A stretch of 5,191 nt of DNA. Origin: Candidatus Mcinerneyibacteriota bacterium. GTDB lineage: Bacteria; AUK180; JAQVHJ01. The stretch covers positions 1 through 5,191 of the forward strand of contig DAOVMD010000254.1 of NCBI GenBank assembly GCA_030630935.1, written 5' to 3'. The position numbers and the translations under genes are program-made. The notes beneath the pieces were generated by a model. That model made no database searches and was not told the origin of the DNA. It saw nothing but the letters and a program-made list of their open reading frames with translations. Position 1 is the stretch's first letter, and each line of letters begins with the position of its first letter. Below are positions 1 to 5,191 of this stretch, in pieces.

Positions 1-1
1 A

Positions 2-42
2 AACAATGGGGTTTCACCCCTATCAATCATAAATGCGTAGCG
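2..42 (+). repeat. Dispersed hairpin repeat, copy 1
   Basis: This copy aligns without gaps to 310-350 (offset 308). I count 35 of 41 matching bases, and 30 of 33 over the first 33. It contains a small hairpin, GGGG at 8-11, loop TTTCA, CCCC at 17-20, and then a TCATAAAT word at 27-34. The word ATGCGTAG (33-40) that follows recurs at 5047-5054, again just after a GGGG/CCCC hairpin. It looks like a degenerate intergenic repeat family. Orientation is assigned by its match to the other copies and is otherwise arbitrary. Confidence 0.7.
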
Positions 43-171
43 TTTGCGTTAGAATTTTTCAATTATCAAACGATTATTTTATTTTCAAATAAATAAATAT
101 TTTATACTAAGAAATATTGCTCTAAACAAATGCAGCACAATAATTAATGTAAAATCAGTTTATCAATTAAT

Positions 172-189
172 AAGGGAGCAAGCACCCTT
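172..189. repeat. Small hairpin AAGGG/CCCTT
   Basis: AAGGG at 172-176 pairs perfectly with CCCTT at 185-189 over an 8-base loop. The right arm continues into TTTG (188-191), as do both hairpin units at 5010-5043, so it may be a diverged member of the same family. There is no long T-run, so a terminator role is not supported. Confidence 0.45.
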
Positions 190-234
190 TGAACATAAGT
201 GTTTGTAAACCTAATCATGTCACTATATAACAAA

Positions 235-248
235 CCCTGCTTGCAGGG
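235..248. repeat. Short inverted repeat CCCTGC/GCAGGG
   Basis: CCCTGC at 235-240 and GCAGGG at 243-248 are perfect inverted arms separated by TT. As RNA this would fold as a 5-bp stem with a CTTG tetraloop. As DNA it could equally be a dyad binding site. There is no T-run after it. Its role is unknown. Confidence 0.45.
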
Positions 249-309
249 CTAAACTGGAACGTGATGATGTTAAAACTTTTATATAATTTAATGTATTATT
301 ATCAGTCAT

Positions 310-350
310 AACAATGGGATTTCACCCCCATAAATCATAAATCCTGAGCG
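310..350 (+). repeat. Dispersed hairpin repeat, copy 2
   Basis: This is the second copy of the repeat at 2-42, with six mismatches over 41 positions. Several changes fall in or beside the hairpin arms, yet a stem is kept: ATGGG at 314-318 can pair with CCCAT at 327-331. The word after TCATAAAT is CCTGAGCG here rather than GCGTAGCG, so the 3' part has diverged. The copy ends about 50 bp before the -35 box of the lptD promoter. Confidence 0.7.
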
Positions 351-383
351 AAGGGCAGTTTTTTACAAAATTTCTGAGCGAAG
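344..383 (+). repeat. CTGAGCGAAG word repeated 30 bp apart
   Basis: The ten-base word CTGAGCGAAG occurs at 344-353 and again at 374-383. The first copy overlaps the 3' end of the hairpin repeat. The core AGCGAAG is also found on the opposite strand downstream of the gene (CTTCGCT at 4972-4978). The second copy lies 16 bp upstream of the -35 box, so it could be a regulator site or simply debris of the repeat family. Confidence 0.5.
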
Positions 384-399
384 TAATTATAACTTTTGC

Positions 400-428
400 T
401 TGACAAAGAAAAAATTTTGTATTATAAT
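400..428 (+). promoter_or_regulatory. Consensus sigma-70-type promoter of lptD
   Basis: TTGACA (400-405) and TATAAT (423-428) are exact matches to both housekeeping promoter boxes with the optimal 17-bp spacer. The DNA upstream is AT-rich. Transcription would be expected to start near 434-436, giving a leader of only about 22 bases before the ATG. A perfect promoter implies strong, largely constitutive expression unless a regulator acts. No obvious operator overlaps the boxes. Confidence 0.85.
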
Positions 429-447
429 TTGAAATAATGTATAAATC

Positions 448-453
448 AGGAAG
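448..453 (+). promoter_or_regulatory. Ribosome binding site of lptD
   Basis: AGGAAG lies just ahead of the ATG at 457, with AGGA (448-451) ending five bases before it. This spacing, together with the lysine-plus-hydrophobic signal peptide that begins exactly there, fixes the start codon. Confidence 0.8.
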
Positions 454-456
454 TTC

Positions 457-3400
457 ATGAAGAAGTTTCTAATTCTTATATTTTTAGTATTATTTTCAGT
501 TTCATTAATATATACTGATGAAGAAGTAAAAGATGAAGAAGTTAATCCATCGAGTGAATCAGAAGTTGTTATTGATGATGATGAAGATGTTCTAAGGATT
601 CTAACACAGAAAGGGAATGTTCAACTTAAGAATCTTGATGATAGACAGATTATAATTTATGATTTTGCCCGGATTTCATATAATAAGATAATTTTTGAAG
701 CGGATAAACTTACGATTGAAAAGTTTAAGGATTCAGATCTTACTTTAATACATGGTGATAAGAATGTTTTTGTTCATGATCAGGAGACAGGATTTATATT
801 AGAAGCCGGGAAGATAGTTTATAATTCAAAAAGAGATTTCATATATACAACTGTTAATCCAATAATCACTGTTGAAGAGAAAGATATCAGGATCACGTCA
901 AAAGAAGCGTTCTTTTATCGAGAGCAGAAATTAGCAGATGCAATTAGTGATGTTGATTTCATCTACAATGATTATAAAGGTAAGGGCGACCGTTTACAAT
1001 ACTACAAAGCAGACGAGAAAGTTTTTTTAAAAGGTTCAGCAAAGATAAACCGTAAAGACGGTTCATATATGGAGGGGGACGAGATAAAAATTTATGGTCG
1101 TGATACACTTATAATTTCCGGTAATGGCAAAGTAAAATTAAAAGATTTTTCCGGTCTTGAGAGTAAGGTAGGCCGGAAACAGAAGCGCACCAAAGAATTA
1201 CCCCACGCGGTACCTGTTAAGGACAAGTCTACTCGTAAAGATATCGGTGTGGATTCAGATACAGAACCCGAGCTTGTGATTGAAGGTCGGGAAGATAAAG
1301 ACCAGGAAGATAAAAAGCAAAAAAAGAAGAGTAAAGAAGGCACCCAAAAAGACAAAGAGAAGGAGAAGGACAAGGATAAGGATAAGGATAAGGATAAAAA
1401 GAAGAAATTACCGAAGAAAAAGAAGAAAGGCAGTACTCCATTAATTGCTGAATTTGAATTTATGGAATTGCGTGATAAGGATAATAAGATATATTTTCGA
1501 TATGCCAAGATTACCCAGAATAAAGACTGGTTATCAGGAGATGAGATTTTCATTGAGTACCTACCCCGGGAAAAGGGTAAAGAGACCAGTATTAAAAAGA
1601 TCAGAGCAGTTGGAGATGCAGAATCATATACTGCGAAGGATGATTCATTAGTAAGCGCTCACACAATAGAACTTGACGGAGATAATAATATTTCACTTTC
1701 CGGTTCACCCAGGATTACTATCCCCGATGAACAGGGTAAAGAGATGATAATTTCAGCAATTGAAATTAGTAAAGTCGGGGATATGGGTTATCTTGAAGGT
1801 TTAGTAAAGATAATTTCTGATGATTACGAGATTTATGCACAGAGTATTCAAATGAATGAAAAGACCAAATCAGGAACCGCGACAGGTTCACCATATTTTG
1901 TACGGGATAAAGATAGATTATTCGGTGATGAAATAAATTTCACACCCGATACACTTGAGATAATTGGTAATGGCTTTGGCTGGACATATAACAAGGAAGA
2001 AGAAAAGAAGAAGAAACCCGGTGACGGTAAGCCATCGAAAATCATCAGCGAAAAAGATAAGAAAGATAAAAAAGTTAAGAGTCATGATACTTCACCATCA
2101 GTAAGCGAAGATGAAAAAGGAACTGTAGTAGAAAAGGATAAGAGTCCAAAAGTCGAACCACCGACAACCGAAGATATAAAAGAAAGTGAAGAAGGAAAAG
2201 AGAAGAGTAAAAATGTTGAGCCTTCGAAAATCGAAGATTTAAAAGAAAGCAAAAAAGAAAAGAAGGGGAGTCACGTCATCGACCAGGCACCAGGTAAAGA
2301 ATCCGGAAAGGATGTTAAAAAAGAGTTGAAGAAGGATCTTGATCCTGATGATTTTGTGTTTTTTACTTTTGAATATTTATTCCATGATCGAGAGAAGAAT
2401 GTTACCAGGATGAAGAAATTTACAATGCGCGAGGGTAACATTTACATTCAAGCCGATAAGATTGAGATGTTTGGTAAGTTAGGAAAATTTAAATCAGGTT
2501 TTGGAGAAGGTAACATAGTTGTAATTGATTACAGTCAGAATTCCATGATAACAGGTGAAGCGTTCAGGTATGACAGTGATTCAGGAGATGTATTTTTAAT
2601 TGGCAGATCAAAGATAATCTTAGGGCCTGAGGGTCCAGCCACGAAGGAGCCATTTATTATTCAGAATGATGCATGGATTGAGAAGCACATAACGAGTGTG
2701 CCGGAAGATGATTTAATTGAGGTTGAAGGATATAATTTAACTTTTAACCGCATCTCCAAGGAAGCTTCCATTTCAAATGCAGTGACCTATATCAAGCCCT
2801 GGTATATAAAATCGGAGAAGGTTCTTCAGGTCAGAAAGGATATTTTCTGGGCAGAAGATTCGGATATTACATCTTGTGACGAAGAGATTCCGCATTATTA
2901 TTTCAGGATAAAGAGATTAAAGATATATACTAAGGATAAAATGGTGGCAAGAACAATGATCGGGTATTTTGGTCGCGCTCCATTATTATATTTCCCTTAT
3001 TTCATAAAGGATATTGACCCGGTTGATTCAAGATGGGTTGTGTATCTGGGACAAAATCAATATGAAGGTTATTATTGGAAGAATAAATATCTAATAGATA
3101 TGTTTAAAGACCGGGCCCACCTCGCCTTGAAATTTGATTATATGTCCAAGCTTGACTGGGGACGTGGTTTCACATATAGATATACAAGTGAAAAAGGTAA
3201 GTACCGGGGTTTTCTGAATCATTATTTTAATGAGGATAAGATAACATTCACTGATTTAGACGGAGAAGAAAAAAACTATTATAAACTGGGTTATAAATGG
3301 AGAGGTGAGCATTTACATTATTTACCTTTAAATAGCAGTCTAAGGATTTATATTGACAGATTCTCAGCACCTGAGTTAAATCAGAATCTTTATTCAGACC

Positions 3401-4680
3401 AGGTTGAAGAGGTTGCAAAACGCTCAGAAGATACCTATGTTTCACTTTCAAATTCATATAAAGCGATTTATTCCTTAGAAATATTGAATCAGGAAAAGAC
3501 AAATTTCTATAATGATATTGAGACAACTTATCGAAAAATCCCTGATGTGAGACTAAGTTTTTTATCACAAAAAATTCCGTTCGTGCCGGTTAATTATAGT
3601 CTTTCCACCAGGTATATTAATTATTGGAATGAACTTTATATTCAAGGCGGGAGCACCAGTTTCAGCCTTAGTACTGAATCATTTAAATTATTCCGGATTA
3701 TTTCAACTAATTTTCAAATATCAGAAAGTGTTTATTATGTTGATAAGACAATGGAAGAGAATACAAATTTATGGACCCGGAATTTTAATGGGACCACAAC
3801 AATTTCAACAAAGATGTGGCGGATTTTTAATCCTGAAGGCGTTCGAAAATTTAAACATACAGTCTCCCCCCGATTTTCGTATAATTATACCTATGTCCCA
3901 GAGAACTCGAGATATATTGAAAGAGAGCAATATTATTTTCCTGATTTTATGTCTGTACCCGTCTCAGGTAAATCAAATAGAAACATCGGTCTTGCTCTGA
4001 ATCAAAACCTTCAGATGAAGAAGGAAACAGTCATTACGGAAGAGGATAAAAATATCCTGAATAACTTTATGGGAAAACCCCAGTCAGAAGAGATGACAAA
4101 ACCGGAAATCAGAGATATTGTATCTCTTGAGATGTCAACCAATTACAACATTGATAATAGACTCTGGAGTGATCTCAACACACTAATAACTTCTTCTTTT
4201 GTCAAGAATTTCCGACTCGGGCTGCGAATCACAAATGATCTTGATCTATGGAAATTGAGATCATTAAGCTTTAATTTAAGTTATAATGATCAGGAGCATT
4301 GGGATATTAGTTCTAATCTGCTGTATTATCCTGAATCAGCTGAGTTTAAAACAACAATGTCAAATCGCGTGAGCTGGACAATGAATGATGATTTCAGTAT
4401 TTATTTCTATAGCAGGTATAATTTTTCCGGTCAATCTGATTTCTGGCATAGACTTTCAAGTAAGGAAATAGGAATTGAACATTCCCTACATTGCTGGCTT
4501 CTTTCAGTTTCATGGCGGCAAACTTATAATTTACTCGCGGATGACCAACCTGAGACAGAGAATATGATCTGGTTTAAAATTTTACTAAAAGCTGAGCGCT
4601 CAAATAAATTCTCAGTTGAAAATAACTTTGTTACAGACCAATTCAGTATAATGGGGAATAAGACTTCCTCACCATTTTAA
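457..4680 (+). CDS. lptD: LptD-like outer-membrane LPS assembly protein, enlarged
   Basis: This is an LPS-assembly protein of the LptD/OstA family. Family members form an outer-membrane barrel that, plugged by LptE, receives LPS from the periplasmic Lpt bridge and inserts it into the outer leaflet. Residues 1-20 form a signal peptide (MKK, then a hydrophobic core) with no lipobox. LptA/OstA-like beta segments lie at about 45-230, 328-512 and 633-800; the first two end in similar blocks (GS...GDEI...DTL.I.GNG, residues 193-224 and 477-506). Charged Lys/Glu/Asp linkers separate them at about 233-327 and 513-632. The LptD signature follows: TSC at 805-807, then YFGRAPLLYFPYF at 837-849. The remainder is aromatic-rich with alternating strands, as in a barrel, and ends in Phe. 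The only cysteines, 807 and 1346, match the places of E. coli C173 and C724/C725. At 1407 residues it is nearly twice E. coli LptD (784). No partner gene is in view. The family call is firm; linker function is unknown. Confidence 0.92.
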   Translation: MKKFLILIFLVLFSVSLIYTDEEVKDEEVNPSSESEVVIDDDEDVLRILTQKGNVQLKNLDDRQIIIYDFARISYNKIIFEADKLTIEKFKDSDLTLIHGDKNVFVHDQETGFILEAGKIVYNSKRDFIYTTVNPIITVEEKDIRITSKEAFFYREQKLADAISDVDFIYNDYKGKGDRLQYYKADEKVFLKGSAKINRKDGSYMEGDEIKIYGRDTLIISGNGKVKLKDFSGLESKVGRKQKRTKELPHAVPVKDKSTRKDIGVDSDTEPELVIEGREDKDQEDKKQKKKSKEGTQKDKEKEKDKDKDKDKDKKKKLPKKKKKGSTPLIAEFEFMELRDKDNKIYFRYAKITQNKDWLSGDEIFIEYLPREKGKETSIKKIRAVGDAESYTAKDDSLVSAHTIELDGDNNISLSGSPRITIPDEQGKEMIISAIEISKVGDMGYLEGLVKIISDDYEIYAQSIQMNEKTKSGTATGSPYFVRDKDRLFGDEINFTPDTLEIIGNGFGWTYNKEEEKKKKPGDGKPSKIISEKDKKDKKVKSHDTSPSVSEDEKGTVVEKDKSPKVEPPTTEDIKESEEGKEKSKNVEPSKIEDLKESKKEKKGSHVIDQAPGKESGKDVKKELKKDLDPDDFVFFTFEYLFHDREKNVTRMKKFTMREGNIYIQADKIEMFGKLGKFKSGFGEGNIVVIDYSQNSMITGEAFRYDSDSGDVFLIGRSKIILGPEGPATKEPFIIQNDAWIEKHITSVPEDDLIEVEGYNLTFNRISKEASISNAVTYIKPWYIKSEKVLQVRKDIFWAEDSDITSCDEEIPHYYFRIKRLKIYTKDKMVARTMIGYFGRAPLLYFPYFIKDIDPVDSRWVVYLGQNQYEGYYWKNKYLIDMFKDRAHLALKFDYMSKLDWGRGFTYRYTSEKGKYRGFLNHYFNEDKITFTDLDGEEKNYYKLGYKWRGEHLHYLPLNSSLRIYIDRFSAPELNQNLYSDQVEEVAKRSEDTYVSLSNSYKAIYSLEILNQEKTNFYNDIETTYRKIPDVRLSFLSQKIPFVPVNYSLSTRYINYWNELYIQGGSTSFSLSTESFKLFRIISTNFQISESVYYVDKTMEENTNLWTRNFNGTTTISTKMWRIFNPEGVRKFKHTVSPRFSYNYTYVPENSRYIEREQYYFPDFMSVPVSGKSNRNIGLALNQNLQMKKETVITEEDKNILNNFMGKPQSEEMTKPEIRDIVSLEMSTNYNIDNRLWSDLNTLITSSFVKNFRLGLRITNDLDLWKLRSLSFNLSYNDQEHWDISSNLLYYPESAEFKTTMSNRVSWTMNDDFSIYFYSRYNFSGQSDFWHRLSSKEIGIEHSLHCWLLSVSWRQTYNLLADDQPETENMIWFKILLKAERSNKFSVENNFVTDQFSIMGNKTSSPF
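1369..1398 (+). repeat. GATAAG hexanucleotide tract in lptD
   Basis: Five in-frame GAY-AAR units encode Asp-Lys five times (residues 305-314) inside the first charged linker; three of the five are identical GATAAG. As a six-base unit it can expand or shrink by slippage without shifting the frame. The purine-only coding strand continues on both sides, which is why the opposite strand shows long Ser/Leu/Phe open frames that are not genes. Confidence 0.75.
2152..2277 (+). repeat. 63-bp in-frame tandem repeat in lptD linker 2
   Basis: Residues 566-586 and 587-607 form two diverged 21-residue units. Shared positions include V-E-P, E-D, K-E-S and the following K (V566/V587, E572-D573/E593-D594, K575-E576-S577/K596-E597-S598). 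The period is 63 bp, in frame. The similarity fades towards the end of the second unit. It suggests that the second charged linker grew by local duplication. Confidence 0.65.
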
Positions 4681-4692
4681 TTTTGCAACCGA

Positions 4693-4786
4693 ACAGGGAA
4701 CAGAAAAGAATTTAAACACCTGTATGAAAGAAAAAGAAAAACAAACAAAAGAAAAGATTTAACATGGACTTTAAAGAGACTTATAA
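4693..4786 (+). repeat. 94-bp direct duplication, copy 1
   Basis: This segment matches 4863-4956 at a constant offset of 170. The first nine bases (ACAGGGAAC) and the last 28 bases (4759-4786) are identical, while the purine-rich middle has diverged strongly. Two AAAAG units (4747-4756) follow an AAAC word, as in the other copy. Identity at both ends with equal total length is what shows the two are related. Confidence 0.7.
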
Positions 4787-4865
4787 GTAGCTTAATGATA
4801 TTGTTTATAATTGTTTGGAGCATTTATTTCTTGAGGGTTCTAATGAATGAAAAATAATATTTACA

Positions 4866-4895
4866 GGGAACTTAAGAGAACTAACGAGAACTAAA
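4866..4895 (+). repeat. Three tandem 10-bp units (GRGAACTWAM)
   Basis: Units at 4866-4875, 4876-4885 and 4886-4895 follow the consensus GRGAACTWAM with one to three differences between them. The 10-bp spacing places each GAAC on the same face of the helix. Confidence 0.6.
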
Positions 4896-4900
4896 AAAAC

Positions 4901-4920
4901 AAAAGAAAAGAAAAGAAAAG
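4901..4920 (+). repeat. (AAAAG)4 microsatellite
   Basis: Four perfect AAAAG units are followed by eight A residues. The equivalent site in copy 1 of the duplication has only two units (4747-4756), so the number has changed since the duplication, presumably by slippage. Confidence 0.8.
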
Positions 4921-4934
4921 AAAAAAAATTAACA

Positions 4935-4967
4935 TGGACTTTAAAGAGACTTATAATGGACTATAGC
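4935..4967 (+). repeat. 11-bp period units (KRGACTTWWAA-like)
   Basis: Units at 4935-4945, 4946-4956 and 4957-4967 share GACT at the same place; the third is more diverged. The same run appears in copy 1 of the duplication (4765-4775, 4776-4786, and a weaker 4787-4797). The units resemble the 10-bp GRGAACTWAM units and may derive from one word. Confidence 0.5.
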
Positions 4968-4999
4968 ATCGCTTCGCTCTGCAAGTATGAATGAAGAAT

Positions 5000-5049
5000 G
5001 GGTCTTAGAGCCCCTTTGTTTATGGGGGCATCGAGCCCCTTTGCTTATG
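5000..5049 (+). repeat. Two 25-bp hairpin repeat units
   Basis: Unit 1 (5000-5024) and unit 2 (5025-5049) each run G-run, short loop, GAGCCCCTTTGYTTATG; the last 17 bases differ at one position. Unit 2 contains a perfect hairpin, GGGGC at 5025-5029 and GCCCC at 5035-5039 with loop ATCGA. Unit 2 ends in ATGCGTAG (5047-5054), as does the hairpin repeat at 2-42, which ties both sides of the gene to one repeat family. Confidence 0.7.
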
Positions 5050-5052
5050 CGT

Positions 5053-5089
5053 AGTGGTTATTGGCAAGATAAAAGGAGACCACTTTTTT
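5053..5089 (+). terminator. Possible intrinsic terminator
   Basis: AGTGGT at 5053-5058 pairs perfectly with ACCACT at 5079-5084, plus one T-G wobble inside, and the right arm runs into TTTTTT (5084-5089). The T-run supports termination on the + strand. Against it, the loop of about 18 bases is large and the site lies nearly 400 bases after the lptD stop, so it may end a long lptD transcript or be fortuitous. Confidence 0.4.
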
Positions 5090-5191
5090 ATTAATATAGA
5101 GAGCTTCAGGAATGTTCATAATATTAACAGCAGGCTTATAATATAATTTTTTAATTTTCCTGATGCAAAGGAATATTTTCCTAATATGGGT
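5090..5191. other. AT-rich tail, no gene seen
   Basis: The last hundred bases show no gene start with a believable ribosome site. There is a small hairpin, AGGAA at 5169-5173 with TTCCT at 5178-5182. TTCCT at 5157-5161 could instead pair with the same AGGAA. Two overlapping TATAAT-like words (5137-5142 and 5142-5147) lack a -35 box. Confidence 0.5.

Follow-up and report, generated by a model that had tools for sequence, protein, structure and literature searches.

LptA is usually regarded as an essential, separate component of the lipopolysaccharide (LPS) transport system. How many LptA copies make up the LPS bridge remains under debate (PMC7347655), and monomeric LptA can sustain the growth of E. 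coli (PMC5575297). LptD from E. coli and Shigella (PDB 4Q35, 8H1R) has one N-terminal jellyroll segment, a Cys signature and a large C-terminal barrel, with a conserved Cys pair spanning from the N-domain to the barrel C-terminus. LptA and LptH (PDB 2R1A, 4UU4) adopt the same jellyroll fold as separate proteins. In other phyla, two-lobe stand-alone LptAs (G013, 372 aa; G111, 387 aa; G109, 352 aa) are encoded between lptC and lptB in lptC-lptA-lptB operons and accompany a one-segment LptD. Borrelia has a long LptD, BB0838 (1146 aa), in an Lpt system whose LptC is a lipoprotein. Its barrel, together with a loop in the periplasm, accounts for this length; the N-domain consists of a single beta-taco (76-293), and a separate LptA, BB0465, is kept (PMC10353723).

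The window, the 5,191-nucleotide stretch of DNA analysed here, encodes an LptD that shares the jellyroll, Cys signature, barrel and Cys pair of the E. coli and Shigella proteins, but carries three jellyroll segments and two charged linkers where those proteins have one segment. Unlike in Borrelia and in the two-lobe systems, a separate LptA was not found in the host genome; the LptA part would be covalently fused to LptD and unable to oligomerise freely. The module total, LptC, two LptA lobes and one LptD_N, is nevertheless the same as in the two-lobe systems, whose LptAs can be aligned over their full length with segments 1 and 2 of three-segment N-parts. LptD and the LptA-type jellyroll are each known; judged from sequence, LptA fused into LptD appears to be a variant that a literature search on fusions of LptA with LptD, or on LptDs with additional LptA domains, did not find described, within an incomplete coverage of reviews of Lpt distribution in which an earlier mention is possible.

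The open reading frame, placed where the sequence-only reading had put it, runs from an ATG at position 457 to position 4680 (1407 aa; forward strand, as for all features below) and is annotated as a putative lptAD-type gene, an LptD with a fused LptA-like bridge, based on its relatives, the LptD signature and the barrel alignment. A signal peptide (residues 1-20, MKKFLILIFLVLFSVSLIYT; 457-516) was assigned by inspection of the sequence. The LptD signature (residues 805-855; 2869-3021), TSC...PHYYF...PLLYFPYFIKDID, contains C807 and aligns with LptDs from many other genomes. C807 is invariant in an alignment of eight diverse LptDs, as is the LHC motif (L1344, H1345, C1346) containing C1346 (4492-4494). 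These are the sole cysteines of the protein, compared to the four used by E. coli LptD (PMC8407342). The window protein combines an LptD_N jellyroll with the Cys signature and the near-C-terminal barrel Cys of LptD.

The outer-membrane beta-barrel (residues ~856-1407; 3022-4677) was delineated by BLAST to class relatives, which aligned at residues 757-1157 and 1247-1406, and by the AlphaFold model of one relative, L102, whose barrel (pLDDT mostly 75-89) has LptD as its best structural matches. An LptD-topology barrel is thus predicted for the window protein through its alignment to this relative. The Pfam LptD barrel model PF04453 had no match in the host genome, other barrel models did not match the window protein either, and a first contig scan with the window protein as the lone query recovered no relative.

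Three LptA-like beta segments ahead of the LptD signature, proposed in the sequence-only reading, were borne out by the profile searches. PF03968 (LptD_N) scored 38.7 bits on the window protein over three stretches (cut-off 20.4), and each segment by itself matched the LptA model TIGR03002, in each case below its equivalog cut-off. Segment 1 (residues 45-230; 589-1146) gave E values of 3.9e-7 with TIGR03002 and 4.4e-6 with PF03968, and segment 2 (residues 328-512; 1438-1992) of 3.7e-4 and 4.6e-5, the PF03968 matches being above cut-off; together with the LptA profile described below, these matches suggest that the two segments are the first and second lobes of an LptA part. Segment 3 (residues 629-800; 2341-2856; TIGR03002 E 4.7e-3) appears to be the ordinary LptD N-terminal jellyroll, as a single-domain LptD_N profile matched residues 649-798 with an i-E of 8.8e-13. 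A local profile of stand-alone LptA scored 85 bits on the N-terminal part with both linkers spliced out (best of 200 shuffles, 5.3); on the window protein its matches were fragmentary but significant (residues 50-297, 349-410 and 440-613). Because the whole-chain TIGR03002 score stays below the equivalog cut-off (46.3 versus 71.7 bits) and the chain is larger, the protein is not filed as LptA but only as working in an LptA-like manner.

Upstream of the Cys signature, ~548 residues are beta-rich, compared to 105-190 in one-segment LptDs. Of the "about 600" additional residues that had been claimed, only ~370 are jellyroll, as ~213 belong to two charged linkers overlooked earlier. Both were identified by composition: linker 1 (residues 231-327, 97 aa; 1147-1437) is 60% and linker 2 (residues 513-628, 116 aa; 1993-2340) 54% K/E/D/R. 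The latter lies at the putative LptA/LptD fusion junction, with the LptD_N match starting downstream. Both linkers are probably disordered.

The genomic context supported the proposal that this chain replaces or shortens the need for a separate LptA. The host genome, which is 80% complete, has an Lpt system, encoding LptC (passing TIGR04409), LptB (passing TIGR04406) and one LptF/G protein, of which class relatives have two copies. In its intact operon kdsD-kdsC-lpxL-lptC-lptB-rpoN-hpf-hprK, lptB directly abuts lptC, and lptA is absent between the two in all seven class genomes (the host, the sister G001 and G002-G006). A full conventional LptA set, which would have spoken against the proposal, was not found in the host: PF03968 and TIGR03002 searches recovered no stand-alone LptA-like protein outside LptD. 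Likewise, a class-specific N-part profile matched only LptD in G002-G005. The extra N-terminal length recurs in the class, with ~510 residues ahead of the Cys signature in the LptDs of G002-G005, the relatives in which LptD was found. PF03968 and TIGR03002 are weak for the LptA fold and missed these N-parts, so that the absence of lptA by search is softer than its absence from the operon; given the completeness of the host genome, a distant lptA may also lie elsewhere in it. LptC is retained, which indicates replacement of LptA rather than of the whole bridge.

More generally, lptC directly precedes lptB in seven further lineages with a three-segment LptD (G105, G075, G031, G009, G015, G060 and G064; 96-100% complete, G064 in one contig), and these genomes contain no credible LptA-like frame outside LptD. 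Conversely, an lptA-like gene lies between lptC and lptB in 18 of 18 scorable one-segment genomes. Lineages without and with lptA number 8:0 for the three-segment and 0:18 for the one-segment form (Fisher p 6e-7, uncorrected for relatedness). In the seven lineages, the stand-alone LptA profile could be aligned over 318 columns with the long N-parts, at their columns 20-378 (E 1.3e-49), co-linear with a match of the ordinary LptD_N profile to columns 385-508 (E 3.1e-27); these matches point to a full-length LptA equivalent ahead of the LptD N-domain. Against N-parts of the window's class, the LptA profile gave a weak co-linear match (E 9e-6). In the uncultured host and several other lineages, LptA is thus probably carried within the LptD chain, and lptA is gone from its usual place.

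Two candidates for a long LptD that keeps lptA were rejected: the G067 frame starts with a TatC domain, and the upstream frame of G063 is noise rich in Arg, its LptD probably starting close to residue 607. Both LptDs hence have one jellyroll segment and are not exceptions. The LptA-like frame of G067 (473 aa), unrecognised by Pfam, was called by position and appearance. G018 and G022, whose length derives from low-complexity extensions, were left unclassified, and G088 and G025, in which lptB does not adjoin lptC, were omitted from the count. The fused group requires 8 changes on an LptB tree, but branches with good support impose just 2.

Structure prediction for the L102 relative yielded one continuous beta-jellyroll over residues 21-365 (pLDDT mostly 67-90). 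Parts of this model superimposed on crystal structures of LptC, LptH and LptA with Z scores of 12.5-13.1 at 2.0-2.9 A (about 13 for LptA/LptH), and its best Foldseek matches were LptD chains (E 3.7e-15); the third segment (370-606) was modelled with low confidence. For window residues 20-880, an alignment of five sequences supported only a model of pLDDT 35 and pTM 0.27, which shows no strands in linker 1.

Based on these data, we consider it likely, at a probability of about 80%, that LptA and LptD are fused in the window protein into a covalent LPS bridge without a separate LptA. In a simple model, the signal peptide would be followed by segments 1 and 2 as the two lobes of LptA, by segment 3 as the LptD N-domain, and by the barrel. 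LPS would pass from the LptB2FG machine of the inner membrane and the jellyroll of LptC straight to segment 1, and would reach the barrel through a groove running along all three segments. The bridge would be a single covalent chain whose module number is fixed (LptC plus three), and a separate LptA would be unneeded. In this model the segments would stack edge to edge, LptC would dock onto segment 1 and the window protein would transport LPS. Such an arrangement implies that LptD can take up the LptA component, and that the absence of an lptA gene in genome surveys is no evidence for the absence of the Lpt pathway. A single covalent chain of fixed module number would also make bridge length and stoichiometry directly measurable.

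Alternatively, a diverged LptA encoded elsewhere could still be in use, with the long LptD merely lengthening the bridge in a wide periplasm. The rapid evolution of the LptA fold, known members of which are missed by profiles, and the incomplete host genome leave room for such a protein, and the fused N-part (median 512 aa) somewhat exceeds the sum of LptA and LptD_N in separate systems (median 398). The loss of lptA from its usual position throughout the class and in seven other lineages, the lack of a credible second LptA-like frame in near-complete genomes (one of them a single contig) and the match to a full-length LptA instead of an arbitrary extra repeat make this explanation unlikely. 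The cargo might also be another amphiphile, as proposed for Lpt systems with LptD in the LPS-free spirochaetes Borrelia (PMC10353723) and Treponema (PMC8407342). LpxC and the kdsD and kdsC homologues within the lptC-lptB operon, which render a Kdo-lipid A pathway likely in the host, make this highly improbable.

The 97 and 116 charged residues that separate the window segments, and the lack of stacking in the low-confidence window model, could instead reflect three jellyrolls strung on flexible linkers, of which one would belong to the bridge and the rest would have other roles, such as binding to peptidoglycan, a different lipid or a partner. This is quite improbable, as the N-parts of relatives are similar in beta length but lack such charged linkers, and that of L102 was modelled as one continuous beta-jellyroll over residues 21-365. 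Within the preferred reading of a fused bridge, the linkers could interrupt the lipid groove, but probably loop out or provide slack. Tentatively, the fused bridge may represent an alternative Lpt architecture with a fixed jellyroll number, arisen or kept more than once, which the linkers of the window's family might render extensible, fitting periplasm width without extra LptA copies. Judging from the linker-free relatives and the continuous beta structure of the modelled one, the linkers look like insertions into a pre-existing continuous bridge.

The sole large open reading frame in the window (457-4680, + strand) encodes an lptD-type product of 1407 aa with a signal peptide at its start. 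LptD_N, the only Pfam family recognised in it, is found in three stretches, and the LptA model TIGR03002 matches each segment scanned singly (residues 45-230, 3.9e-7; 328-512, 3.7e-4; 629-800, 4.7e-3), with the full chain scoring below the equivalog cut-off. These matches confirm the three segments proposed in the sequence-only reading, whose segment and signature coordinates were correct within a few residues; left unmentioned there were two charged linkers (54-60% K/E/D/R), one of 97 residues between segments 1 and 2 (1147-1437) and one of 116 residues between segments 2 and 3 (1993-2340). Runs like (AAGGAT)n encode part of the linkers, and nothing equivalent is present in the class relatives, among them the metagenome genomes JAGLGN01, JAGLWT01, JAUXGM01, and CALMGJ01.

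In an alignment with diverse LptDs, which BLAST identified in 55 of 116 genomes, C807, PH, the PLLYFPY-type signature, and the C-terminal LHC motif are all kept. C807 and C1346 are the only cysteines and, judging from known LptD disulfides, would fit a single N-domain-to-barrel disulfide. The Pfam barrel model PF04453 has no match anywhere in the window's own genome; the barrel of the closest relatives models well and matches LptD structures. A full-length LptD model from one class relative (L102), based on five sequences only, has a mean pLDDT of 65.6; residues 21-365 are all beta (mostly 67-90), the third segment is poor, and the barrel is mostly at 75-89. LptD chains rank best in Foldseek, and VIA-align matches portions of the N-terminal part to LptC (3MY2; Z 13.1, 2.3 A, 110 residues), LptH (4UU4; Z 13.0, 2.0 A, 113 residues), and LptA (2R1A; Z 12.8, 2.5 A, 119 residues). 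The registers overlap (19-140, 111-224), as would be expected for one continuous jellyroll.

Profile comparison defines the anatomy of such proteins. Against the long N-terminal parts of seven lineages outside the class, a profile of eleven stand-alone LptAs gives a 318-column alignment (to columns 20-378, E 1.3e-49), and a single-segment LptD N-domain profile aligns to columns 385-508 (E 3.1e-27). Because the two align in succession, the long N-terminal part corresponds to a full LptA followed by the LptD N-domain. Class proteins match more weakly in unchanged order. In the window protein, segments 1 and 2 are matched in part by the LptA profile and residues 649-798, in segment 3, by the LptD_N profile. 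Linker 1 thus separates the two LptA lobes, and linker 2 falls where LptA joins LptD. Fused N-terminal parts (442-548 residues) are on average longer than the summed LptA and LptD_N of separate systems (264-531).

The own genome (3.16 Mb, 80% complete, 471 contigs, the window being all of C256) contains no second PF03968 or TIGR03002 match beyond LptD. Likewise, a class-specific profile of the whole N-terminal part matches only LptD itself in G002-G005. LpxC, an LptF/G protein, LptB above cut-off, and LptC above its equivalog cut-off are encoded. Contig C148 (L079:383-7066) carries kdsD, kdsC, an LpxL-type acyltransferase gene, lptC, lptB, rpoN, hpf, and hprK in this order, lptC and lptB being immediate neighbours. 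The kdsD-kdsC-lptC-lptB-rpoN run resembles the E. coli order, from which C148 differs by the added acyltransferase gene and the lack of lptA. The lptC-lptB adjacency recurs in the other six class genomes, one of them the sister G001, so that the proposed search for lptA and lptC returned lptC, with lptA absent from this slot, in all seven. By appearance, LptC is lipoprotein-like in C148 (SSGCGD lipobox) and the class genomes, like the reported Borrelia LptC and unlike the bitopic membrane LptC of E. coli.

Comparison of LptD length, also suggested earlier, separated one-segment N-terminal parts of ~105-190 residues from three-segment ones of ~440-550, after correction of clearly wrong called starts in the long group (G105, start near residue 273); that of the window has 762 residues, or ~548 without linkers. 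Long forms occur in seven further lineages (G105, G075, G031, G009, G015, G060, and G064), in each of which lptC directly precedes lptB. Their PF03968/TIGR03002 matches fall in LptD, except for two chance-level TIGR03002 matches in G031. All 18 scorable one-segment genomes have an lptA-like gene that is either flanked by lptC and lptB or immediately ahead of lptB. With four genomes of ambiguous state excluded, the lineage tally is 8:0 versus 0:18 (Fisher p 6e-7, a test that ignores relatedness). Fused lineages are scattered in the LptB tree, although its well-supported branches need only two changes. An LptA-carrying LptD is apparently common to several lineages.

In the accepted Lpt model, LptB2FGC pushes LPS along stacked jellyrolls to LptD. 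The profile matches and the lptA-free lptC-lptB slot support the idea of a built-in bridge, with the window LptD as a variant of the known system that carries its own LptA; stacking and function are putative. Segment 1 would be the docking site for LptC, and lipid would pass through segments 1-3 before entering the barrel. LptA copy number in the bridge is unsettled (PMC7347655), and E. coli can manage with a monomeric LptA (PMC5575297). A fixed-length covalent bridge lends itself naturally to testing this question. No description of an LptA-LptD fusion was found in the literature searched, the main review of Lpt distribution lying outside it.

Other unusual LptDs were encountered. A 1279-aa frame in G045 (L036:6161-10000) has PPIC-type prolyl-isomerase domains (Rotamase 3.5e-19, 3.6e-8) between signature region and barrel, as if carrying a built-in SurA-like chaperone; lptA is retained. 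In G067 (L158:1477-5061), a single 1194-aa open frame reads TatC (1.4e-63) then LptD (LptD_2 3.8e-42), which would reflect either fusion of the two or loss of a stop. LptDs at L049 (G018) and L188 (G022) have low-complexity N-terminal extensions of ~200-300 residues before one jellyroll, and lptA was not seen adjoining lptB in either genome. Downstream of lptD, the window holds short direct repeats (4727-4956 and 5000-5049), comprising a 60-nt A-rich unit that is present twice (82%) and a 25-nt tandem pair with the end CCCCTTTG(T/C)TTATG; a similar motif, acaatggg(g/a)tttcaccccc, occurs twice upstream (1-50, 310-345).
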